Shown piece by piece: positions 1 through 64,000 of a stretch of 64,000 nucleotides of DNA (within the stretch, counting starts at the first letter, position 1; every line of letters begins with the position of its first letter). The notes beneath the pieces were generated by a model. The model made no database searches and was not told where the DNA came from. It saw only the letters and a list, made by a program, of their open reading frames with translations. This DNA comes from Echinicola vietnamensis DSM 17526. Its GTDB lineage: Bacteria; Bacteroidota; Bacteroidia; Cytophagales; Cyclobacteriaceae. Position numbers and translations under genes: made by a program. The stretch lies in assembly GCF_000325705.1 (NCBI RefSeq), contig NC_019904.1, positions 3,412,001-3,476,000 on the forward strand, read 5' to 3'.

Positions 1-1
1 T

Positions 2-115
2 GGGGTCAGCCCAGAAATTGCCCCAGGTGTAGACGATGCTACTGGAGGCGGGATTGACAATAACTTCTATCCCTTGCCGCGTATCTTCTCTTTTGGTGTA
101 AACTTCGGATTTTAA
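2..115 (+). CDS. SusC/RagA TonB-linked outer membrane protein, C-terminal end only
   Basis: The window opens inside a coding frame whose last 37 codons end at TAA 113-115. The tail ends in alternating hydrophobic residues and a terminal Phe (FSFGVNFGF), the usual last beta-strand of a TonB-dependent outer membrane barrel. It is followed 19 bases later by a SusD gene, the standard SusC-SusD order. The SusC partner would import the oligosaccharide bound by SusD. Only the very end is present, so the family is inferred from the terminal strand and context. Confidence 0.8.
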   Translation, partial: GVSPEIAPGVDDATGGGIDNNFYPLPRIFSFGVNFGF

Positions 116-134
116 CCTTAAACCCTGAATAGCA

Positions 135-1724
135 ATGAAATTTAACTGGATATATACAACAAGCATGATACTGGGGCTTTTGGGCGTGGTATCCTGTACA
201 GACCTGGATTTGGAGCCGTACAATGAGGTGACTTCAATCCAAGTGTATGAAGACTTTAGCAATTATAAATCCGTTTTGGCAAAGCTGTATGCTGGCCTAG
301 CTGTGAGTGGTCAACAGGGGCCTTCGGGTAAGCCGGATATCAGTGGCCTCGATGAAGGAGCCTCTACCTACATCCGGGCTTATTGGAAATTGCAGGAGCT
401 GCCAACGGATGAGGCGATCATAGCCTGGAATGACCAAGGGCTTCCTCAGCTCAACACGAGCGAGTGGACTTCTGAAAACAACTTTATTGCCGCCATGTAT
501 TATCGGATTTTCTATCAGATATCACTGGCCAATGAGTTTATCCGAGAGACCAGCGATGAAAAAATGGCTTCCAGGGGGATTTCCGAAGCTGATCAGGAAG
601 TGGGCAGGGTTTACCGTGCTGAGGCCAGGTTTTTACGTGCCCTGAGCTATTACCATGCGTTGGATATGTATGGCAATGTCCCATTTGTGACAGAGGCCGA
701 TGCGGTAGGGGCTTTTTTTCCAGAGCAAACCAATCGAGCGGACTTGTTTGCATACATCGAAAGCGAGCTAATGGAAATTTTGCCCACTTTGGTGGATGCA
801 CGACAAAATGAATATGCACGAGCTGATAAAGCAGCAGCTTGGATGCTGCTGGCCAAATTGTACCTGAATGCTGAGGTGTATATTGGTGAAGACCGCTATT
901 CCGATGCGCTTACTTACCTTAACGAGATCCTTAACAGTGGCTATTCTTTAGAGGAGGATTATAATTACTTGTTTTTGGCGGATAATCACCTGTGCCGGGA
1001 TGAGCTGATCTTTTCGGTGGCTTTTGATGGGGTGAATACCACAACATATGGTGGGACGACCTTTCTTGTAAACGCAGCAGTAGGCGGTACGATGGACAGG
1101 GCGGAGTTTGGCATTCCGGGAGGCTGGCAAGGGCTAAGGACCCGTCCTGAGATAGTGGCGCTGTACCCTGTTACCGATGGGTCTACCGATGCGCGGGCGC
1201 TTTTTCATACCGAAGAGCAAAACTTGGATATTGAGGAAATCGCCATTTTCCAAGATGGTTATGCGGTAAAAAAATATAAGAATGTCACCAGGACCGGCCA
1301 GCGTGGTTCAAGTCCCGGGACGGATATCGTGGATACCGATTTCCCCATGTTCCGTCTTGGGGATGTTTACCTGATGTATGCTGAAGCGGTACTTCGTGAG
1401 GGCAGTGGCGGTAGCCAAGCCCAAGCACTGGCCTATATCAACATGCTGAGGGAAAGGGCCTATGGTGACGCCGCTGGTAATATCACCTCAGGAGAATTGA
1501 CTTTGGATTTTATTTTGGATGAGCGTGCCAGGGAGCTGAAGTGGGAAGCGCATCGCAGGACCGACCTTATTCGGTTTGACCGCTTTACCGGCGACAGCTA
1601 TACTTGGCAATGGAAAGGTGGTGATTTTGAAGGAACCTCGGTGGAGGCATATCGGACGCTTTACCCGTTGCCAGTGGCTGATCTGACCGCCAATCCCAAG
1701 CTGACACAAAATGATGGTTATTAA
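135..1724 (+). CDS. SusD/RagB family nutrient-binding outer membrane lipoprotein
   Basis: A 529-residue protein with a lipoprotein signal (lipobox GVVSC, Cys about 21), so it is anchored in the outer membrane. It has the SusD layout: helical TPR-like stretches (RAEARFLRALSYYHALDMYG, FPMFRLGDVYLMYAEAVLR) and a C-terminal half with ERARELKWEAHRRTDLIRF. It caps the SusC channel and binds glycan. Downstream are a SusE-like protein with carbohydrate-binding repeats and a GH13 amylase, so an alpha-glucan substrate is likely. The sequence shows no direct substrate proof. Confidence 0.95.
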   Translation: MKFNWIYTTSMILGLLGVVSCTDLDLEPYNEVTSIQVYEDFSNYKSVLAKLYAGLAVSGQQGPSGKPDISGLDEGASTYIRAYWKLQELPTDEAIIAWNDQGLPQLNTSEWTSENNFIAAMYYRIFYQISLANEFIRETSDEKMASRGISEADQEVGRVYRAEARFLRALSYYHALDMYGNVPFVTEADAVGAFFPEQTNRADLFAYIESELMEILPTLVDARQNEYARADKAAAWMLLAKLYLNAEVYIGEDRYSDALTYLNEILNSGYSLEEDYNYLFLADNHLCRDELIFSVAFDGVNTTTYGGTTFLVNAAVGGTMDRAEFGIPGGWQGLRTRPEIVALYPVTDGSTDARALFHTEEQNLDIEEIAIFQDGYAVKKYKNVTRTGQRGSSPGTDIVDTDFPMFRLGDVYLMYAEAVLREGSGGSQAQALAYINMLRERAYGDAAGNITSGELTLDFILDERARELKWEAHRRTDLIRFDRFTGDSYTWQWKGGDFEGTSVEAYRTLYPLPVADLTANPKLTQNDGY

Positions 1725-1743
1725 TCCAAAATACCTTTTAATG

Positions 1744-2784
1744 ATGAAAAAATTAGCGACATATATTTTAGGAGGGCTTTCCATTTTGCTGGTGGGAGCA
1801 TGTTCGGAGGACTTGGATCCTGTCATCAAAAGTGATCCTACCCCTCCAGTATTGATGAGCCCAGCTTCTGGAACCTCACTTGTGTTGACCGCAGAGGAAG
1901 GTGCTGAAGAATTGGTGTTTGCGTATGAAAAAACCGATTACGGATTTCCAGCGGCAGCCACGTACACGGCGCAGCTTGATTTCCCGGAAAACGATTTTGC
2001 CGAGCCGATGGATCTTGCTAGTTCCGCTGCGGCTGAAATGATGCTCACCTATGAGGCCTTTAACCAAAAGCTTTTGGCAAAAGGCTTGCTTCCGGGGGAG
2101 GAGGCTTCCATTGCGCTCCGGATCAAGTCCACCATAAACAAGTCCGTGATGGACAAGTTCTCTGAGGTGATCCAAATGCAAGTCACGCCTTATGAGGTGG
2201 CCTTGGAGTATCCACGGCTTTACCTGCCCGGAGATTACCAAGGATGGGATCCTGCGAACGAAAATACGGTGATTTATTCTGTGAAATCTGACAATGTCTA
2301 CGAAGGGTTTATCCATGTATTGGGCGGTTCTGGTGAATTTAAAATCAATGAAATGCCCAATTGGGACGTTAATTACGGTGATGATGGTGCAGACGGGACG
2401 TTGGAGGAGAATGGCGAAAACATCAAGGCCGAAGGTGTCGGTACCTTTAAGTTGACGGTTGACCTAGCGGCCAAAACCTATACCTTGGGCAATCCCCTGT
2501 ATTGGGGGATTATCGGAGATGCGACGCCAGGCGGCTGGGATGCCTCTACGCCAATGGAATTCGATGCGGCTGAAAATTTGCTGACCATTACGGTGGATTT
2601 AGGGGTAGGCGTGATGAAGTTCCGTGCCAACGATGCCTGGGACAATAATTTCGGAGATGATGATCTGGATGGCATCTTAGAGCCGGGTGGAGGTGATATT
2701 CCTGTAGAGGAAGCAGGAAACTATACCATCACGTTGGATTTTAAAGTGCCGGGAGAGGTTTCTTATACGTTGATGAAAAATTGA
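1744..2784 (+). CDS. SusE/SusF-like surface glycan-binding lipoprotein
   Basis: About 347 residues. Start chosen at ATG 1744 (ATG 1741 is equally possible), giving a clean lipoprotein signal with lipobox LVGAC; a longer in-frame start at 1711 would overlap susD and spoil the signal. The N-terminal half is a SusE-type Ig-like domain. The C-terminal half holds two CBM-like repeats with the motifs LPGDYQGWDP and IGDATPGGWD, typical of starch-binding SusE/SusF proteins. It probably sits on the cell surface with SusC/SusD and helps hold alpha-glucan. It begins 19 bases after susD, so the two are co-transcribed. Confidence 0.9.
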   Translation: MKKLATYILGGLSILLVGACSEDLDPVIKSDPTPPVLMSPASGTSLVLTAEEGAEELVFAYEKTDYGFPAAATYTAQLDFPENDFAEPMDLASSAAAEMMLTYEAFNQKLLAKGLLPGEEASIALRIKSTINKSVMDKFSEVIQMQVTPYEVALEYPRLYLPGDYQGWDPANENTVIYSVKSDNVYEGFIHVLGGSGEFKINEMPNWDVNYGDDGADGTLEENGENIKAEGVGTFKLTVDLAAKTYTLGNPLYWGIIGDATPGGWDASTPMEFDAAENLLTITVDLGVGVMKFRANDAWDNNFGDDDLDGILEPGGGDIPVEEAGNYTITLDFKVPGEVSYTLMKN

Positions 2785-2799
2785 GCCGTAAAGGCTCAA
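2781..2799 (+). terminator. Weak intrinsic terminator after SusE-like gene
   Basis: TTGAGCC-gtaaa-GGCTCAA, a perfect 7-bp stem that includes the stop codon, followed by only three T. It would work weakly at best. Confidence 0.45.
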
Positions 2800-3162
2800 T
2801 TTCCAGCGGCTTAAAGAGAAGTGCTGTCAGCCCAGAGAAAGGGAGAATGGCGTTGAATTTTGCCAGGAGGGATGAAACCTTTCGAGGTGCATTTTTCATT
2901 TCGTCTGGCGATCAGACTGGACAGGTACATAAGACGCCATGATGGATGGTTTACCGAACATCCAATGTGGAACTAAGGGAAATGACGATACTTTTTCCTG
3001 AATGGATATGGTTTGAAAGGAGAAATTGCCAAAATGATAACATTTCGTCTTTCAATTAAAGGATATTAGAGCAGGTCTTTATATCTTTGAGCTTACTGAC
3101 AATGATCAGTTGCTGCGAAAGCATTTTATCAAAAAGTAATCAAACCATTAAACCATTCCATT
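2785..3162. other. Intergenic region with possible aldolase promoter
   Basis: No gene seen in 378 bases. TATCTTTG at 3082-3089 matches the Bacteroidota -7 element TAnnTTTG, 73 bases before the aldolase start, but no TTTG lies at the proper -33 distance, so the promoter call is weak. It would mean the aldolase is transcribed apart from the Sus genes. Confidence 0.35.
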
Positions 3163-4224
3163 ATGAAATTCAAACCAGGAATAAAGTTCGGTGAAGAATT
3201 GAAAGACTTGTTGGAGTATGCCAAGGAAAGTGAATTTGCTTTGCCGGCTGTCAACGTGATCAACACCAGTACTGCCAATGCAGTGTTGGAGACGGCCAAG
3301 AAAGTTAATTCTCCAGTGATTGTGCAGTTTTCCAATGGAGGAGCTCAGTTTTTTGCTGGAAAAGGGCTGGCGAATGATAAACAACAAGCCTCCATCGCAG
3401 GAGCAGTGTCCGGAGCGATGCATGTACACAAGATGGCTGAAGCGTACGGTGTGCCTGTAATCCTTCACACTGACCATGCTGCCAAAAAGCTGATTCCTTG
3501 GGTGGACGGTATGCTAGAGGCTGGAAAAGAGTATTATGCAGCTTTCAAGAAGCCGCTTTTCAGCTCACACATGTTGGACCTTTCCGAAGAGCCTATCGAG
3601 GAGAACATCGAGACGTCTGTGAAATACCTTGCTGAATTCAAAAAGCTTGAAATGGCCCTTGAAATAGAACTAGGTGTGACCGGAGGAGAAGAAGACGGTG
3701 TGGACAATACCGATATCGATAGCTCCAAGCTGTATACGCAGCCAGAAGAGGTGGCCTATGCATATGAGAAGCTAAGAGAGCAAAGTGAGTTGTTTACCAT
3801 TGCTGCAGCCTTTGGTAATGTTCACGGTGTGTATAAGCCAGGAAACGTAAGTTTGCAGCCAAAAATCTTGAAAAATTCCCAGGACTATATCTGTGAGAAA
3901 TTCGGACTTTCCGGTAAGCCTGTGAGCTTTGTGTTCCACGGTGGATCAGGTTCTTCTGTGGAAGAGATCCGTGAAGCTACCGGATATGGTTCTATTAAAA
4001 TGAACATCGATACCGATATGCAGTGGGCATTCTGGGAAGGTGTTTTGAAATATTATAAAGAGAATGAAGGTTACCTTCAAACTCAACTAGGAAACCCTGA
4101 GGGGCCAGATGTGCCTAATAAGAAGAAGTATGATCCAAGAGTATGGCTTAGAAAAGGCGAAGAGAATTTCGTGAAACGTCTCGAGGTAGCCTTTGACATG
4201 CTCAATGCAGTGGACAGAAACTAA
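3163..4224 (+). CDS. fbaA: Class II fructose-bisphosphate aldolase
   Basis: 353 residues, the length of the E. coli FbaA type (class IIA). It cleaves fructose 1,6-bisphosphate to glyceraldehyde 3-phosphate and dihydroxyacetone phosphate in the cytoplasm. The motif LHTDHAAKK carries the catalytic Asp (about 104) and first zinc His (about 105); later zinc and phosphate motifs are GNVHGVYKPGN and FHGGSGSS. NMDTD-type phosphate loop residues (NIDTDMQWAFW) are present. It sits between starch-use genes, which suits glycolytic use of released glucose. Start ATG 3163 is the first in-frame one and fits family N-termini. Confidence 0.97.
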   Translation: MKFKPGIKFGEELKDLLEYAKESEFALPAVNVINTSTANAVLETAKKVNSPVIVQFSNGGAQFFAGKGLANDKQQASIAGAVSGAMHVHKMAEAYGVPVILHTDHAAKKLIPWVDGMLEAGKEYYAAFKKPLFSSHMLDLSEEPIEENIETSVKYLAEFKKLEMALEIELGVTGGEEDGVDNTDIDSSKLYTQPEEVAYAYEKLREQSELFTIAAAFGNVHGVYKPGNVSLQPKILKNSQDYICEKFGLSGKPVSFVFHGGSGSSVEEIREATGYGSIKMNIDTDMQWAFWEGVLKYYKENEGYLQTQLGNPEGPDVPNKKKYDPRVWLRKGEENFVKRLEVAFDMLNAVDRN

Positions 4225-4250
4225 GGTTAGGTAACTAGTCGGTATTTAAG

Positions 4251-4346
4251 CCGTCTCAGGAGTATATTTTAACTTGATTTAGCCAAGGCGTTTTATATTA
4301 AAATGCCAACGCTTAGTAGTTAAGAGACTTCTGAGGCGGTTTTTTT
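4251..4346 (+). terminator. Unusual long-loop intrinsic terminator after fbaA
   Basis: A 12-bp stem (4251-4262 with 4328-4339; ten Watson-Crick and two G-U pairs) is followed by seven T at 4340-4346. The 65-base interior holds a second hairpin at 4287-4307 (GGCGTTTTA-TAT-TAAAATGCC). The result is a branched terminator rather than the usual short hairpin. Confidence 0.6.
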
Positions 4347-4516
4347 GTGCCCAAAATTCTGGGGTGGGTCGTGTTTGTCCAGTTGTTTTTGCCTGAAGCA
4401 AAAGTAGCAATAGCATGGATATGCACAATAAAAATGAACCTGACATGGATGGCAAAATGCTTCTCCATGGTAATTAATGTATAACCATCAATAAACTCAT
4501 TAACCAAAATTATAAC

Positions 4517-6076
4517 ATGAGAAACCTATTAAGATCATTTACCTATTGTACATTGGTTCTACTGACAGCAAGTTGTATGCAAGATGCGAACGAGGAATTG
4601 GAAGTAAAAAACTATTGGCCGGAGGCAGGTATCACCTACGAAATATTTATCCAGTCCTTCTATGATACAGACGGAGATGGGATTGGTGATATCAATGGTG
4701 TGACCAAAAAGCTGGATCATGTTCAAGAGTTAGGGGCCAATGCCATTTGGTTTATGCCCCTGATGCCGTCTCCTTCCTATCATAAGTATGATGTGACGGA
4801 TTATAAGGCAATCCATCCAGACTATGGAACGATGGACGATTTTAAGCAGATGCTGGATGAGGCACATAAGCGTGACATCAAGGTCGTGATCGATATGATC
4901 ATTAACCACACCAGTGACGAGCACCCGTGGTTTCAGGAGGCGAAGAAGGGCCGGGATAATCCTTACAGGGATTATTATGTCTGGGCCCAGTACGATACCA
5001 TCCAAGATTACTTGGATAAGAAGGTGGTGACCTTGGACAGCGATAATATCCGACAATGGCACGATCCAGGCCAAGGGGATGATTACTATTATGGATTTTT
5101 TACGGGTGACATGCCTGATTTGAATTTTGATAATCCCAAGGTGAGGGAAGAGATATATGAGATAGGACGCTATTGGTTAGCAGAAGTGGGAGTGGATGGT
5201 TTTCGGTTGGATGCGGCCAAGCACATTTATCCTGATGATCGGGCAGCGGACAGCCATGAATTTTGGGAAGAGTTCAGGGCAGAAATGGAGAAAGTAAAAC
5301 CCGATGTGTATTTGGTAGGAGAGGTGTACGATATGAAAGAGGTGGTGGCGCCATACCTAACAGGACTAAGGGCCTTATTTAACTTTGATTTTCATTATAC
5401 TCTTCTGGAAGCGTACAAAAAGGAAGATGGGATGCTTTTGGCCAAGAAGCAACATGATATTTTAGCATTCTATAATGGGATTACGGACGATTTTATAGAC
5501 GCGACCATTTCATCCAACCATGACCAGCCTCGTTTGCTCAATGAGCTGGGGAAAAGTAAGGATAAGCTCAAGCAAGCCATCGCTATCCTGATGACTATGC
5601 CAGGTGCCCCATATATTTATTATGGAGAGGAAATAGGGATGTTGGGCAAAAAACCGGATCCCAATATCCGGGAACCGTTCCTATGGGATGTGGCGGAGCA
5701 GGATGAAGGCAGGACCAAATGGATTACACCAGCATTCTCAACGGATAATACGGTGACGCCTTTGGCTATCCAGAAGGAAGATGCGGATAGTTATTTCAAC
5801 CATTATAAACGAGTGATCCAATTGCGGAACACGCATCCAGCCTTGGCTATTGGAAGTTTGGAGCTTCCCGCGGAAAAGTATCCAAAAGCTGTAATGGCTT
5901 ATCAACGGAAGACAGGGGAACAGGAGTTATATGTATTCCATAATTTGGGGAAGAAGTCAGTGGAGATCCCGTTGCCTCAAGGCTTTGATCGCGAGGTTTA
6001 TCATCTCAAAGGGGCCAAGGTCAACGGTGATAAAATTAAATTACCGGCATTCAGCAGTATCGTGTTGGGGAAATGA
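4517..6076 (+). CDS. GH13 alpha-amylase family glycoside hydrolase, lipoprotein
   Basis: 519 residues with a lipoprotein signal (LTASC, Cys 20), so probably an outer-membrane or periplasm-facing enzyme like SusG or SusA. The GH13 (beta/alpha)8 barrel motifs are present in order: DTDGDGIGD near residue 50, DMIINHTSDEHPWF (about 126-139), GFRLDAAKH with nucleophile Asp 232, GEVYD with acid/base Glu 269, and NHDQ with Asp 336. A C-terminal beta domain ends the protein. It hydrolyses alpha-1,4 glucans or shorter maltodextrins; the exact product pattern cannot be read. It closes the locus that starts with susC/susD/susE. Confidence 0.95.
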   Translation: MRNLLRSFTYCTLVLLTASCMQDANEELEVKNYWPEAGITYEIFIQSFYDTDGDGIGDINGVTKKLDHVQELGANAIWFMPLMPSPSYHKYDVTDYKAIHPDYGTMDDFKQMLDEAHKRDIKVVIDMIINHTSDEHPWFQEAKKGRDNPYRDYYVWAQYDTIQDYLDKKVVTLDSDNIRQWHDPGQGDDYYYGFFTGDMPDLNFDNPKVREEIYEIGRYWLAEVGVDGFRLDAAKHIYPDDRAADSHEFWEEFRAEMEKVKPDVYLVGEVYDMKEVVAPYLTGLRALFNFDFHYTLLEAYKKEDGMLLAKKQHDILAFYNGITDDFIDATISSNHDQPRLLNELGKSKDKLKQAIAILMTMPGAPYIYYGEEIGMLGKKPDPNIREPFLWDVAEQDEGRTKWITPAFSTDNTVTPLAIQKEDADSYFNHYKRVIQLRNTHPALAIGSLELPAEKYPKAVMAYQRKTGEQELYVFHNLGKKSVEIPLPQGFDREVYHLKGAKVNGDKIKLPAFSSIVLGK

Positions 6077-6391
6077 GTTAGATGTGAGATGAAGATAATC
6101 AATGTTGTTCAGGTTAATCCGTGTCTATGTTTAGTTAACCTAGCCATATGATCAGGGAGGAAAGTCGGATGTCTGGTGAGGTTGTGTGACAACACGGATG
6201 TGGATTCCCCTAGAAATGGATCGGTCAGGGTATTCTGAAAAATGGAAGCCTACTGACCTGGAGATGAGAATGACCGAGGAGTGCGCGGTGGTTTTTTCTC
6301 CGCCACGGCGGAGAACCGCAATTCGATTAGGCTAAGGATAACGTAAAAGAAGTGTCACATGATTTCAGGACATGAGCAGAAAAGAAATGAT
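6077..6391. other. Long 3' region of GH13 gene, no gene seen
   Basis: 315 bases lie between the amylase stop and the strong terminator at 6392. They contain a near-perfect palindrome TTCTCCGCC-AC-GGCGGAGAA at 6296-6315 without a T-run, and TATGTTTA at 6125, one mismatch from a -7 element. This could be a long 3' UTR or a small RNA unit. No coding frame is convincing. Confidence 0.4.
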
Positions 6392-6421
6392 AAAAGGTGC
6401 AGTCGGGGACTGCACCTTTTT
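6392..6421 (+). terminator. Strong intrinsic terminator
   Basis: A perfect 13-bp stem AAAAGGTGCAGTC / GACTGCACCTTTT around a GGG loop, ending in a T-run. The A-tract on the left arm makes it usable on both strands. Confidence 0.85.
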
Positions 6422-6575
6422 ACGTGGGGATAAAGGGCGGTGAATTTTCCAACCAATCCAGCCTTCCATGTGTTATAACCTGCTAAACCGCTTACCTCTC
6501 GTTGCTTTTTAAAATTTAACGAGTAAATTTGTTACTCACATTATATGATTTTTAGGAGCCATTTGAGAAACTTTC

Positions 6576-7085
6576 ATGCTAGATATACTGATTACATCCA
6601 AAACCAGGGTAAAGCTACTGATTAAATTTTTTACCCATGAAGCCAATAGAGGATATTTGCGTGGGTTGGCAGAGGAGTTTAACGAGTCCACCAATTCCGT
6701 AAGGGTCGAATTAAACAGGCTTTCCGAAGCGGGGATATTGGTATCAGAACATGAAGGAAACACAAAGTCTTATGCAGCCAACAGAAAGCATCCTCTTTTT
6801 CATGAAATGAAAAGTTTGGTGGCCAAATACCTGGGGTTGGATAGATTGGTCGAAGTGGTGATCAATAAACTTGGCAATGTAGAGAAGGCGATCGTGGTGG
6901 GGGATTATGCTAAAGGTATCGATAGCGGTGTTATTGAGCTAGTCCTTGTGGGAAAAGCCATTAATAAAGAATACCTCGAGTTTCTGATTGAAAAGGCAGA
7001 AGCTAAAATCAATAGAAAAGTCAAAGTGGCCATTTATGAAGAAGAACCAACTGAAATGAACGGGATGTTACTGCTATCAATATGA
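6576..7085 (+). CDS. Winged-helix (ArsR/MarR-type) regulator with nucleotidyltransferase-like C-terminal domain
   Basis: 169 residues. Residues 1-80 form a winged helix (TSKTRVKLLIKFF, LRGLAEEFNESTNSVRVELNRLSEAGIL, wing EGNTKSYAANRKHPLF). Residues 85-169 look like a reduced nucleotidyltransferase fold (VEKAIVVGDYAKGIDSGVIELVLVG) in which the catalytic GxS...DxD pattern is degraded. Such proteins occur in Bacteroidota, often near polysaccharide genes, but no target is known to me. It stands alone between a terminator and an AT-rich gap. A DNA-binding role is likely; enzymatic activity is unlikely. Confidence 0.75.
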   Translation: MLDILITSKTRVKLLIKFFTHEANRGYLRGLAEEFNESTNSVRVELNRLSEAGILVSEHEGNTKSYAANRKHPLFHEMKSLVAKYLGLDRLVEVVINKLGNVEKAIVVGDYAKGIDSGVIELVLVGKAINKEYLEFLIEKAEAKINRKVKVAIYEEEPTEMNGMLLLSI

Positions 7086-7373
7086 CTGATAGAATCATGT
7101 TTGGTTGAGGTTAAAAATAAATATTTTTATTCTAATGCGTTTTGCCTAATGTTTTTTGCATAAAATGATTTTATAGGTTGTTATTTAAACCTATTTTTTA
7201 ATGTTTTTTTAAAAATTCGATAAATACAGTTTTAATTTAAACCTAATTTTTCTACTTTAACGTAAAGTTGATCGAACAAGGTTTATTTAACAACCTGAAT
7301 GTTATTTGAATTTTATTTGGTTGATCGAGTTTAGCTTGACTGAAATTAGTGACATGTTAATCCCCGACGAACC

Positions 7374-7919
7374 ATGAGAGAAATTGAAACAAGATTATTG
7401 GAGCAAATTAAAAAAGGGAATGAGATGGCCTTTGTGGAGGTTTATGATAAGTATTGGAAACAATTGTTCAATAGTGGATATAAACGGTTCCAGAAGAAGG
7501 AAATTGTGGAGGGGTTAGTGCAGGAGGTGTTTGTGGAGATGTGGCAGAAGCGGGCTTCATTGATGGTTCATACTTCCTTGGGGGCCTATTTATTCACGGC
7601 TCTAAAGTACAAAGTGATCAATCAAATGAAATCCCAGATGGTGAAAGAGAAATACGTCGCCTTTGTGACTTCACGGAAGTCTAATTTTGGAAGTGAAGTG
7701 GAGGAGAAGATTTTTTATAAGGAATTGGATGAGGCCTATAAGCAAGAGATCGCCAATTTGCCATCCCAGGCAAAACGCGTGTATGAGCTTAAAAATACAG
7801 AGGGGTTAAGTTATGTCGAAATTTCCCAAGAGATGGGAATTTCTGTTAGTACCGTTGAAAAGCACATGATAAAGGCACTCAAGATCCTTCGGCAAAACCT
7901 GAGGAATTATTGTGTATAG
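7374..7919 (+). CDS. ECF sigma-70 factor of the Bacteroidota FecI-like type
   Basis: 181 residues with sigma region 2 (EVYDKYWKQLFNSGYKRFQKKEIVEGLVQEVFVEMWQKR) and region 4 (LPSQAKRVYELKNTEGLSYVEISQEMGISVSTVEKHMIKALKILR). The next gene is a FecR anti-sigma factor and the third a TonB receptor with an STN domain, so this is a cell-surface signalling system: the receptor senses its ligand, FecR relays it, and the sigma factor switches on the uptake locus. Start ATG 7374 gives the usual short N-terminus. Confidence 0.93.
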   Translation: MREIETRLLEQIKKGNEMAFVEVYDKYWKQLFNSGYKRFQKKEIVEGLVQEVFVEMWQKRASLMVHTSLGAYLFTALKYKVINQMKSQMVKEKYVAFVTSRKSNFGSEVEEKIFYKELDEAYKQEIANLPSQAKRVYELKNTEGLSYVEISQEMGISVSTVEKHMIKALKILRQNLRNYCV

Positions 7920-8115
7920 AAGGGGTGTGATGATCGAGGGTGTGCAGTAAAAACAATCATTTGGCTTCCAGAGATGGTTTCTTTATGAAAACCATCGATA
8001 TGTATGGTGAATTTTGATTGTTTTAAAAGATTATCAAATATTTTTTAGCTTTTTTATATTTTTAGATGGAGGTTGGAGATGGAGAAGTTGACTTAATTAT
8101 AGAAAAGCACTAAAA

Positions 8116-9072
8116 ATGAACCGAGAGGAGATCAATTTACTACTGGATAAGTTTTTGTCGGGAGAGATCAGTCCTGAAGAGCAGAAAGTCTTGGACCACT
8201 GGTACAAGGACTTTGACGGGCAGGATGATGTTACCGATGGAATGAGGGATGAAGAGCAGTGGGAGTTGAAAAGTAGGATGCTGGGAAAGATCAGGGAAGA
8301 GGCTCTTGGCGATAAGGTCGAAATAGAAAAGAACGCCAAAGGCAGTTTGTCAAAATTGCTAATGGTAGCTGCTTCATTTGTGCTGATAGTGGGGTTAGGG
8401 TTTTTCTTCTACAAACAGCAGGCCAGGCCAGTTGTCTACCAAACGGGTCTCGGAGAGGTGCTCATCCTCAAATTGCCCGACAGTACAGAGGTTACCTTAA
8501 ATGGAAATTCACAATTGAGCTATACTACGGGATGGTTTGGGGAGTTTGACAGGAAGGTGAATTTGGAGGGAGAGGCTTTTTTTGATGTAGTGCATACGAT
8601 CGACGATCGTCGGTTTACGATAAATGAAAAGACAGGGTTGGGGATCGAAGTATTCGGTACCGCCTTTAATTATAGGGTTCGAGAGGAAGTCAATGCTGTA
8701 GCCCTCGCATCAGGAAGTGTGAAGGTCATGTTGCCGGATGCAGGAGCAGGTGAACGGAAGGTCCATTTCTTGAAGCCTGGGGAATTAGCAGTATATGATC
8801 ACCAAGTCAAGGAGGTGGAGATCAATACGCCGGCCAACCTGGAAAGCCATTACGCTTGGAAAGAAGGTAAATTGATATTGGATTATTCGACCTTACCGGA
8901 AATTATCGAAAAGATAAAAGGCACCTATGGTTTGAAGATATCCTTGGATACTTCAAATTGGAGAGAACACAAAGTATCGGGTACCCTGCCGCTCACCAGG
9001 GACCCAGCATCCCTCATCAAAAATCTAGAGCAGCTTTTTGATGTGGAGATCAGAATAACCAACAAAGAATAA
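8116..9072 (+). CDS. FecR family anti-sigma factor
   Basis: 318 residues. A cytoplasmic N-terminal helical domain (residues 1-80, sigma binding) is followed by one membrane segment (about 81-99) and a periplasmic FecR domain (GEVLILKLPDSTEVTLNGNSQLSY, EGEAFFDVVH, FTINEKTGLGIEVFGTAFNYR, ASGSVKVML). The C-terminal DUF4974-type domain (LDYSTLPEIIEKIKGTYGLKI) should touch the STN domain of the TonB receptor encoded next. The 196-base gap to the sigma gene is longer than usual but the order is standard. Confidence 0.94.
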   Translation: MNREEINLLLDKFLSGEISPEEQKVLDHWYKDFDGQDDVTDGMRDEEQWELKSRMLGKIREEALGDKVEIEKNAKGSLSKLLMVAASFVLIVGLGFFFYKQQARPVVYQTGLGEVLILKLPDSTEVTLNGNSQLSYTTGWFGEFDRKVNLEGEAFFDVVHTIDDRRFTINEKTGLGIEVFGTAFNYRVREEVNAVALASGSVKVMLPDAGAGERKVHFLKPGELAVYDHQVKEVEINTPANLESHYAWKEGKLILDYSTLPEIIEKIKGTYGLKISLDTSNWREHKVSGTLPLTRDPASLIKNLEQLFDVEIRITNKE

Positions 9073-9081
9073 GTGCACTTC

Positions 9082-9141
9082 AAGTGGCCTGACCAATAGG
9101 CCGACTTAACAAAACTTATGGCAATTCCCCGAGAAATCGGG
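9082..9141. other. Two hairpins between fecR and TonB receptor gene
   Basis: AAGTGGCCT-gaccaat-AGGCCgACTT (9082-9107, one bulge) and CCCGA-GAAA-TCGGG (9128-9141, tetraloop type). Neither has a T-run. They lie in the 236-base leader of the receptor gene and could be processing or attenuation structures. Confidence 0.35.
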
Positions 9142-9308
9142 ACATGGAAAGTTATGCATTAAACTTACCGTGGAAGCATATTGCCCTATTTTAAATCGGA
9201 ATACACGTGTGTGGGGTTTGGTATGGCTTGTTTAGCAAAAATTGTCCGCAACAATTTTAGCCCAAAATAGCAAAAAGTTTAACCACTTTAACCACTAACC
9301 AAATACCT

Positions 9309-12300
9309 ATGCTAAACACCTTTACAAAGCGCCTGGTTGTGCTTTTGGTTGCCATGATGGCCATAGATGAGACCAAAGCGCAATTGTTGGCAGAGTTTGC
9401 GCAGGTTCCAGATCGATATACGATCAGCAGAGAACCTTCGCTGCCAGAAGTTCTACGAAAGCTGGAATCCATTTACAAGGTTTCCATTGCTTATCCCTCA
9501 GACTTAGCCGACCAGAAATGGTCAAAGGAATTCACCCCAAATCGCGACCTGACCATTGACGAAAACCTTTCAAAGCTTTTGAAAGATTCCGGTTTGAATT
9601 ATCGTCAAGGAGTAGGGAGTTTTTATGTCGTCGTCAAAGATGACAATCCACCAAAGCCAAAAGAAGCCTTGTCCGCTACCGTCGCCCAAAATGATGAAGC
9701 CCTATTGGAAGAAATCACAGGGGTGGTCGTGGACGAAGAAGGATTGCCCATTCCAGGAGCCAGTGTCTTGGTAAAAGGAACCATGGTGGGCAGTGTTACC
9801 GATCTGGATGGAAAATTTTCCATTGAAGTAGATAGTCCTGACGAGGCCGTTTTGGTGGTTTCGTTCATAGGATTTGAAAGCAAGGAAGTGACCATTGGTT
9901 CGGAAAGCAGCTTGACCATTGTGATGACATCCAGTACGATGGCCCTTAATGAGGTGGTCGTTACGGCTTTTGGTCTTGAAAGGGACAAAAAAGCCCTTGG
10001 CTATGCTGTCCAAAGCGTGAAAGGCAATGAGCTGACGGAAGCTCAAAATCCAAACGTGGTGAACAGCTTGTCAGGCAGGGTAGCTGGTGTTCAGATTAAC
10101 AGCAACTCCATGCCCGGCAGTGGGTCACAGGTGATCATTCGGGGATCATCTTCTGTGGCAGGAAATAACCAACCGCTCGTGGTCGTGGACGGTGTTCCGC
10201 TCGACCAAACTTCTTCCCGAACCTATGGCAATGGCCTTTCAGAAATTAACCCAGATAATATTAAGGAGATGAATGTGCTCAAAGGAGCCACCGCTGCAGC
10301 CCTTTATGGATCAAGGGCTGCAAACGGTGTGATCATGGTAACGACCAAGGACGGAAAAGGCACCAAGGGCATCGGAGTGGCGATTAACTCCAATATGACC
10401 TTTGACAATCCTTTGGTAAAGCCTGATTTCCAAAACACCTACGGTGGTGGGGCTGGATACAGGACGTGGTACGTCGATGGTCGTAATGGATTTGACGAGC
10501 AAGGCATAAGAGGTACCGCAGGGGTGGACGAAAGCTGGGGTGCACCCATGGACGGCAGGTTGGTGCCGCTTTGGTTTTCAGCACCCGAGCTAGTCCCACT
10601 AACGCCTCAGCCGGACAACTGGGAGGATTTCTGGGAGACAGGTAAAACAGTTTCCAATAACATAGCTGTTTCTGGCGGCAATGATAAAGGGAATTTTCGG
10701 CTTTCTGTGGGAAGACTTGATCAAAAAAGTATCATGTGGAACAATGATTACTACAGGAATAACTTTAAGCTGAATACTGGATACAATTTTACGGATAAGT
10801 TGAATGTTACCATCAGTGCAGAGTATATCAAGTCTGGATCTGATAATAGAAGGTATAGCGGAAGCTCTGACTTCATTTGGTCACATCGTCATACAGATTT
10901 CACTAAATTATTTAATTGGAGGGATTATTACGGGATCCAACGTGAAACCTTTCGGGATGGAGATGACTATCCTTATGCAAACTGGCAACATGAATACTTC
11001 ACCAATCCCTATTTTTTGCAGGAGTACTATACCAATGCCAATGAGAAAGACCGAATGGTAGGAAATATTGCGGTCAACTATCAGTTTACAGATGAATTTA
11101 GCTTGATGGTTCGGACCGGTACGGACTTTTGGACGGATACACGGATGAACGTTACAGGCGTGGAGCGGACAAAGAATTTTGTGACCACCAAGGGTTCTTA
11201 TACTGAAACGGTCCTTAGGAGTCAGGAAACCAACAGCGACTTTATCTTTACCTACGACAAAGAGTTCTCCAATACATTTTCATTAAAAGCCCAAGTAGGA
11301 GGGATCAACAGGACCAATTATTACAAACGCAATTATGTGAATGTGACTGAATTGACCATTGATGGCCTGTACAATCTGAGCAATTATGCCAGTCCTGTGA
11401 CACCAGAAAGTACTATTCGTAAGCAAGAGGTAAATTCACTGTTTGGATCAGCTACCCTTGGTTTTAACAACTACCTTTTCTTGGACGTAACGGGACGTAA
11501 TGACTGGTCCAGTACGTTGCCAGTGGACAATAATTCCTTCTTTTACCCCTCTGTGGCCCTAAGTGCTGTGGTGACGGATATTTTCAATGTGCAAAGTAAC
11601 GTGCTTTCTTTTGCAAAACTCCGTGCGAGCTGGGCACAAGTAGGGAGCGATGCCAGTCCTTATATGCTCAGCCAAGTATATAATTCCGAAGGTCTCTGGG
11701 CAGGAACTACTCCTACTTATGCAAATGCCAGTGAAATTGCCAATGTTAACCTCAAGCCTGAGATTACTACTGGAAAAGAGCTTGGTTTGGATATGAGGTT
11801 TTTGGAAGGAAGAATTGGGTTGGACTTTACTTACTATCACCAATCCACCACTAACCAGATTTTGGCGGTAGCCATCTCCAGTTCTTCAGGGTATGCCAGT
11901 CAGGTGCTCAATGCTGGAGAAATCACCAATAAGGGTGTTGAGCTGATGGTTTACGGTACGCCGATTAAGTCTGAAACAGGCTTGACTTGGGACATGTCCT
12001 TTAACTTTTCCAGAAATAGGAACCTTGTGGTTGAATTGGCAGAAGGTTTGGAAAACTACACCTTGGCCAGCCAAAACAGTTTGACCTCCGAAGCTAGGGT
12101 AGGCCAGCCATATGGAACATTGTACGGAAGAAGGTACCTCAGGTCTCCAGAGGGTGAAATCGTATACAGTGATGGCCTTCCTCAGCTGGAAGCAGGCACC
12201 TTCGCACTTGGTAATATCCAGCCCGACTGGATGGGCGGTTTCTCCAATAACTTCTCCTTCAGAAACTGGTCACTGGGGGCATTGATAGACATTAGAATGG

Positions 12301-12761
12301 GCGGTGATTTGTTTGATGTGGGTACGGGGCTGGCTCGTAAGACAGGCCAATATGCAGAGACTGCCATAGGTAGGGAAGAAGGCGTGATCGGAGAAGGCGT
12401 GATGAATGTGGGCACGGAAGAAACCCCAGTCTATGTCCAAAATGACGTGATCGTGGATGCGGGTACCTTTTGGAATGCCCAAAACCCCAGGACTTACCAT
12501 GAGGCGGGGATCTTCGATGGCAGCTATGTGAAATTAAGGGAACTGACCTTGGGATATTCCTTCCCGAAAAATTTCCTGGGCAATAATTTTATCCAGTCCA
12601 TGAAGCTTTCGGCCGTAGGAAGAAACCTTGCCATCTTGTTTAAAAATCATCCGCACATGGATCCTCAGGTAGATATGAAAGGGGGGAATGCTCAGGGCTT
12701 TTCCTATGGAGAGCAGCCTTCTACCAGAAGTATTGGTTTTAACCTGAACGTTACTTTTTGA
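9309..12761 (+). CDS. SusC/RagA TonB-linked outer membrane receptor with STN signalling domain
   Basis: 1150 residues. Order: signal peptide ending TKAQ (about 25), STN domain (about 45-112, LPEVLRKLESIYKVSIAYPS ... LKDSGLNYRQG), carboxypeptidase-regulatory-like domain (ITGVVVDEEGLPIPGASVLVKGT), TonB plug with the SusC signature (VVVDGVPLD, NVLKGATAAALYGSRAANGVI), then a 22-strand barrel ending FNLNVTF. The STN domain is the contact for FecR and marks this as a transducer receptor, unlike the SusC at 55321. The substrate cannot be read from the sequence. Confidence 0.96.
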   Translation: MLNTFTKRLVVLLVAMMAIDETKAQLLAEFAQVPDRYTISREPSLPEVLRKLESIYKVSIAYPSDLADQKWSKEFTPNRDLTIDENLSKLLKDSGLNYRQGVGSFYVVVKDDNPPKPKEALSATVAQNDEALLEEITGVVVDEEGLPIPGASVLVKGTMVGSVTDLDGKFSIEVDSPDEAVLVVSFIGFESKEVTIGSESSLTIVMTSSTMALNEVVVTAFGLERDKKALGYAVQSVKGNELTEAQNPNVVNSLSGRVAGVQINSNSMPGSGSQVIIRGSSSVAGNNQPLVVVDGVPLDQTSSRTYGNGLSEINPDNIKEMNVLKGATAAALYGSRAANGVIMVTTKDGKGTKGIGVAINSNMTFDNPLVKPDFQNTYGGGAGYRTWYVDGRNGFDEQGIRGTAGVDESWGAPMDGRLVPLWFSAPELVPLTPQPDNWEDFWETGKTVSNNIAVSGGNDKGNFRLSVGRLDQKSIMWNNDYYRNNFKLNTGYNFTDKLNVTISAEYIKSGSDNRRYSGSSDFIWSHRHTDFTKLFNWRDYYGIQRETFRDGDDYPYANWQHEYFTNPYFLQEYYTNANEKDRMVGNIAVNYQFTDEFSLMVRTGTDFWTDTRMNVTGVERTKNFVTTKGSYTETVLRSQETNSDFIFTYDKEFSNTFSLKAQVGGINRTNYYKRNYVNVTELTIDGLYNLSNYASPVTPESTIRKQEVNSLFGSATLGFNNYLFLDVTGRNDWSSTLPVDNNSFFYPSVALSAVVTDIFNVQSNVLSFAKLRASWAQVGSDASPYMLSQVYNSEGLWAGTTPTYANASEIANVNLKPEITTGKELGLDMRFLEGRIGLDFTYYHQSTTNQILAVAISSSSGYASQVLNAGEITNKGVELMVYGTPIKSETGLTWDMSFNFSRNRNLVVELAEGLENYTLASQNSLTSEARVGQPYGTLYGRRYLRSPEGEIVYSDGLPQLEAGTFALGNIQPDWMGGFSNNFSFRNWSLGALIDIRMGGDLFDVGTGLARKTGQYAETAIGREEGVIGEGVMNVGTEETPVYVQNDVIVDAGTFWNAQNPRTYHEAGIFDGSYVKLRELTLGYSFPKNFLGNNFIQSMKLSAVGRNLAILFKNHPHMDPQVDMKGGNAQGFSYGEQPSTRSIGFNLNVTF

Positions 12762-12791
12762 TCCATTGAATCACCTAAATACAAACGTGCT

Positions 12792-14261
12792 ATGAAGAAG
12801 AGTCTAACAAAAATATATGCCCTTTTCATGATTCCTGCAGTTGGCCTGTTCTTGGACAGCTGTACAGGGGATTTTGAAGAGATGAATGTGGATCCTAACA
12901 ACCCTACGAGTATTTCTCCGGCGTTGTTATTGCCCAATGCTATCCAAGTTTCTGTGGACCGCTATTGGGGACACAGTTCCAGGTTTCAGCGATTAAACAT
13001 TGATGCTGCCATGTGTTGGATGCAGCACCTTGCCCGTAATATTTATATCAACGTGGAAGGAGACAGTTATGAGATCCCGTTGACGGTATCTTCCGGAACA
13101 TGGGATGCGCTTTATAATGATGCGCTGGTGAACTTTGAGAGTGTCCAGCGTCTATCCGGTGAGGGTGGTGAATTCGAAAACACTAACTATTACGGGGTCG
13201 CCTTGGTGATGAAAGCTTTCACCTTTTCCTACATGACGGATGTTTTTGGCCCCATACCTTATTCAGAAGCGCTGAAAGGTACGGCTGAAAACCCTATTAA
13301 TTCACCCAAATACGACTCCATGGAGGATATTTATGCGGGATTGATGGAAGATTTACGTCTGGCCAATGAAAGCCTCAGTACGGATGGACCTGCTATTTCT
13401 GGAGATATTCTATTCGAAGGAGACATTATGAGATGGAAGAAATTTGCCAATTCATTGCGCTTAAAGTTGGCCAATCACCAAGCTGGGCAGAAACCAGCAG
13501 CGTCACAGGCGATCATGGCAGAAATCCTCGGAGATCCATCCACCTATCCACTGTTTACCAGCAATGATGATTTTGCCCAATTGAATCATGTCGATGTGAT
13601 CGGTAGTAGGAATAAAATGTTTGACGTTTTTTCGACCCGATCCGATTGGAACATCAGTGAAACATTGATCAATAAACTACTGGAGCTGGATGATGGGCGC
13701 ATTACCGTATATGCTCAGCCCTTGGCGGATGGATCATATGCAGGCCTTCCCAATGGACTCACGGATGCTGCAGCAGGAAATTATTCTGCCAGTATCATTG
13801 GGACAAAATTTCTTGATCCCACTGCTCCGAGTATCTTGATGAGCTATGCAGAGTTGCTATTTATCGAAGCAGAGGCAGCCTTGGACGGCGACATCGATGG
13901 AGATCCTGCAGCACTTTTGGAAGAAGCCATTGCGGCTTCCTTTGATCAGCATGGTTTAGAAATGCCTGCAGATTATATGAGCCGTATCGGTGAAGTGGAT
14001 AAGGAGACCATTATGACACAGAAATGGTTGGCATTGTTTGGCCAAGGGGTAGAGGCCTGGACAGAATACAGGAGGACCGGGTATCCGGTATTTCCACCGC
14101 CTAATCCTGATGCAGTGTTCTATAATGAAGGTGTATTGCCTACCAGGTTAGAATATCCTACATCGGAATATTCACTCAATAAGGCAGCCTTGGATGAAGG
14201 TTTGAGACTGCTGGGAGGAGATGATACCATGAGGTCGCCGCTTTGGTGGGTTGAAGACTAA
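12792..14261 (+). CDS. SusD/RagB-like nutrient-binding lipoprotein (SusD-like_2 type)
   Basis: 489 residues; lipoprotein signal with Cys about 24 (LFLDSC). Motifs of the SusD-like_2 group: DVFGPIPYSEALKG, RWKKFANSLRLKLANH, MSYAELLFIEAEAAL, QKWLALFGQGVEAWTEYRRTGYP. It begins 30 bases after the TonB receptor and forms the lid of that complex. The same subgroup is found at 58654. Confidence 0.94.
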   Translation: MKKSLTKIYALFMIPAVGLFLDSCTGDFEEMNVDPNNPTSISPALLLPNAIQVSVDRYWGHSSRFQRLNIDAAMCWMQHLARNIYINVEGDSYEIPLTVSSGTWDALYNDALVNFESVQRLSGEGGEFENTNYYGVALVMKAFTFSYMTDVFGPIPYSEALKGTAENPINSPKYDSMEDIYAGLMEDLRLANESLSTDGPAISGDILFEGDIMRWKKFANSLRLKLANHQAGQKPAASQAIMAEILGDPSTYPLFTSNDDFAQLNHVDVIGSRNKMFDVFSTRSDWNISETLINKLLELDDGRITVYAQPLADGSYAGLPNGLTDAAAGNYSASIIGTKFLDPTAPSILMSYAELLFIEAEAALDGDIDGDPAALLEEAIAASFDQHGLEMPADYMSRIGEVDKETIMTQKWLALFGQGVEAWTEYRRTGYPVFPPPNPDAVFYNEGVLPTRLEYPTSEYSLNKAALDEGLRLLGGDDTMRSPLWWVED

Positions 14262-14304
14262 ATGTGCCTGTTTCAGATTGTCAACATTCTTAATACTGAT
14301 AAAA

Positions 14305-14745
14305 ATGAAAAATAAGATATATAAAATAGGAGGGATTTTATTAGCGAGCATCCCCTTGTTGTTTGCATGTGAAGATGCGGTGGAGTTAGCCACTCCAAAT
14401 GTCGCGTCTCCAGTATTGGTCGTGGTGGATGGGAGTAATTTCCCATCAGACAGTGATGTAGCAGTCACTGCCAAGTTTATGGAATTGGATAAAAGCGGTA
14501 TCCTCGATAATAATGTCGGAATTGATTCTATTCCGGTGAGCGATTTACAGATTAGCGTTTTTGTAAACCAAACCGAAGAAGTCTCTACTGCCGTAACGGA
14601 TGGAGAAGGAGAGGCTATGCTGAATATAAGTTGGCAGGAGCTCGGACTCGAAGTTCCTGGAAGTGGCGATCAGGTGCGTTTGGAGTTTACCGGTTCACAC
14701 AAAAACATTCCTTTTAGGAAGTATCATACCGTTAGGGTAGAGTGA
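14305..14745 (+). CDS. Small lipoprotein of the SusCD locus, function unknown
   Basis: 146 residues from ATG 14305, with a lipoprotein signal (LLFAC, Cys 22). The mature part is beta-rich with an Ig- or big-domain-like look (LVVVDGSNFPSDSDVAVTAKF, LQISVFVNQTEEVSTAVTDGEGEAMLNISW). An upstream TTG at 14251 is in frame but would hide the signal peptide. It lies 43 bases after the SusD-like gene and before a terminator, so it is the last gene of the operon. By position it may be a surface ligand-binding accessory protein, as SusE is elsewhere; no family recognised. Confidence 0.75.
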   Translation: MKNKIYKIGGILLASIPLLFACEDAVELATPNVASPVLVVVDGSNFPSDSDVAVTAKFMELDKSGILDNNVGIDSIPVSDLQISVFVNQTEEVSTAVTDGEGEAMLNISWQELGLEVPGSGDQVRLEFTGSHKNIPFRKYHTVRVE

Positions 14746-14772
14746 TTAGTAATGGGTAATTCTATAGGTCGG

Positions 14773-14806
14773 AAACCTGGACGGTAAAACTGTTCAGGTT
14801 TTTTTT
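14773..14806 (+). terminator. Intrinsic terminator closing the FecIR-SusCD operon
   Basis: AAACCTGGACGG-taaaa-CTGTTCAGGTTT, a 12-bp stem with two G-U pairs, followed by a run of T. Confidence 0.85.
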
Positions 14807-15254
14807 ATGGTCTTCATGCTGATAACAGGAGAAGTGGGAAAAAGTAAAAAGGCTAAAGCCCGGAGTAGGTGATTTTGATTGACGCGCATTCATTTCCTTG
14901 TGTTTTCAGGTAATAGGCCGGGCCTATAGCTCCAAATTGAAATTTAATAGACTTTAGTGTCGCTATTATGTTTATAATTTTCTAATCACAATTTTATACA
15001 TATTTGGGAGTTTGTGGTTGTTTTTTATATCTGTTTATATACTATTTATGTAAAAAATAAAAAAATAGGTTTAAAATATATACTCGTTATGGAGGTTTGT
15101 GCCGGGATGGTTGACTTATAAGTAGAAACCCGAAATAATTGATGCATGAGTACCAGAAGCCTCGTTCTGGTTTAGACAGTACAGTAAGTCCAATTCTATT
15201 ATCACAATTAATTATCGTATTCATCAATTTTCAAAATATTTAACCATTTCAACC
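14807..15254. other. AT-rich intergenic region upstream of the Tat aminotransferase
   Basis: 448 bases without a gene. A hairpin ACCAGAA-gcctcg-TTCTGGT at 15152-15171 lies about 85 bases before the next start and may be part of its leader. No consensus promoter seen. Confidence 0.35.
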
Positions 15255-16433
15255 ATGACGACAAAAATCAATAGAAGATCTTGGCTAAAGTCTAGTTTAT
15301 TAGCAGCAGGAGGCATTGGTTTGGCTCCCAGTTTAGTAGCAGGTACCACTCGTGTTTCTTCCCACGTGGCTCCCATGAATCCACAGAGTTTACTTTGGGA
15401 GCATGATCCCATGTATAAAGACAATGCTCCGAGACTAAGGGCACGTTTGTTGGCCAATGAGAATCCCTATGGCCCGTCCAAAAAGGTGGTCTCGACTATC
15501 TCCGATGCGGTTTCTATGGGGAACCGTTATGCCCACAGCGATGCGGCCACTTTAATAGAAATGATAGCTGAAAAAGAAGGGGTCACCAAAGACCATATTA
15601 TGTTAGGTCCAGGTTCCACTGACTTGTTAGAAAAAACAGCTATTGTACGATTCTTGGAAGGTGGAAACATCGTTTCCGCTGATCCGTCTTACATGTCTCT
15701 TATTAATACCTCCAGAAGGATTGGAGCTACTTGGAAACCGATTCCTTTGACGTCAGATTTTGCTCATGACCTGGATGGAATGGCCAAAGCAGTAGACAGT
15801 GATACCAAGTTGGTTTACATCTGTAATCCAAATAATCCTACCGGATCAATCACTGAGGCGGGTAAATTAAAGAGCTTCTGTAAAACGGTATCCGCCAAGA
15901 CCCCCATTTTTGTGGATGAGGCCTATTTGGAATTTATGGACAAGCCAGAAGATAATACCATGGTCGGCTTGGTAGCGGAAGGCCATGATGTGATCGTCGC
16001 CAGGACTTTCAGTAAGATCCACGGAATGGCAGGATTGCGAATCGGATATATCGTGGCACAGCCAGAGCGTATAGAGAGCATTACGGATATGGTACGAAGC
16101 ACAATGGGCCTTTCGGTTACTTCCCTAAAAGGAGCCATCGTCAGTGTTCAAGAGGATAAATTCCTCTCAGAGTGCAAGGCCATGAATAAGGAGTGCAGAG
16201 ATTATGTTTTTAGCGAGCTGACTGCTATGGGCTACGATGTCATTCCTTCCTCCACCAGTTTTATGATTTTCCCCATTCAGATGGAAGGTGACAAATTCCT
16301 GAAATCCATGTTTGCAGAAGGAGTAGGAGTACGCGCCTATAACTTTTTGGACAAGCCTTGGTGCCGTGTAAGTATGGGGACCATGGCCGAAATGGAGATT
16401 TTCCTGGAAGCCTTCAAAAAAGTCACTGCCTAA
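15255..16433 (+). CDS. Tat-exported histidinol-phosphate aminotransferase-like PLP enzyme
   Basis: 392 residues, class I/II aminotransferase fold. Conserved parts: LLANENPYGPS, NPNNPTGS (about 191-198), FVDEAYLEF with Asp 221, and the PLP Schiff-base Lys 254 in RTFSKIHGMAGLRIGY; RVSMGT near the end binds the substrate carboxylate. The fold is that of HisC, but the N-terminus has a twin-arginine signal (NRRSWLKSSLLAAGGIGLAPSLVAG), so it is exported folded with its cofactor. A role in histidine synthesis is therefore unlikely; a periplasmic transamination of an amino acid is inferred. It lies 33 bases before an AEC transporter gene. Confidence 0.9.
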   Translation: MTTKINRRSWLKSSLLAAGGIGLAPSLVAGTTRVSSHVAPMNPQSLLWEHDPMYKDNAPRLRARLLANENPYGPSKKVVSTISDAVSMGNRYAHSDAATLIEMIAEKEGVTKDHIMLGPGSTDLLEKTAIVRFLEGGNIVSADPSYMSLINTSRRIGATWKPIPLTSDFAHDLDGMAKAVDSDTKLVYICNPNNPTGSITEAGKLKSFCKTVSAKTPIFVDEAYLEFMDKPEDNTMVGLVAEGHDVIVARTFSKIHGMAGLRIGYIVAQPERIESITDMVRSTMGLSVTSLKGAIVSVQEDKFLSECKAMNKECRDYVFSELTAMGYDVIPSSTSFMIFPIQMEGDKFLKSMFAEGVGVRAYNFLDKPWCRVSMGTMAEMEIFLEAFKKVTA

Positions 16434-16466
16434 TATACGTTACTGCCCAATAAAAACTAGTCTATC

Positions 16467-17582
16467 ATGAGTATAGCTATACAAAAGACCCTTTCTCTCT
16501 TACTGCTGATTGCGATCGGGTTTTTTCTGAAGAGTAAACTAAACAAGGAAGAGCACAAAAAAGGGCTGAAGATCATTATCTTGAATATCGCATTGCCCGC
16601 TATTATTTTTGTGGCCTTGCTTAAAATACAGATCCAGCCCGACTTGTTGTTTTTGCCTATTCTTGCGCTGGTGTTCAATTTATTGATGCTGGTAGTGGGC
16701 AAGTACGTGCTGCCACTGTATGGTATCGATAATGATACGCCAACGATGCGGACCTTGCTGATGTTATTGCCTTCGCTGGCTCCAGGGCTTTCATGCTTTC
16801 CATTTTTGGTAGAGTATCTGGGAGATGAAGCGTTGGCATGGGGAGCGTTGGCCGATATTGGAAACAAAGTGTTTGTATTGGTTTTGACCTATTTGCTGGC
16901 CATGCAGTGGTATTATAGAGCCAATAAGTCGGTCAATCACAGCGGCAATCAAAAAGTGAAGGGGCTCTTGCTTTCCATGCTCAATGAACCGATAAACATG
17001 GTCATGATCGTGGCCATCGTATTGTTGAGTTTTGGATTTACACTTGATAGTCTACCCTTGTTTTTGAGCGATGCGGTGCTTCAGATGAAAGCCATGATGA
17101 CGCCATTGATTTTGATTTTCATAGGGGTAGCGGCGGTGCTAAAGTGGGATCAGTTAAAGATGATTGTAGCGCTATTGGCATTTCGGTCAGGCATTACCTT
17201 TATCATCAGTGGTTTGCTGGTGACCTTCCTGCCTTTGCCAAATGAAGCAGCCATATTACTGGCCGTGGTGTTCCCTCAAAGTGCCTGTAGCTTTTGGCCA
17301 TTTGCCCATATGTCTGCCGTATCGGCCATGGAGAAAAAAGAGGGTAATGGAGGAGAGACCTTTGATTTGACCCTTGGGCTGAACATCCTGGCCGTTTCCT
17401 TGCCCTTCAGTACTTTGGTGATTCTTGGCGTATTCTCTTCAGGGAATTATTTCATGAATCCGTACCATATTTTCTTGGGAGGGGTGACATTAATGGTGCT
17501 TGCAGCGGTGCCTGTGGTCGTCCAGCTGGTGAAAAAGTCCAATATGTCCTATGAGCTTTCTGAAGAAGAACCAGCGGAATAG
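16467..17582 (+). CDS. AEC family (auxin efflux carrier type) transporter
   Basis: 371 residues, about ten membrane segments in two halves, as in the AEC/PIN-like family (IALPAIIFVALL, LAPGLSCFPFLVEYLGDEALAW, LLAVVFPQSACSFWPFAHM). Family members export or exchange small carboxylates and amino acids. Its operon partner is an exported aminotransferase, so the two may act on one amino or keto acid, one moving it and the other converting it outside the membrane. That link is inference from position only. Confidence 0.88.
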   Translation: MSIAIQKTLSLLLLIAIGFFLKSKLNKEEHKKGLKIIILNIALPAIIFVALLKIQIQPDLLFLPILALVFNLLMLVVGKYVLPLYGIDNDTPTMRTLLMLLPSLAPGLSCFPFLVEYLGDEALAWGALADIGNKVFVLVLTYLLAMQWYYRANKSVNHSGNQKVKGLLLSMLNEPINMVMIVAIVLLSFGFTLDSLPLFLSDAVLQMKAMMTPLILIFIGVAAVLKWDQLKMIVALLAFRSGITFIISGLLVTFLPLPNEAAILLAVVFPQSACSFWPFAHMSAVSAMEKKEGNGGETFDLTLGLNILAVSLPFSTLVILGVFSSGNYFMNPYHIFLGGVTLMVLAAVPVVVQLVKKSNMSYELSEEEPAE

Positions 17583-17643
17583 AAATGAACTATAAAGAAA
17601 ACCAGTAATACAGTTGAATGTTGTTAATTTGTGGGATTATAGG

Positions 17644-17670
17644 AGCCTCGCCTACGCGGGGCTTTTATTT
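17644..17670. terminator. Intrinsic terminator between convergent genes
   Basis: AGCCTCGC-ctac-GCGGGGCT (one G-U pair) followed by TTTTATTTTTT. It ends the AEC transporter transcript; the 3' end of the opposite gene overlaps the T-run. Confidence 0.8.
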
Positions 17671-18330
17671 TTTCTCTAGCTTGTCATGCAAGTTTTTTAT
17701 GAAAGGCTGCTTTTCTCTCAGGTGTTTGAGAGTGGTGCGATAGGTCTTTATTTTACTGAGGTTCGGAAAGCTAAGTTTGTTCTTGGAAATGGAATTCGCG
17801 AGGGTCAATGTCGGGAAGTTTACTAGCAGAACTAGCCGCTGGATACCTTCAGTGGATGTCGGCTGAAAACCCAGCTTGCGTGCTGTATTTTCTTGAAGAA
17901 TATAGGAAGTACCCTCTAATACCTGTGTTTCACCATCCAGCTCTTGATGGGCTTCAATAAAGTTCAGAAGTCCTTTGAGGTAACCCAATAAAATCCAGCG
18001 TGTCCGTGCATACCCAGGAACGCTAAAGTCCAATGTGAAGCAATAATCGAATAATGTTCCTCCGTGAAATATGGTTTTTTGATGATCTGCTTTTTCTGTG
18101 ATGAACATCGGGGAGTAGTAAGTCAATTTCCCATTTCGTTTCCCCATTGGCGTGTCAATGAATGGAGCGGCCATCATGATAATGGGGGCTATGATCAGGC
18201 TTAACCAGTATTGTTTCGTTATGAAAGCCAGGTACAGGGTGACCAAAAACACGACCAATAGGCCTAGGCTGACGATCAGGATAAATTGTTTTTGTTTTTT
18301 TTCAGATTTTTGATAAAAGCGGTGCTTCAT
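17665..18330 (-). CDS. Hypothetical membrane-anchored protein with two N-terminal TM segments
   Basis: 221 residues. Two hydrophobic segments at about 16-37 and 43-60 (FILIVSLGLLVVFLVTLYLAF, WLSLIIAPIIMMAAPFI), then a soluble domain of about 160 residues ending in a basic tail (KNLHDKLEKK). No known motif recognised. Its upstream region faces rpiB. Confidence 0.7.
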   Translation of the reverse strand: MKHRFYQKSEKKQKQFILIVSLGLLVVFLVTLYLAFITKQYWLSLIIAPIIMMAAPFIDTPMGKRNGKLTYYSPMFITEKADHQKTIFHGGTLFDYCFTLDFSVPGYARTRWILLGYLKGLLNFIEAHQELDGETQVLEGTSYILQENTARKLGFQPTSTEGIQRLVLLVNFPTLTLANSISKNKLSFPNLSKIKTYRTTLKHLREKQPFIKNLHDKLEKK

Positions 18331-18633
18331 GCTTTGGGGGCTTTTCCGACGGTTCAGGGTTTTGGGTCAAAGGTAGCAAATATCAAGTGAATTATAGACT
18401 GCTATAAATTAGGGGTGTAAGTTTTTGTTAATCAATATGTTGATGTTTTTTTAGTTTTGCCGCTACATTTTGGTTGGCTATATTTTCTAAACGATCCAAG
18501 AAGGTTCAGTGCTATTTGCCATCGATAAAGACATACTTTCATCAAAAAAAAGCTATTTTTGAAATTGCATTGGAACTGGGAAAAAAAAGGTGAAAAATCA
18601 ATTTTGGTTTGGTACCGATAAAAAAGTCTAAAT
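18331..18633. other. Divergent intergenic region before the pentose phosphate operon
   Basis: 303 bases, no gene. TATTTTTG at 18554-18561 fits the -7 element TAnnTTTG, 73 bases before rpiB, but no good -33 TTTG is seen. Confidence 0.35.
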
Positions 18634-19089
18634 ATGAAAATAGGAATCGCTGCAGATCATGGAGGATTCGATCAAAAGCAAGAACTTTACGAATACCTCA
18701 AGAGCAACGGCCATGACGTGACTGATTTTGGTGCGTTTGAATTTGATGAATCGGATGATTATCCTGATAAAGTAAAGCCACTGGCCATCGCTGTTTCCAA
18801 AGGAGAGATTCAGAAAGGCATTGCGATATGTGGCAGCGGAGTAGGGGTGACCGTCGCTGCCAATAAAGTGCCTGGAGTGCGGGCTGCTTTGATTACAGAG
18901 CCTTACAGTGCCCATCAGGGAGTGGAGCACGATAATATGAACCTGATGTGCCTTGGCGGAAGGGTGATGGGAGGCGTTGTACTCAAGGAATTGGTGGAGA
19001 TTTTTATCACGGCAGAGTATGTCGAAAAGGAACGTTTTCAGCGTCGACTGAAAAAAGTCCAAGACTTGGAAAACGAATTCCTAAAATAA
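18634..19089 (+). CDS. rpiB: Ribose-5-phosphate isomerase B
   Basis: 151 residues, RpiB/LacAB fold. Motifs AADHGGF, DFGAFEFDESDDYPD, ICGSGVGVTVAANKVPGVRAAL and HDNMNLMCLGGR match RpiB; the active-site Cys lies in CGSG. It interconverts ribulose 5-phosphate and ribose 5-phosphate. First gene of the four-gene pentose phosphate operon, so its product takes over directly from Gnd, encoded next. Confidence 0.96.
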   Translation: MKIGIAADHGGFDQKQELYEYLKSNGHDVTDFGAFEFDESDDYPDKVKPLAIAVSKGEIQKGIAICGSGVGVTVAANKVPGVRAALITEPYSAHQGVEHDNMNLMCLGGRVMGGVVLKELVEIFITAEYVEKERFQRRLKKVQDLENEFLK

Positions 19090-19130
19090 CGCATTTCAAA
19101 CAACCAAGTAGAATCACAATATTAGATAGC

Positions 19131-20528
19131 ATGAAACAATTCGACTTTGGGATTGTCGGACTGGGTGTAATGGGCAAAAACCTTCTGCTCAATATGGCTG
19201 ATCACGGTTTTTCCGTGGCCGGTTTGGACTTAGATCAAGCAAAGGCAGCAGCCCTGGAAGAAGGCGCCAGGGAAGGGCAAGATGTCAAAGGATTTATTAC
19301 AGCGGAAAAATTCGTTTCTTCCCTTAAGCGTCCAAGGGCCATCATGCTTTTGGTACCTGCAGGTAAGCCGGTGGATGCTGCCATAGGCTCCCTTTTGCCA
19401 TTGCTGGAAAAAGATGATATTGTCGTGGACGGTGGGAATTCCTATTTTCCAGACACTGAAAGGCGATTTGCCGAATTGGCCAAAAAGAATATCCACTTCT
19501 TTGGAATGGGCATTTCAGGTGGTGAAAAAGGAGCACGGTTTGGCCCCAGTATGATGCCCGGTGGCGATGCTCAAGCGTATGAGCGGCTGCGGCCCATTTT
19601 TGAAGCCATTGCGGCAAAAGTCGATGGCGAACCCTGCGTTACCTACTTAGGGAAGGGATCTGCCGGAAACTACGTTAAAATGGTCCATAATGGTATTGAA
19701 TATGGCATCATGCAGCTGATTGCTGAAACCTATGATATCATGAAGAAGGGATTAGGGTATTCAGATGATAAAATCCAATCCATTTTTGCATCATGGAATG
19801 ATACAGAGCTACAATCCTTCTTGGTAGAAATCACTGGTTTGATTCTACAGAAGAAGGATGATGACACTGGCAAGCAGCTCTTGCCCCTTATCTCTGACCA
19901 AGCCAGGTCCAAAGGGACGGGGAAATGGACCAGCCAAAATGCCATGGACCTGCAAGCTCCCGTACCGGTCATTGATATGGCCGTTTTGATGCGGGATATT
20001 TCCAAGTTTAAAGAGGAGCGTGTGGCCGCTTCCAAGGCCTTAAAGTGGGCAGGAGAGGAGAACGTGGATGCGACGGCCGATATGTTGAAGAATGCACTTT
20101 ATTTTGGGATGATCACCACCTATGCACAGGGTATGGTACAGCTTCGGTTGGCCTCTGAGGAATATGGTTACGGGCTTAACCTGGAAGAAGTGGCCAAGAT
20201 ATGGCGAGGTGGATGCATCATCAGGGCTGCTTGTCTAGAAGATTTTAGAAAAGCCTATAAAAAGGCGCCTGACTTGGCCAATTTAATGTTGGATAAGGAA
20301 ATTGGCGAAGATTTGGTAGCCCGGCAAAAGGACGTCAGGGAAGTGGTGAAAGTAGCGGTGGAGAAAGGGATTCCAGCTCCCGCACTGATGGCGGCATTGA
20401 GTTATTTTGATGCTTACCGCAGCGATCGATTGTCCACAAATGTGATCCAAGCCCAACGAGACTTCTTTGGAGCCCACCAATTTGAACGAATTGATAAGGA
20501 AGGTGTGTTTCATGCCCAGTGGGAATAA
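19131..20528 (+). CDS. gnd: 6-phosphogluconate dehydrogenase, decarboxylating
   Basis: 465 residues from ATG 19131; the frame stays open upstream into rpiB, but [17 protein letters not shown] is the family N-terminus. NADP Rossmann motif [13 protein letters not shown], catalytic region [19 protein letters not shown], substrate motif [19 protein letters not shown]. Converts 6-phosphogluconate to ribulose 5-phosphate, CO2 and NADPH. 41 bases after rpiB. Confidence 0.97.
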
Positions 20529-20554
20529 ATGACCTGAAAAGCTTTGATAAAATT

Positions 20555-22072
20555 ATGAGCGAAAAAATTAAGACAACCAGAAAAGCAGCACCTACCATCA
20601 TTGTGATTTTTGGAGGTACAGGAGATTTGGCCAAGCGTAAGCTGGTTCCTGCGTTTTATAACCTGTACTTGGACGGGTGGATGCCCAATAAATTTTCAAT
20701 AATTGGCCTAGGACGGACTGAATTGGACGATGAGTCCTACAGAAAGAAACTGTTTGATGGTCTGACCGAGTTTTCAAGAAACGGAAAACCACAAAAAGAA
20801 AAGTGGGATGCTTTTCATCCCTCGATTTCCTATTTCCAATCCAACATCAACGACGAAAAAGCCTATCAGGACCTTTCGGCCAAGCTAGACAAAATTGATG
20901 AGGAATGGGGGGAAAGGGCGAACCGGTTGTTTTACCTTTCGGTAGCCCCACGTTTCATTGAAACGGTAACGCTAAACCTCAATGATTCCGGCTTGGCCAG
21001 TAATGAAGTGAAGGACAGGATCATTATTGAGAAGCCTTTTGGAACCAACAAAGAGACGGCCATTGAGCTAAACAATATGTTGAGAAGGACATTCCAGGAG
21101 GAGCAGATCTACCGCATAGATCATTACCTAGGGAAGGAAACCGTCCAGAATATTTTGGCTTTCAGGTTTGCCAATGCGCTTTTTGAGCCATTGTGGAACC
21201 GTAATTATATTGATTATGTACAGATCACCGTGGCGGAGCAAGTCGGTGTGGAAGATCGAGGTGGCTATTACGAGGGGTCTGGAGCCCTTAGGGACATGAT
21301 CCAAAACCACCTGTTGCAGATCTTGACCATGGTGGCCATGGAGGCACCCGTGTCTTTTGATGCCGAGGAAATCCGTAACCGCAAGGCGGATGTCCTGCGT
21401 GCCGTAAGGAGAATCAAAACAGAGGACGTCCATAAATTTGCGGTAAGGGGCCAGTATGGGCCTGGATGGGTAGAAGGTAAAAAAGTACCTGGCTATCGCG
21501 AAGAAAGCGGTGTGGAGAAAAATTCGGGAACTGAAACTTATGCTGCCATTAAATTTTACTTGGATAATTGGCGTTGGCAAGGCGTTCCTTTTTACCTCCG
21601 TACTGGAAAGAGGATGCCTGTAAAAACTTCCTCGATAACCATCCAGTTTCGACCCGTACCCCACAGTACCTTTGCTAGAGAGCAGGCGGACAGTGTGATG
21701 CCCAATCGGCTGACCATTAACTTGCAGCCACAGATGGACATCAGGCTGCGTTTTACGGTAAAACGTCACGGCTTGGAAATGAACCTAAACCAAGCAGATA
21801 TGATCTATGATTATGATGCTTGCAGTACGCAGACCCCAGAGGCTTATGAAACGCTGCTTTTGGATGCCATGAGGGGAGATCCTACCCTGTTCATGCGCTC
21901 CGACCAAGTGGAAGAAGCTTGGGATGTGATCGATTCGATCCTGGAAGTGTGGGAAAACAGGCCTTCCCTCGATTTTCCAAATTATGCGGCAGGCGCTTGG
22001 GGGCCTGAAAATGCTGAAGCCCTGATCGCCAAGGATGGCCATGTATGGGCGCTGAACCTACAAAAAGATTAG
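20555..22072 (+). CDS. zwf: Glucose-6-phosphate 1-dehydrogenase
   Basis: About 505 residues from ATG 20555; a start at 20519 would overlap gnd by ten bases and add 12 residues. Coenzyme motif [19 protein letters not shown], active-site RIDHYLGKE with its catalytic His, later [21 protein letters not shown] and [11 protein letters not shown]. It oxidises glucose 6-phosphate to 6-phosphogluconolactone with NADP and is the first step of the pathway encoded by this operon. Confidence 0.97.
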
Positions 22073-22075
22073 TGA

Positions 22076-22804
22076 ATGATGATACAAATAGAGAAAGATC
22101 CCGCTAAGCTGAGCGAAGTAGCGGCAGCCCTTTTTGTACAATCTGCAAAGGAGGCTATCGATGCAAAAGGAAAATTCAACGTGGCCTTGACCGGTGGTAG
22201 TTCACCTAAAGGGCTGTATCAGCTTTTGGCTGGAGAGCAATACAAATCGCAAGTAGAATGGGACAAAGTGTTTGTCTTTTGGGGCGATGAGCGATGGGTT
22301 TCCTTGGATGATGAGCAGAGCAATGCCGGCATGACCTATGAAACGCTGCTCAACCATGTACCGATTCCAGCGTCCAATGTTTTTCCGATGTGGACAGCGG
22401 GAATAACACCGGAAGCAAGGGCCGAAGAATACACCATTTATCTCAAAAAAGTCCTCGGTGAAGCAGGTGTATTTGACTTGATTTTACTGGGAATGGGAGA
22501 TGACGGCCACTGTGCCTCCTTGTTCCCCGGGACTGAAGTGCTAAAAGAAGAAAAGAAATGGGTGGAAGGGTACTTCCTGAAATCCAAAGATATCCATCGT
22601 ATCACACTAACGGCTCCATTGATCAATAAAGCCAAGAAAATTGTCTTTTTTGTATTTGGAGAAAACAAGGCAGACGCCCTTTTTGAGGTACTTGAAGGGG
22701 AGCGGAATCCTACCCAATATCCGTCTCAAATGATTCAGCCTTCAGAGGGTGAAGTACAATGGTTGGTTGATGAAACAGCGGCAAGCAAGCTTCGCAAAAT
22801 TTAA
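22076..22804 (+). CDS. pgl: 6-phosphogluconolactonase (DevB type)
   Basis: 242 residues. Motifs NVALTGGSSPKGLYQLL, FWGDERWV and LLGMGDDGHCASLFPG are those of the Pgl/SOL/DevB family. It hydrolyses the lactone made by Zwf. Start ATG 22076 or 22079, only three to six bases after zwf. Last gene of the operon, before a strong terminator. Confidence 0.95.
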   Translation: MMIQIEKDPAKLSEVAAALFVQSAKEAIDAKGKFNVALTGGSSPKGLYQLLAGEQYKSQVEWDKVFVFWGDERWVSLDDEQSNAGMTYETLLNHVPIPASNVFPMWTAGITPEARAEEYTIYLKKVLGEAGVFDLILLGMGDDGHCASLFPGTEVLKEEKKWVEGYFLKSKDIHRITLTAPLINKAKKIVFFVFGENKADALFEVLEGERNPTQYPSQMIQPSEGEVQWLVDETAASKLRKI

Positions 22805-22841
22805 TCCATCATCAAGCAAATATTATTTTACGATAAAGGAG

Positions 22842-22869
22842 AAAAAAGGAGGCGGTAGCCTCCTTTTTT
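22842..22869 (+). terminator. Intrinsic terminator of the rpiB-gnd-zwf-pgl operon
   Basis: A perfect stem AAAAAAGGAGGC / GCCTCCTTTTTT around a ggta loop, with its own T-run. Confidence 0.9.
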
Positions 22870-22934
22870 ATTGTTATTTTAAGGAGTGATTATAGGAAAA
22901 CCATACGTTCACGATTTATAGCAGGAAAAATAAT

Positions 22935-23219
22935 ATGATAGTCAAGAACAGTAATGATGGAAAAAAAGGTTTTTTCACAGCCATGGAGGATGATGAAGAA
23001 GCCGGAATGATGACCTTTACATTTGCCGGAAGTGACCGGATAATCATCGATCATACCGAAGTAAATCCTGATTTTAAAGGACAAGGAGTCGGTAAATTGA
23101 TGTTGATGAACCTTGTGGATTTTGCTAGGGAAAACCAGTATAAAGTGATTCCTCTTTGTCCTTTTGCAAAGTCCGTTTTTAGTAAAGAAGAAAAAATACG
23201 GGATGTGATTTTTAGCTAA
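22935..23219 (+). CDS. Small GNAT-type N-acetyltransferase (YjdJ-like)
   Basis: 94 residues, the size of the compact Gcn5-like group. The acetyl-CoA loop is HTEVNPDFKGQGVGKLMLMNLVDFARENQYKV (pattern Q-G-V-G), followed by PLCPFAKSVF. It probably acetylates a small molecule or protein; substrate unknown. Alone between two terminator-bounded units. Confidence 0.85.
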   Translation: MIVKNSNDGKKGFFTAMEDDEEAGMMTFTFAGSDRIIIDHTEVNPDFKGQGVGKLMLMNLVDFARENQYKVIPLCPFAKSVFSKEEKIRDVIFS

Positions 23220-23444
23220 TGATGGTATTTCACTGAAAATTATTTTCCAGGACCCTTCGAGCAGGATCCTGATGAAAAAGTAGACGCAAAACTTTTCCGG
23301 CAGTGGGGAATATGCTCCACTGGATGAATTTTTTAAACTAGTATTCAATAATATAATTATCTTTAAAGATGTTCTTTTCGATATCCGAAGTATGAAAACG
23401 AACCTATCATAAAGCATAAACCCGTTTAAATTAACCATTTTACC

Positions 23445-24923
23445 ATGAAAACAGAAAAAAACAAAGTACTGCAAAAGGCAGGTGAACGTAGGGATTTTTT
23501 AAAGAAGAGTGCCTTGGCGCTGGGCGCAGTGAGTATTGTGCCAAGCCATGTGCTCTTTTCCAAACCTGAAATTAGGGATAAGCAGGGCAAATTGCTTCGG
23601 AAAGCGTCTTTTGTACCCAGTGATCGGGTGAATTTAGCATGTGTGGGCATTGGCAATAGGGGTGAGCAGGTGATCAATGCCATCGATGAAACCGGTCAGG
23701 CTAATATTGTGACCCTCTGTGATGTGGATATGGGAGCTGAGCACACCTTACCGAGCATGAATAAATTCCCCAAGGCTACACGTTTTCAGGATTTTAGGGA
23801 GATGCTGGATAAAGACAGCCAGCATTTTGATGCGGTGATGGTAGCTACTCCTGATTTTTCTCATTTTCCCGTGACCATGGCAGCTATGGCTGCTGGTAAA
23901 GGGGTGTATGTGGAAAAGCCGTTGGCACGAACATTTCATGAAATAGAGTTATTGATGAAAGCGGCCGAAAAATATGGCGTAGTAACCCAAATGGGCAACC
24001 AAGGCCACTCGGAGGCGAATTACTTCCAGTTTAAGGCTTGGGTGGATGCCGGCATTATCAAGGATGTCACGGCAATTACCTGCCACATGAATGGCCGAAG
24101 GAGGTGGCATGGATGGGACGTCAATATGGGGAAATTTCCTGCTGCTGAAACTATTCCTGATACGTTGGATTGGGATACTTGGCTGACTACTGCCCAGCAC
24201 CACGATTATAACCATGACTTTATAAACGGCCAGTGGCGATGCTGGTATGATTTCGGGATGGGTGCCTTGGGAGACTGGGGAGCACATATCATGGATACCT
24301 TTCATCAGTTTTTGGATCTTGGCTTGCCTTATGAAGTGGATCCTGTAAAGATCGAAGGACATAATGCGTTGTTTTATCCTCAGGCGACGACCTTGGATTT
24401 TAAATTCCCCAAAAGGGGAAAAATGCCGGAGGTAAATGTCAGTTGGTACGATGGACTGGATAATATACCGGAGGTGCCTGAAGGCTATGGCTCATCAGAG
24501 CTGGATGCAGATATCCCTGCGGCCAGTAACGGTAAAATCCAGCCGGCAAAGCTAAACCCTGGTAAGATCATTTACGGCAAGGAATTGACCTTTAAGGGAG
24601 GATCACACGGCAGTACGCTGTCCATCATTCCTGATGAAAAGGCCAAAGCCATGGAAGGAAAACTTCCGGAAGTCCCTGAAAGCCCTTCAAATCATTTTGC
24701 CAACTTTCTGTTGGCGTGTAAAGGGGAGGAGAAAACCAGGTCACCGTTTTCTATCGCAGGGCCACTGAGTCAGGTGTTTACCCTCGGCACATTGGCCCAG
24801 CGGCTAAATGCCAAATTGGAGTTTGACCGTGACAAAAAGGTCATCACCAATAACAAGTTTGCCAATGCCCTTTTGGTAGGGCCTCCGCCGAGAAAAGGAT
24901 GGGAAACCTACTATAAGGTTTGA
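23445..24923 (+). CDS. Tat-exported Gfo/Idh/MocA family oxidoreductase
   Basis: 492 residues. Twin-arginine signal ERRDFLKKSALALGAVSIVPS, then the NAD(P)-binding domain (VNLACVGIGNRGEQVINAI, VTLCDVD, AVMVATPDFSHFPVTMAAMAAGKGVYVEKPLART with the family EKP motif) and a C-terminal Gfo/Idh domain with bacterial extension (WYDFGMGALGDWGAHIMDTFHQ). Exported members act on sugars or glycans in the periplasm with tightly bound nicotinamide cofactor, for example glycosidases of the GH109 type or oxidoreductases. Exact reaction unknown. Monocistronic, with a strong terminator. Confidence 0.92.
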   Translation: MKTEKNKVLQKAGERRDFLKKSALALGAVSIVPSHVLFSKPEIRDKQGKLLRKASFVPSDRVNLACVGIGNRGEQVINAIDETGQANIVTLCDVDMGAEHTLPSMNKFPKATRFQDFREMLDKDSQHFDAVMVATPDFSHFPVTMAAMAAGKGVYVEKPLARTFHEIELLMKAAEKYGVVTQMGNQGHSEANYFQFKAWVDAGIIKDVTAITCHMNGRRRWHGWDVNMGKFPAAETIPDTLDWDTWLTTAQHHDYNHDFINGQWRCWYDFGMGALGDWGAHIMDTFHQFLDLGLPYEVDPVKIEGHNALFYPQATTLDFKFPKRGKMPEVNVSWYDGLDNIPEVPEGYGSSELDADIPAASNGKIQPAKLNPGKIIYGKELTFKGGSHGSTLSIIPDEKAKAMEGKLPEVPESPSNHFANFLLACKGEEKTRSPFSIAGPLSQVFTLGTLAQRLNAKLEFDRDKKVITNNKFANALLVGPPPRKGWETYYKV

Positions 24924-24926
24924 TAC

Positions 24927-24963
24927 AAAGAGGGTTGTTTATCGTTGGAAAACAACCCTCTTT
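24927..24963 (+). terminator. Intrinsic terminator after Gfo/Idh gene
   Basis: A 14-bp perfect stem AAAGAGGGTTGTTT / AAACAACCCTCTTT around a 9-base loop, ending in T. Symmetrical, so it may also serve the convergent gene at 25002-25670. Confidence 0.85.
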
Positions 24964-25001
24964 GCTTTTGGTACCGGTAGCATCACTTTTCGGTAACCAC
25001 C

Positions 25002-25670
25002 TTATTTTCCTCCAAGGAAATAGTTGATTCCAAATGAAAAGTGTTGACCGCTTTCGCCAAAATTTGGAGAAATGTCGGCTTTGTGACTGGCGTTCTTATC
25101 CTTACTGACCAAAAGGCCGCCAGGTGTGAAGTAGGCTTCAATGCCGATTCGAGGCGATATCCTATACTGTGCGCCGAGTTGGATATCAGCGGTAAAGTTG
25201 TTGTAATGGTAAGAACGGAATCCGTTTGGCGATTTTTCATCTCCCTTTTCTTTGAAAAAGGTATTGCTTAGTCCTACAAAAGGAGTGAATCTGTCAGAGA
25301 CGTTAAAGTATTTCCTGAGCAAAACTCCTCCACCATAAATCAGGTTTTGATACTTGGAGTGATGGGTGACATCACCATTAACCATGGCTGTCATGGATCG
25401 AGAAGAGGAACCAATTCTGCCTTCCAAGCCGATGTAAAAGCCATTTCCAATGAATTTCCCGATGCCAGGAGTGAAATAGTAAGTGAAATTTTCCGATTCA
25501 TGCCCTATGTTGTCTGGCAGTGTGTACGGAGAGTCTTGAGGGCTATATTGGAAGTTTATTCCCGATCGAATGACCAGCCCATTTTCATTGAATTGAGCCT
25601 TTGAAATCGTCGGAAGTAAGCAAGTACATAGTGTCACGAAGAACGTGACCAAATAGCGGTTGTTTTTCAT
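25002..25670 (-). CDS. Outer membrane beta-barrel protein (porin-like, OmpA/OmpW-type barrel)
   Basis: 222 residues with a Sec signal peptide (LVTFFVTLCTCLLPTISKAQ, cleavage after about 25). The rest is amphipathic beta-strands with Gly and aromatic residues (IGLEGRIGSSSR, LIYGGGVLLRKYFNV, FTPFVGLSNTFF, IGIEAYFTPGGLLVSK) and a terminal strand FSFGINYFLGGK. Small eight-strand barrels of this kind are common in Bacteroidota; function not known. Confidence 0.8.
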   Translation of the reverse strand: MKNNRYLVTFFVTLCTCLLPTISKAQFNENGLVIRSGINFQYSPQDSPYTLPDNIGHESENFTYYFTPGIGKFIGNGFYIGLEGRIGSSSRSMTAMVNGDVTHHSKYQNLIYGGGVLLRKYFNVSDRFTPFVGLSNTFFKEKGDEKSPNGFRSYHYNNFTADIQLGAQYRISPRIGIEAYFTPGGLLVSKDKNASHKADISPNFGESGQHFSFGINYFLGGK

Positions 25671-25874
25671 AATAAAAATAGTTAAAAGTTCGAATAATGA
25701 TTTTTTCGAAATTATATTTTGAAAAAGGATCCCATAAAAAGATGATGTTAAAAAAAGTTAGGATTAAGTTTTGTTAACCAACTGAGTGACGGATTTAAGA
25801 ATTGTTAAGTTTTGTATGTCCTAAAGCAGATCCTGGTTTTCGTTTTGACAACCTTTGAAGCACAGGTTCCTTTG

Positions 25875-26570
25875 TTACAGCTCCAAGGGGAGGATGGCTT
25901 CTGAGGTACTGTCCAATTGTTTGATCAGATTCCCGTTATGGTCCCAAAATGCACTTTGTCCTGCACATCGCATGCCATCAGCATGACCGACACAGTTGAC
26001 CATGGCCACTGGTAGTTTGTTCTTTATGGCGATATCAGAAAGCTCGTGATAGGCATTGGTCACACCCCTTTGATCCTTTGCTACACTGGAAAGCAAAAGA
26101 GTGGGCCTTTTTGCCATGACATTTCCGATATGTTCAGCAACTGAGATTTCATAACATATGGCCAGGCCTATGGGAAAATTGTTTACCAGAGGGTGTTGAT
26201 TTTTTTCGGGAATAAAAAAAGGCACTTCATCTTCATGTAAGTATTGCTTAGAATAAACTTGGACGTGTTGGTGGGGATGAAATAGTAATAGGCTAATCGT
26301 AATTCCTTTGTGATTTTTTAGCGGTGCCCCCACGGCGATGGATATACATTTTTCATCACTCAATTCTTGAAAATTTCTTAATCGGGCATCATCCTTCGAG
26401 ATAGCCAGTTCTTTGGCCAAGGTAGGCTCATAGCCAGTGAGCGAGAGTTCAGGAAAAATGACAAGGTTTGAATGCGCAGAGCCTGCTTCATTGATCCATT
26501 TGATGTGATCAGAGATGTTTTGCTCGATATTTCCTGTGATAGGGCATAGCTGTACCAGACTAATTTTCAT
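25875..26570 (-). CDS. Carbon-nitrogen hydrolase (nitrilase superfamily)
   Basis: 231 residues. The catalytic triad is visible: Glu 41 in FPELSLTGYEP, Lys 108 in YSKQYLHEDE, Cys 139 in GLAICYEIS. It hydrolyses an amide or nitrile in the cytoplasm; substrate unknown. It starts 14 bases after the small membrane protein gene at 26585-26782, so the two form one minus-strand operon. Confidence 0.9.
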   Translation of the reverse strand: MKISLVQLCPITGNIEQNISDHIKWINEAGSAHSNLVIFPELSLTGYEPTLAKELAISKDDARLRNFQELSDEKCISIAVGAPLKNHKGITISLLLFHPHQHVQVYSKQYLHEDEVPFFIPEKNQHPLVNNFPIGLAICYEISVAEHIGNVMAKRPTLLLSSVAKDQRGVTNAYHELSDIAIKNKLPVAMVNCVGHADGMRCAGQSAFWDHNGNLIKQLDSTSEAILPLEL

Positions 26571-26584
26571 ATGCCATGTTGAAA

Positions 26585-26782
26585 TTATTTTCCAAGTGCC
26601 TGAAAAGGTAACATAAATATTTTGGCAATCATGGAAAAAGTAAGGTCAATGGCAAACCCTAATAGGCGAAATGGTAAGATCAGTAGCCAGATGATGGGAT
26701 ACAGCAGCAACAACAAGATTGCGATAGGCCAACACAAGACAAAAAGAATGGTCCAAAGGACGAGGTTAAGAAATAATTTCAT
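26585..26782 (-). CDS. Small hydrophobic membrane protein
   Basis: 65 residues, nearly all hydrophobic: two or three membrane segments (LNLVLWTILFVLCWPIAILL, LLYPIIWLLILPFRLLGFAI, FSMIAKIFMLPFQAL). No charged catalytic residues. A coherent membrane pattern and tight spacing to the nitrilase gene support it as a real gene. Function unknown. Confidence 0.7.
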   Translation of the reverse strand: MKLFLNLVLWTILFVLCWPIAILLLLLYPIIWLLILPFRLLGFAIDLTFSMIAKIFMLPFQALGK

Positions 26783-27122
26783 GTTTTGTTATTTGAAGAG
26801 GATTCAAGTTTGTAATGGGGATTTATATCACCATCAGGGATACTTTTTATTCCTAAAACTATGCCATATGCATTTTAACTTGAAATAGGCATTTTTACGA
26901 TTATGGGTGTTTTATTAGCGGACACTTTTGGTCTTATAACCGGACGATTTGATCATCAAAATGAATTCGCAGATGTGGCGAAAAAAGCCATAATCAAGCA
27001 TAAAGAAACTAGAATATTCATAAAAAAATACGATGGGAAATTGTAAGCGTTGCATGAAATCCCTTCAGGGAATATTTAAAGGCCTTTTTGAACATGGGAT
27101 AGTTTTATTTATATAAAAATGG
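26783..27122. other. Divergent intergenic region, nothing recognised
   Basis: About 340 bases between the small membrane protein gene and the promoter of the lipocalin-like lipoprotein. AT-rich, no coding frame, no clear hairpin. Confidence 0.4.
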
Positions 27123-27153
27123 TTTTCAAATACTTAAAAATGTTATATATTTG
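27123..27153 (+). promoter_or_regulatory. Likely Bacteroidota promoter of the lipoprotein gene
   Basis: TTTT (27123-27126, one mismatch to TTTG) - 19 bases - TATATTTG (27146-27153, perfect TAnnTTTG). Start of transcription would be near 27160, 24 bases before the ATG. Confidence 0.55.
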
Positions 27154-27183
27154 AAATAAGTATTGAATAACAAAAAAGAAACT

Positions 27184-27717
27184 ATGAAAGCTACATTTTT
27201 AAGAACACTCCTTTTGTCGTGTGCAGCGGCATGTATGATTTCGTGTACGGAGGACCTTCAGGATTTGGTGGTGGCTCCATCCATAGTAGGGAAATGGACG
27301 TTGGAAACCGTAGAATATGATGTCCGCACAGATGTGATCAACAATGGTGAAATGTATTCCATCAATCACAGTGGATTGGCCGATATTCATGGACTAACAA
27401 TGGATATTTCAGACGATCCCACCAATACTTTTTTGGCAGAGGGTTATTACACGATTGAAGTTCCAGCGGATTTAGCTGGAAGTACGTTTAAGGATATTTT
27501 TCCTTTTTCGGATATTTTCAAAAGAGGCACATGGTCCAAAGAGACGGATCGATTGATGTACTTTAATTTTGAAGGGTTGCCTGCTATTAAAGCAAAAATC
27601 ATAAAGTTTTCGGAGAAGAAACTGATTATTTCTTATGATATAACAAATCAAGATGAAATTGAAGGGGTGGCCTGTACCCATACGGTCCACGGATTGTATA
27701 CTTTCAGCAAGGAATAA
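27184..27717 (+). CDS. Lipocalin-like domain lipoprotein
   Basis: 177 residues from ATG 27184; an in-frame TTG at 27163 lies close to the predicted transcript start and is less likely. Lipoprotein signal with Cys near 21 (ACMISC). The mature domain begins SIVGKWTLETVEYDV, the opening of lipocalin-like domains that form small beta-barrels, and continues GTWSKETDRLMYFNFEG. Ligand unknown. Monocistronic, with its own promoter and terminator. Confidence 0.75.
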   Translation: MKATFLRTLLLSCAAACMISCTEDLQDLVVAPSIVGKWTLETVEYDVRTDVINNGEMYSINHSGLADIHGLTMDISDDPTNTFLAEGYYTIEVPADLAGSTFKDIFPFSDIFKRGTWSKETDRLMYFNFEGLPAIKAKIIKFSEKKLIISYDITNQDEIEGVACTHTVHGLYTFSKE

Positions 27718-27779
27718 AAGATCTGATTATTTTTTGATAGAAAAGTTGGATTGAGAAGCAAAGTCTTCCTAAAGAATAA

Positions 27780-27811
27780 GGCTGTCCAAAACTTGGGCAG
27801 CCATTTTTTAT
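27780..27811 (+). terminator. Intrinsic terminator after lipocalin-like gene
   Basis: GGCTGTCC-aaaactt-GGGCAGCC (one G-U pair) followed by CATTTTTTA. Confidence 0.75.
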
Positions 27812-28017
27812 GCATTTTTACCCGAAATTGGCCGCAACAGCAGTAAGAAGGAGCCAAGCATAGATGTTGGGGCTGACGTTTGCTTAACGGTAAATCCACG
27901 TAAGGAAAAAAATGCCACCACATTCCCATGGCACCAAGTGGATGCTGTAACCTAAGGGATTGTAATTGCTTTGTGCCTTAGAGCCTATGTTTTGGAGAAA
28001 GGGGAATGTTTGATTGC

Positions 28018-29661
28018 CTATTGATCCACTTTTCTTGACGGGGTTTCATTTTCAACAAGTTCGCCATGATTGGAAAAAGTAGAAAGATCTTTACGGTGAT
28101 CATATTGGATGACTTTTATCCACTTGTCTTGATAGATATTGGTTTGGTCGTAGTTGAAACGAGTAGCGTAGTCATTTACCTCCTTCAGAAGCGATTCCTG
28201 CTCAGGAAAAGCATGCGCGGCATAGGAATAGGTGAGAAGGGTGAATGTCTTGGGCAAGCCTCCTGCAGTGGACTTTTCGGCCAACTCATGGATCGAAAAT
28301 AGGGGGAGATTGCTGTCATATTCTCCTACAAGGACATCAATACTTCTGACGACAAACTCATGTGAAATAAGTGGTGCTTCCGGATGGCAGGTGTCTATGG
28401 TTTTGGTGAAGACATTTTTAAAATGGTCGAAGTGCTTTAATTCTCTTTGGTAGGCAACCGATGCCAAAACGGGAAAAAGTAACAATACCGCCATACAAGC
28501 CGGTTTCCATTTGACAGGTACAAATAACAAAACGGCTGCGAATGAAAAGTAAAATGCCGCCAATTTCCAGTCAAGTAAACCCAAGGATACAATTCCTCCA
28601 AAGGCAATCCAAAGCGTAGCAAACCTGTTCCAGAAGAAATTATTGGTCCATCGTTTGGCTTCCAGGGCGATGTTTACCGATAAGATGGGCAGTAAAATGA
28701 TCAGGTGGCGGGGATTGAGCGGTAGGGGACTGTAAAAGGATAAACTGGTGGTCATAAACCAAAACCCAACCAACAAACATAAGCTAGCAAGGGCAAAGAT
28801 TAAATGAAGGTCCTTGTCATGCTTAAAAGCCCTGACCAGTCCAGGTACACTCAGGACAATCCAAATCCAAAAGGTCCGCTCGATAAAGGTAAGGATTGGG
28901 CTAAAAGTAAGCCGTTCTGCTACAGCTGTCCAGCCTTTGTCATAAAAGGAGTAGGGCGAGATGTAATGTCCTTGCTCGATGCTTCTAAACCGCAAGAATG
29001 GATCGTCAAATTTGACATAAAAATAGCCCAAATAGGCTATCACCAATACGGCCATACAGAGAAAGAAATAAGTATAAAACAGGGGCTTTTTATCCTTTTT
29101 CGTATCAAAGATGAACAGCAATATGGGAAGTGGGGCAAGCAGGATAATGGTTTCCTTTGTGCAGAAGCCAATAAAGAAAGCAGCAGCCATGATCATCCCG
29201 GCGAGAAAGGGCTTTTGGTGCCGATAAATGGCCGATACAGGAATAAGTGCAACCCAAAACACCAATAGCGAATCTGGATAAACCTTGGGTAAAAAATGCA
29301 ATAAGTACACCGAGGAGCAAAAGAAAATCACAAAGACGTTTTTGGCTAAATATTCCGTGAGCACTTTCCAAATGAGCATCAAGGTCATCATATAGGAAAC
29401 CAGCGAGGGCAAGGAAGCGAGATGGTCATTAAAGCCAAAAATATACGTGATGAAACCGGGCAACACATAGGTTCCCCACCTGTAATTGAACAGGTCCACT
29501 TCCTGAAAGGGAAGACCATTCCAGAAGCGATAGCCCAAATCAAGGTAAGAAATATCATCGCTAAAAGTGACGCCATCATATCCCCAATACCACAGTGCCA
29601 TAAAGAATAGCAATCCCGTGAAGAGGGCATAGGGAGGCTGAGGAGTAGAGAGTTTCTGCAT
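28018..29661 (-). CDS. GT-C type membrane glycosyltransferase (GT39/ArnT-like)
   Basis: About 547 residues from ATG 29661 (ATG 29679 also possible). Some ten to twelve membrane segments; the first periplasmic loop after TM1 carries an acidic pair in TFSDDISYLDLGYRFWNG, the place of the catalytic Asp in GT-C enzymes that use polyprenyl-phosphate sugars. The C-terminal part is a soluble loop (EFVVRSIDVLVGEYDSNLPLF). It probably adds a sugar to a lipid, glycan or protein on the outside of the inner membrane. Single gene, divergent from a WYL regulator. Confidence 0.8.
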   Translation of the reverse strand: MQKLSTPQPPYALFTGLLFFMALWYWGYDGVTFSDDISYLDLGYRFWNGLPFQEVDLFNYRWGTYVLPGFITYIFGFNDHLASLPSLVSYMMTLMLIWKVLTEYLAKNVFVIFFCSSVYLLHFLPKVYPDSLLVFWVALIPVSAIYRHQKPFLAGMIMAAAFFIGFCTKETIILLAPLPILLFIFDTKKDKKPLFYTYFFLCMAVLVIAYLGYFYVKFDDPFLRFRSIEQGHYISPYSFYDKGWTAVAERLTFSPILTFIERTFWIWIVLSVPGLVRAFKHDKDLHLIFALASLCLLVGFWFMTTSLSFYSPLPLNPRHLIILLPILSVNIALEAKRWTNNFFWNRFATLWIAFGGIVSLGLLDWKLAAFYFSFAAVLLFVPVKWKPACMAVLLLFPVLASVAYQRELKHFDHFKNVFTKTIDTCHPEAPLISHEFVVRSIDVLVGEYDSNLPLFSIHELAEKSTAGGLPKTFTLLTYSYAAHAFPEQESLLKEVNDYATRFNYDQTNIYQDKWIKVIQYDHRKDLSTFSNHGELVENETPSRKVDQ

Positions 29662-29780
29662 ACATCTAATAATAACCATTTTCCATGGAAAATAGTAGTT
29701 TTTAAAAAGTGACAATTTGTGTCGCTAAAATGGTCTTTTGTTTACAATAAGTTAAATTGCAAACTGAAATTTAATAGGAG

Positions 29781-30722
29781 ATGGGTAAAACAAAAAGTGT
29801 TGAGCAACAAAAGATTCTGAGAGTCTTTAAATTAATTAATTTGTTGCGTTCGAATATTGGTAAGTCGGCCAACAGCCTGGCAGAAATATTGGGTACGGAT
29901 CGTCGTACGGTTTACCGGTATTTTCAGCTCTTGCGGGAGCTGGGCTTTCAGGTGGAGCGGGAATATGGGAAGTTTAAAATTACCGATAGGGTAGAATATT
30001 CTAAAAACACGTTTTACGGTACTTTCTCGGATGACGAAGCTGCTTACTTGGTGGAAGTGATGAACAAAAGCAGTAAGAAGAACTTACTGAAAGCATCCAT
30101 ACTGGAAAAGGTACAAGTGAGATCTGATTTCCAGCAGAGTGTGTCACAACTGTTTAATGCCAAATTGGGGCGCTTTGTCGATGAGCTCAGCCATGCCATC
30201 AAAAATAAATTTCAGGTGCTTCTGAAGGATTATTATTCTCTTAGCAGTGATTCGGTTAGTGACCGTTTGGTAGAGCCAGTGGTTTTCTCTAATAATTTTG
30301 AGTCGGTCTACGCGTTGGAAGTGGCCAGTAGGGAGATGAAAATGTTTAAGTTGGAGCGAATCGCTGAGCTAAAGGTGACCAGTAAGCACCATCTCTTTGA
30401 ACAATTGCATGAGCCGCTGGAACAAGGACTTTTCGGATTTACGGGGAAAGATCAGTTTAAAGTGCGGCTAAGGTTATCGAAGAAGGCTTATCAGCTGCTG
30501 ATTGAGGAACACCCGGATGCCAAACCATACACCTATTCCAAAGCAAACAATACGTATTATTTAGAAAGGGAAGTTCCCGAATTACCTGGGATTGGTCGTT
30601 TTGTGCTGGGATTACCGGGGGAGATTTACGTTGAAAAAGGGGAAGAGCTGAAAGCTTATCTGGAACAACAAATGAAAAAGGCTGAAAACATGTTTTCAGC
30701 CTTTGAACAGGATAAAGTATAA
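29781..30722 (+). CDS. HTH and WYL-domain transcriptional regulator
   Basis: 313 residues. N-terminal HTH_11-type helix-turn-helix (LLRSNIGKSANSLAEILGTDRRTVYRYFQLLRELGFQVERE, about 22-62), then a WYL domain (about 165-235) where the name motif reads YAL (FESVYALEVASREMKMFKLERI) and a C-terminal WCX-like region. WYL domains sense ligands or nucleic acid. A small inverted repeat GACA-ATTTG-TGTC at 29711-29723 lies in the gap to the divergent glycosyltransferase and could be an operator. Confidence 0.88.
   Translation: MGKTKSVEQQKILRVFKLINLLRSNIGKSANSLAEILGTDRRTVYRYFQLLRELGFQVEREYGKFKITDRVEYSKNTFYGTFSDDEAAYLVEVMNKSSKKNLLKASILEKVQVRSDFQQSVSQLFNAKLGRFVDELSHAIKNKFQVLLKDYYSLSSDSVSDRLVEPVVFSNNFESVYALEVASREMKMFKLERIAELKVTSKHHLFEQLHEPLEQGLFGFTGKDQFKVRLRLSKKAYQLLIEEHPDAKPYTYSKANNTYYLEREVPELPGIGRFVLGLPGEIYVEKGEELKAYLEQQMKKAENMFSAFEQDKV
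30677..30704. terminator. 28-bp perfect palindrome inside the WYL gene, likely minus-strand terminator
   Basis: Fourteen-base arms AAAGGCTGAAAACA / TGTTTTCAGCCTTT with no spacer, within the last 15 codons of the WYL gene. Read on the minus strand it ends in TTTTT just past the gene at 30734-31318, which has only an 11-base gap to its convergent neighbour. It probably ends that transcript, while still coding for KAENMFSAF on the plus strand. Confidence 0.6.
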
Positions 30723-30733
30723 CTTGTGGTAGT

Positions 30734-31318
30734 TTACTTTAGCTGGATTAATTTAATCATATTGCTGCCGTTGTGTCTAAAGACACCTGTTACATTTTGA
30801 TCTGTTTCCAAAGATGCATCCAAATCCTCGCAGAGGGTGGAGCATACGATGGGGATTTCTCCTAACATTTTGTAGCCAAGTTCCACATTTCCGAATGCCA
30901 ACGTAGCAGGTTGGAAATCCAATGATTTTAGTGGTAGCTCAAACGTCGCATTGGGGCTTACCTGATCTTTGGAGGTCGTAGAAAGGTGGGTGTACGAAGT
31001 ATGGTAATGATCTGTTGCTTCGTTAAATACCTGTGCTTTACGAATTTTTATTTCATAATTGTACCCCATTTGGAAATTAAATCCTTCAATGGCATCCAAG
31101 GGGATTACCTCCCATTCATCAGTGCCCTTCTGATGCGAAAATTGCACTTTAAGGAATAACGAAGCATTTCCTGCTTCATTGTTTTCCACCACAGGATAAT
31201 GCTTTATGGAGATAGATTCTTCTTTCTCAGGGAGTTCGTTAACACATCCAGAAAAGGCCGTACACAGGCCACATAAAAGAAGGATAGGCTGCCAGGTAAA
31301 CTTAAATTTCATTTTCAA
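30734..31318 (-). CDS. DUF4377-like (HslJ/META-neighbour) lipoprotein
   Basis: 194 residues with a lipoprotein signal (FSGC, Cys about 25). A domain at about 75-105 reads WEVIPLDAIEGFNFQMGYNYEIKIRKAQV, the pattern of DUF4377 domains often found with META-domain envelope proteins. Four Cys include a CSTLC pair. Role in envelope stress is possible by analogy only. Confidence 0.7.
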   Translation of the reverse strand: MKMKFKFTWQPILLLCGLCTAFSGCVNELPEKEESISIKHYPVVENNEAGNASLFLKVQFSHQKGTDEWEVIPLDAIEGFNFQMGYNYEIKIRKAQVFNEATDHYHTSYTHLSTTSKDQVSPNATFELPLKSLDFQPATLAFGNVELGYKMLGEIPIVCSTLCEDLDASLETDQNVTGVFRHNGSNMIKLIQLK

Positions 31319-31391
31319 TAAATAATTGATGGTAGTTTTAATTGAGTTTGTGCTCAGGGTATTACAATTAGAGTGCCATCAAAAAATAGAG

Positions 31392-31530
31392 GAGGCTGTC
31401 TCATAAATAAATAATCCGTCATCACGAGCGGAGTGAAGTGATCTTGTTGTGCTTTCATTACACGTATGACGAGATTGCTTCTTCCGATATTCACCGGAAT
31501 AGCAATGACGAGGACTTATGAGACAACCTC
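31392..31530. mobile_element. MITE-like repeat with 15-bp terminal inverted repeats
   Basis: 139 bases bounded by GAGGCTGTCTCATAA (31392-31406) and TTATGAGACAACCTC (31516-31530), matching at 14 of 15 positions when inverted. Inside is CGTCATCACGAGCG and a hairpin ATTGCTTCTTCCG / CGGAATAGCAAT, the GTCATTGCGAGxxG-type repeat widespread in Bacteroidota intergenic DNA. No coding capacity; it would move with a transposase supplied from elsewhere. Confidence 0.75.
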
Positions 31531-31710
31531 TGCTAAAATGATAAACTCCCCATGTAATTCAGTTTTTCTATTTAACGTCCTAGGAGGTGTTGGAGAAAAT
31601 CTCCATCCGTAATCAGCTAACGTTGAAAGGAAAATAATGCCTTCTCTATGAATCTTGTTTAATGGTATGGTAAGAATTTTTATATTCAGGAATTACTTAA
31701 ACCATAATTT

Positions 31711-33189
31711 ATGAAAAGATTAATACTTTTAATGCTAGCAGGGATGTGCTTTACCGTTTGGGCGGCACAAGCCCAGCAAATGCTCCATTCAGATTCTTCC
31801 GCTGTTTCATCGCATCAGGTGACCATTAAAGGGAAAAGGGTTCCCTATACAGCCACTGTCGGCACCCAGCCCGTTTGGGATAAGAAAGGGAAAGAAGTGG
31901 CCTATCTTTTTTATACGTATTACCAGCGCAGTGATGTAGAAGACAAGACCAACAGGCCGTTGGTGGTTTCTTTTAACGGTGGGCCTGGGTCAGCCTCTAT
32001 TTGGATGCATATTGCCTATACAGGTCCCGTTTTGTTGAATATTGATGAAGAGGGAAACCCAGTTCAGCCGTATGGATACCGTGAAAATCCGCATTCCATC
32101 CTTGACGTGGCAGATATCGTGTATGTAGATCCTGTCAATACTGGATATTCCAGGATTACGGATAAGGAGGCCGACCGTTCCCAATTCTTTGGGGTAAATG
32201 CAGATGTCAATTACCTTGCAGAATGGGTAAGGACTTTTGTCACGCGCCAGAATCGCTGGGCTTCTCCGAAGTTTTTGATCGGGGAAAGTTATGGCACCAC
32301 GCGGGTGTCTGGATTGGTAAACCGTCTTCAGAACAGCCAATGGATGTACTTTAACGGGGTGGTGTTGGTATCACCCACGGACTTGGGCATTGACCGGGAA
32401 GGTCCGGTGGCCGCAGCGAATTACTTGCCTTATTATGCAGCAACTGCTTGGTACCACGGGGTCTTGGACAATGGCTTGCAGCAGAAGGACCTCGACGAAA
32501 TTTTACCTGAAGTAGAAGCATTCACCGTAAATGAATTGATACCGGCCATGGTGAAGGGAGGTTTTCTGGAGGAGGAAAAGAAAAAAGCACTGGCCCGTAA
32601 AATGTCAGCGTATTCTGGTCTCAGTGAAAAAGTTATTCGGGAGCATAACTTAGCCGTGCCCACCAGCTTCTTTTGGAAGGAACTGCTGAGAGATGAAGGC
32701 TTGACCGTGGGAAGACTGGACAGCAGGTATCGGGGAGTGGACCGACAGGATGCTGGTAGCCGATATGATTATGATCCAGCCCTTTCCAGTTGGAATCATG
32801 CTTTTGCGCCAGCCTTTAACCACTATATGATCAATGAACTTGATTTTAAAACCGATATCAATTACTTCCTTTTTGGACCGGTACACCCTTGGGACCGGAG
32901 TGGCGATCAGACTGGCGAAAACCTTAGGTCAGCTCTGGCGGAAAATCCCTATTTACACGTCCTGATCCAATCAGGATATTATGATGGTGGTACCGATTAT
33001 TTCAATGCGAAATATTCCATGTGGCAAATGGATCCCAGCGGAAAGCTAAAGGACAGGCTCTCTTGGAAAGGGTACCGAAGTGGTCACATGATGTATCTTC
33101 GGTCAGAGGATTTGGAGCAAGCTAATGATGATATTAGGGATTTTATAATCAAAGCGACCCCGGCAGCTGGATCCCCAGCAAAATATTGA
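31711..33189 (+). CDS. Serine carboxypeptidase-like peptidase, family S10
   Basis: 492 residues with a Sec signal peptide (cleavage near AQAQQ, about 22). The S10 alpha/beta hydrolase motifs are complete: oxyanion region SFNGGPGSASIW, catalytic Ser 193 in GESYGTTR, Asp 425 in SGYYDGGTDYF, His 459 in YRSGHMMYL. It removes C-terminal residues from peptides outside the cytoplasm, best at low pH in known members. Monocistronic. Confidence 0.93.
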   Translation: MKRLILLMLAGMCFTVWAAQAQQMLHSDSSAVSSHQVTIKGKRVPYTATVGTQPVWDKKGKEVAYLFYTYYQRSDVEDKTNRPLVVSFNGGPGSASIWMHIAYTGPVLLNIDEEGNPVQPYGYRENPHSILDVADIVYVDPVNTGYSRITDKEADRSQFFGVNADVNYLAEWVRTFVTRQNRWASPKFLIGESYGTTRVSGLVNRLQNSQWMYFNGVVLVSPTDLGIDREGPVAAANYLPYYAATAWYHGVLDNGLQQKDLDEILPEVEAFTVNELIPAMVKGGFLEEEKKKALARKMSAYSGLSEKVIREHNLAVPTSFFWKELLRDEGLTVGRLDSRYRGVDRQDAGSRYDYDPALSSWNHAFAPAFNHYMINELDFKTDINYFLFGPVHPWDRSGDQTGENLRSALAENPYLHVLIQSGYYDGGTDYFNAKYSMWQMDPSGKLKDRLSWKGYRSGHMMYLRSEDLEQANDDIRDFIIKATPAAGSPAKY

Positions 33190-33250
33190 TTTTACATGCA
33201 GGTTCGGAATTGGCGAACCTTGTAAAGGTCATGAGACATCCATGGCGTAG

Positions 33251-33289
33251 AGGGCTACCGAAAGTCACCGACTTATGGTAGCCCTTTTT
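33251..33289. terminator. Intrinsic terminator between convergent genes
   Basis: AGGGCTACC-17 bases-GGTAGCCCT followed by TTTT. Its right arm overlaps the 3' end of the opposite gluQ coding sequence. Confidence 0.75.
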
Positions 33290-34172
33290 GGTTATATGCT
33301 CGTTCAAATTCCTGCAAGGATGAAATTGAGGTGTCAAAACCCATAAAAGCCCCCAGTTGCTGGTAAATTTCAGCTTTGGTCTTACCTATTTTTCTTAAAC
33401 CATGGATGGAAGTACTTCCAGCGCTTTTGGAGAGTTTGTGCTCGCGGTCTTCCATGATGAGCGGGTGATGGTAAAAGGTGCTTTTGGAAAAGGTATTTTC
33501 AGGAAGCAGGCCTGCCAAGAAAAGCTGTGCCCAGCTGGAGTTCACTAGATCATTGCCGCGCACGATCAAGTCCACTCCGAAATGAATGTCATCCACAACA
33601 GATGCCAACTGGTATGCAGGTGCAGTATCTTTCTTTCGGATGATAAAGTCCTCCATCAATGCAGGAAGTTCGGAAATCACGCGTCCGCTTTCCAGCCGCA
33701 TGCATATGGGGGTATCGTGGGTCTTCAAGCGCCAGTTGACCCTGTTTTTGTGTAAGTCGATGGCTTTTTCTCGGCAAGTCCCTGGATAGCGGCCATCAGG
33801 GGAAGCCTGAGCGATATCCTTTCGGCTGCATTGGCAGGCGTAGACCGCGGATTTAGCGGTGAGATGATCCAACGCTTTCTGATACAGGGGCATGCGGTGG
33901 ATTTGAGAAAAGGAAGCATGGTAGTCTTCGATGTTTTTGGGACCATAGTGCCAAGTGAACCCCATAAATGCTAAGGTGTCGAACATGTCTTCCACATAAG
34001 GGGCTTTGATCCTGTTTTGGTCCAAGTCATCGATTCTTAGCAAGATTTTGGCTTGGTGTTTTTTGGCCAACGCGTAGGTGATGGCAAAGGAAAGGATGTT
34101 GCCAAGATGCAAGAAGCCGCTAGGAGTAGGGGCAATGCGGGTAAGGTGCAGTTTTGTTCCGGTTGATGACAC
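33273..34172 (-). CDS. gluQ: Glutamyl-Q tRNA(Asp) synthetase
   Basis: About 299 residues from GTG 34172, giving MSSTGTKLHLTRIAPTPSG, close to the family N-terminus; a longer frame to GTG 34265 has no support. HIGH-type motif SGFLHLGN, zinc site CQC...YPGTC, KMSKS-type motif HKLSKSAGS. It lacks the anticodon-binding domain of GluRS, as expected. The enzyme charges glutamate onto queuosine at position 34 of tRNA-Asp (anticodon GUC). This is worth noting because a tRNA-like gene with a GUC triplet lies at 60520. Confidence 0.9.
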   Translation of the reverse strand: MSSTGTKLHLTRIAPTPSGFLHLGNILSFAITYALAKKHQAKILLRIDDLDQNRIKAPYVEDMFDTLAFMGFTWHYGPKNIEDYHASFSQIHRMPLYQKALDHLTAKSAVYACQCSRKDIAQASPDGRYPGTCREKAIDLHKNRVNWRLKTHDTPICMRLESGRVISELPALMEDFIIRKKDTAPAYQLASVVDDIHFGVDLIVRGNDLVNSSWAQLFLAGLLPENTFSKSTFYHHPLIMEDREHKLSKSAGSTSIHGLRKIGKTKAEIYQQLGAFMGFDTSISSLQEFERAYNQKGLP

Positions 34173-34266
34173 AGGCTGGATGCGATATTGATTCAAAAGC
34201 AAAATATAATGTCTTTTTAGGAAATGATACACTGGAATTGCCAATGAATTGTTATACTTTAACACC

Positions 34267-34297
34267 TTTGAGTAGCTTGCTGGTGCAGGTAGTATTG
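34267..34297 (+). promoter_or_regulatory. Likely promoter of the NYN-LOTUS gene
   Basis: TTTG (34267-34270) - exactly 19 bases - TAGTATTG (34290-34297, one mismatch to TAnnTTTG). Transcription would start near 34304, about 19 bases before the ATG. Confidence 0.55.
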
Positions 34298-34322
34298 ATT
34301 TTTAAGTTAGAAACTTAGACAA

Positions 34323-35066
34323 ATGGAAAACGATTTAAAGCTGGCCGTGCTCATAGACGCGGATAATATCCCTTCAGGATATGTACAGGAAATGATGGAA
34401 GAGATTGCGAAATATGGAAACCCTACGGTAAAGCGCATCTATGGAGATTGGACACAGCCAAATTTGGCCAAGTGGAAGGCCGTACTACTGGAAAATGCCA
34501 TCACCCCCATGCAGCAATACAGCTATACCACCGGAAAAAATGCCACAGACTCTGCCATGATCATAGATGCCATGGATATTTTGTATTCTGAGCGGGTAGA
34601 CGGTTTTTGTATTGTATCGAGTGATAGTGACTTCACCAAATTGGCCACTAGGCTCAGGGAAGCCAGTATGAAAGTGATCGGTATCGGAGAGAAAAAAACA
34701 CCAACGCCTTTTATCGCTGCATGTGATAAGTTTATTTACCTCGAGATATTAAAGCAGGAAGAAAAAAAGGAAGCGCGACCTACAGCGGGCACTAATAAGC
34801 AAAGAGATTCAGGTGTCGATCAAATAACAGCCAAAGTTATCAAGCTGATTGCCAATACCATTTCGGACTGTGAAGACGATGATGGATGGGCGTATTTGGG
34901 GGATGTAGGGAATTTGCTTCAAAAGAAACAACCCAACTTTGACTCACGGAATTATGGTTTTCAAAAGTTGACCCCAATGATCAGTGCAGTCAATAAGTTT
35001 GAAATAGAACAACGCGAAGGACAACGCGGCAAGCATAAGTTGATTTATGTCCGTAATAAAAAATGA
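34323..35066 (+). CDS. NYN domain and OST-HTH/LOTUS domain protein (LabA-like ribonuclease)
   Basis: 247 residues. The N-terminal NYN/PIN-like nuclease domain has its acidic residues in LIDADNIPSG (Asp 12, Asp 14), NATDSAM (Asp 76) and SSDSDFTKLATRL (Asp 101, Asp 103). A linker (about 145-165) leads to a C-terminal OST-HTH/LOTUS domain (DDDGWAYLGDVGNLLQKKQPNFDSRNYGFQKLTPMI) that binds RNA. Probably a cytoplasmic RNA-processing enzyme; target unknown. Confidence 0.88.
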   Translation: MENDLKLAVLIDADNIPSGYVQEMMEEIAKYGNPTVKRIYGDWTQPNLAKWKAVLLENAITPMQQYSYTTGKNATDSAMIIDAMDILYSERVDGFCIVSSDSDFTKLATRLREASMKVIGIGEKKTPTPFIAACDKFIYLEILKQEEKKEARPTAGTNKQRDSGVDQITAKVIKLIANTISDCEDDDGWAYLGDVGNLLQKKQPNFDSRNYGFQKLTPMISAVNKFEIEQREGQRGKHKLIYVRNKK

Positions 35067-35232
35067 TGGCCGGAAATAGCGGTATAAAGTGGTAAATTAT
35101 CCCTGATAAATTACATGTCTACGAAATCTTCCATTAATTTTGTGAGATAAAAGTGTCCATCGGTATGGACTATAAGTGTGTGGGGTTTGGCACTTTTTTT
35201 GGGGAATGAGATTTAACCAATCAACTATCAAT

Positions 35233-36027
35233 ATGCTTAAACGGATATCAATTTTATTATTTGCAGGTTTATTCTTTTACAGCTGTGCCACGGTTCCGCT
35301 AAGTGGAAGGAAGCAGCTCAGCCTGGTGGACAATTCGGAAGTATTGCCCATGTCATTTCAGCAGTACAATGAGGTCAAGTCCGAAAGCAAGATTGTGACC
35401 AATACAGCAGATGGTGAAAGCGTGGTCAGGGTAGGAAAGCGAATTGCTGCAGCGGTGGAGACCTATCTGAACGATAATGGCCATGGAGATATTCTGAACG
35501 GGTTTGAATGGGAATTTAACCTTATACAAGATGACCAAGTAAATGCTTGGTGTATGCCAGGAGGTAAGGTGGCTTTCTACACCGGAATTATGCCAGTATG
35601 CCAAGATGATGCTGGTATTGCGGTGGTGATGGGCCATGAGGTGGCGCATGCGATTGCCAGCCATGCCAGAGAACGGATGTCTCAAGGGCTTGTAGCGAAT
35701 GGCCTTTTGGGTGGCGTTCAAGCAGCCATGGGCCAAAACCCCAGTCTGACAGAGTCTATTTTTATGCAGGCCGTAGGAATGGGCAGCCAGGTAGGGATGC
35801 TTAAATTCTCCAGGGACCAAGAGTTGGAAGCCGACCAATTGGGATTAATCTTTATGGCCATGGCAGGATATGACCCTAGGGTAGCGCCTGAGTTTTGGCA
35901 ACGTATGGAAGCCAAGTCTGGCGGAGAAGCGCCACCAGAGTTTTTGTCTACCCACCCTGGACCGAACAGGAGAATTGATGAGCTCAACAGCCAAATGCCG
36001 GAGGCATTGAAATACTATAAAATGTAA
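35233..36027 (+). CDS. M48 family metalloprotease lipoprotein (Oma1/LoiP-like)
   Basis: 264 residues from ATG 35233, where a lipoprotein signal begins (FFYSC, Cys 18). Zinc site HEVAH (His 135, Glu 136, His 139) and third ligand Glu 199 in RDQELEADQLG. The family, as BepA and LoiP, degrades or refolds envelope proteins on the periplasmic side of the outer membrane. Monocistronic with a strong terminator. Confidence 0.93.
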   Translation: MLKRISILLFAGLFFYSCATVPLSGRKQLSLVDNSEVLPMSFQQYNEVKSESKIVTNTADGESVVRVGKRIAAAVETYLNDNGHGDILNGFEWEFNLIQDDQVNAWCMPGGKVAFYTGIMPVCQDDAGIAVVMGHEVAHAIASHARERMSQGLVANGLLGGVQAAMGQNPSLTESIFMQAVGMGSQVGMLKFSRDQELEADQLGLIFMAMAGYDPRVAPEFWQRMEAKSGGEAPPEFLSTHPGPNRRIDELNSQMPEALKYYKM

Positions 36028-36046
36028 GTTTATTCCAAAAGATATT

Positions 36047-36085
36047 AAAAAGCCAAAGCACGTTAGTCTTTGGCTTTTTCTTTTT
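36047..36085 (+). terminator. Intrinsic terminator after M48 gene
   Basis: A 12-bp perfect stem AAAAAGCCAAAG / CTTTGGCTTTTT around a 9-base loop, then CTTTTTT. Confidence 0.9.
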
Positions 36086-36152
36086 TATAAGGAAGTGAGT
36101 CTTGGGCGGATGAAGCTGCTGGCCTCATGGGTTATATTTAAAATTTTGAAAA

Positions 36153-36168
36153 TCCCTGAAATCAGGGA
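36153..36168. repeat. Short palindrome upstream of the class-A-like hydrolase
   Basis: TCCCTGA-AA-TCAGGGA, perfect 7-bp arms, 66 bases before the next start. Could be an operator or a REP-like hairpin. Confidence 0.4.
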
Positions 36169-36233
36169 AAGTGGTTTCTATTTATTTTTGTTAATTGTAC
36201 GCTATTAGATTACGGAAACCAAATTGTTATCAA

Positions 36234-37169
36234 ATGAACATGAAGCGCTTGTTATTGGTCTTTTTTATGTTGTGCTGGTCCGTCGTTTCTTTTGGCCAAA
36301 AATTAAAAGAAGACAAGAAGTTAACCGCCGCCTTAAATTCAGTTTTTGAGGGATTTAAGGGCACTGCAGGGATTTATGTAGAGCATTTGCCTTCTGGAAA
36401 GTATGCAGCCATAAATGCCGATACCATTTTTCCCACTGCAAGCATCGTTAAAATCCCGATTCTAATAGGGGTTTTTGATAAAATCGAAAAGGGTGAGTTG
36501 GACTACCACGAACCCTTGGTGTACCGGGATTCTATCAAGTATGGAGGGTCGGGCTTGATGCAGTATTTTGAGGATAGTACCCAGACGGACTTGAGTACCT
36601 TGCTGGCCTTGATGATCTCCTATAGTGACAATACCACCTCACTCTGGAACCAAGCTTTGGCAGGAGGGGGCGAAACCATCAATCCCCTCATGGAGCAGTA
36701 TGGCATGGTGTCTACCCGTGTCAATTCCCGGACTCCAGGAAGAGATAAGGATTGGGAAAAGTACGGTTGGGGCCAAACTACCCCACGGGAAATGGCCACG
36801 TTGCTCAAGAAAATGAGAAAGGGTGAGCTCATCAGCCAAGCTGCATCCGAGCGGATGTACCGATTGATGACCAACGTTTATTACGATGATTATGCACTGT
36901 CGCAAATACCTCCTTACGTCCAGACAGCATCCAAGCAGGGGATGGTCAATGCGTCCCGTTCTGAGCTGGTCATGGTTAATGCTCCCCATGGGGATTATGT
37001 GCTATACATCGCGACTAAAAACAATGAAGACACCCGCTGGGAGCCAGATAATGAATCGTGGGTTTTGGCACGGAAGGTTTCGGCATTACTCTGGAACTAT
37101 TTTGAGCCCAAAAGCCCTTGGAGTCCTTCTGCGGGCAGTGAAAAGTATTTTGAAGGTTTAGATTACTGA
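36234..37169 (+). CDS. Class A beta-lactamase-like serine hydrolase lacking Glu166
   Basis: 311 residues with a Sec signal (LLLVFFMLCWSVVSFGQ). The SxxK motif is FPTASIVKI (Ser 70, Lys 73) and the SDN motif YSDNTTS (Ser 131). The omega loop runs MVSTRVNSRTPGRDKDW and then GQTTPREMATLL: it is about seven residues shorter than in TEM and has no Glu at the deacylating position (ExxLN missing). The KTG box is replaced by SKQG. It may be a peptidase or esterase of the envelope rather than a good beta-lactamase. Co-transcribed with a GNAT gene two bases downstream. Confidence 0.85.
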   Translation: MNMKRLLLVFFMLCWSVVSFGQKLKEDKKLTAALNSVFEGFKGTAGIYVEHLPSGKYAAINADTIFPTASIVKIPILIGVFDKIEKGELDYHEPLVYRDSIKYGGSGLMQYFEDSTQTDLSTLLALMISYSDNTTSLWNQALAGGGETINPLMEQYGMVSTRVNSRTPGRDKDWEKYGWGQTTPREMATLLKKMRKGELISQAASERMYRLMTNVYYDDYALSQIPPYVQTASKQGMVNASRSELVMVNAPHGDYVLYIATKNNEDTRWEPDNESWVLARKVSALLWNYFEPKSPWSPSAGSEKYFEGLDY

Positions 37170-37171
37170 AA

Positions 37172-37612
37172 GTGGAAAAATTGGTGACTGATCAAGTAAC
37201 GATACGCTGTGGTGCGGAAAGCATGGATGTGCATGCGGTTCACCAGTATTTGTCAGAAGTGTCCTATTGGGCCAGGGACATTGATTTTAAAAAAGTCCAG
37301 GATTCCATAGAACATTCCTTCTGTGCAGGAGCGTTTATCGGAAATGAGCAGGTAGGTTTTGTTCGGGCGGTCACCGATTACACCACCTTCGCTTGGGTTT
37401 CGGACGTTTATATCTTGGAGGAATTTTCAGGCAAGGGCATTGGCCAGCAAATGCTCAGGGAGTTTCTTGGGCAAGAATGGTTTGGAGACCTCAGAAGGGT
37501 CATGTTGGCCACCAAGGATGCTCATTCTTTATATGAAAAATTTGATTTTATGCCCTTGGATAAGCCTGAAATGTTTATGCAAGTCTTAAGCGATAAGTTC
37601 ACCCTTTTGTAA
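37172..37612 (+). CDS. GNAT family N-acetyltransferase
   Basis: 146 residues from GTG 37172, two bases after the upstream stop. Core motif FAWVSDVYILEEFSGKGIGQQMLREFLGQEW (acetyl-CoA loop G-K-G-I-G) and C-terminal LATKDAHSLYEKFDFMPLDKPEMFM are those of the common Bacteroidota GNAT group. Substrate unknown. Second gene of the operon with the class-A-like hydrolase. Confidence 0.88.
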   Translation: MEKLVTDQVTIRCGAESMDVHAVHQYLSEVSYWARDIDFKKVQDSIEHSFCAGAFIGNEQVGFVRAVTDYTTFAWVSDVYILEEFSGKGIGQQMLREFLGQEWFGDLRRVMLATKDAHSLYEKFDFMPLDKPEMFMQVLSDKFTLL

Positions 37613-37615
37613 ATA

Positions 37616-37660
37616 AAACCGTCACCGTCCCAAAAGGAATCACAGGGACAATGACGGTTT
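37616..37660. terminator. Intrinsic terminator between convergent genes
   Basis: AAACCGTCA (37616-37624) pairs with TGACGGTTT (37652-37660), with an inner GTCCC / GGGAC pair. T residues on both ends allow use on either strand. Confidence 0.7.
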
Positions 37661-37684
37661 GGTAGGCATGAGTTTTACAAACTA

Positions 37685-38152
37685 TCAGCCATTAGTTGCC
37701 TCCTGAACCTTATAATTTCCCGGAATCAACCCAAAAGACCGTACCAGCCGGTTCCATGAATTGATCTGAATGACTTCTAAGGTGAGCAGTGCCATTTCTC
37801 GTTGGCTAAAGTGTTCCCTTAATTTGTCATGAATGTCATCACTATGTTCTTCAGCAGGCATGTGGGTAAGACGTTCTGCAAATTCAAGTACCGCTTGCTC
37901 TTTTTGAGAATAGTAAGGTGTTTCTCTCCATGCAGCCAATGAGACCAATCTAAGTGGCGTTTCACCTGCATGGGTAGCCTCCTTAAAATGCATGTCCAGA
38001 CAATAAGCACAGCTATTGATCTGGGAAACCCTCATTTTGATCAGGCTTTTAAGGGGATTTCCTACCCCGTTTTGATCGAGGTAGTTTTGAACTTCTTTTA
38101 GGGATTCATAAAGCCCTTGGGGCAGCTCCTGATGTGAAATACGTTCTTTCAT
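37685..38152 (-). CDS. Carboxymuconolactone decarboxylase/AhpD-like protein
   Basis: 155 residues. The redox CxxC motif is CAYCLDMH in the pattern SCAYCLDMHFKEATHAGE, the signature of AhpD-like alkylhydroperoxidases; downstream NSWNRL and FGLIPGNY also fit. Probably a small cytoplasmic peroxidase or redox enzyme. It lies 38 bases downstream of an ECF41 sigma gene, the partner with which this family is normally found, and a matching promoter sits in that junction, so it is very likely the sigma factor's target. Confidence 0.93.
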   Translation of the reverse strand: MKERISHQELPQGLYESLKEVQNYLDQNGVGNPLKSLIKMRVSQINSCAYCLDMHFKEATHAGETPLRLVSLAAWRETPYYSQKEQAVLEFAERLTHMPAEEHSDDIHDKLREHFSQREMALLTLEVIQINSWNRLVRSFGLIPGNYKVQEATNG

Positions 38153-38181
38153 GATAGTGTATTATTTGGTTTTGCCCTAAA

Positions 38182-38207
38182 GACAATCCATCATGATTTT
38201 TGTGACA
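38182..38207 (-). promoter_or_regulatory. Predicted ECF41-dependent promoter of the CMD gene
   Basis: Read on the minus strand: TGTCACA (38207-38201), 15 bases, TGTC (38185-38182). The -35 equals the ECF41 motif TGTCACA I recall from the literature and the -10 differs by one base from CGTC. The -35 lies inside the last codons of the sigma gene. The CMD start is 30 bases downstream of the -10. Confidence 0.65.
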
Positions 38208-39051
38208 GCTGGTGAAGTCTTTTTTGTAAAAAAAGTAGTTTTTCCGGATTACGGATGAAAAATATCCGGGCAATTTTACGGTTTTCAAAAACAAACACCT
38301 GACAGTTGGTCACTTCACCTGCCGGTGTGAGGTAAAGTATAGCAGGGCTGTGGTTAACGGTGGTAGGGAGTAGGTTAATTTCTTGATAGAATTTTCTAAA
38401 TAACCCTTGAAGCATGGCGACCACCCTGTGTGTTCCTTGAACGAGTTTGGTGCCGGCAGGTACTTTTCCGCCGCCATCAGAAGTAAGGGAGATGTCTTCT
38501 AGAAGCAATTCTTCCAGGGCTTTAGCATCGGCGTTTTTTATGGCTTTTAAATACGCCTCAACTCCTTCGCGGTTAGGCTCTATGACCTGGGGGGAAGTAG
38601 TGTTTCGAAGCTTTTTTTTGGCTCTGGAAAGTTGTTGCCTTGACGTTTCTTGGCTGATGTCCAAGGTTTGACTGATCGCTTTATGACTGTAGCCAAATGA
38701 CTCTTTTAGCAGGAAAACTGCTCGTGGGCCAGGTTCCAGTTGTTCGAGTAATAGCATCATGGAATAGGAGAGAATGTGCTCATCTTCCAACCTTTCCGTG
38801 TCCATGTTGGTGATTACAGGTTCTGGGAGCCAATCGTTAGGATAGTGAAGAAGTGATCTGTTGAGCTGTTTTTTACGGTTGATGGCTTGGTTGATGACCA
38901 TGCGAATAAGGTACGCTTTTTCATTTTGGATGGTGTTGGTATCCAAGGTTAAAAACTTTTCAAATACGTCCTGTACCACATCTTCTGCCTCCATGGCAGC
39001 TCCCAGGATGTTGTAAGCATAGGTAAAAAGTAATGGACGGAATCTCTCCAT
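38191..39051 (-). CDS. ECF41 family sigma factor with SnoaL-like C-terminal domain
   Basis: 286 residues from ATG 39051 (MERFRPLLFTYAYNILGAAM), the usual start of region 2; the frame is open further upstream but without family similarity. Region 2 (AEDVVQDVFEKFL), the linker motif WLPEP (74-78), region 4 (FGYSHKAISQTLDISQETSRQQLSRAKKKL) and a SnoaL_2-like C-terminal extension with DGGGK (192-196) and NPEKL (268-272). WLPEP, DGGGK and NPDKL are the three markers of ECF41. In this group the fused C-terminal domain replaces a separate anti-sigma factor. Confidence 0.95.
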   Translation of the reverse strand: MERFRPLLFTYAYNILGAAMEAEDVVQDVFEKFLTLDTNTIQNEKAYLIRMVINQAINRKKQLNRSLLHYPNDWLPEPVITNMDTERLEDEHILSYSMMLLLEQLEPGPRAVFLLKESFGYSHKAISQTLDISQETSRQQLSRAKKKLRNTTSPQVIEPNREGVEAYLKAIKNADAKALEELLLEDISLTSDGGGKVPAGTKLVQGTHRVVAMLQGLFRKFYQEINLLPTTVNHSPAILYLTPAGEVTNCQVFVFENRKIARIFFIRNPEKLLFLQKRLHQLSQKS

Positions 39052-39320
39052 GGGATGGTACGTTGGTTTTACAGCAAACTGAGGTGGATATGAAATCCTC
39101 CAAGCTAAAATGGTCAAGGTTTCCTTACAAATATAAATAATAAGATTTTTTTCCATAAAAAAGGTTTTTTCAATGATGAGACTATGACGATGTTTTTTAA
39201 CTGCCAAGGGTCGTTTAAAGATGAATGGTTGTGGGGACGACATTATTGAAGCCATTTAGTATACATCCTAGATGAAAAAATCATCGCGTAAAAAGTGATA
39301 CATTACGTGAATTTAACTAT

Positions 39321-39336
39321 TATGACAAAAGTCATG
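39321..39336. promoter_or_regulatory. Crp/Fnr-type palindrome upstream of the regulator gene
   Basis: TATGACAAAAGTCATG: half-sites TGAC/GTCA with four central bases. A near-identical copy is at 40307-40322. A -7-like TACTTTTG follows at 39358-39365, which puts the palindrome near -43, a class II activator position, 66 bases before the crp/fnr start. Autoregulation is inferred. Confidence 0.55.
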
Positions 39337-39401
39337 TTTTTGACAATGGAATAGACTTACTTTTGTGGTGTCTTTACCAATACATTAGAATTGTGCCAGT
39401 C

Positions 39402-40112
39402 ATGAAAAATAAGAATACACCGTGTGAGCTTTGTATAAGCCGAAAATTTTCCTTGTTTTCAGATTTATCCGAAGAGCATCTGTGTAGTTTGTCACAAAAT
39501 AAAAATTTGATTACCCACCAAAAGGGACAAGTATTGTTCTATGAAGGAACCAAGCCTTTAGGTATTTTTTGTATTAGTTCAGGGATTGTAAAAGTGTATA
39601 AAACCGCTTCAAATGGAAAGGACCAAATCATTCGTCTTGCCCAAAAAGGAGATTTTTTAGGATATACTTCGCTATTGGGAGAAGATGTATATAGTAATGC
39701 TGCATCGATTGTAGAAGATGCCAATATTTGCTTTATCCCTAAGGAAACCTTTTTAAATATACTCTCAAAGGATAATAATTTTCATCGGCGGTTGACCAAA
39801 TCGATCTGTCAATCACTTGGAATGATGGAGGAAAAGCTCACTGATGCGACACAAAAGACCATTCGTGAACGTTTGGCTTTTACTTTGCTGAAACTAAGTG
39901 ATTCCTATGGTATAGACGGTGGAGCGAGCCAAAAAATCAATATCAACCTGACCAGGGAAGAATTGGCAGGATTGGTGGGGACTGCTACCGAAACGGTCAT
40001 TAGACTTCTTTCAGAATTTAAGAAAGATAAGATGGTGCGTTTTGAAGGTAAAAAAATCATCGTGATGGACCGAAATGCCCTCGCACGACTTTCTGACTTT
40101 TATAAGGTTTAG
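39402..40112 (+). CDS. Crp/Fnr family transcriptional regulator
   Basis: 236 residues from ATG 39402. Cyclic-nucleotide-like beta-roll (about 20-130; GIFCISSGIVKVYKTASNGKDQIIRLAQKGDFLGY) and HTH (LTREELAGLVGTATETVIRLLSEFK) with the ETVxR recognition pattern of FNR. Cysteines at 8, 11 and 110 align with FNR Cys 20, 23 and 122, while the place of FNR Cys 29 is Ser 17. It precedes a cbb3 oxidase cluster, the classic target of FNR/FixK-type oxygen regulators, so control by low oxygen is inferred. Confidence 0.92.
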   Translation: MKNKNTPCELCISRKFSLFSDLSEEHLCSLSQNKNLITHQKGQVLFYEGTKPLGIFCISSGIVKVYKTASNGKDQIIRLAQKGDFLGYTSLLGEDVYSNAASIVEDANICFIPKETFLNILSKDNNFHRRLTKSICQSLGMMEEKLTDATQKTIRERLAFTLLKLSDSYGIDGGASQKININLTREELAGLVGTATETVIRLLSEFKKDKMVRFEGKKIIVMDRNALARLSDFYKV

Positions 40113-40154
40113 TTTTGACATTATAATTTCCCGATTTAATAAATAATAGTGGCT

Positions 40155-40170
40155 GTAGACATGTGTCTAC
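40155..40170. repeat. 16-bp palindrome after the crp/fnr gene
   Basis: GTAGACA-TG-TGTCTAC, perfect 7-bp arms, 43 bases after the stop. No T-run, so more like a protein site or RNA-stabilising hairpin than a terminator. Confidence 0.4.
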
Positions 40171-40306
40171 CGCTTATTGTGAAGTTAGCAGGTGTGATAA
40201 AAAGACTTACTAGTTTTAACCTTTCATTTTTTATAAAAAAACCATTCACTTTTATCATTGTCCGCAGGTGTCAGGTTGGGAATTGAAGGTTGTTTTTATT
40301 GATTTA

Positions 40307-40322
40307 TGTGACAAATGTCATA
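40307..40322. promoter_or_regulatory. Second Crp/Fnr-type palindrome
   Basis: TGTGACAAATGTCATA shares 12 of 16 bases and the full TGACAAA-GTCAT core with the site at 39321. It lies 75 bases before the gene at 40397, at the head of the cbb3 region. Confidence 0.55.
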
Positions 40323-40396
40323 TCATACCGTGAGCTTATATCATCTTTTTCCATTTGACTGGCAGATACCTTTGTTAAGGAATTAATCGGTCAAAT

Positions 40397-41017
40397 ATGA
40401 AAGAGGATGACATGAATACCCGTAAAAATGAAAGCAAATTTTGGCTTACATTAAGCAAGGACGAGTTGCCCATAAATGCTATGGGCCGTTCAGGGGAGAG
40501 ATGTTTGTCCGAAAACCAGTTCCGACCAAAATTACTTGTTGGTGAATTGACGAAAGTTTCGACTTGGCATAAGCAAAAAAAATTAAAACCGACCGAGTGG
40601 AGACCGAGCGCTGATATCCCTGTTGTAATTTGCGGTGCAAAGATCTCACTTGAAAAAGTCTTGTTGCACTATGATGGGAAAGCACAGACGGCTAAAAGCA
40701 TCATACGTTTTGTTTCCATTTTTGAAGAGGAGCTGAAGTATAGTCAGATCACCATTGTTTCGCCTGGTTTTATTCCCAAATCTAAGATTCGTGAAGAGGC
40801 CTCTTTGGTTCGGCTATTGTCCAAAAAATCCCAAGAGACTAGTTTTATCAAGTTTAATTTCACCCAAATCGAACAATTTTGGCAATATGCCCAACAGCAC
40901 AATTTTACTTTCTTGGTTACACCCAAAAAGTATTTGTCAAGTCTCCTTCACCTATTGGGATCTCTTCACCACCCTAAACCAAACAGTTTCTTGAAGTTAA
41001 GTATTTACTTGAGCTAG
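40397..41017 (+). CDS. Uncharacterised protein, possible degenerate universal-stress-like domain
   Basis: 206 residues. The middle and end (VVICGAKISLEKVLLHYDGKAQTAKSIIRFVSIFEEELKYSQITIVSP) resemble the second half of a tandem UspA protein, but the usual ATP motif GxxGS is missing, and the first 60 residues look like the tail of a lost first domain. A Crp/Fnr-type site lies upstream, and Usp proteins commonly belong to low-oxygen regulons next to cbb3 genes. The family call is tentative. Confidence 0.55.
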   Translation: MKEDDMNTRKNESKFWLTLSKDELPINAMGRSGERCLSENQFRPKLLVGELTKVSTWHKQKKLKPTEWRPSADIPVVICGAKISLEKVLLHYDGKAQTAKSIIRFVSIFEEELKYSQITIVSPGFIPKSKIREEASLVRLLSKKSQETSFIKFNFTQIEQFWQYAQQHNFTFLVTPKKYLSSLLHLLGSLHHPKPNSFLKLSIYLS

Positions 41018-41097
41018 TAAAAAAACACCAAATTGAACGCTTTGAATTTACTTTATATTGTTAAATTTATTTAAATTATGGCATAACCGTGATAAAT

Positions 41098-43527
41098 ATG
41101 AGACAAATTGACAATAGGAGTTTTGTGTTGTGTTATCATTGTGGTGAAAAATGCCAAGAGGAATCCTTGGTATTTGATGAAAAAGATTTTTGCTGTCCAG
41201 GCTGTAAGTTGGTATATGAGGTGCTGCAAGAAAATGACCTTTCCAGCTATTATGAATATGGATCCCGTCCCGGAATCCGTCAAGCAGTTCCTCACGCACC
41301 AGGAAATCAATTCGATTATTTGAACGAACCTGAGGTCATTCAGAAACTGGTGGATTTTTCGAATGACAAGGAGTCGCACATTACGTTCCACATTCCCGCC
41401 ATTCACTGTGCCTCTTGTATTTGGTTATTGGAGCACCTGCACCAGCTGTGCAATGGTGTGTTTTATTCCAGGACAGACTTTGTAAAAAAAGAGTGTAAAG
41501 TTAAGTTTTATACCGACCGGACCAGTTTGCGGGAAGTGGTGGAGCTCCTTTCTAAAATTGGATATCCTCCCACCCTTAATTTGTCAAACGTTAATCCAAA
41601 AAAAACTTCTTCTAAAGTCGATAAGCGGCTGATTTATAAATTAGCCGTAGCAGGCTTTTGTTTTGGCAATATGATGTTTTTCAGCTTGCCGGAATATTTC
41701 AGTGAGGTTTCCCTGCTGGAAGAGGAATTTAGGGGTCTTTTCGGTTACCTTAATTTAGCATTGTCACTTCCGATTGTGTTTTATGCAGCCACTGATTATT
41801 ACCGATCGGCATGGTATGCCTTGAAGAATGGTACAGTGAACATGGATGTACCCATTGTCATGGGCATAGCGGCCTTATTTTTTTACAGTCTACATGAGGT
41901 CCTCGGAGGAGGAACAGGCTATTTGGATTCTTTGGGGGGATTGATATTCTTTTTGCTCATTGGAAAATATTACCAGCAGAAAACCTACGATACCCTCTCT
42001 TTTGATCGGGATTACGCGGCTTATTTCCCGTTGGCGGTCACCAGAATGAGGCAAGAAGGGGAAGAGGTGATTTCCATGCCCAAACTCCAGGTGGGAGACA
42101 CTATTAAAGTCAGAAAAGGCGAATTGATCCCTGCCGATAGCCTTTTGATCCAAGGGGATGCCCAGATAGATTATAGTTTTGTGACAGGGGAAGAAGTGCC
42201 GGTTACGGTACCCAAGGGAAGTATTATCTATGCAGGCGGGAGGCAGCAGGCTGGTGCCTTGCTGTTGAATGTCCAGAAGGAACCTTCCCAAGGGTATTTG
42301 ACGGGGCTGTGGAACCACGAAAGTTTCAAGGAATTGCCCAAGGAGGACCTGAGCACTTTGGCCAATAAGATCAGTGGTAAATTCACGGTAGCCGTGCTGG
42401 TGATTGCATTGGTGACGTTCATTTTTTGGAGTTTGAATGATTTGGCGATGGGAGTAAAGGCCTTTTCCAGTGTGCTTATTGTGGCTTGTCCTTGTGCCTT
42501 GGCCCTTTCCACGCCATTTACCCTTGGCAATACCTTGCGGATAATGGGCCATCAAAAATTCTTCCTGAAAAATGGGCAAGTTATCGAGCGTCTGGCAGGA
42601 ATTACGGATTACGTTTTTGATAAAACCGGAACCTTGACCGATCCGACTTTGGCCAATGTCATGTTTATCGGGGAAGCCCTTTCAGAAGACCTGAAGATAG
42701 CCATCAAAAGCATGGTAAGCGAGTCTACACATCCCTTGAGCCACCGCATAAACAGTTGGCTTCCAGTATACGAATCAGTGTTTATTGAAGGCTTTCAGGA
42801 GCAACTTGGACGTGGTTTGGAAGCCTTGTATCAAGGGGATATCATACGACTGGGATCTCCCGAGTGGTTGGGATTAGGCAAGGTAAAAAGCAAAGAAGGG
42901 GAGAACCGGGTGTATTTGGCTGTCAATGGTAAAGTGCTCGGTTATTTTCACATCATGAGCACCTTGAGGGCAGGCGTGGAGGAAACCATCCATGAGCTCA
43001 AAAACAATGGAAATGTTCACGTTTTGTCAGGAGACAGGGCCACGGAAGCGGTGAAGTTAAAAGAGACATTGGGAGCAGACGTGATGCTAAACTTCCATCA
43101 GAGCCCTATGGACAAGCTGAAATACCTTAGACGTCTGGATGCGGAAGGAAAGTCCACTGTGATGATTGGCGATGGATTAAACGATGCGGGAGCTTTGCAG
43201 GCGAGCCATGTGGGGATCGCCGTGACGGATCAGTCTACCTATTTTTCTCCTGCCAGTGATGCCATTATGGATGTGGAGGCCCTTACCAAGCTTCCTGCTT
43301 TTATCGGTTTGGCGAGGAATGGTAAGCAGGTGATCATGGCCAGTTTTGTTATCAGCTTGGTCTATAATGTAGCGGGGATTGGATTGGCTGTACAAGGGCT
43401 TTTAAGTCCAGTAGTTTGTGCGGTGCTGATGCCCTTGAGTAGTATTTCAGTGGTGGTTTTTACCACGGTGATGATGAATTATTTTGCCTATAAAAAAGGA
43501 CTTAAAACCAAGTGGCTATGGAAGTAA
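41098..43527 (+). CDS. ccoI: Copper-translocating P-type ATPase for cbb3 oxidase assembly (CcoI/FixI)
   Basis: 809 residues from ATG 41098 (GTG 41089 also in frame). N-terminal Cys-rich metal-binding domain (CYHCGEKC, CCPGCK), HMA domain with AIHCASCIW, eight membrane segments, the ion-path CPC motif (Cys 464, Cys 466), phosphorylated Asp 508 in DKTGT, and GDGLND. It exports copper from the cytoplasm for insertion into CcoN. Directly followed by ccoS with overlap. Confidence 0.96.
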   Translation: MRQIDNRSFVLCYHCGEKCQEESLVFDEKDFCCPGCKLVYEVLQENDLSSYYEYGSRPGIRQAVPHAPGNQFDYLNEPEVIQKLVDFSNDKESHITFHIPAIHCASCIWLLEHLHQLCNGVFYSRTDFVKKECKVKFYTDRTSLREVVELLSKIGYPPTLNLSNVNPKKTSSKVDKRLIYKLAVAGFCFGNMMFFSLPEYFSEVSLLEEEFRGLFGYLNLALSLPIVFYAATDYYRSAWYALKNGTVNMDVPIVMGIAALFFYSLHEVLGGGTGYLDSLGGLIFFLLIGKYYQQKTYDTLSFDRDYAAYFPLAVTRMRQEGEEVISMPKLQVGDTIKVRKGELIPADSLLIQGDAQIDYSFVTGEEVPVTVPKGSIIYAGGRQQAGALLLNVQKEPSQGYLTGLWNHESFKELPKEDLSTLANKISGKFTVAVLVIALVTFIFWSLNDLAMGVKAFSSVLIVACPCALALSTPFTLGNTLRIMGHQKFFLKNGQVIERLAGITDYVFDKTGTLTDPTLANVMFIGEALSEDLKIAIKSMVSESTHPLSHRINSWLPVYESVFIEGFQEQLGRGLEALYQGDIIRLGSPEWLGLGKVKSKEGENRVYLAVNGKVLGYFHIMSTLRAGVEETIHELKNNGNVHVLSGDRATEAVKLKETLGADVMLNFHQSPMDKLKYLRRLDAEGKSTVMIGDGLNDAGALQASHVGIAVTDQSTYFSPASDAIMDVEALTKLPAFIGLARNGKQVIMASFVISLVYNVAGIGLAVQGLLSPVVCAVLMPLSSISVVVFTTVMMNYFAYKKGLKTKWLWK

Positions 43528-43697
43528 TATTTGTATTGATCGGCATCAGTTTGATATTGGCAGTGACCTTTCTAATCCTGTTTATCAGGGCAATGAAGGG
43601 TGGTCAATATGACGATACCTACACCCCCTCGGTGAGAATACTCTTCGATAATAAAAAGAAGTCAGAGACAAGCAAACCAACAACTAAATCTAAGTAA
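43518..43697 (+). CDS. ccoS: cbb3 oxidase maturation protein CcoS
   Basis: 59 residues from ATG 43518, which overlaps the ccoI stop; one membrane segment (VIFVLIGISLILAVTFLILFI) followed by the family motif GGQYDDTYTPSVRILFD. Needed for cofactor insertion into the cbb3 oxidase in other bacteria. Confidence 0.93.
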   Translation: MEVIFVLIGISLILAVTFLILFIRAMKGGQYDDTYTPSVRILFDNKKKSETSKPTTKSK

Positions 43698-43699
43698 AT

Positions 43700-45853
43700 A
43701 TGTCAGAACCACTACTGGAAAAGTTCAGTTACGATAATAAGATCGTAAAGTACTTTGGAGCAGCCACCATCATTTGGGGCGTAGTCGGGATGCTGGTGGG
43801 GATATTGGCCGCCACCCAGCTATTTCTTCCCGAGGCCAATTTAGGAAACCCATACACTACCTTTGGCAGGATTCGTCCGCTGCATACCAATGCGGTGATT
43901 TTTGCCTTTGTGGGCAACGCGATCTTTGCAGGAGTTTATTATTCCATGCCGCGGCTGCTGAAGGCCAGGATGTGGAGTGACACCCTCAGTTGGATCAATT
44001 TCTGGGGATGGCAATTGATCATTTTGGCAGCCGCGATCACCCTTCCCTTGGGGCTGACCACCTCAAAGGAATATGCAGAGCTGGAGTGGCCCATTGACAT
44101 CGCCATTGCGGTGGTTTGGGTGGCTTTTGGGGCCAATATGATCGGTACCTTGATCAAACGCCGTGAGCGGCACATGTACGTGGCTATTTGGTTTTACCTG
44201 GCCTCTTTTGTGACGGTAGCGGTGCTGCACATCTTTAACTCCCTGGAGTTGCCTGTTTCCCTTTTTAAGAGTTATTCTGCCTATGCAGGTGTCCAAGATG
44301 CTTTGGTCCAATGGTGGTATGGCCATAATGCGGTAGCGTTCTTCCTGACGACTCCCTATTTGGGCTTGATGTACTATTATTTGCCCAAAGCAGCCAACAG
44401 ACCTATTTACTCCTATAAACTGTCGATCATTCACTTTTGGGCACTGATCTTTATTTACATCTGGGCAGGTCCTCACCATTTGCTCTACACGGCCTTGCCA
44501 AACTGGGCCCAAGTCTTGGGCGTAGCGTTTTCCATCATGCTAATTGCTCCTTCTTGGGGTGGAATGGTGAATGGACTGTTGACATTGAGAGGCGCGTGGG
44601 ACAAGGTGCGCGTAGATCCTGTACTGAAGTTTATGGTAGTGGCCGTGACAGCCTACGGTATGGCCACGTTCGAAGGCCCGTTGCTTTCGCTGAAAAGTGT
44701 TAATGCGATTGCCCATTATACCGATTGGATCGTCGCGCACGTCCATATTGGTGGGTTGGGCTGGAATGGATTCCTGACGTTTGGTATGCTTTACTGGCTG
44801 TGCCCGAGAATGTGGAATACTAAACTTTATTCCACAAAACTGGCCAATACACATTTTTGGCTAGGGACGTTGGGGATCATTTTCTATGCCTTGCCGATGT
44901 ACGTGGCAGCCTTGACACAGAGTTTGATGTGGAAAGAATTTAATGAAATGGGTAGGTTGGCCTATCCGAATTTCCTGGAAACCACCTTGCAGATTGTGCC
45001 CATGTACATGTTCAGGGCTTTTGGGGGCGTGCTATATTTGAGCGGTACCCTGATCATGATCTATAACCTCGTGAAGACGACCAAAATGGGCGCCTTCGTG
45101 GCAGAAGAGCCTGATGAAGCACCTGCCTTGACCAAGCCTGTCGCCCAAAAAGGAGAATATTGGCATCATGTATGGGAAAGAAAACCGATCTTCTTTACCA
45201 TCCTCGCGACAGTGGCCATTCTGATTGGCGGTGCCATTGAGATCATACCGACCATTTTGGTCAAATCCAATGTGCCGACCATCTCCAGTGTGACACCTTA
45301 TACGCCGCTGGAGCTGCAAGGAAGGGATATCTACATTAAAAATGGTTGTGTGGGCTGCCACTCCCAAATGATCCGGCCTTTCCGCTCTGAAACTGAACGT
45401 TATGGCGAGTATTCCAAAGCCGGGGAGTTTGTTTACGACCGGCCATTCTTATGGGGGTCCAAAAGAACTGGTCCCGACCTCCATCGTGTGGGAGGGAAGT
45501 ATCCCGATAGCTGGCATTACCACCATATGTTGGATCCCCGGACCATGTCACCAGGGTCGACCATGCCTCCCTATGACTGGATGATTACGACGACGATGGA
45601 TCATGAGGACCTTCCTGCCAAAATCCGTACCCTCCAAAAACTCGGTGTGCCCTATCCCGAGGGATATGCGGATGGCCCTGCCATGGAAGACCTAAATGAG
45701 CAAGCCAATAAGATTACCGCTGGGCTGAAGGATGCGAATATTGAGGTCTTGCCCAATACGGAAATTGTGGCATTGATCGCATACTTACAGCGCTTGGGTA
45801 CGGATATCAAAAAGCTGGATGCCCCCACTAAAACGGCCAATGAGGCGAAATAA
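43700..45853 (+). CDS. ccoNO: cbb3-type cytochrome c oxidase, fused subunits I and II (CcoN-CcoO)
   Basis: 717 residues. The first about 480 form CcoN, the heme-copper subunit with twelve membrane segments (RPLHTNAVIFAFVGNAIF, QWWYGHNAVAFFLTTPYLGLMYY, GPHHLLYTALP, DWIVAHVHIGGLGWNGF with the copper and heme histidines). After a short linker comes CcoO: one membrane anchor (FFTILATVAILIGGAIEIIP) and a monoheme cytochrome c domain with CVGCH (Cys 550, Cys 553, His 554). The N-O fusion is usual in Bacteroidota. Reduces oxygen at low concentration and pumps protons. Confidence 0.97.
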   Translation: MSEPLLEKFSYDNKIVKYFGAATIIWGVVGMLVGILAATQLFLPEANLGNPYTTFGRIRPLHTNAVIFAFVGNAIFAGVYYSMPRLLKARMWSDTLSWINFWGWQLIILAAAITLPLGLTTSKEYAELEWPIDIAIAVVWVAFGANMIGTLIKRRERHMYVAIWFYLASFVTVAVLHIFNSLELPVSLFKSYSAYAGVQDALVQWWYGHNAVAFFLTTPYLGLMYYYLPKAANRPIYSYKLSIIHFWALIFIYIWAGPHHLLYTALPNWAQVLGVAFSIMLIAPSWGGMVNGLLTLRGAWDKVRVDPVLKFMVVAVTAYGMATFEGPLLSLKSVNAIAHYTDWIVAHVHIGGLGWNGFLTFGMLYWLCPRMWNTKLYSTKLANTHFWLGTLGIIFYALPMYVAALTQSLMWKEFNEMGRLAYPNFLETTLQIVPMYMFRAFGGVLYLSGTLIMIYNLVKTTKMGAFVAEEPDEAPALTKPVAQKGEYWHHVWERKPIFFTILATVAILIGGAIEIIPTILVKSNVPTISSVTPYTPLELQGRDIYIKNGCVGCHSQMIRPFRSETERYGEYSKAGEFVYDRPFLWGSKRTGPDLHRVGGKYPDSWHYHHMLDPRTMSPGSTMPPYDWMITTTMDHEDLPAKIRTLQKLGVPYPEGYADGPAMEDLNEQANKITAGLKDANIEVLPNTEIVALIAYLQRLGTDIKKLDAPTKTANEAK

Positions 45854-45865
45854 AACAAGAAAATT

Positions 45866-46057
45866 ATGCAAAAGGAAATATTAACTTCAATCGAAAACGT
45901 GGAAATATACCCAATCATTTCCCTATTGGTCTTTGTGCTGTTCTTTGTTGGGATGGGATGGTGGGTGCTTCGCGTGGATAAGCGATACATTGACCACATG
46001 AAATCACTTCCTGTAGATGATGATCACCAAAAAGAAGAAAGCCATGAAAAAAAATAA
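45866..46057 (+). CDS. ccoQ: cbb3 oxidase small subunit CcoQ
   Basis: 63 residues with one membrane segment (IISLLVFVLFFVGMGWWVLRV) and a charged tail. Size and place between ccoNO and ccoP identify it. The 3' end overlaps the ccoP start. Confidence 0.88.
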   Translation: MQKEILTSIENVEIYPIISLLVFVLFFVGMGWWVLRVDKRYIDHMKSLPVDDDHQKEESHEKK

Positions 46058-46985
46058 AGCAGTGCTATTGACCACCTTTATGGGATTAGCTTCTTCCACA
46101 GCTTTTGCCCAAAATGTAGAGGAACCTTCATTTTGGTCTGCCTTAGGAACCATGAACAGCAGTGAGTTGATGCTGCTGTTGATGATCATCGTGATGCTGG
46201 GTGTTTTGGTGTTGTTGCTATTGCTCATGATCTACCTGATGTCGTTTATGGTGACCCTTCTCAAACGTGAAAATCCAGCATTGGCCAATCAGCCCAGCTG
46301 GTGGGAGCAGTTCAATGAGCGTTTTGTATCCGGAAAATTGAAACCGGTGGAGGAAGAAGGTGAGATCATGCTGAGCCACAATTACGATGGTATTCGGGAG
46401 TTGGACAATTTTATGCCCCCTTGGCTTACCTATTTGTTTTACGGCTCCACGATCTTTGCCATTTTCTATTTGATCAATTATTCTGCCATAGGCTGGGGAA
46501 AAACACCGGAAGAGGAATATCAAGCCCAGCTAAAAGCGGAGGAAATAGCTGCTGAAAAGCGAAAGGAGTTGGCTTTGGCTTCCATTGATGAAAGCAATGT
46601 GGAGTTTGACCAGTCGGAGTTTGTGCTTACTGCCGGCGGAACCATATACCAAAACAATTGTGTGGCCTGTCACGCTGCCGATGGCGGTGGTGGCGTAGGT
46701 CCTAACTTTACCGATCAATATTGGCTTCATGGGGGCAGCATTCAGGATGTTTTTAAAACCGTGAAATACGGGGTGCCCGATAAAGGAATGATTCCCTGGC
46801 AGGATCAGCTGAGTCCTGAGGAAATCATGCAAGTGTCGAATTATATCCTTTCCCTACAAGGAAAAACCCCTGCCAATCCAAAAGAGCCGCAAGGTGAGCT
46901 GTATGTGCCTGATAATGAAGAAGGGGAGACGGATGCGGCAGATTCCACCGGTGTACAACCGGATTCAGTGAAGGTAGATGTCTAA
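46044..46985 (+). CDS. ccoP: cbb3 oxidase cytochrome c subunit CcoP, single heme-c site
   Basis: 313 residues from ATG 46044, overlapping ccoQ by 14 bases. Signal-like segment ending AFAQ, two membrane segments (LMLLLMIIVMLGVLVLLLLL and about YLFYGSTIFAIFYLINY), and one cytochrome c domain with CVACH (Cys 206, Cys 209, His 210). Proteobacterial CcoP has two hemes; only one CxxCH is present here, and the C-terminus is an acidic tail. The N-terminal extra membrane segment also differs from the proteobacterial form. Confidence 0.94.
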   Translation: MKKNKAVLLTTFMGLASSTAFAQNVEEPSFWSALGTMNSSELMLLLMIIVMLGVLVLLLLLMIYLMSFMVTLLKRENPALANQPSWWEQFNERFVSGKLKPVEEEGEIMLSHNYDGIRELDNFMPPWLTYLFYGSTIFAIFYLINYSAIGWGKTPEEEYQAQLKAEEIAAEKRKELALASIDESNVEFDQSEFVLTAGGTIYQNNCVACHAADGGGGVGPNFTDQYWLHGGSIQDVFKTVKYGVPDKGMIPWQDQLSPEEIMQVSNYILSLQGKTPANPKEPQGELYVPDNEEGETDAADSTGVQPDSVKVDV

Positions 46986-46997
46986 ATAGCAGTCGAA

Positions 46998-48419
46998 ATG
47001 AGTGAAAAGCAGCAGAATAGTCAAGAAGCCTTTCGAGATTCCCTGGCCACGGTAAAACCTGACGGTGGACGAAACTGGATTTATCCCAAGAAAGTGACCG
47101 GGTTTTTCTATAAATGGAGAACCTGGCTTTCGTGGCTGCTTTTGGCCATGCTGTTTGTAGGCCCTTTCCTGAAAATTGACGGTGAGCCGCTCCTGCTCCT
47201 TAATGTCTTTGAGCGGAAGTTTGTCATCTTTGGGCAAGTGTTTTGGCCGCAGGATACCTATATTTTACTTTTCCTGCTGCTCATTTTGTTCGTGTTTATC
47301 ATATTATTTACCGTGGTTTTTGGCAGGGTGTTTTGTGGATGGATCTGTCCCCAAACCCTTTTCATGGAGATGGTCTTCCGCAAGATCGAATACTGGATCG
47401 AGGGAGATGCTTCCCAACAGCGTAAACTCAATGCCATGCCTTGGAACCGGAAAAAGATCCTGAAGAAAGGGGCGAAGTTTGGGATATTTTCCTTGATATC
47501 CCTGCTCATCGCCCATACCGTGATGGCCTATCTGATAGGGATCGAAGAGACTTTGGAAACGATCAGTCATCCGCCAAGTGAAAACTTGGCGGGTTTTATG
47601 GGGTTGTTGTTCTTTGCGGGAATTTTTATGCTGGTCTTTAGCCTCTTCAGGGAGCAGGTGTGTACGGTGGTGTGTCCATATGGGCGGCTCCAAGGTGTGC
47701 TGCTTGATACCAATTCCATCAATGTGAGTTACGACTATGTCAGGGGGGAGCCTCGTGGGAAAATCAATAAGAAAAAGACAGAAGAGCCACCAAAAGGAGA
47801 TTGCATTGATTGTACCTTATGTGTGCAGGTGTGTCCGACGGGAATTGATATCCGGAATGGTGTCCAAATGGAATGCGTCAACTGCACGGCCTGCATGGAC
47901 GCCTGCGATGAGGTCATGGAAAAAGTTAACCGCCCCAAAGGACTGATCAGGTATGCTTCTGAAAATAGTATCAAAGAAGGACATCAGAAGCTGATCACGC
48001 CAAGGGTCATGGGATATTCGGCGGTATTGGTGTTGTTGATAGCAGCATTTGTAGGGTTGCTGATGACCAGAACGGAGCTTTCAGCTACCATCACGCGTTT
48101 CAGGGGCATGACCTACCAGGAGCGTACAGATGGTCAGGTGAGCAATTTGTATGAGGCGACATTCATTAACAAGACGTTTGAAGCGCAGGAGGTACAGATC
48201 AAAGCGGTGGACGATAGGTATCAGATTGAAGCCAATGACCAAGGGCATTGGCTGTTGGAAGGACAGTCCAAGTTAGAGGGCAGGTTTTTCTTGGTCATTG
48301 AAAGGATTGATGTCCAAGAAATCAATGAAACCGTCACGCTGCTCTTGTTACAGAACGGGGAAGTTATTGATGAAATTTCCACCAATTTTATGGCACCATT
48401 ACCAGATAAAAACAAATGA
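46998..48419 (+). CDS. ccoG: cbb3 oxidase accessory ferredoxin-like protein CcoG
   Basis: 473 residues. Five or so membrane segments, Cys motifs CGWICPQTLF and CTVVCPYGR, then a 2[4Fe-4S] ferredoxin domain (CIDCTLCVQVCPTGIDIR, CVNCTACMDACDEVM), and a C-terminal Ig-like periplasmic domain. CcoG/RdxA reduces copper for CcoN assembly in other bacteria. 12 bases after ccoP. Confidence 0.95.
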   Translation: MSEKQQNSQEAFRDSLATVKPDGGRNWIYPKKVTGFFYKWRTWLSWLLLAMLFVGPFLKIDGEPLLLLNVFERKFVIFGQVFWPQDTYILLFLLLILFVFIILFTVVFGRVFCGWICPQTLFMEMVFRKIEYWIEGDASQQRKLNAMPWNRKKILKKGAKFGIFSLISLLIAHTVMAYLIGIEETLETISHPPSENLAGFMGLLFFAGIFMLVFSLFREQVCTVVCPYGRLQGVLLDTNSINVSYDYVRGEPRGKINKKKTEEPPKGDCIDCTLCVQVCPTGIDIRNGVQMECVNCTACMDACDEVMEKVNRPKGLIRYASENSIKEGHQKLITPRVMGYSAVLVLLIAAFVGLLMTRTELSATITRFRGMTYQERTDGQVSNLYEATFINKTFEAQEVQIKAVDDRYQIEANDQGHWLLEGQSKLEGRFFLVIERIDVQEINETVTLLLLQNGEVIDEISTNFMAPLPDKNK

Positions 48420-48847
48420 AAATGAACTGGGGAACAGGAATAATTATCGTATTTGTCGCCTTTGCGGCGTTGGTATTTACCATGGTAGGCATCTGCATGA
48501 AGCAAGATGACCTTCACTTGGTGACCAAAAATTATTATGAGGAGGAAATCAAGTATCAAGATCAGATCGAAAAGGCCTCCAATGCCGCCATGCTAGATCA
48601 TCAGGTGATGGCTTATGATGCGGGCCAGAAGGAAATCCAGGTCAAACTGGGCAAAGGCTCTAAGGGAACCCTTTGGCTTTTCAGGCCGTCAGATGCACGG
48701 TTAGATCAAAAGATCTCACTGGAATTTGATAGTGGCAGTGAACAGGCAGTAAGCCTTCGGGAGCTTAAAAGTGGTTATTGGAAAGTTAAGCTTGCCTGGG
48801 AAAAGGACGGCAAAGCCTTTTATGAAGAGCAGAAAATTAACCTTTAA
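48416..48847 (+). CDS. ccoH: FixH/CcoH family protein
   Basis: 143 residues; ATG overlaps the ccoG stop (ATGA). One N-terminal membrane segment (GIIIVFVAFAALVFTMVGIC) followed by a periplasmic beta domain beginning DDLHLVTKNYYEEEIKYQDQI, typical for FixH. Needed for stable cbb3 assembly in known cases. Confidence 0.93.
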   Translation: MKMNWGTGIIIVFVAFAALVFTMVGICMKQDDLHLVTKNYYEEEIKYQDQIEKASNAAMLDHQVMAYDAGQKEIQVKLGKGSKGTLWLFRPSDARLDQKISLEFDSGSEQAVSLRELKSGYWKVKLAWEKDGKAFYEEQKINL

Positions 48848-49551
48848 TGATCTGGACAGGACTGATATTGGGATTTTTGGGGTCATTTCATTGCCTTGGC
48901 ATGTGTGGCCCCATAGCGCTTGCAGTTTCAGCAGCGGATTCCAAGCGTTATTGGTGGCGTAAGCTTTGGTATAACCTCGGGAGGACGGTGACGTATGGGC
49001 TGCTAGGCCTTCTCGTGGGCATTGTCGGCAAAGGGCTGCAATTGGCCGGAATCCAGCAATGGGTGTCCATTGGCTTAGGGGTTTTGATCATCATTTTTGC
49101 CATGCTGTATAAGCGAAGTGAACGGGCGTTGGCAGGTGGCGGACTGTATGGTATGGTGGCCAAGGTTAAATCTTCATTGGGCTTTTGGTTAAAAAGAGGA
49201 GGTACTTATGCCTTTTTCATGACAGGGCTGGTCAATGGCCTTTTGCCGTGTGGAATGGTCTATATCGCTTTACTGGCTTCTATGGCGCTGTCAAATCCCT
49301 GGCAGGGTGGAATGTATATGGTGGCTTTTGGATTGGGGACGGTGCCGTTGTTGTTCCTGTTGATGTTAGGAAGTACCCTGTTTTCTCCTTTGTGGCGGCA
49401 GCGGATTTATGGATTGATGCCCTATTTTGCGGTGTTGATTGGAGTACTTTTTATCATTAGGGGAATGGGATTGGGAATCCATTTTTTGAGCCCTTCTTTA
49501 GGGAATTTTGAGATTACGGCCGGGGCAAGCGATATGACCATTTGTAAGTGA
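48847..49551 (+). CDS. Sulfite exporter TauE/SafE family membrane protein of the cbb3 cluster
   Basis: 234 residues, about six membrane segments. It has the two conserved Cys motifs of this subgroup (DsbD_2/TauE-SafE): GSFHCLGMCGPIALAV at the N-terminus and NGLLPCGMVYIALL. Start overlaps the ccoH stop (TAATG). It regularly ends cbb3 operons in Bacteroidota and Epsilonproteobacteria; a copper or redox role in oxidase assembly is likely, sulfite export is not. Confidence 0.9.
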   Translation: MIWTGLILGFLGSFHCLGMCGPIALAVSAADSKRYWWRKLWYNLGRTVTYGLLGLLVGIVGKGLQLAGIQQWVSIGLGVLIIIFAMLYKRSERALAGGGLYGMVAKVKSSLGFWLKRGGTYAFFMTGLVNGLLPCGMVYIALLASMALSNPWQGGMYMVAFGLGTVPLLFLLMLGSTLFSPLWRQRIYGLMPYFAVLIGVLFIIRGMGLGIHFLSPSLGNFEITAGASDMTICK

Positions 49552-49858
49552 CCTTACTTGCCTTTGGGGTAATGATGCTTTTGCTAATGCTCCTCTAGTC
49601 TAACGAATACCATTGGGGGAACTGTTGTTTAAGGAGATTTTACTTTTTATTTACTGGCCAAACATAATGTTGATTTTTCGAATTACTGATAAAATATTTT
49701 TACGATTTATCTACCGTTTACATGTTAATAAGCATTTCAAGAAAGGAGAAGATGATCCCATACAGGCTGGGACAGCATTTTTTTGTAAATTAATTAATAG
49801 CACACGCAACCTGTCCTGAAAAACCCTTGTATAGGCTAGCGCAACCTTTTTTGGAATC
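49552..49858. other. Intergenic region with GCAACC direct repeats before an ECF sigma gene
   Basis: 307 bases, no gene supported. CGCAACC occurs at 49805-49811 and 49840-49846, 35 bases apart; GCAACC followed after 17 bases by GTAT (49829-49832) resembles an ECF-type -35/-10 pair, which would make the sigma gene autoregulated. Confidence 0.4.
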
Positions 49859-50419
49859 GTGGATCTAGAACCGGCTAAATCGCTCATCGATGGACTTTGT
49901 AAAAATGATCCAAAGTCCCAAGAATTGCTTTATAAGCAGTTTTACAGTTATGGTATGAGTGTCTGTCTTCGGTATACCAGTAGTCGGGAAGAGGCTGTGG
50001 AGGTGCTGAACGACAGTTTTATGAAGGTGTTTACCCATATTCAGCAGTATGACAAAAGCTTGGTGTTCAGAAGTTGGTTTAGAAGAATTCTGATCAATAC
50101 GGCCATCAATCATTATAAGAAGGACCGTCATCACGTGACAACCAAGGAGCTGGAACAGTCCATTCATGTAAAGGGCACCCAAGAGGATGTGATGGCCAAG
50201 CTCCATTATCAAGAGATGATTGCTGTGGTGCAAACACTTTCTCCTGTTTACCGGACGGTCTTCAACCTTTATGTGATCGAAGGGTACAGCCATGAGGAAA
50301 TCGGAGAGCAGTTGGGCATATCGGTAGGGGCTTCCAAGTCCAACCTGTCCAGGGCAAGGGCGAATTTAAGGGAATTACTAACAAGAAATCATGAAAAAGG
50401 ACTGGCAAAATATGAGTGA
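49859..50419 (+). CDS. ECF sigma-70 family RNA polymerase sigma factor
   Basis: 186 residues from GTG 49859. Region 2 (QELLYKQFYSYGMSVCLRYTSSREEAVEVLNDSFMKVF, FRSWFRRILINTAINHYKK) and region 4 (LSPVYRTVFNLYVIEGYSHEEIGEQLGISVGASKSNLSRARANLRELL). The next gene starts inside its 3' end and encodes a membrane protein with an anti-sigma-like N-terminus, the common Bacteroidota arrangement. Confidence 0.93.
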   Translation: MDLEPAKSLIDGLCKNDPKSQELLYKQFYSYGMSVCLRYTSSREEAVEVLNDSFMKVFTHIQQYDKSLVFRSWFRRILINTAINHYKKDRHHVTTKELEQSIHVKGTQEDVMAKLHYQEMIAVVQTLSPVYRTVFNLYVIEGYSHEEIGEQLGISVGASKSNLSRARANLRELLTRNHEKGLAKYE

Positions 50420-51608
50420 TAAGGAGCTGGATGATTTCTTCAAAGAGCAATCTGAACAGCCCGATATTCCCTTTGTTGAAGAGGATTGGGAGAAAATGAA
50501 GCAGAAAATTGGAACTTCTGGCTCAAATGGAACCACTTCTGCTTGGCACAAGAGACATTGGAAGTGGTGGGGACCATTAGTGGTGTTGTTGCTGGTCGGC
50601 GGATGGATCGCTTGGAGCCATGTGGATGAGGGGATGGATACTGTTGGGACAGCGATAACGTCTGCAAATCAAAAAGAGATCGCTCGGAATGACGACCAAA
50701 CTGCTTTAGCCAATGGAGACAGGCAATCTAATACACCCCATAAATCCGTAAATACTAATAGCGGAGAAGCGAACGGTCAAATGGAGTATCCAAGGGAATA
50801 TCCCAATAACCAAAGGACTGGTGGATCAGCAGGAAGCCATTCAGGAAAAGGCACAGGGAATAAGGTTTTGCATCAGGCCGTGAATGGCACGGTTAAGAGA
50901 GCCCCCCATTTCTTTGTAGCTGAACGTGGGGAGATACCAAAGGAGATTGTCCAGCCTTCCCCAAACGAGGAAGCGACAAGGGAAAGTGGACAAGGGAAGG
51001 GCGATAAGCAGCCGGCAGCCTTTAGAAATGACCAGCGGTGGAGCGTAGCAGGGCTGCTTTCTCCTGATATCAGTGCCCTGAAGTGGAAAGACCTCCAAGG
51101 AGTAGGAACCAGTGTAGGTATAAATTTGGAATATTTTATTCATCCAAAATGGAGTGTAAATCTGGGGTTCTTATACGCATTTAAAACATATCAAGGAGAA
51201 GAAGATTACAGCGCTTTTGGAAGCTATTACCAGGGGAAGGTAGCCTTAGAAGGAAACTGCTTTGTGTTTGATGTGGCCACTGATGTGCGGTATTATGCTT
51301 TTAATCGTGATTTGGATAGATGGTATGTGAGCGCCGGATTATCCTCATATATGATGTTAAGAGAAAAATATGACCTCGAATACGATGCAGGAAACGGTTA
51401 TCCAGAGCATAAGGAGCTGGATTTCAAGAATAAAAACAGTCACCCTTTCAGTGTGATAAATCTCAGCATCGGGTACGAGCGGGACTTGTCCGAGAAGCTT
51501 TCACTTCAGGTAGCACCCTATTATAAAGTACCTTGGAGGGGAGTAGGGGAAGGTGAAGTCAACCTAAAAAGTGCCGGAGTTTTGATCGGTTTAAAATATA
51601 ACTGGTGA
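50391..51608 (+). CDS. Membrane anti-sigma-like protein with C-terminal beta-barrel domain
   Basis: 405 residues; ATG 50391 overlaps the sigma gene by 29 bases (ATG 50412 also fits). Residues 1-55 are acidic and helical with a pattern seen in such anti-sigma N-termini (SDKELDDFFKEQ, FVEEDWEKMKQKI). One membrane segment (about 59-75, WWGPLVVLLLVGGWIAW), a low-complexity Gly/Asn/Ser-rich linker (about 80-200), then amphipathic strands (SVNLGFLYAFKTYQGEE, WYVSAGLSSYMML) ending VLIGLKYNW. How a strand-rich, barrel-like C-terminus works behind an inner-membrane anchor is unclear. Confidence 0.8.
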   Translation: MKKDWQNMSDKELDDFFKEQSEQPDIPFVEEDWEKMKQKIGTSGSNGTTSAWHKRHWKWWGPLVVLLLVGGWIAWSHVDEGMDTVGTAITSANQKEIARNDDQTALANGDRQSNTPHKSVNTNSGEANGQMEYPREYPNNQRTGGSAGSHSGKGTGNKVLHQAVNGTVKRAPHFFVAERGEIPKEIVQPSPNEEATRESGQGKGDKQPAAFRNDQRWSVAGLLSPDISALKWKDLQGVGTSVGINLEYFIHPKWSVNLGFLYAFKTYQGEEDYSAFGSYYQGKVALEGNCFVFDVATDVRYYAFNRDLDRWYVSAGLSSYMMLREKYDLEYDAGNGYPEHKELDFKNKNSHPFSVINLSIGYERDLSEKLSLQVAPYYKVPWRGVGEGEVNLKSAGVLIGLKYNW

Positions 51609-51745
51609 TCATTCCGAAAAAGTAAATAAACCACAAACCATTCGTAGCATATCGGGACGAATTTCCTGTAAAAAAATGGAAGCAGGATCTTCGGTGGAAT
51701 ACTATTGTCCTATTCAAACGAATTTTTACCAAAACAAAATAGAAG

Positions 51746-52108
51746 ATGAACAAGCTAAAATTAATGATTATTGGGGTTTTATTGGCTGCAGGCGTATCGT
51801 GCAGCAGTGAAAATGAAGACGACATCCAGCCAAAACCTTCTGCAGAGCGTTGCGAGGATAATACGGCTACACTCTCTGGAGATGTACAAGCGATTATTAC
51901 CAATAATTGTGCCGTGCCGGGATGTCATGTGAGTGGTACGGGCAGGGTTGATTTTACCGTTAAGCAGAACATTATCCAATCTGCTTCTACGATCAGTTCT
52001 TATACGGAAAGCGGATTCATGCCGCCGTCTGGCTCAGGGAGAAGTCTTACGCAAAGCCAAAAGGATGATATTTTCTGTTGGGTATCTGCTGGTGCCCAAG
52101 ACAATTAA
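51746..52108 (+). CDS. Small lipoprotein cytochrome with CX4CH heme site
   Basis: 120 residues with lipoprotein signal (AAGVSC, Cys 19). The cytochrome-like domain has ITNNCAVPGCHVSG, that is C55-x4-C60-H61 rather than CxxCH, and a possible Met ligand in SGFMPPSG; two further Cys are at 36 and near 110 (DIFCWVSAGAQDN). Fold order matches class I cytochrome c. First gene of an operon with YceI and a DUF5777-type protein. Confidence 0.8.
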   Translation: MNKLKLMIIGVLLAAGVSCSSENEDDIQPKPSAERCEDNTATLSGDVQAIITNNCAVPGCHVSGTGRVDFTVKQNIIQSASTISSYTESGFMPPSGSGRSLTQSQKDDIFCWVSAGAQDN

Positions 52109-52113
52109 AAATT

Positions 52114-52119
52114 AGGAGG
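52114..52119 (+). promoter_or_regulatory. Strong Shine-Dalgarno sequence before the YceI gene
   Basis: AGGAGG, complementary to the 16S rRNA tail, 5 bases before ATG 52125. Such a site is rare in this window, where most starts have none. Confidence 0.6.
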
Positions 52120-52124
52120 TGATG

Positions 52125-52661
52125 ATGAGAATGTTTGTGATGATCATATTGGTGTGGTCAGGTGTAATGACCGCTGAGGCCCAAACCTACCGCACCGAAA
52201 AGTGTAAAGTGAGCTTCTTTTCCAGTGCGCCATTGGAGGATATCAAGGCAGAGAATAAAGAGGCTATAGGTGTGTTCAATGCAGGTACGGGAGATTTTGC
52301 TTTTGTCGTCCAGATCAAGGGGTTCCAGTTTGCCAAGTCTCTCATGCAAGAGCACTTCAATGAAAACTTCATGGAATCGGATCAATATCCAAGGGGAACT
52401 TTTGAAGGCAAAATCGAAGGTTATGACCTCACCAAAGTCGGCCAGCAGCAGGTAACGGCCAGTGGAACGATGAATATCCATGGCGTAGCGCAGCCGATGG
52501 ATGTCAAGGGTGAATTGACAGCTTCTGGAGAAAAGGTGACCATGAAAGCGGTGTTTCCGGTAAAGCTGGAGGATCATGACATAGACATTCCCAAGATTCT
52601 TTTCCAGAAGATTGCTGAGGAGGTAGAGGTGACGGTTTATTTTGAATTTAAAGAAGATTAA
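52125..52661 (+). CDS. YceI family protein
   Basis: About 178 residues; start placed at ATG 52125 from the ribosome binding site, with GTG 52119 and ATG 52122 in frame just before. Signal peptide ends TAEAQ. YceI lipocalin-like domain: VSFFSSAPLEDIKAENKEAIGVF, YPRGTFEGKIEG, SGTMNIHGVAQPMDVKGEL. YceI proteins bind isoprenoid-type lipids in the periplasm. Here it is sandwiched between a cytochrome and a beta-barrel protein. Confidence 0.92.
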   Translation: MRMFVMIILVWSGVMTAEAQTYRTEKCKVSFFSSAPLEDIKAENKEAIGVFNAGTGDFAFVVQIKGFQFAKSLMQEHFNENFMESDQYPRGTFEGKIEGYDLTKVGQQQVTASGTMNIHGVAQPMDVKGELTASGEKVTMKAVFPVKLEDHDIDIPKILFQKIAEEVEVTVYFEFKED

Positions 52662-53567
52662 ATGATGTGTTTTTCTTTTCGATTTGGAGTAGTTTTAGGA
52701 TACCTGGTGCTATTGGCAGGATGTGCTTATGGGCAAGAAAGCCTGTTGGATCAACTGGAAAAGGAGGTTGAGCCGATTTCGGACCTTACGTACGGAACTT
52801 TTAAAGGAACGCGCCTTATCAATGGCCACACAGTAGAAACACGTGGAGCAGGTAACCTGGACTTTATCATTAGCCACCGCTTTGGGAGGGTGAATTCTGG
52901 AGGATACAACTTCTTCGGCCTTGATGATGCCAATGTCCGACTGGGCCTGGAATATTCCTTTACGGATGACCTTACGGTTGGGATCGGAAGGAATTCGTTT
53001 CAGAAAGTATATGATGGCTTTTTAAAATATAAGCTGCTGAAGCAGCAAAGCGGTAGGAAACAGCTTCCAGTGACGATGACTTGGTATTCGAACATGGCGG
53101 TCAATACCTTCAAGAGGCCTGAATTACCAATGACCTTTGAGCGGAGATTAGCTTACGCCAATCAGTTGTTAATTGCCCGTAAGTTTTCTGAGGGACTCTC
53201 TCTACAACTGATGCCAAGCTATGTTCACCAAAATTTGGCACCAACGGCCATGGACAAGAATGACCTCTTTGCCCTGGGAATTGGCGGAAGACTAAAGCTT
53301 ACGCCAAGGACTTCCTTGAACATGGAATATTATTACCGCTTGAATCCATATGATGGAGATGGTTTTTATAATGCGTTGGCGATTGGCTTTGATATTGAGA
53401 CGGGAGGACACGTCTTCCAGCTCCAGCTGACCAATGCCCAGTCCATGACCGAGACCGGCTTTATCCCTGCCACTACCGGGGATTTCTGGAACGGGGATAT
53501 CCATTTTGGCTTCAATATTTCCAGGTCTTTTCAGCTAAAGGACAATGGAAAAGGAAAGAAGTGGTAG
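52662..53567 (+). CDS. DUF5777-type outer membrane beta-barrel protein
   Basis: 301 residues, start directly on the previous stop (TAAATG). Lipoprotein-like or Sec signal (LLAGCAYGQ). The pattern GTFKGTRLINGHTVETRGAGNLDFIISHRFG is that of the DUF5777 barrel family, followed by regular strands up to WNGDIHFGFNISRSFQL. It always travels with YceI and heme proteins in my recollection of Bacteroidota genomes, suggesting a shared role in lipid or electron transfer at the outer membrane; this is inference. Confidence 0.83.
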   Translation: MMCFSFRFGVVLGYLVLLAGCAYGQESLLDQLEKEVEPISDLTYGTFKGTRLINGHTVETRGAGNLDFIISHRFGRVNSGGYNFFGLDDANVRLGLEYSFTDDLTVGIGRNSFQKVYDGFLKYKLLKQQSGRKQLPVTMTWYSNMAVNTFKRPELPMTFERRLAYANQLLIARKFSEGLSLQLMPSYVHQNLAPTAMDKNDLFALGIGGRLKLTPRTSLNMEYYYRLNPYDGDGFYNALAIGFDIETGGHVFQLQLTNAQSMTETGFIPATTGDFWNGDIHFGFNISRSFQLKDNGKGKKW

Positions 53568-53570
53568 GAA

Positions 53571-53650
53571 GTAGTAAGTGAAGTAGCAAGACAAAAGTAG
53601 CCAGTAGCAAGTATCAAGTATCAAGTAGCAAGATGCGAGTAGTAGTGAGC
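53571..53650. repeat. Degenerate tandem repeat of AGTAGCAAGTATC units
   Basis: Repeats of AAGTAGCAAG / AAGTATCAAGTATC in an intergenic tail, probably slippage-prone. No coding capacity. Confidence 0.6.
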
Positions 53651-53687
53651 AGGCGAGAAAATCCTTAAACGGGTAGTATTAATATAG

Positions 53688-53718
53688 AATGGTTGTCCTA
53701 AAAGATAGGGCAACCATT
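53688..53718. terminator. Intrinsic terminator between convergent genes
   Basis: AATGGTTGTCCT-aaaagat-AGGGCAACCATT, a 12-bp stem with one G-U pair; T residues follow on both strands. Confidence 0.75.
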
Positions 53719-53724
53719 TCCATT

Positions 53725-54804
53725 TCAATGCAAAATAGCCTCTAAGTAGGAATCCACATTTTCTGCGGTGATGACCTCGAGCGGGAAAAGCTCTTTTTCC
53801 GGGGACCGCTTTTTGAAAAGCAGGTGGTTGGCTAGATGGTAGATGCCACGGAAGACCTGTCTGCTGGGATTTTGGTGAATCAAAAAGTCGATTTTCCCCG
53901 ATTTCAGCAGGACGATATTCTCTTTGAGCAGGTCATACCCTACTACACTTATGTGACCTAAACCATTTTTTTCCAACACATCAACAGTCAACGTGGCTCC
54001 GGATGATGTTGGGATATATAGTCCTTTAATGTTTTCCTTTTTGATGGCACCGATCAATTTATCCTCAAAGGTATTCATGTCTTCTCCTTCAATAATGACA
54101 CTACTTACCGTTTGGGATTGGGGGAGTTTACGAAAGTATTCTCTAAATCCACGTTCCTTTTCACGGAAGTGAACGGAGTGTTGGACATTTTCCCGGATAT
54201 GTAGGATGGCTTGATTTCCCGTTTGGTTTTTGGAAACCAAGTGGAGCAGGGAAGCCCCCAGGATGCCACTCTGATAGGCGTCTTGGCCTATAAAGGACAG
54301 TGGCTTGACTTCAGGAATCATGGTATTGAACTGGACATAAGGAATCTTCTGTTGGTCGAGTTGCTCAAAAAACGCCAAGGCTTCATTTAAGAAAATAGGG
54401 GCACATACCACTGCATCGGGCGGGTTTTCCATTAGCTCCTTGGCGGCATATTGAAAAGACTGTGCGCTTTCCAATTCGAAAAAATAAGGCTGTAAATCCA
54501 TATGGTAAGGCCTCCATTCCTGCTTTGCCGTGTCCAATCCCGTCATGGTGAGCTTCCAGTAAGGGTCTTGCCCGGGATCCGGAACCAGCAGGGCTATGCT
54601 GTATACTTTATTTGAGCCAAGGGTTTTTGCCAGCAGATTGGGGGTGTAATTGATTTCATCGAGCACCTTTTCCACCTTTTCACGGGCGGTATCCGAGACT
54701 TTTCCTCTTTTGTGGATTACCCTGTCCACGGTGCCTACTGAAACACCCGATAGTTTGGCAATGTCTTTTATCCGTATCATCTTTTTATTCATAGGGTCAT
54801 TCAT
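53725..54804 (-). CDS. LacI family transcriptional regulator
   Basis: 359 residues (or 351 from ATG 54780). HTH of the LacI type: IRIKDIAKLSGVSVGTVDRVIHKRGKVSDTAREKVEKVLDEINYTPN with the hinge LLAKTLGSNK, then a periplasmic-binding-protein-like sugar sensor domain (YSIALLVPDPGQDPYWKLTMTGLD). Divergent from a SusC/SusD operon, with three palindromic GTTTsCGsAAAC-type sites in between, so it very likely controls that operon in response to a sugar. Confidence 0.94.
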   Translation of the reverse strand: MNDPMNKKMIRIKDIAKLSGVSVGTVDRVIHKRGKVSDTAREKVEKVLDEINYTPNLLAKTLGSNKVYSIALLVPDPGQDPYWKLTMTGLDTAKQEWRPYHMDLQPYFFELESAQSFQYAAKELMENPPDAVVCAPIFLNEALAFFEQLDQQKIPYVQFNTMIPEVKPLSFIGQDAYQSGILGASLLHLVSKNQTGNQAILHIRENVQHSVHFREKERGFREYFRKLPQSQTVSSVIIEGEDMNTFEDKLIGAIKKENIKGLYIPTSSGATLTVDVLEKNGLGHISVVGYDLLKENIVLLKSGKIDFLIHQNPSRQVFRGIYHLANHLLFKKRSPEKELFPLEVITAENVDSYLEAILH

Positions 54805-54911
54805 GTTGGGGTATTGTTAGGAATTATGCTTCATGGTAGTATGGGCAATGGAGTAGTCGTTTTTAAATATAAATACTAGTCTTCAATTTGCCTGTATTTT
54901 TAGATTGATAA

Positions 54912-54925
54912 CGTTTCCGTAAACT
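54912..54925. promoter_or_regulatory. LacI-type operator site O1
   Basis: CGTTTCCGTAAACT: GTTT/AAAC half-sites around a central CG, 108 bases upstream of the lacI-type start. Same pattern as the sites at 55030 and 55051. Confidence 0.55.
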
Positions 54926-55029
54926 AAATTATAATTAATCATTTGTTTAATCCTTTTGTTTCTGATTTTATAAAGAAAAGGAATAATTAGGTCATTTATA
55001 CTAATTTAAAACCTTGTCTTGGTTGTGTG

Positions 55030-55043
55030 TGTTTCCGCAAACA
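55030..55043. promoter_or_regulatory. LacI-type operator site O2
   Basis: TGTTTCCGCAAACA, the best-matched palindrome (TGTTT/AAACA around CG), 278 bases before susC. Confidence 0.6.
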
Positions 55044-55050
55044 AATAAAG

Positions 55051-55064
55051 TGTGTGCGGAAACA
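55051..55064. promoter_or_regulatory. LacI-type operator site O3
   Basis: TGTGTGCGGAAACA, one mismatch from the inverse of O2 and starting 21 bases after it, two helix turns, which favours side-by-side binding of dimers. Confidence 0.55.
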
Positions 55065-55320
55065 TTTTCAAAATTATTTTTGAAAAGAACATTATAATTT
55101 CTACTTTGGTCTGGTGAAAAAATCAAAAAAGTCAAGGAAGTTGTTTTAAATAATTGTTTTATCGAAAGATGATTTCCTAGGTTTTATTGATGTTAGCAAC
55201 ACAAAATTGTCAAACGGATTGCAAACAGGTAATCAGTGCGGGAAGTACTGATTTTGATCTCTGTCCCATGGAGGAGGGGAGTAAGAAACTAAAAAACACA
55301 AAGCAAATCACTTTAATTTT

Positions 55321-58300
55321 ATGAAGCACAAACTTTTACTTACAACAATGCTGTGCCTACTGCTTGGCTTTTCAGCCTGGGCACAAAGTACCGTAACAGG
55401 AACGATCACCGATGACAACGGCGATCCGATTCCTGGAGCAAGTATCAGGGTGGTGGATACTAACCTTGGTACCGTTACTGACTTGGACGGTGTATACAAT
55501 ATCAACGTTCCTGCCGGTAAGACGACCCTAACCTTTTCTTTTGTGGGATTTGAAACCCAACAAATAGAAGTAGGCGGTCGATCAACCATCGACGTGACCC
55601 TTTCTCCAAGTGTCAGTGATCTTCAAGAAGTCGTAGTTACCGGAGCAATGGGTATCGAAAAGGACCCGAGAAAATTAGGTTATGCGGTATCGACGGTAGA
55701 TTCCAAAGACATTCTTCAATCTTCTCCGACAAACGTGGCCTCTGCGTTATACGCTAAAGCACCGGGGGTGACCATCTCTACCAACCCAGGTGGTGCTACC
55801 AGTGCCGTGGCTGTTCAGATTCGTGGCCTAAGCTCCATTAGCTATCAGCAGCAACCGCTATTGGTAGTGGATGGGGTGATTTCCCGAAATGGAGATACCA
55901 ATAACGATGGTTATTGGAGTAGCCCAAGAATTAAGGGTAATGGTATCTTGGACATTAACCCTGAAAACATCGAAAGCATCAACATCCTTAAGGGTGCTGC
56001 CGCTTCTGCGTTGTATGGTTCTGATGCCGCAGCTGGTGTTATCGTTATTACCACTAAAGATGGTGGGAAATCCAACGGATTTGGCGTAGACTTCAATGTT
56101 TCCTATGGTGTGGAAAAGGTAGGGGTACTGCCTGATGTCCAAAATGTATTTGGTCCGGGCTATGACCGTGCCACAAACATGTCCATGGGAGCTGATGAAA
56201 ATGGATGGGTAGAACGACAAGTAAATGGACAAACCGTACAGTCTCCATTGTTTAACTCCTGGGGACAGTTCGGCCCCAAAATGGACGGTAGGGATGTGTA
56301 TTTTTGGGATGGTGAAACCAGACCTTATGTCGCCTATGAAGACAACATGAAGAATTTCTACAGGACGGGTCATAGCGGTATTTACAATGTGGCCATTTCC
56401 AATGGTTCTGAAAATTCCAATTATAGGCTTTCATATACAAGAAACGACTACAGAGGTGTGATGGAAGGTGGAGAGCAAAACAAAAACACCTTTAACCTGA
56501 ATTCTAAGTACCAAGTGGCGCCAAAGGTAAATGTAGACCTTGTGGCGACATATATCAGCGAAAAAGTGACCAACCGTCCTTGGATGGTGGACCGAATGAG
56601 CAATAACTACAGTGGTTTCTTGAACCCTGCTACAGATATCAGGTGGTTTGAAGAAAAGTACCAAACCAGCAAAGGCTATAAGTACATTCCTGCAAACGGC
56701 AACCTTTATGATCCAGATGAGGCATTTGCCTTGGTAACAGCTGGTACGCCATATATGGATTACTATTGGACCCAAAGGGCGCGTCAGTTTACAGAAAATA
56801 CCAATCGCTTGATGGGAGCCATGACGGTTACCTATGACATATTGGATAACCTGACCGTTAGAGGACGGGTCGGTACGGATTATACCGGTTACGCTACCGA
56901 GAATAAAGAGCCAAACACGGTTCCACTGTCTGTGGATAATTCTGGGCTTTATGGTACCAGCCAAGATCAATATCGTATCTTTTATGGCGATGTATTGGTG
57001 AGCTATAATGCTTCTTTGGGAAATGGGTATGACCTAAACCTTAGGGCTGGGTATCAGGCAAGAGAAGAAAACTACAGGTATACTTCCCAAAATACTCAAG
57101 GTGGACTGACAGAAGAAAACTGGTTCAGTATGAATGCCTCGCGACAAAACCCAAGAGGATACTCTACCCGGTCTTATTTGGTAAAAGATGGCCTTTTTGC
57201 AATGGCTTCATTAGATGTCAAAGACTTCTTGTTTATCGAAACATCCCTGAGACAAGAGCGGACTTCTACTTTGTATTTTGACAATAACAAGTTTGTATAT
57301 CCATCTGTCAGTGCTGCATTTGAGCTGAGCAAGGTGGCGACACTTCCTGAGTTTATTACGTACAGTAAGATTAGGAGTTCTTATGGTGTAGTGGGTAATC
57401 CAGCTCCAGCGTATCAGGCCAATGTGGTTTACAATGCCGCCAGTATTGATGGACGGCCAGCACTGTATCCATTGGCACAATATGGTAACAATGGACTGCA
57501 GAACGAATTGAAGCACGAAGCGGAGATTGGATGGGAAAATAGGTTTGCAAATAACAGGTTTGGCTTGAACCTGACGTATTATCAAAATACCATCAAGGAC
57601 ATGATCCTTCCACTTCAAATTCCTACTTCTACAGGTGCCAATACGATTCTATCGAATGTGGGTAACATGCAGAATTATGGTTTGGAAGTAGGTCTTTCGG
57701 CTACGCCAGTACAGACAGCTGATTGGGTATGGGATGTCCAGATCAATACCGGTTTCAACAGAAATAAAGTAACCCAGCTAATGCCGGGATTGGAAACCTT
57801 GATCCATAGCCGTCCGGACAATGGCTCCCTTCAGATTGTTTCGCAAATTGGAGAGCCAGCGGGCGATATCATGGGCTATACGTTGATGAGAAATGAAAGT
57901 GGTGAATTGCTGGTAGGCGAGGACGGGTATTATATCCCCGATTACGATAATTTGGTGAAGTTGGGCAATGTCCAGCCAAAAGCAGCTGGTGGTTTCATCA
58001 ACAATTTGGGATATAAAAACTTCAACTTGAATGCCGTAATTGACTACAAATGGGGTGGCCAAGTCTACTCACCTTCTATCCAATACATGAGAAGTGCTGG
58101 GATGCTTGAAGAAACCCTTTTTGGTAGAAGTGAGGAATATGGAGGTCTGCCTTATTATGTGAATGGTGATGGTGACTTCGTCAGTGCAGAGGGAATGTCT
58201 GCAGGACCAAATGGAGAAAGCATCTATCATGATGGGATGATCATGGACGGTGTGAATGGTGAAGGAGAACAAAATACCACTATCGTGGACGCGCCTAATT

Positions 58301-58623
58301 ACTATCTGAACACCTATTATTGGGGATCTTATCCTGGCTCAGGCTTGGTAGGTACGTATGAATCTGCAGTGTTTGATAACAACTACATCAAACTTCGTGA
58401 ATTGGTGGTTTCTTATACCATACCAAAAGCCGTGGGTAAGAAGTTTAAGGTGCAGAACATGACCATTTCTGCTTATGGTAGGAACCTGTTTTACATCTAC
58501 AAATCCCTGCCTCACCTAGATCCTGAAGCAGCAGTAGGTACCAATTACCTGACAAGAGGTGGTATCGGTAATGGAGGTGCGGCGTCACGTTCTTACGGAA
58601 TGTCCATTAGAGCTTCTTTCTAA
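55321..58623 (+). CDS. SusC/RagA TonB-linked outer membrane protein
   Basis: 1100 residues. Signal peptide ending SAWAQ, carboxypeptidase-regulatory-like domain (VTGTITDDNGDPIPGASIRVVDTNLGTVTDLDG), plug with LLVVDGVI and INILKGAAASALYGSDAAAGVIVITTK, then a large barrel ending SYGMSIRASF. It has no STN domain, so it is a plain importer, unlike the receptor at 9309. Likely under the LacI-type regulator encoded divergently. Confidence 0.96.
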   Translation: MKHKLLLTTMLCLLLGFSAWAQSTVTGTITDDNGDPIPGASIRVVDTNLGTVTDLDGVYNINVPAGKTTLTFSFVGFETQQIEVGGRSTIDVTLSPSVSDLQEVVVTGAMGIEKDPRKLGYAVSTVDSKDILQSSPTNVASALYAKAPGVTISTNPGGATSAVAVQIRGLSSISYQQQPLLVVDGVISRNGDTNNDGYWSSPRIKGNGILDINPENIESINILKGAAASALYGSDAAAGVIVITTKDGGKSNGFGVDFNVSYGVEKVGVLPDVQNVFGPGYDRATNMSMGADENGWVERQVNGQTVQSPLFNSWGQFGPKMDGRDVYFWDGETRPYVAYEDNMKNFYRTGHSGIYNVAISNGSENSNYRLSYTRNDYRGVMEGGEQNKNTFNLNSKYQVAPKVNVDLVATYISEKVTNRPWMVDRMSNNYSGFLNPATDIRWFEEKYQTSKGYKYIPANGNLYDPDEAFALVTAGTPYMDYYWTQRARQFTENTNRLMGAMTVTYDILDNLTVRGRVGTDYTGYATENKEPNTVPLSVDNSGLYGTSQDQYRIFYGDVLVSYNASLGNGYDLNLRAGYQAREENYRYTSQNTQGGLTEENWFSMNASRQNPRGYSTRSYLVKDGLFAMASLDVKDFLFIETSLRQERTSTLYFDNNKFVYPSVSAAFELSKVATLPEFITYSKIRSSYGVVGNPAPAYQANVVYNAASIDGRPALYPLAQYGNNGLQNELKHEAEIGWENRFANNRFGLNLTYYQNTIKDMILPLQIPTSTGANTILSNVGNMQNYGLEVGLSATPVQTADWVWDVQINTGFNRNKVTQLMPGLETLIHSRPDNGSLQIVSQIGEPAGDIMGYTLMRNESGELLVGEDGYYIPDYDNLVKLGNVQPKAAGGFINNLGYKNFNLNAVIDYKWGGQVYSPSIQYMRSAGMLEETLFGRSEEYGGLPYYVNGDGDFVSAEGMSAGPNGESIYHDGMIMDGVNGEGEQNTTIVDAPNYYLNTYYWGSYPGSGLVGTYESAVFDNNYIKLRELVVSYTIPKAVGKKFKVQNMTISAYGRNLFYIYKSLPHLDPEAAVGTNYLTRGGIGNGGAASRSYGMSIRASF

Positions 58624-58653
58624 TCCATAATTCACGAAAAAGCGATAAAAAAT

Positions 58654-60255
58654 ATGAAAAAGAACTTTAGATATATTGGCTTTGCCTTCTTGGCTTCCTT
58701 GGGGGTGATGAGCTGTTCAGAAACTGATTTTGAGGACAATTATTACGATCCGGAAAAATCTGTTACCGCGAGTGTAGAAAAATTATATACAGGGTTGCTG
58801 TATAACAATAACCTTGAAAATAGAAATACGACTTTCCCGAGATATTGGAACTTGTTTACATTCCAAATTCCAATGCTGGGAACGTATTCCCAAACCAATG
58901 GCTATACCAATGGCCAAAAGATCTACGAACAGGCTACTGCCTATAACCAGGATCGATGGGACTATTATTATACCGCTTTCATTTCTAATTACAGGGAAAT
59001 GGAAAATCACTACAACAGCATAGAGGATGCAGAACAAAAGGAGCAGTTCCGTTTGTTTATGGAGACCGGAAAGGTGCACCTCTATGACCAGACTTCCCAA
59101 ATGGTGGACATCTGGGGAGATATTCCTTTTAGTGAAGCGGGAGGATTGATTACTACTGGTGGGGACATCATCAGGCCTAAGTATGATAAGGCAGAGGACA
59201 TTTACATGACCATGATTGATGACCTTAAGAATATTGCTGATTTCTTGAATTCGTATGAGCCAATAGCATTTTACAAAGCAGCTTTTGACAATGCGGATAT
59301 CTTGAACCAGGGAGATATCGAAAAGTGGAAGATCTATGCCAATTCCCTACGGTTAAGGTTGGCCATGAGGATTTCTTACTATGACGAGGCCAAAGCCCAA
59401 GCGGTAGTGGGAGAGATCCTGAATAACCCAGGAACTTACCCTGTGGTTTCCAATGTGGATGAAACGGTGCAGTTTGTGGCCAGGGGAGAGCAGCTAAACT
59501 CTGTGCTTACCCATCACGGAGGCGGAATCAAGGATGCTACGATCGGCCGTACAGCGCCAGGTTATATGGTGAATGATTTGATGGTTCCGAGCATGGACCC
59601 TCGATTGAGAGTGATGTTTTCGGAAAATAAAAACGGAGATTATGTGGGCGTGCCAAATGACTGGGCAGGCAGTAGGGTAACTGATTCCACTCAGGCCAAT
59701 TACTTCTCGCGCTTGGATACGGCTACTTACAGTAGAAATGATAAATTCCCAGGAATTATCATTACAGCTGCCGAAGTGAGTTTGTTTAAGGCAGAAGCTG
59801 CCGAAAGATGGTCTATAGGTGGTGATGCTGCAGAAAATTATGAAGCGGGTATTCGTCAATCCATTGCGTTCTTATACCATATCAACAACCTGAATGACAA
59901 TGCCGATGGAACCAACTTTGTGCCTGAAGAAGCACCAACAGAAGAAGAAATTGCCGCTTTCTTAAGCAGTGATATCATTTCTTATACCGGTTCCATGGAT
60001 GAGAAGCTGGCTAAAATTGGTACCCAGCAATGGTTAAACCATGGCTTGATGTATGCCTACCATGCTTGGGCAGAGTATCGTAGAACCGGATATCCAGCAT
60101 TGGAGTTTGTGGAAGATCCTAGTTCGACACAGTCCACTTTACCGCCATTGAGATTGTTCTATCCTGAAACGGAGCGGACGCTAAATACAGAGAACTATAA
60201 CGAGGTGGCTGCAGAAGATAAAGTTGATGTGCCTATTTTCTGGGACGTGAACTAA
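58654..60255 (+). CDS. SusD/RagB-like nutrient-binding lipoprotein (SusD-like_2 type)
   Basis: 533 residues with lipoprotein signal (LGVMSC, Cys about 21). Motifs DIWGDIPFSEAGG, EKWKIYANSLRLRLAMRISYYDEA, ITAAEVSLFKAEAAERW, QQWLNHGLMYAYHAWAEYRRTGYPAL. Begins 30 bases after susC and ends the operon before a terminator. Substrate unknown; no enzymes lie in this operon. Confidence 0.94.
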   Translation: MKKNFRYIGFAFLASLGVMSCSETDFEDNYYDPEKSVTASVEKLYTGLLYNNNLENRNTTFPRYWNLFTFQIPMLGTYSQTNGYTNGQKIYEQATAYNQDRWDYYYTAFISNYREMENHYNSIEDAEQKEQFRLFMETGKVHLYDQTSQMVDIWGDIPFSEAGGLITTGGDIIRPKYDKAEDIYMTMIDDLKNIADFLNSYEPIAFYKAAFDNADILNQGDIEKWKIYANSLRLRLAMRISYYDEAKAQAVVGEILNNPGTYPVVSNVDETVQFVARGEQLNSVLTHHGGGIKDATIGRTAPGYMVNDLMVPSMDPRLRVMFSENKNGDYVGVPNDWAGSRVTDSTQANYFSRLDTATYSRNDKFPGIIITAAEVSLFKAEAAERWSIGGDAAENYEAGIRQSIAFLYHINNLNDNADGTNFVPEEAPTEEEIAAFLSSDIISYTGSMDEKLAKIGTQQWLNHGLMYAYHAWAEYRRTGYPALEFVEDPSSTQSTLPPLRLFYPETERTLNTENYNEVAAEDKVDVPIFWDVN

Positions 60256-60286
60256 AGAGAAATAATAATTGGTTGAAATAGTTAAT

Positions 60287-60322
60287 AGAGGCTCAGGAAC
60301 GGTTGATTCTTGGGCCTCTTTT
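60287..60322 (+). terminator. Intrinsic terminator after SusC/SusD operon
   Basis: AGAGGCTCAGGAA / TTCTTGGGCCTCT, 13-bp stem with two G-U pairs, then TTTTA. Confidence 0.8.
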
Positions 60323-60453
60323 ATTGGTGTCTGATTTTGGGTTGAATATTTGCTAAAATAGCACCTTTATTTTTGTTTAAAATTATTGATATAATTAATA
60401 ATGTGGTTTATTATTAAATTTAATGTAAAAATTTGCAAGAATTTTTAATATAA

Positions 60454-60484
60454 TTTGAATTAATATCTCTTGTTGTTAACTTTG
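60454..60484 (+). promoter_or_regulatory. Consensus Bacteroidota promoter of the tRNA-like gene
   Basis: TTTG (60454-60457), exactly 19 bases, TAACTTTG (60477-60484). Both boxes match TTTG-N19-TAnnTTTG without error, the best promoter in the window. Expected start near 60491, about 29 bases before the tRNA-like 5' end. Confidence 0.75.
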
Positions 60485-60519
60485 TTATATGAAGAAAAGA
60501 CAAAAGGTCTTTCAGATAC

Positions 60520-60643
60520 TGTAGGGTGATGAAATTGGCAGACATGCCCCCCTGTCTCGGGGGTGGGGAGCCTTGGATAAAGCAAACATGGAGCTCGTGT
60601 TTTGCCTAACTGCCCCGTGGAGGTTCGAGTCCTTCCCCTACAG
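60520..60643 (+). tRNA. Aberrant type II tRNA-like gene: Leu-like D arm, GUC anticodon triplet, 55-nt variable region
   Basis: Acceptor TGTAGGG (60520-60526) pairs perfectly with CCCTACA (60636-60642). The D arm ATG-AAATTGGCAGA-CAT (60529-60545) is the leucine form with G18G19. Anticodon stem CCCCC (60547-60551) / GGGGG (60559-60563) with loop CTGTCTC: U33 is present, anticodon GUC, and unusual U37. The T arm is GGAGG-TTCGAGT-CCTTC (60619-60635). Discriminator G 60643; CCA not encoded. The variable region 60564-60618 folds into one extended arm: GGGG/CCCC, AG/CT, TTGG/CTAA with a G-U pair, then GCAAACAT/GTGTTTTGC. Normal leucine tRNAs have variable arms of some 12-20 nt. It has its own promoter and terminator. 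Amino acid unknown; possibly not a translational tRNA. Confidence 0.75.
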
Positions 60644-60674
60644 CAGGTTATTTTGGGTTTATTGTTAATTGACT

Positions 60675-60707
60675 AAAGCTATGAGATTGTTTTCATAGCT
60701 TTTTTTT
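60675..60707 (+). terminator. Intrinsic terminator of the tRNA-like gene
   Basis: AAAGCTATGA-8 bases-TCATAGCTTT, a perfect 10-bp stem followed by more T, 31 bases after the tRNA-like 3' end. Confidence 0.88.
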
Positions 60708-61650
60708 GTTTTAGGGTAGAAGGAGATAATACGGTAAAGGTCGGGTCGGATCAAGTAGAAATGATAGCGGCTAGCCTATTTCGATGGCTATTCCGGACCA
60801 AGCCATATTTCTGGGGGGCGAATTTGACATGGTCTTACAAAAGAAAATTTCATACCGTTAAAACGATGGACTTCCTCCACAGGGCAAACGCCTTTAAAAA
60901 AAATGTTCCTATTTGCATTTATATCTGCCGTTCCTACGGATACTTTTTTGTGTAATCATTTTTGGTGCAGGTTGTCACCAGCACCCTCTGTATGCCCCTC
61001 CGCTTAGGCAGAATGCTCAGTTACTAGCGCATATTCAGGGTTTAACCTCAACCAAGCCAACCACTATACCTGAGCAGATAGCTGCGACGGCTTGTACGAT
61101 CCAAATCAACAACTCATTCTTTCAGCCTATTCCGCCATTCGGCACCATAGCCTACTGCGATTTCCCAGGTACAAATCGCGGCAAAGTGCCTGCGGCACGA
61201 TAAATTTTGTAACCTGCGGATTCATCCGCAGGAATTTAAGCGCTCCTCAACCTCCCGAAGGAGTGCCAGCGGCACGGATGATAACTCCTTTACACGAAAT
61301 TAGTACCAAAGGCGTTTGCCACACTTGAAAGCCATCAGGGAAATCGCTTTTAGCCCCTTGAAGTCCTTTAATTCAGGCTGACATCTCTTTACTAATAGTT
61401 TAAAAGTGTTTGTTCTGGGGGAACTGCTAATTTTCATTATGGTGTAAAATGCCCATAATTTTTACGCATGATCCAATCATAATGGCTTTGAGTCTTAGTA
61501 CTTTAATGACTTTTCATTGTTACGATAAATAGGGGAATTTATGGCCCACAGAATATTGATTGATTCTTGAGACTCGCTTTTTCTGTCCTAAACGAAAATA
61601 AATAATTATGATTTGTTATTTTTAGTTATTGAAAACAAAAGGAAATGATT
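60708..61650. other. Non-coding, repeat-rich region between the tRNA-like gene and the sulfatase
   Basis: 943 bases. Short open frames here translate repeats and show no family likeness. The middle 438 bases carry the REP-like cluster listed apart; 61321-61650 holds nothing I recognise. Confidence 0.5.
60883..61320. repeat. REP-like hairpin cluster framed by a 13-bp inverted repeat
   Basis: GGCAAACGCCTTT (60883-60895) and its exact inverse AAAGGCGTTTGCC (61308-61320) frame four GC-rich hairpins: CCGT-TCCT-ACGG (60928-60939), GTGCC-TGC-GGCAC (61186-61198), CCTGCGGAT-TC-ATCCGCAGG (61213-61232) and GTGCC-AGC-GGCAC (61263-61275). These look like the REP elements moved by RAYT transposases. A decayed or MITE-type element is possible. 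Confidence 0.5.
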
Positions 61651-63210
61651 ATGAAGAGTCAAGTGCTTGTGTGTGTTTTTTCGGTACTTATATGGGGGGT
61701 AAGCTGTCAGTCGGGAAAAGATAAACGCCTAATGGAGGATGCCCATCCCAATATCATTTACATTTATGCCGATGATTTGGGCTTTGGTGAAATTGGAGCT
61801 TATGGCCAGGAAAAGATCCAGACGCCACATCTGGACAAAATGGCCTTGGAGGGGATGGTTTTTACGCAGCATTATACATCATCGCCAGTGTGTGCACCAG
61901 CCCGATGCGGATTAATGACAGGATTACACACCGGCAATGCGTACATCAGAGGGAATAAACCGGTAATGCCGGCCAGCTTTACCGATGAGGTGGAAAATGG
62001 ACAACAGCCTCTCCCAAAAGGAACATTGACCATAGGGAAGTTACTTCAAGAAGCGGGTTACAAGACTGGGGCGATAGGAAAGTGGGGACTAGGCATGACG
62101 GGCAATTCCGGAGCACCGAACCAGCAGGGCTTTGACTATTTTTATGGATACTTGGATCAACGGCAAGCGCACAATTACTATCCTACACATCTGTGGGAAA
62201 ACGATCATTGGGACAGTCTTTCAAATCCCTATATTTTCGTTCATGCTCCTTCTGCAGGTGGGAGTGAAGCAAATGTGCAGGCCATGACTGCTTTTGCGAA
62301 GAGTGGTTTGAAATACGGAGACGAGGGATTCTTTGATGCCTATAAAGGAGATGAATATGCCGTAGATCACATGACCGAAAAGGCGACGCAGTTTATCAGA
62401 AACCATAAGGATGGGCCTTTTTTCCTTTACTTACCGTATACCATTCCACACGTTTCCCTTCAGGTTCCGGATGAAGCGGTAAAACCTTATTTGGGTCGCT
62501 TTGAGGAGGAGCCGTATTTGGGCCAGCAGGGTTATGCTCCGCATGAATTTCCCAAATCCGCCTATGCTGCCATGATCAGTTACCTTGATAATGAAGTAGG
62601 TAAAATCCTTCAGCTGTTAAAGGAAGAGGGATTGGATGAAAATACACTCGTGATTTTTACCAGTGACAATGGCCCTACTTTCAATGGTGGGGTGGATGCG
62701 GGCTATTTTAACAGCACTGCTGGATTAAGGGGCCTTAAAATGGATGTTTATGAAGGGGGAATTCGCATGCCGATGATCGCAAGATGGCCCGGAAAGGTTC
62801 CCGCCAATACCAAATCAGATCATGTTTCTGCCCAATATGATGTGATGGCTACATTTGCAGCTCTTACCGGAACGGCTATACCTGGCGAAACGGATGGAGT
62901 ATCATTCCTTCCGACATTGTTGGGGGATCATTTAGCGCAACAGCCTCACGAATTCCTATATTTTGAATATCCAGAGAAGGGAGGCCAATTGGCCATTCGG
63001 ATGGGGAAATGGAAGGGAGTGAAAACCAATTTAAAGCAACATCCCGATGCCAAATGGGAGTTATACGACCTTCAAAACGATGTTAAGGAGACCACAGATG
63101 TAGCGGACATGCATGAAGATATAATTTTACGGCTTGATGAAATTGCTAAAGAGGAACATAAAACCCCGGCATTTGAACAATGGGATTTTATGGGGAAGGT
63201 CTTGAGATAA
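61651..63210 (+). CDS. Sulfatase (formylglycine-dependent, lipoprotein)
   Basis: 519 residues from ATG 61651 (ATG 61645 also in frame). Lipoprotein signal WGVSC (Cys 19). Metal ligands in IYADDLGFGEIG (Asp 41, Asp 42), the modification site CAPAR (Cys 81, Arg 85) that becomes formylglycine, and further site motifs GAIGKWGLG and FTSDNGPTFNG. It removes sulfate esters from polysaccharides, typical of marine algal glycan use. The next gene is an SGNH hydrolase; together they suggest desulfation and deacylation of one glycan. Confidence 0.94.
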   Translation: MKSQVLVCVFSVLIWGVSCQSGKDKRLMEDAHPNIIYIYADDLGFGEIGAYGQEKIQTPHLDKMALEGMVFTQHYTSSPVCAPARCGLMTGLHTGNAYIRGNKPVMPASFTDEVENGQQPLPKGTLTIGKLLQEAGYKTGAIGKWGLGMTGNSGAPNQQGFDYFYGYLDQRQAHNYYPTHLWENDHWDSLSNPYIFVHAPSAGGSEANVQAMTAFAKSGLKYGDEGFFDAYKGDEYAVDHMTEKATQFIRNHKDGPFFLYLPYTIPHVSLQVPDEAVKPYLGRFEEEPYLGQQGYAPHEFPKSAYAAMISYLDNEVGKILQLLKEEGLDENTLVIFTSDNGPTFNGGVDAGYFNSTAGLRGLKMDVYEGGIRMPMIARWPGKVPANTKSDHVSAQYDVMATFAALTGTAIPGETDGVSFLPTLLGDHLAQQPHEFLYFEYPEKGGQLAIRMGKWKGVKTNLKQHPDAKWELYDLQNDVKETTDVADMHEDIILRLDEIAKEEHKTPAFEQWDFMGKVLR

Positions 63211-63436
63211 ATATGGGGTATCTATTTTTTTGAGATAGATGTGGTACAAATAGGGTTGCATACATCTTTTGAAGATGGTAGTTTTAGGCTTTAAAATTTG
63301 GAATAGGCCCATTACAAATGGGTTTTAGGGAATGGTAACAGCTTGGCAGCAGGTTCAGTGCTTATTCAGAGACTTCCATTTTTGATTCCATATTTGAAAA
63401 GAGCATGCAAAGGTTAATCTAAAATATATATAAATA

Positions 63437-64000
63437 ATGAAACGGTTTGTTTTAATGTTCAGCTTGGTGCTGATACACACTTTTTTGTGCGCGCAGGAGC
63501 TTGTGTGGTTTGATCCCTTAATGGCAGAAAAGGAAGTCGTCGAAGGACAAGGTTGGTCGGGAATTGAGTTTAACCGGTTGCCAGACGATGCCAAAGCGCA
63601 GGTAAGAGAGCCTGTTTGGGGGCTTTCGCGGAATGCAGCTGGTTTATTGATTAGGTTTGCCTCAGATGCTGCTGAAGTTCACGTTAAATTCAAACCAGGT
63701 TCCCGGTTATCCATGCCCCATATGCCTTCTACGGGGGTGACAGGACTGGACCTCTATGCGAGGGACGACAGGGGCAGCTGGAGATGGGTGAGAGGAAAGT
63801 ATCGGTTTTCACCAGAGGAAGTCAGCTATACTTTTGTCGTGCCAAATGCCACAGGAATTCATCGGGAATATCAATTGTACCTGCCCCTTTACAACAGTCT
63901 GAGTGCGCTTAAGGTTGGAGTGATGAAGGATGATACGTTTGCATTTATGTCCAAAAGAGAAGCGGCACCGATCGTGGTATATGGAACATCCATTGCACAA
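63437..64000 (+). CDS. SGNH/GDSL hydrolase with N-terminal beta domain, truncated by window end
   Basis: 188 residues visible from ATG 63437, running off the window. Signal peptide (FSLVLIHTFLCAQ). A beta domain of about 160 residues (ISTANDARD-type strands such as LLIRFASDAAEVHVKFKPG, REYQLYLPLYN) precedes the start of the SGNH catalytic domain, IVVYGTSIAQ, whose Ser would be the nucleophile. Family members are carbohydrate esterases. Follows the sulfatase by 226 bases with nothing else between. Confidence 0.85.
   Translation, partial: MKRFVLMFSLVLIHTFLCAQELVWFDPLMAEKEVVEGQGWSGIEFNRLPDDAKAQVREPVWGLSRNAAGLLIRFASDAAEVHVKFKPGSRLSMPHMPSTGVTGLDLYARDDRGSWRWVRGKYRFSPEEVSYTFVVPNATGIHREYQLYLPLYNSLSALKVGVMKDDTFAFMSKREAAPIVVYGTSIAQ

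Follow-up and report, generated by a model that had tools for sequence, protein, structure and literature searches.

The window, the whole stretch of 64,000 nucleotides of Echinicola vietnamensis DSM 17526 DNA that was analysed, carries at 60520-60643 on the + strand a sequence that reads as the full cloverleaf of a tRNA-shaped RNA, with SusC/SusD-like genes on one side and a sulfatase-like gene on the other (neighbours judged by eye only). The RNA, its parts and the predicted signals around it are as follows:

60431..60463, +: candidate AsnC operator, AT-rich with partial dyads ATTTGCAA and TTTGAATTAAT, from sequence; relatives have TTRAAATATTTGYAA-like sites here
60455..60484, +: Bacteroidota-type promoter-like site read from sequence, TTG at 60455-60457, a 19-nt spacer and TAACTTTG at 60477-60484
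60495..60512, +: 5′ leader hairpin aaaagac-aaaa-ggtcttt with a boxA-like GGTCTTT, from leaders compared by eye
60520..60643, +: tRNA-shaped RNA, positions 1-73, from sequence, BLAST, alignment and a 223-member comparison
60520-60526/60636-60642, +: acceptor stem of 7 bp, UGUAGGG/CCCUACA, from sequence
60529..60545, +: leucine-type D arm AUG/CAU with loop AAAUUGGCAGA, from by-eye comparison with the genome's own tRNA-Leu genes
60547..60563, +: anticodon-like arm CCCCC-CUGUCUC-GGGGG, GUC at 60554-60556 and U37 at 60557
60564..60618, +: extended variable arm, 55 nt between the anticodon stem and the T stem, from covariation
60565-60568/60613-60616, +: outer helix of the variable arm, from covariation
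60573-60575/60610-60612, +: middle helix of the variable arm, the weakest, with 78% of cells paired
60576-60581/60606-60609, +: internal loop of the variable arm, GAUAAA/CUAA
60582-60590/60596-60605, +: inner stem of the variable arm, from covariation
60591..60596, +: variable-arm tip, a GAGCUC palindrome, from sequence
60619..60635, +: T arm GGAGG-UUCGAGU-CCUUC with T loop UUCGAGU, from sequence and alignment
60646..60673, +: 3′ trailer GGTTATTTTGGGTTTATTGTTAATTGAC, conserved within the genus, from comparison with relatives
60675..60710, +: predicted intrinsic terminator, a 12-bp stem (60675-60702) followed by a T tract; 1 found vs 0.3 expected

The cloverleaf, 55-nt arm, GUC triplet, U37 and G73 that an earlier note on this DNA had described were all confirmed from the sequence, as was its leucine-type D arm, and the junction of the variable arm proved to be leucine-type too. 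The acceptor and T stems stand in a 7/5 arrangement, and the encoded 3′ end consists of G73 at 60643 and C74 at 60644, the C75-A76 of the CCA being absent. Since the folding energy of the window copy alone is unremarkable (z = -0.53), the case for an RNA rests on covariation and conservation.

Both were found in the relatives, where the earlier note had named absence of the RNA, or decay of its stems, as counter-evidence. In a MAFFT alignment of 41 copies, with the helices drawn from the window copy, the helices pair in 94.7% of cells, and the compensatory changes that the note had proposed to look for in the arm helices are present: double-sided changes occur in 99 cells vs 32.5 (sd 7.1) in shuffles, at 14 of the 32 pairs. 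Sliding the partner strand leaves at most 30 double-sided changes, a control biased towards the unslid version by the use of the window copy to define the structure. The acceptor (7 pairs) and T (5 pairs) stems are paired in 100% of cells over the 41 sequences. The outer helix of the arm appears as GGGG/CCCC, GGAG/CUCC, GAGG/CCUC or GAAG/CUUC, and the short middle helix as CAG/CUG, CGG/CCG, GAG/CUC, CAC/GUG or AGC/GCU. Thus the relatives covary on the long arm, and a shorter fold with a normal anticodon and arm, which the note had allowed for, is unsupported.

Beyond these helices the family arm contains the internal loop NAYAAA/CUAA, and its inner stem varies greatly in length; many long-armed members share GGGUUGACCAC or GGGGUAGACCACC. 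A crude internal-loop pattern, AnAAA plus CTAA in the arm, occurs in 194 of 223 members and in just 12 of the 33 distinct phage members, several of which carry AAUAG/UGAA in its place by eye. The arm is not indispensable, because one 77-nt member (L126:3038-3114, -, in G048), read by ARAGORN as tRNA-Asp(atc), has no variable arm at all and in a phage member (L272) the arm is merely short. In several phage loci (L290, L283, L280, L277 and similar) the D loop contains an extra insertion, hairpin-like by eye, and the RNAs reach 172-174 nt. Perfect palindromes are frequent at the arm tip, and from phage to phage the palindrome is replaced as a unit (GCCGGCCGGC, GCTTGCAAGC, TCCTGCAGGA, TGCATGCA), the pattern expected of self-pairing. 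Palindromes of at least 8 nt occur in 82 of 222 arms vs 49.8 expected, and palindromes of only 2 nt in 22 vs 7.1 expected; the enrichment is mixed, and related sequences inflate the counts. Self-pairing or a dimer contact through the tip is speculation.

The gene was confirmed as belonging to a real, conserved Bacteroidota family that also occurs in some phages, as judged by sequence comparison at several scales. The earlier note had proposed a search of relatives for the long-armed RNA; BLAST with the window stretch gave matches, in some cases partial, in 47 of 59 genomes, a count that takes in the own genome and all 10 others of the same genus, and placed five copies in the E. vietnamensis genome itself. 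A covariance model built from the 41 copies scored these five at 137.7-145.8 bits, the next match, at 59.2 bits, being a tRNA-Leu(gag) by ARAGORN. Among 395 sampled Bacteroidota genomes, scanned with stricter filters under which weak matches may be lost, members at ≥67.8 bits were counted in 41 over the matches listed; the remaining listed matches score ≤61.9 bits and, at 84-89 nt, are as long as tRNA-Leu. Of the 359 genomes with a match at E ≤ 0.001, the majority show no scores above this level.

A pattern scan of named genomes returned at least 120 stretches, and within the 80 of them listed the model confirmed 102 members. The titles of those 80, with genera placed in the orders to which we take them to belong, name Cytophagales, Chitinophagales, Saprospirales and Sphingobacteriales taxa, two Flavobacteriales MAGs, one Ignavibacteriales MAG and unclassified Bacteroidetes; none names another phylum, and one carries no phylum. 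The genera include Cyclobacterium, Algoriphagus, Hymenobacter, Pontibacter, Dyadobacter, Spirosoma, Chitinophaga and Pedobacter. No match was found in plasmids. Altogether 223 distinct sequences of 79-213 nt were examined, phage members included. The RNA is thus conserved in many cultivated Bacteroidota genera, yet ARAGORN called zero tRNAs in the window, and Rfam 15, which has the tRNA model among its families, gave no hit there and no match at E ≤ 1 in a scan of 60300-60900; ARAGORN does call the two aberrant short members, L126 and L272, tRNA-Asp. No description of the RNA was found in the open literature, a coverage outside which most subscription papers and all preprints lie.

The gene also looks expressed, as the earlier note had it, with a promoter-like site and a terminator predicted on either side. 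Across 128 upstream regions, those of copies without another copy directly before them, TANNTTTG is present in 91 vs about 12 in mononucleotide shuffles, and a complete TTG-N17-21-TANNTTTG, which we take to be the Bacteroidota promoter consensus, in 50 vs about 1. Of the same 128 regions, 38 contain ATTTG[CT]AA vs 2.5 expected from mononucleotide shuffles; the candidate operator of the window copy matches the TTRAAATATTTGYAA-like pattern only loosely. The GGTCTTT of the leader presumably resembles boxA, and in several other lineages GTTCTTT precedes the RNA when leaders are compared by eye. A universal trailer motif was sought and rejected, the trailer sequences being lineage-specific only.

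An AsnC-type regulator is the recurrent partner of the RNA. Members of this protein family lie near it in 37 of 76 loci (some overlapping), divergently in every one; at one locus (L050) 1.6 kb separates the two. In the named genomes, partly the same organisms as the 76-locus set, 48 of 74 loci have asnC divergent from the RNA at a distance of 73-262 bp and 26 have none at its side; in a further 6 of the 80 loci the contig ends too soon to tell. No AsnC lies alongside the window copy or the other same-genus copies examined. Among 80 chosen genomes, an AsnC orthologue scoring ≥225 bits was found in 42 of 42 that bear the RNA vs 3 of 38 that lack it, with a next best score of 189.6; the AsnC model derives from proteins encoded next to the RNA, and most of the RNA-less genomes belong to other families, so that common descent accounts for part of this co-occurrence. 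PF13404 and PF01037 scored above their cut-offs in the two partner proteins scanned, and the best PDB match of one partner was the AsnC 2cg4, which we take to be that of E. coli. The NCBIfam AsnC model NF008384 gave 156-168 bits in four partner proteins, below its cut-off of 227; by these profile scores the partner is AsnC-like and not the same equivalog as NF008384. E. coli AsnC senses asparagine. We infer that the partner would bind the upstream TTRAAATATTTGYAA-like sites.

Some asnC genes stand beside what may be a remnant of the RNA gene. In the three RNA-less exceptions, G060, G179 and G414 (L314, L315 and L316), the asnC side retains by eye the trailer GGTTTATAATTGGTTAG, or one close to it, and the terminator, with the RNA body missing. 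At the genome's own asnC (3658956-3659429, -, in L325, G000:C1:3656500-3662000) a divergent trailer TTTGGGTTTAT and a terminator likewise stand without an RNA body, as they do at the asnC of G002 (L328). About 75 nt at L325 differ from L328 at two positions, and the sequence just upstream differs more, which is why a short RNA may still be made from the remnant. By model, no RNA was found beside the asnC of G000, G002, G048 or G122, nor beside weaker AsnC homologues (≤190 bits) of other families; at these weaker or RNA-less asnC loci ARAGORN called only a tRNA-Met, in L323.

Which positions of the RNA are held constant was read from the 223 members. G73 and C74 are present in all of them, G2:C71 in 223 and U1:A72 in 222. 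U35, C36, C38 and a pyrimidine at 37 are likewise found in 223 of 223; some of the members had been collected by a pattern in which positions 35-38 were fixed, and the 96 collected without it show the same constancy there. Position 33 is U in 185, G in 21, C in 10 and A in 7, so 38 members lack U33; position 34 is G in 206, A in 9, C in 5 and U in 3, so 17 lack G34.

It is very improbable that the copies are tRNA pseudogenes in decay or a mobile repeat that multiplied, an origin that the covariation already contradicts. The presence of more than one copy in a genome, tandem arrangement and scattered positions in the window's genus would suit such an origin; compensatory changes, the constancy of ends and loop, promoter-like sites, the terminator, AsnC linkage across families and the recurrence of the same RNA neighbours in several species of that genus speak against it.

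For comparison, ARAGORN read 34 ordinary tRNA sequences in the own genome, with odd Val-like genes left out. U33 is present in 33 of them, a purine at 37 and C74 in all 34, and their genes end in N73-C74, or in CCA in 4 of 34; C74 is therefore the local rule for tRNA 3′ ends. The RNA shares this encoded N73-C74 of mature-tRNA type, and it lacks the combination of U33 and purine 37 that goes with ordinary decoding. The odd position 37 to which the earlier note had drawn attention is thus a family trait. The excluded Val-like genes, at L307 (G000:C1:595700-596950) and neighbouring loci, have odd anticodon loops, lie near tRNA-Val(tac) copies and are labelled tRNA-?(SeC|Val)(ca) and tRNA-?(Stop|Ile)(ta) by ARAGORN.

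Ordinary codon reading by the RNA is unlikely on these comparisons, because its pyrimidine 37 and the losses of U33 and G34 among members contrast with the purine 37 of ordinary tRNAs; the own genome also has an ordinary tRNA-Asp(GUC). The earlier note had suggested a missense tRNA placing serine or leucine at Asp codons, and this idea is weakened by pyrimidine 37 in all 223 members and the 38 without U33; its two other suggestions, a regulatory tRNA mimic and a charging donor for a non-ribosomal use, may still hold. In its fuller form, an anticodon-blind synthetase would charge the RNA with serine (or another amino acid), and low-level reading of GAC/GAU would yield statistical proteins under AsnC control. 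G34 in 206 of 223 members, U33 in 185, an intact elbow, the serine-linked phage context and the retention of both U33 and G34 in all 33 distinct phage members fit decoding, and allo-tRNAs show serine placed at other codons (PMC7609411). Misreading of GA codons would affect most proteins, as we reason, and in the 17 members with A, C or U at position 34, C or U would read Glu codons, not Asp. We consider the missense reading improbable.

The same loop can be viewed as an identity set rather than a decoding device. An aspartyl-accepting mimic, loaded by AspRS through G73, G34-U35-C36 and C38 for a non-ribosomal use, would draw on the known AspRS identity set, which comprises these very nucleotides. 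G73, U35, C36 and C38 occur in all 223 members and G34 in 206, and an AsnC partner would fit the sensing of Asp/Asn status. The replacement of G34 by A, C or U in 17 members, A or U at position 10 in the 41 aligned copies (G in some other lineages) and phage neighbours that are tRNA-Ser and SerRS, not Asp, count against this mimic. The genome likewise offers no extra AspRS-type gene: an additional synthetase was looked for and rejected, one SerRS scoring above the cut-off beside three class IIb genes. Asp loading is accordingly a doubtful account of the family, of the same low probability as missense reading.

The neighbours in question come from 37 IMG/VR contigs (5-326 kb) that carry members at 74.7-119.6 bits; in reference phages there was a single match, for one of two queries, in the 636-kb LR756504.1. 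By ARAGORN, 26 of the 37 phage stretches contain at least three tRNA or tmRNA genes, some a nearly full tRNA set with tmRNA, and tmRNA adjoins the RNA in two stretches and shares the stretch in others. In 29 stretches a tRNA lies no more than 400 nt upstream, and the nearest one is tRNA-Ser in 24 of them (14 tga and 10 gct, 15 separated from the RNA by 4 nt); of all 294 RNAs counted in the phage stretches, 40 are tRNA-Ser. These counts are non-independent owing to shared ancestry and near-duplicate contigs. In a 183-kb phage a complete gene for seryl-tRNA synthetase (419.8 bits) lies directly before the RNA, with 3 nt between its stop and the RNA start, and no SerRS scored above the cut-off in the other 36 phage records, many of which are fragments. 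Around chromosomal copies, the stretches scanned contain neither SerRS nor tRNA-Ser. One phage protein (L279:7086-7913, -), matching only a class IIb (D/K/N) synthetase core, lies near a GlnII-like glutamine synthetase and the RNA. Presence in phage tRNA arrays suggests a connection with the translation apparatus, and among amino acids the phage neighbours (tRNA-Ser and one SerRS) favour serine over leucine; as evidence of serine charging, this context and the constant G73 are indirect.

The comparisons display a conserved, tRNA-ended RNA with a promoter-like site, a predicted terminator and a link to one regulator. The AsnC partner, the five copies, the carriage by phages and the lineages that keep trailer and terminator without the RNA body go beyond what the earlier note had described. 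We propose tentatively, and hold as possible rather than probable for the chain as a whole, that this is an RNA of tRNA descent under AsnC control, which may be charged with serine and has a function other than codon reading. In response to an amino acid that it senses, AsnC would control the divergent RNA promoter; RNase P would trim the leader and the CCA enzyme complete the 3′ end; and seryl-tRNA synthetase would accept the mature RNA on account of its G73 end and long arm. With position 37 a pyrimidine and U33 and G34 dispensable in its Y-N-N-U-C-Y-C loop, the RNA would read no codons and serve, charged or uncharged, as a tRNA mimic tuning translation or amino-acid use to supply. AsnC control, CCA completion and serine charging are inferences that have moderate support. 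The leucine-type D arm and V-arm junction speak against the serine reading, as does L126, whose lack of a V arm is unexpected for a SerRS substrate, and the survival of RNA-less lineages speaks against a universal need.

The main rival, ahead of Asp charging and missense decoding, is an uncharged structural or regulatory RNA, for which tRNA-spacer sponges offer a comparison. The cloverleaf would then be no more than a stable scaffold, with base pairing or protein binding done by the U35-C36-Y37-C38 loop, by the internal loop of the V arm or by the 3′ trailer. A loop strongly conserved outside codon logic, an internal loop NAYAAA/CUAA that is kept as the tip varies, and the persistence of trailer and terminator without the RNA body in G060, G179, G414, G000 and G002 are consistent with it. 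The perfect acceptor stem of the 41 copies and the G73 and C74 of all 223 members, which imply selection for a tRNA-type 3′ end, and the carriage by phages within or beside tRNA arrays argue the other way, and we rate the uncharged alternative as rather unlikely.

Extended further, the proposal of a serine-linked, non-decoding RNA leads to one more kind of stable RNA tied to translation, next to tRNA and tmRNA. Such a tRNA mimic would carry serine or sense serine status, would never read codons, would have its own AsnC control, might pair with itself through the palindromic arm tip and would be needed enough for large phages to bring copies. We think this extension unlikely as a whole. The conserved RNA itself would represent an offshoot of tRNA that has a dedicated regulator, would show that phage RNA kits contain more than tRNAs and tmRNA, and would offer a first place to test the role of the RNA-linked AsnC protein in the phylum. 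If the RNA carries serine without decoding, the question becomes where the serine goes.

Several known systems resemble the RNA in part. The YrlA and other bacterial Y RNAs are non-coding RNAs that mimic tRNA, whereas the RNA here has a full cloverleaf with an anticodon arm; assignment to YrlA was rejected, with no Rfam match and no TROVE (Ro) protein in the genome. A long arm is shared with tRNA-Sec, which is charged by SerRS, and with selC* tRNA-Cys, but the acceptor domain is not extended and there is no UCA anticodon. Like tmRNA, which it adjoins or accompanies in phage stretches, it would be part of an RNA kit for translation; unlike tmRNA, it has full D and anticodon arms and is a separate gene in which no tag reading frame was seen. 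In its D arm, V-arm junction (GU at 47-48 in 126 of 167 parsed members) and elbow it resembles tRNA-Leu, the probable parent fold, from which it differs by G73 instead of A73, the 55-nt arm of the window copy, pyrimidine 37 and U1:A72. Closest are the allo-tRNAs, which PMC7609411 describes as 8/4 and 9/3 molecules of Clostridia, Proteobacteria and Acidobacteria, and with which it shares the tRNA shape, a long variable arm, a non-cognate-looking anticodon (GUC being among their common ones) and a probable serine link. The RNA differs in its occurrence in Bacteroidota and phages, its pyrimidine 37, its AsnC partner and a usually much longer, structured arm; its 7/5 geometry, neither 8/4 nor 9/3, excludes membership, and allo-tRNAs are its nearest known kind all the same.
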